NCBI GenBank assembly: GCA_016209865.1
Contig: JACQVL010000044.1
Location: 1-5,949, forward strand
Reading direction: 5' to 3'
Origin: Candidatus Latescibacterota bacterium
GTDB lineage: Bacteria; JAAXHH01; JACQVL01
Length of the DNA stretch: 5,949 nt
In this document: one piece after another, positions 1 to 5,949 of the stretch
Layout: every line of letters starts with the position of its first letter
Numbering within the stretch: position 1 is the first letter of the stretch
Made by a program: the position numbers and the translations under genes
The notes under the pieces: generated by a model
What the model saw: only the letters and a program-made list of their open reading frames with translations
What the model was told of the DNA's origin: nothing
Databases searched by the model: none

Positions 1-1
1 G

Positions 2-64
2 ATCAAGCGCGTAGCGGAGGAACCCCCGAAGCCGCCATCATCGCCACCGGAGGAGAGGAAATAA
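2..64 (+). CDS. possible 3' end of an unidentified upstream gene
   Basis: Frame 2 is open from the window edge to a TAA at 62-64 and would encode a 20-residue charged, proline-rich tail (IKRVAEEPPKPPSSPPEERK). The stop falls just before the fold-back repeat that begins near 69, which is where an intergenic region would be expected to start. No domain can be recognised from so short a piece and no function is proposed. Frame 1 is also open, to a TAG at 118-120, but it runs through the repeat and reads as low-complexity Gly/Ala/Glu, so it is less likely. The tail could also be non-coding. Confidence 0.35.
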   Translation: MKRVAEEPPKPPSSPPEERK

Positions 65-68
65 AAGC

Positions 69-168
69 GCAGAGGGGCGGAGGAGCAGAGGGGAATAAGA
101 GCAAAACCGCAGAGGGGTAGAAGCTCTTTCTCCTCTGCCCCCTTGCTCCTCTGATCCCCTGCCTTTTT
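69..168. repeat. fold-back element of 8-nt tandem units, ending in T5
   Basis: The left arm holds three contiguous 8-mers, CAGAGGGG (70-77), CGGAGGAG (78-85) and CAGAGGGG (86-93), with a further CAGAGGGG at 110-117. The right arm holds four contiguous 8-mers of complementary type: CTCCTCTG (130-137), CCCCCTTG (138-145), CTCCTCTG (146-153) and ATCCCCTG (154-161). The best local hairpin pairs GCAGAGGGG (109-117) with CTCCTCTGC (130-138), 9 bp including one G-T, around a 12-nt loop. A T5 run (164-168) follows the right arm, so it could act as a weak terminator for the upstream gene, though the T-run is about 25 nt past the best stem. The element fills most of the 65-183 gap. Confidence 0.8.
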
Positions 169-171
169 CAC

Positions 172-177
172 AAGGAG
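172..177 (+). promoter_or_regulatory. Shine-Dalgarno AAGGAG for the isomerase gene
   Basis: AAGGAG lies 6 nt upstream of the ATG at 184, immediately after the T5 run that ends the fold-back repeat. The good match and spacing fix the start of the sugar isomerase gene at 184. Confidence 0.8.
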
Positions 178-183
178 CCGTGC

Positions 184-1017
184 ATGTACGTCGGAGCATT
201 GACCGCGCCGTTCGGACGGGAATCGTTTGAATCGGTCGTGCAGTGGGCGGGCAGCGTGGGGTTGAGCGCGCTCGAAGTGGCAGCCGGGCCGGGCAGCCAA
301 CACATCGACCCTGCGAAGGTCACGAAAGAGGAAGCGAGTCGGATCAACGAGTTAGTAGCCCGGCACAACGTCAAGATCTCCAGTTTAGCCTACTACGCGA
401 ATCTCCTCGACCCGGAGCGGAAGCAGCAGGTCGTCGATCACCTGAAGCGCACCATCCAGGCGGCGCGGACGCTCGGCCTGGACGTAGTCTGTACGATGGC
501 CGGGATGCCGGTCGCCGGGAAGGACCGGAACCGGACGATCACGGAGGATTTCGCCCCGCTCTTCCGGCCGATCGCCAAATTCGCCGCCGACCACGGCATC
601 AAGCTCGCCTTCGAGAACTGGACGGCGACGAACATTCGGGGGCTTGACAACTGGGATCGTGTGTTCACGGAGGTCCCGGATGCGAACGTCGGCCTCAACT
701 ACGACCCGTCCCACCTGTACTGGCAGGACATCGACTACCTCTGGGCGATCGAGCATTTTGCCTCGCGCATCTTCCACGTCCACGCCAAAGACACGGAAGT
801 GAAACGGCATCGGGTCCGGTACGTGGGCAACCAGGACGGGGGCGGCTGGTGGCGGTACTGCATCCCGGGCTACGGCGGCATCCATTGGGGAGAACTGGTC
901 GCCCATCTGAAGTCGAACGGGTACGACGGCGTCCTCTCCATCGAACACGAGGATGGCCTGCTCGGCCGCGAAGAGGGCTTCATTAAGGGCATGAAGCACC
1001 TGCAGCAGTTTATATGA
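184..1017 (+). CDS. sugar phosphate isomerase/epimerase, xylose-isomerase-like TIM barrel
   Basis: This 277-residue protein fits the AP-endonuclease-2/xylose-isomerase-like TIM-barrel family (PF01261), which isomerises or epimerises sugars, inositol intermediates or hydroxypyruvate with a divalent metal. The visible barrel strands carry the expected ligands in order: E144 in AFENW, D174 and H177 in NYDPSH, H200 in FHVHAKD and E254 in SIEHED. The WRYCIPGYGGIHW segment (223-235) matches the loop before the last strands. Length is typical, there is no signal peptide, and a cytoplasmic enzyme is expected. The start is set by AAGGAG 6 nt upstream. The stop overlaps the next start (ATGA at 1014-1017). 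Substrate cannot be read from the sequence. The glycerate kinase two genes downstream makes a hydroxypyruvate or sugar-acid role possible, but the N-terminus does not look like classical Hyi. A dehydrogenase-partnered sugar catabolic role is an alternative. Confidence 0.88.
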   Translation: MYVGALTAPFGRESFESVVQWAGSVGLSALEVAAGPGSQHIDPAKVTKEEASRINELVARHNVKISSLAYYANLLDPERKQQVVDHLKRTIQAARTLGLDVVCTMAGMPVAGKDRNRTITEDFAPLFRPIAKFAADHGIKLAFENWTATNIRGLDNWDRVFTEVPDANVGLNYDPSHLYWQDIDYLWAIEHFASRIFHVHAKDTEVKRHRVRYVGNQDGGGWWRYCIPGYGGIHWGELVAHLKSNGYDGVLSIEHEDGLLGREEGFIKGMKHLQQFI

Positions 1018-1532
1018 AGCGTAGAACAAGCAGAGTGAGGTTGAGACTCAATCTCACTCTGCCCCTTCTCTCGTTTCTCACCCTTTCTCTCCTTCTCTCC
1101 AGTTGCGGGCTCAAGCCCAGCCCGCGATACCGTGCCCAACCGCTTCCTGAACGATCCCGCTTAGATGTCTCCCGGATGCGGAGTGCGATCGAATCCTTCT
1201 TAGGCACCCCCTACCGCTACGGGGGAGATAGCCTGGACGGGATCGATTGCTCCGGGCTTGTGATGGTGATCTACCGGAGCAGCGCCGGGGTCCAACTCCC
1301 CCACATCGCTGAACAGCTCATCCGTTTAGGGAAAAAAGTGAAGCTCAAAAAAATCCGGTTCGGCGACCTGGTCTTCTTTAACACGGGCAGCCAGGAGGGC
1401 GTCCACTCCGGCATTTATGTGGGCGACGGACAGTTCGCGCACGCCAGCCTGTCGCGCGGGGTGATCCTCTCCAGGCTGGATGAGACGTATTACCGGCAGC
1501 GCTTTCTTGAGGCACGACGGGTTGTGAAGTGA
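1014..1532 (+). CDS. NlpC/P60 family lipoprotein, probable peptidoglycan endopeptidase
   Basis: This 172-residue protein is probably a lipid-anchored cysteine peptidase that cuts D-Glu-meso-DAP type bonds in peptidoglycan stem peptides. Residues 1-31 form a lipoprotein signal: a basic n-region (KRRTSRVRLR), a Leu/Ser-rich core, and lipobox LSSC with lipidated C31. The +2 residue is Gly, not Asp, which in Gram-negatives favours outer-membrane sorting. The NlpC/P60 domain spans about 53-170, with catalytic C79 in GIDCSGLV, H131 in GVHSGIYVGDG and the third polar residue H143 in FAHAS. It resembles Spr/MepS-type enzymes in size. The start overlaps the isomerase stop (ATGA) and lacks a clear Shine-Dalgarno, so translation is probably coupled. 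The signal-peptide codons lie in a palindrome plus pyrimidine tract (1030-1100) that looks like intergenic repeat. Placement between two sugar-metabolism genes is unexplained. Confidence 0.9.
   Translation: MKRRTSRVRLRLNLTLPLLSFLTLSLLLSSCGLKPSPRYRAQPLPERSRLDVSRMRSAIESFLGTPYRYGGDSLDGIDCSGLVMVIYRSSAGVQLPHIAEQLIRLGKKVKLKKIRFGDLVFFNTGSQEGVHSGIYVGDGQFAHASLSRGVILSRLDETYYRQRFLEARRVVK
1030..1062. repeat. 33-nt near-perfect palindrome inside the lipoprotein signal-peptide codons
   Basis: GCAGAGTGAG (1030-1039) pairs exactly with CTCACTCTGC (1053-1062). Inside them TTGAG (1041-1045) pairs with CTCAA (1047-1051), separated by G1040/T1052, a G-U wobble in RNA. It starts 13 nt after the isomerase stop and is followed by a 39-nt tract (1062-1100) with only two purines. 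In place and composition it looks like an intergenic hairpin, yet it encodes residues 6-17 of the NlpC/P60 lipoprotein. Confidence 0.85.
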
Positions 1533-1668
1533 CAGGGGTCAGGGGTCAGGAAAGACAAGGAGTAAGCAAGACTCATTTCAGAGTCATTAGGATAGTTGTT
1601 TTGATAGGAGTGGATGCAGTGTCTTCTTTTACTGACCCCCGACCCCCGACCCCTGATCCCTGCTTTTT
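1532..1668. repeat. fold-back element of 7-nt tandem units (CAGGGGT/ACCCCTG), ending in T5
   Basis: The left arm starts at the NlpC/P60 stop codon: CAGGGGT (1533-1539), CAGGGGT (1540-1546), CAGG (1547-1550). The right arm at 1632-1662 has the complementary 7-nt period, CTGACCC, CCGACCC, CCGACCC, CTGATCC, CTG. Positions 1533-1547 and 1648-1662 are complementary at 14 of 15 positions, the exception being a G-T pair. The roughly 100-nt spacer is visibly more AT-rich than its surroundings and contains a small GACTC/GAGTC hairpin (1570-1574 with 1581-1585). A T5 run (1664-1668) follows, as in the element at 69-168. The right arm lies inside the glycerate kinase reading frame. Confidence 0.8.
1606..1610 (+). 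promoter_or_regulatory. Shine-Dalgarno AGGAG deciding the glycerate kinase start
   Basis: AGGAG lies 8 nt upstream of an in-frame GTG at 1619. The alternative GTG at 1529 has no Shine-Dalgarno and could be reached only by coupling through its GTGA overlap with the preceding stop. This site is the main reason for choosing 1619. Confidence 0.6.
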
Positions 1669-2980
1669 ACGCGACGCCGCACTCGACATCTTCCGCCATG
1701 CCCTGGCAGCGGTCGACCCGGCCGAGGCCGTCCATCGGGCGGTCGTGCGGGACATCGACCGGCTCCAGGTGCACGATCGCGCGTACGACCTCAGTCGCGG
1801 CGGCCGGGTCTTCGTCGTCGGGACGGGGAAAGCCGGGGCGCTCATGGCGCAGGCGGTCGAGGAAGTGATGGGAGACCGGCTGACCGGCGGGGTCGTCAAC
1901 GTCAAGGACGGTCACGTCGCCCCCGTCCGCCGGGTCAGCCTGAACGAGGCCGGGCATCCCCTCCCCGATGAGGCCGGAGTCCGGGGCGCGCGGGAGATCG
2001 TCCGGCTACTCTCCGGGCTGGAACCGGACGACCTGGTGTTCTGCGTGATCTCCGGGGGCGGTTCCGCCCTCCTCCCCCTGCCGGTTGACGGCATCACGCT
2101 CGCCGAGAAACAGACGGTCACCCAGTTGTTACTCGACTGCGGGGCGACGATCCACGAGATCAACGCGGTGCGGAAGCACATCTCGCGGGTCAAAGGGGGA
2201 CAGCTCGCCCGGCTGGCCGCTCCAGCGTCGGTCATCAGTCTGATCCTGTCGGACGTCATCGGCGACCGGCTCGACGTCATCGCCTCCGGGCCGACCGTCC
2301 CCGACACGAGCACGTTCGTCGACTGCCAGCGGATCATCGACCGGTACGACCTACGCGCTCGGCTGCCCGCCGCTGTCGCCGCCCATCTCGACGCCGGGCT
2401 TGCCGGACACATCCCGGAGACCCCCAAGCCGGGGGATCCGGTGTTCGACCGCGTCCAGAACGTGCTCGTCGCCACCAACCTGCTCGCCCTCCGGGCGGCC
2501 CAAGAACGGGCGGAAGCGTTAGGACTCCGTACGATCATCCTGTCGAGCGGTCTCGAAGGGGAGACGCGGGAGGTCGCCACAGTCTACAGCGCGATGGCGA
2601 AGGAGATTCGATCGTCGGGCAACCCCATCCCGCCCCCGGCGTGCGTGATTGCGGGGGGAGAGACGACGGTGACGATCCGGGGAACCGGGAAAGGCGGGCG
2701 CAACCAGGAGTTCGTCCTGGCTGCGGCGCGCGGGATTGCGGGATTGGACGGTGTGGTCGTCTTCAGCGCGGGGACGGACGGGACGGACGGGCCGACGGAT
2801 GCGGCGGGCGCGGTGGCGGACGGGACGACGATCCGGCGGGCGGCGGCGCACGGTCTGGACGCCGAACGGATGCTCGCCGCCAACGATTCATACCACTTCT
2901 TTCAGCCGTTAGGCGACCTGGTCATCACCGGGCCGACGCAGACGAACGTGATGGATTTACGGCTGCTGCTGGTAGGGTGA
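1619..2980 (+). CDS. gckA: glycerate 2-kinase, MOFRL/GckA family
   Basis: This enzyme phosphorylates D-glycerate with ATP to 2-phosphoglycerate, linking glyoxylate, hydroxypyruvate or serine-type metabolism to lower glycolysis. From GTG 1619 it is 453 residues, a usual family length. The N-terminal domain (about 17-250) has RVFVVGTGKAG with the conserved Lys at 61, the nucleotide loop VISGGGSALL (133-142), the NAVRKHISRVKGG segment (172-184) and LSDVIGDRLDVIASGPT (200-216). The C-terminal MOFRL domain (about 331-441) has AGGETTVTIRGTGKGGRNQE, SAGTDGTDGPTDAAG and a terminal TNVMDL. The family core begins near LRDAALDIFRHALAAVDP (17-34). Residues 5-15, Thr/Asp/Pro-rich, are encoded by the heptamer repeat and look like an added tail. 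An in-frame GTG at 1529 would add 30 residues but lacks a ribosome-binding site. No usable start exists between the repeat and the conserved helix. The symbol is by family; activity is not proven. Confidence 0.9.
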   Translation: MSSFTDPRPPTPDPCFLRDAALDIFRHALAAVDPAEAVHRAVVRDIDRLQVHDRAYDLSRGGRVFVVGTGKAGALMAQAVEEVMGDRLTGGVVNVKDGHVAPVRRVSLNEAGHPLPDEAGVRGAREIVRLLSGLEPDDLVFCVISGGGSALLPLPVDGITLAEKQTVTQLLLDCGATIHEINAVRKHISRVKGGQLARLAAPASVISLILSDVIGDRLDVIASGPTVPDTSTFVDCQRIIDRYDLRARLPAAVAAHLDAGLAGHIPETPKPGDPVFDRVQNVLVATNLLALRAAQERAEALGLRTIILSSGLEGETREVATVYSAMAKEIRSSGNPIPPPACVIAGGETTVTIRGTGKGGRNQEFVLAAARGIAGLDGVVVFSAGTDGTDGPTDAAGAVADGTTIRRAAAHGLDAERMLAANDSYHFFQPLGDLVITGPTQTNVMDLRLLLVG

Positions 2981-3029
2981 GGTTCGTTCCCCAGGGCGAT
3001 CACAAGGATCGCCCCTACAATGACGAACC
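2981..3029. repeat. 49-bp nested inverted repeat (MITE-like intergenic hairpin)
   Basis: The element abuts the glycerate kinase stop codon. Terminal arms GGTTCGT (2981-2987) and ACGAACC (3023-3029) are exact inverted repeats. Nested inside is a perfect 8-bp stem, GGGCGATC (2994-3001) and GATCGCCC (3007-3014), around an ACAAG loop. No T-run follows on either strand, so it is not a textbook intrinsic terminator, although it sits where the two convergent operons must end. I recall similar GGGCGAYCACAAGGRTCGCCC words as dispersed intergenic repeats in other bacteria, but this is from memory only. Confidence 0.8.
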
Positions 3030-3045
3030 ACCAATTCGTGCTCTC

Positions 3046-3066
3046 GTCACGTGTCACTCGTCACTG
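3046..3066. repeat. three 7-nt tandem units (GTCACNN)
   Basis: GTCACGT, GTCACTC and GTCACTG are contiguous and end 3 nt before the stop codon of the minus-strand Trm112-like gene. The last 14 nt (3053-3066) recur exactly at 3260-3273, on the other side of that gene. Confidence 0.75.
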
Positions 3067-3069
3067 CTC

Positions 3070-3237
3070 TTAAAACTTCTCCGCCTCGTCGATGAGCATG
3101 ATCGGGATATCGTCCTTGATCGAGTACTTCAGACGGCATTTGTGACAGATGAGCTTCTCGTTCCCCCGGTCGTACTCCAGGTCCCCCTTGCACTGCGGAC
3201 ACGCCAGGATCTCCAATAATTGCTGATCGAGCGCCAT
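3070..3237 (-). CDS. Trm112/UPF0434-like small zinc-ribbon protein
   Basis: This 55-residue protein matches the bacterial Trm112p-like (UPF0434, YcaR-type) family. The hallmark opening LLEILACPQCKGDL (7-20) is followed by a second cysteine pair, C31-H-K-C34, so C13, C16, C31 and C34 could bind one zinc. The DDIPIMLIDEA ending (42-52) is also typical. In eukaryotes and archaea Trm112 activates methyltransferases of tRNA, rRNA and release factors; the bacterial role is less clear and no partner is visible here. The start at 3237 is preferred over an upstream ATG at 3264 because GGAGGAG (3247-3241 on this strand) sits at the right distance and the family normally starts just before this point. 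It follows accA by 23 nt and probably shares its transcript. A 14-nt direct repeat flanks it. Confidence 0.9.
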   Translation of the reverse strand: MALDQQLLEILACPQCKGDLEYDRGNEKLICHKCRLKYSIKDDIPIMLIDEAEKF

Positions 3238-3240
3238 ATT

Positions 3241-3247
3241 CTCCTCC
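3241..3247 (-). promoter_or_regulatory. Shine-Dalgarno GGAGGAG for the Trm112-like gene
   Basis: On the minus strand GGAGGAG is followed by AAT and then the ATG at 3237. It is the strongest ribosome-binding site in the window. It also contains the codons of a longer reading frame (MEEN), which is why the longer start at 3264 is rejected. Confidence 0.75.
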
Positions 3248-3259
3248 ATCTGTTTACCC

Positions 3260-3273
3260 GTCACTCGTCACTG
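3260..3273. repeat. two 7-nt units GTCACTC-GTCACTG overlapping the accA stop
   Basis: This 14-nt sequence is identical to 3053-3066. Read on the minus strand it supplies the last codons of AccA (Ser-Asp-Glu) and its TGA stop at 3263-3261. With the copy at 3046-3066 it brackets the Trm112-like gene in the same orientation. Confidence 0.75.
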
Positions 3274-4247
3274 ATTTCCTCAAACACCCCCATCTGGCCG
3301 AACTTCTCCAGTCGAGCGTCGATTAACGCCTGAGGCGGAATATCTCTCAGCTCATTGAAGACCTCGACCACACAGGCTTTCAAGGCGTTCGCCGACGCCT
3401 GATAGTCCCGGTGCGCCCCGCCCACCGGCTCCGGGATGATCCGGTCGATGACGCCAAGCCTCAGGAGGTCGGGCGCGATCAACTGCAACGCTTCCGCGCA
3501 GTCCGGCGTCCGGGCCGCGGCCTTATCTTTTTCCTTCCACAGGATCGTCGAACACCGCTCCGGGTTGATCACCGAATACCACGCATTCTCCATCATCAAT
3601 ATCCGGTCGCCGACGCCGATCCCCAACGCTCCCCCGCTGGCCCCTTCCCCGATGATGACGACGACGATCGGAACGCGCAGCCGCCCCATCTCGAAGATAT
3701 TCCGCGCGATCGCCTCAGCCTGACCGCGTTCTTCCGCCCCCTGGCCGGGGTAGGCGCCCGGGGTGTCGATCAGGGAAAGGACGGGCATCCGGAATTTCTC
3801 GGCGAGCTTCATCATCCTGAGCGCCTTCCGGTAGCCGTCAGGGTTGGCCATTCCCCAGTTCCGCATCAGGTTTTCCTTCGTGTTGCGTCCCTTCTGGTGG
3901 CCGATGACCATCAGCGGTTCCCCGTCAAGCCTGGCCAGCCCGGCGACGACTGCTTTATCGTCTTTGAACGCCCGATCCCCGCTCAGCTCGAAAAACTCAC
4001 TCATCATCAACTCGATATAATCTAACGTGTGCGGTCGTTGTAGATGCCGGGCGATCTGCACCCGCTGCCAGCGCGTCAGGTTGGAATAGATCTCCCGGCG
4101 CAGACGCTCCGCTTTCCGCTCCAGCCGCCGGATCTCTTCGGTGAGCGCCTCGAAGTTCTCCGTGACCGCAAAATTCCGCATATCCTCGATCTGCCGTTCG
4201 AGTTCGACCAGCGGCTTCTCAAAATCGAGCACCGTGCCGTTCATCAT
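3261..4247 (-). CDS. accA: acetyl-CoA carboxylase carboxyltransferase subunit alpha
   Basis: AccA pairs with AccD to transfer carboxyl from carboxybiotin on AccB to acetyl-CoA, making malonyl-CoA for fatty acid synthesis in the cytoplasm. The 328-residue product is close to the E. coli length (about 319). Landmarks in order: N-terminal [14 protein letters not shown] helix (7-20) and coiled segment, [13 protein letters not shown] (114-126), [19 protein letters not shown] (158-176), the oxyanion-forming [15 protein letters not shown] (200-214), SVINPE (225-230) and the [12 protein letters not shown] motif (270-281). The start at 4247 has CGGAG 5 nt upstream; a second ATG at 4244 is also possible. 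Only 2 nt separate it from the upstream glycosyltransferase stop, so the two are probably translationally coupled. No accD is present here. The last residues SDE and the stop come from a GTCACTC-type heptamer repeat. Confidence 0.97.
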
Positions 4248-4249
4248 CT

Positions 4250-5941
4250 TTACTCCGATGGATTCCGCAACACCCGGCGGATGAGCTTCCGGCAGTGGGC
4301 CAGCGGGTCGGCGCCGACATCGACGAGCGAAATCAGGTCGAGATGGTTCCCCGATGCCGGGAGTCGGGGGAGTCCGGGCTGAGCGACGAGCTTCAGGCCC
4401 ACCCCCAGACGGGTGCAGGATGAGATCAGTTGCAGGATCTCCTGGTACGAGACTGACGAGGTCGCTACGATGACTTCATCGACCCGATGGGCGTCTAGCG
4501 TCTCGGAGAGCAGGCCGTTCCCGTTCAGCACCGGCACCCCTTGAATCCTCGTCCCGATCCTGGCCGGGTCCGTGTCGAGGAGTCCGATGACGTCATAGCC
4601 TGGCCGGGTCTCCCGTTGAAGGCGGGCCAGGATCCCCACGCCCGCGTCGTCCGTGCCGACGATGAGCGCGCGCCGGCGGGCGCCAACGAGCAGGGAGACG
4701 ACCTGCCGCCATCCGGCCACGACCCCGACGTTGATCCCCCACGACAGGAGGACGATCGCGCGGGAGAAGGCGTATTCACGGGTAAAATACGTCAGCGCCG
4801 CGATCACCACGAACCCGACCGACAGGGCAAGCGCGGCGGACAGGGCGGAGTATCGCCGATGCCCGTACAGGTCGTACAGGTACAGGCACCCCATCCAGAC
4901 GGCGCTGTACGTCCCGTGGACGACCACGTAGGGGGTGAGGGTGTCGGCGGTCAGGGGCGTCAGCCGTCCGACGCGGATGAGGGTGGCGACGAGCAACGCC
5001 GCGTTGATGGCGGTGAGGTCGATGAGCGGGAGGGCGGCGCGCCGGAGCGCGTTCGCCGCGATCGAGCACCCGGCTTTCAGGACAATCCCGGTCATCACCA
5101 GTCCGCCGACGAGGACGGTCAGCAGCCGTGTTCCCTGGGTCGGACGATGCTTCCGGGCGAAGATGTACATCGCCCGGTAGAAGTCGATCGACGGCCAGCG
5201 CCCGCTCCGTTTCGTGCTCTCCCCTTTGTAATGGATGATGCGGGTCGCCGGGACGTAACACACCCGCCAGCCAGACTGACGCATCCGGTACAGCCAGTCC
5301 AGGTCCTCTCCGTACATGAAGAACGATTCATCCAGCAACCCTACCCGGGCGATCGTGTCCCGGCGGACGACCATGAACGACCCGGAGACCGCGTCCACAT
5401 CCTGCACGGCGTCCGGGTCGAGGTAGGTGAGGTTGTACGCGCCCATCATCCGATGCTTCGGGAACACCCGGCTGAGGCCGGTCAGCTTGAAGAACGCGGA
5501 GAGGGGCGTCGGGATGCTCCGCCGGCACGCTAACTGCAGCGTCCCGTCCGGGTTGAGCACCTTGCATCCGGCCGCGCCGACGTCCGGATGGGTATCCATG
5601 AACTCCACCATCGTCCGGAGGGTGTCTTCCTGGATGAGCACGTCCGGGTTGACCAGACAGGCATACCGTCCCCGGTAGACGGCGAGCGCCTGGTTATTGG
5701 CCGCCGCGAACCCCCGGTTCTCCGGGTTCTGGATGAGCCGGACGGCCGGGTAGTGAGCGCGGACCATCTCGACGCTCCCGTCCGTCGAGGCGTTATCGAC
5801 GACGATGACCTCGGACGTGAGGCCGTCCATGGCGCGTTCGATCGACCGGAGCAGCGCCTCTAAAAAATCCCGGACGTTGTAGCTCACGATGATCACCGAG
5901 AGGTCAACGGATGGCGTGTTAACGGTCAACCCCATACTCAT
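4250..5941 (-). CDS. GT2 glycosyltransferase fused to the N-terminal half of a polyprenyl glycosylphosphotransferase
   Basis: This 563-residue membrane protein has two parts. Residues 13-265 are a family-2 glycosyltransferase of the rhamnosyltransferase/WbbL type, with SVIIVSYN (15-22), [10 protein letters not shown] (47-56), [12 protein letters not shown] (72-83), the NPD metal/nucleotide site (98-100), SGSFMVVRR (186-194), [12 protein letters not shown] (205-216) and HYKGES (237-242). Hydrophobic segments lie at about 272-290, 308-323, 337-357, 367-386 and 392-411. Residues 424-545 resemble the CoA_binding_3 Rossmann domain (PF13727) of WbaP-type enzymes: [38 protein letters not shown]. The catalytic sugar-phosphate transferase domain that normally follows is absent; the protein ends about 18 residues after this domain. 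It probably adds a sugar to a lipid-linked or surface glycan at the inner membrane. ATG 5935 (third residue) has the better ribosome-binding site (AGGGG, 7 nt upstream) and may be the true start. It heads the accA operon. Confidence 0.88.
4253..4257 (-). promoter_or_regulatory. Shine-Dalgarno CGGAG for accA inside the upstream gene
   Basis: CGGAG on the minus strand spans the last sense codons (Ser-Glu) of the glycosyltransferase fusion gene and ends 5 nt before the accA ATG at 4247. This embedding supports coupled expression of the two genes. Confidence 0.7.
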
Positions 5942-5949
5942 ACCCCTGC
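5942..5949. repeat. possible single heptamer unit at the window edge
   Basis: The last bases contain ACCCCTG (5942-5948), the same 7-nt word as in the fold-back element at 1532-1668 (CAGGGGT on the minus strand). Here it provides the AGGGG that serves as ribosome-binding site for the glycosyltransferase fusion, best spaced for the ATG at 5935. A single unit at a window edge could be coincidence. Confidence 0.3.

What the first reader, a model, noticed from the sequence alone, without database searches (positions are those of the whole stretch)
1030..1100. A repeat-like palindrome and pyrimidine tract encode a lipoprotein signal peptide
Residues 6-17 of the NlpC/P60 lipoprotein come from a 33-nt palindrome. 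The hydrophobic core comes from a 39-nt tract with two purines. A strand made only of C and T can encode only Leu, Phe, Ser and Pro, so a pyrimidine-rich repeat arm yields a hydrophobic segment in any frame. The tract shares CTCTGCCCC with the element at 69-168. This suggests that insertion of an intergenic element in front of a cytoplasmic or differently targeted gene could create an export signal.
Basis: partly seen in the sequence, partly recalled or inferred. Interest (0 to 1): 0.7.

Follow-up and report, generated by a model that had tools for sequence, protein, structure and literature searches.

The report
Hairpin inside lipoprotein signal-peptide start
A short DNA hairpin of the kind scattered between this bacterium's genes is read as the first stretch of a cell-wall enzyme's export tag, but the nearest relative already exports the enzyme with a different tag and no hairpin, so the hairpin most likely rewrote an export signal and did not create it.

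Summary
Window 1030-1062 is a 33-nt near-perfect palindrome (15 of 16 pairs, 1-nt loop) coding residues 6-17 of an Spr/MepS-like NlpC/P60 lipoprotein (ORF 1014-1532), followed by a 39-nt tract (1062-1100) with two purines. The palindrome exceeds chance: 0 of 3,000 synonymous recodings with window codon usage match it. Codon usage there is very atypical (0.26 against a genome median of 0.74). No in-frame ATG, GTG or TTG lies between the palindrome and the lipobox, so if this protein is a lipoprotein, part of the hairpin must encode its signal. The genome has many intergenic inverted repeats. A ten-base motif of the arms recurs in one class, but this palindrome occurs once here and in no other held genome of the phylum.

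The only orthologue in the phylum (48-51% identity, same NlpC-glycerate kinase order) has a lipobox signal of nearly the same length, no palindrome, and the same CGxKxxPRY motif at the lipid cysteine. The export signal is therefore most likely older. "Hydrophobic in any frame" is also wrong: one frame of three. What remains is a junction hairpin absorbed into the signal's N-terminal part, a kind reported before (Delihas 2007, PMC2759123).

The parts
1014..1532 (+). Spr/MepS-like NlpC/P60 lipoprotein, 172 aa; signal peptide residues 1-30, lipobox LSS-C31; catalytic-type residues C79, H131, H143
   Evidence: Pfam NLPC_P60 E 1e-27; NCBIfam PRK10838 (Spr/MepS) 113.6 bits, below its 186-bit cut-off; alignment
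1030..1062 (.). 33-nt near-perfect palindrome coding residues 6-17; single copy in genome and phylum
1016..1077 (+). extended imperfect RNA stem around the palindrome, from just after the start codon to about codon 22
   Evidence: z = -3.9
1062..1100 (+). 39-nt pyrimidine tract with two purines, coding the hydrophobic core (PLLSFLTLSLLLS)
   Evidence: sequence; hydropathy by frame; codon adaptation 0.42 for residues 18-30
1014..1017 (+). ATGA overlap of the TIM-barrel stop and the NlpC start; alternative in-frame starts GTG 1035 and TTG 1041 lie inside the palindrome
   Evidence: sequence
184..1017 (+). xylose-isomerase-like TIM-barrel protein; upstream neighbour, with a normal C-terminus
   Evidence: Pfam AP_endonuc_2 matched to profile position 248 of 249; the orthologue's upstream neighbour is a TatA-like protein instead (by reading the translation)
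69..168 (.). CAGAGGGG-class intergenic inverted repeat; 39 BLAST matches to the 55-185 region in this genome at E <= 1 (itself included)
1533..1665 (.). GGGGTCA-class inverted repeat between NlpC and the glycerate kinase; supplies the kinase start region
1529..2980 (+). glycerate 2-kinase-like protein (DUF4147/MOFRL); GTG start at 1529 or, more likely, at 1619 inside the repeat
   Evidence: orthologue begins at MNPESLSTLRTDARHIF

Best explanation
The palindrome is a small junction hairpin of the kind that fills many intergenic gaps in this genome. It lies in the 47-nt stretch between the TIM-barrel stop and the part of the NlpC gene that aligns with its orthologue, and it has been absorbed into the 5' end of the coding frame. 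The gene now starts at the ATGA overlap (1014) or inside the palindrome (GTG 1035, TTG 1041). The purine-rich 5' arm is read as an arginine-rich n-region (SRVRLR) and the pyrimidine-rich 3' arm as the first part of the hydrophobic core (LNLTLP). The protein was already a lipoprotein. The hairpin replaced or rewrote the N-terminal half of an existing signal, where sequence constraint is loose. Shown: the coding overlap, the orthologue's own signal without a palindrome, the conserved lipobox neighbourhood, the atypical codons. Inferred: the intergenic origin, the replacement, and that export works today.
For: Orthologue L032/G013, sister to the window in the tree (97/80), has lipobox signal MIPACHGRTHLPVVRLFYILLAGLWLSGC, no hairpin, conserved CGxKxxPRY and the same downstream kinase. 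Codon adaptation is 0.26 for residues 2-17, 0.42 for 18-30, 0.64 for 32-172; the first 31 codons fall in the lowest 0.3% of 4,169 windows. The upstream gene differs between the two genomes, so this junction is new or reshuffled. TGAGRTTGAG, in both arms, recurs in other intergenic inverted repeats of the genome, at least seven of them seen. The next junction shows the same pattern: the glycerate kinase N-terminus is made of a repeat, codon adaptation 0.28.
Against: The exact palindrome is single-copy, and BLAST of the region against the genome finds no convincing second copy (E = 2), so membership in a repeat class rests on a 10-mer motif. Only one orthologue exists in the phylum, about 50% identical, so an empty site cannot be shown and the ancestral state rests on one comparison plus distant homologues. 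Signal peptides often have unusual codons.
Confidence: 0.62

Rival explanations
1. One reading: a repeat insertion converted a cytoplasmic or differently targeted NlpC/P60 protein into an exported lipoprotein.
For: The palindrome and pyrimidine tract together code most of the signal; purine-to-pyrimidine inverted repeats give signal-like peptides more often than shuffles, 4 of 108 frames against 0.87.
Against: The orthologue has its own lipobox signal without a palindrome, with the lipid cysteine and CGxKxxPRY conserved. Most homologues have N-terminal hydrophobic segments, 83 of 107, and 46 of 107 meet a strict lipobox rule. The best-known family member, E. coli Spr/MepS, is a lipoprotein (general knowledge).
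Confidence: 0.05
2. A hairpin under selection in the mRNA: it tunes translational coupling or transcript processing at the TIM-barrel/NlpC junction, and the signal peptide tolerates the codons it needs.
For: Strong fold, z = -3.9, with the outer stem starting right at the ATG; ATGA overlap; near-perfect pairing although other repeats of the genome are degenerate.
Against: No conservation in the orthologue, where the upstream gene also differs; no close relatives to show compensatory changes; no T-run, so not a standard terminator.
Confidence: 0.15
3. An ordinary signal peptide in which a palindrome arose by chance from rare AGA/AGG and CTC codons.
For: The h-region needs Leu, Ser and Phe codons, which are pyrimidine-rich; single copy.
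Against: 0 of 3,000 synonymous recodings with window codon usage and 1 of 3,000 with uniform usage reach it; long-arm hairpins are 21 against 1 in the genome sample. Over thousands of genes one such chance case is not excluded.
Confidence: 0.15

Closest known systems
Intragenic ERIC/YPAL repeat units (RU-1, RU-2) of enterobacteria, in particular YPO1552 (Delihas 2007, PMC2759123)
   Same: [quoted passage not shown] homologues in other genera have signal peptides unrelated to the repeat.
   Different: RU-2 is a defined multicopy element of about 168 bp; here the palindrome is 33 nt and single-copy, and the protein is a lipoprotein with an enzyme domain.
Rickettsia palindromic elements (Ogata et al. 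2000, as summarised in PMC10969869)
   Same: Palindromic DNA read in frame as part of a protein.
   Different: RPEs are about 150-bp multicopy families inserted within genes; here one short hairpin at an N-terminus.
E. coli Spr/MepS (murein DD-endopeptidase/LD-carboxypeptidase)
   Same: Small NlpC/P60 lipoprotein with a signal followed by one catalytic domain.
   Different: Score below the NCBIfam equivalog cut-off (113.6 against 186 bits); the match covers only the catalytic domain, not the signal peptide.

Membership tests
NlpC/P60 peptidase (Pfam PF00877) | domain match above the gathering score, with Cys-His-His residues | tested here: met
   96.6 bits against 23, full profile 1-105; C79, H131, H143 invariant in the alignment with the orthologue
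Spr/MepS equivalog (NCBIfam NF008096) | score at or above 186 bits | tested here: not met
   113.6 bits
Bacterial lipoprotein | n-region positive charge, hydrophobic core, lipobox [LVI]-[AST]-[GAS]-C | tested here: met
   MKRRTSRVRLRLNLTLPLLSFLTLSLLLSSC; LSSC at 28-31; by motif only
Bacterial lipoprotein | export and lipidation of the cysteine | not testable with these tools
   needs a bench experiment
Intragenic small palindromic repeat (RPE/ERIC-like) | palindromic sequence read in frame within a gene | tested here: met
Intragenic small palindromic repeat (RPE/ERIC-like) | multiple copies of the element elsewhere in the genome | tested here: not met
   one locus at up to 3 mismatches; only the TGAGRTTGAG motif recurs
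Intragenic small palindromic repeat (RPE/ERIC-like) | empty site in a close relative | not testable with these tools
   only orthologue is about 50% identical at protein level; no closer genome held
Intrinsic terminator | G+C-rich stem followed by a run of T | tested here: not met
   stem followed by CCCCTTCTCTC, no T-run (sequence)

The most novel reading that the evidence does not exclude
Inverted repeats with a purine-rich 5' arm and a pyrimidine-rich 3' arm have a built-in tendency to encode arginine-rich then leucine-rich peptides, the layout of a signal peptide or N-in membrane anchor. Genomes littered with such repeats at gene junctions would then renew or swap export signals unusually easily. 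This gene, and possibly others in this genome, would be products of that.
Probability: 0.12. Interest if true: 0.55.

Novelty: new member of a known kind. Interest (0 to 1): 0.27.

Why it matters
It is a clean small example of how loosely constrained the N-terminal part of a signal peptide is: a junction hairpin can take it over while the lipobox and enzyme stay the same. If the general bias (purine arm then pyrimidine arm gives positive then hydrophobic) held across genomes, it would be a simple source of new export signals, testable by counting. For this gene alone it is a curiosity with a published precedent.

Tried and rejected
Search for further copies of the palindrome in the genome and phylum: none. 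Intrinsic terminator considered and rejected, no T-run. Survey for repeats inside other N-termini: several ORFs run through repeats, but the ones I looked at (such as L188, L208, L214) have a downstream ATG that fits better, so most are probably over-extended ORFs and not captures; the glycerate kinase of this window is the exception. Among nine lipobox-like ORFs in the sample, this one has the lowest codon adaptation and the highest pyrimidine content in the core.

Full report
Observation. Window 1030-1062 reads GCAGAGTGAGGTTGAG-A-CTCAATCTCACTCTGC: arms of 16 with one mismatch (a G-U pair in RNA) around one base. It codes residues 6-17 of ORF 1014-1532, a 172-residue NlpC/P60 protein (Pfam E 1e-27; Spr/MepS model 113.6 bits, below its cut-off of 186). 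The following 39-nt tract (1062-1100) has two purines and codes the hydrophobic core up to the lipobox LSS-C31. The palindrome is beyond chance by recoding: 0 of 3,000 synonymous versions with window codon usage and 1 of 3,000 with uniform usage reach its score; codon-order shuffles 0 of 3,000. Folded RNA gives z = -3.9 with a stem extending over about 1016-1077.

Start codon. After the palindrome no ATG, GTG or TTG lies in frame before the lipid cysteine. Translation of a protein with this signal must therefore start at ATG 1014 (overlapping the upstream stop as ATGA), GTG 1035 or TTG 1041, the last two inside the palindrome. At least the 3' arm is thus coding if the protein is a lipoprotein. 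This follows from the sequence itself.

Is the signal new? The phylum holds 16 genomes here, and only one other, G013 (= L032, CAJXCW010000236.1), has an orthologue. It is 48-51% identical, sister to the window protein in a tree of 40 homologues (support 97/80), and is followed by the same glycerate kinase. Its N-terminus is MIPACHGRTHLPVVRLFYILLAGLWLSGC: a lipobox signal of 29 residues against 31 here, with no hairpin (best score 5 against 13). The residues after the cysteine agree (CGLKPSPRY / CGMKSAPRY). Among 107 homologues, 83 have a hydrophobic N-terminal segment and 46 meet a strict lipobox rule of my own (a heuristic, not SignalP). The protein was therefore most likely a lipoprotein before the palindrome, and the claim that the element created an export signal fails for this gene.

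What the palindrome is. This genome carries several classes of intergenic inverted repeats built of short degenerate units: GTGACGAG arrays, CAGAGGGG, GGGGTCA, GAGRTT hexamers, GGGCGA...TCGCCCCTAC and CCCCTTTCTCTCCC. Long-arm hairpins are 21 in 573 kb against 1 in a shuffled control. The 10-mer TGAGRTTGAG, present in both arms, recurs in at least seven other intergenic inverted repeats (for example L214, L220, L227, L234, L235), though it also occurs in plain coding sequence. The outer GCAGAG/CTCTGC matches the unit of the CAGAGGGG class. The exact palindrome is single-copy, so class membership is by motif only.

Codon usage. Codon adaptation is 0.26 for residues 2-17, 0.42 for 18-30 and 0.64 for 32-172; the genome median for 31-codon windows is 0.74, and the first 31 codons of this gene fall in the lowest 0.3%. 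Among nine lipobox-like ORFs in the sample it is the lowest. This fits recently coding DNA of intergenic origin. The next junction shows the same: the first 45 codons of the glycerate kinase ORF, made of the 1533-1665 repeat, score 0.28 against 0.76 for the rest, and the orthologous kinase simply begins with its own ATG.

The general claim. 'Hydrophobic in any frame' is not right: the tract has mean hydropathy 1.76 in the coding frame and 0.61 and 0.37 in the others; of random C/T tracts 25% reach 1.5 and 7% reach 2. Whole inverted repeats do a little better than shuffles at giving a positive-then-hydrophobic peptide: 4 of 108 frames against 0.87 +/- 0.88. The 18 elements share units and are not independent, and the shuffle destroys arm polarity, so this is a lead only.

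Comparison. The closest precedent is Delihas 2007 (PMC2759123): the RU-2 repeat forms residues 1-30 of the predicted signal peptide of YPO1552, while homologues in other genera have signal peptides unrelated to RU-2. That is the same situation as here. Rickettsia palindromic elements are the other known case of in-frame palindromes (PMC10969869). The multicopy feature that defines both was tested here and not met.

Verdict. Real feature, interpretation corrected: a junction hairpin taken into the N-terminal half of an older lipoprotein signal. A new example of a known kind, of modest interest.

Noticed in passing
window 1529-1665: The glycerate kinase N-terminus is made of a GGGGTCA-type inverted repeat; codon adaptation 0.28 against 0.76 for the rest, and no ATG, GTG or TTG follows the repeat before the conserved domain, so its start (likely GTG 1619, with AGGAG upstream) lies in the element.
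   Followed up: partly
G000 loci L116, L129, L214, L220, L227, L235: Nested intergenic repeats: GAGRTT hexamer inverted repeats flanked, mostly on both sides, by GTGACGAG/CTCGTCAC arrays; many copies, mostly intergenic.
   Followed up: partly
window 2984-3066 and 3249-3273: Further intergenic repeat units: a CCCAGGGCGATCACAAGGATCGCCCCTAC palindrome and GTCACTCGTCACTG units near the convergent genes.
   Followed up: no
L032 3560-3937: In the relative the NlpC gene follows a TatA-like gene, not the TIM-barrel gene, so the upstream junction was rearranged in one of the two lineages.
   Followed up: no
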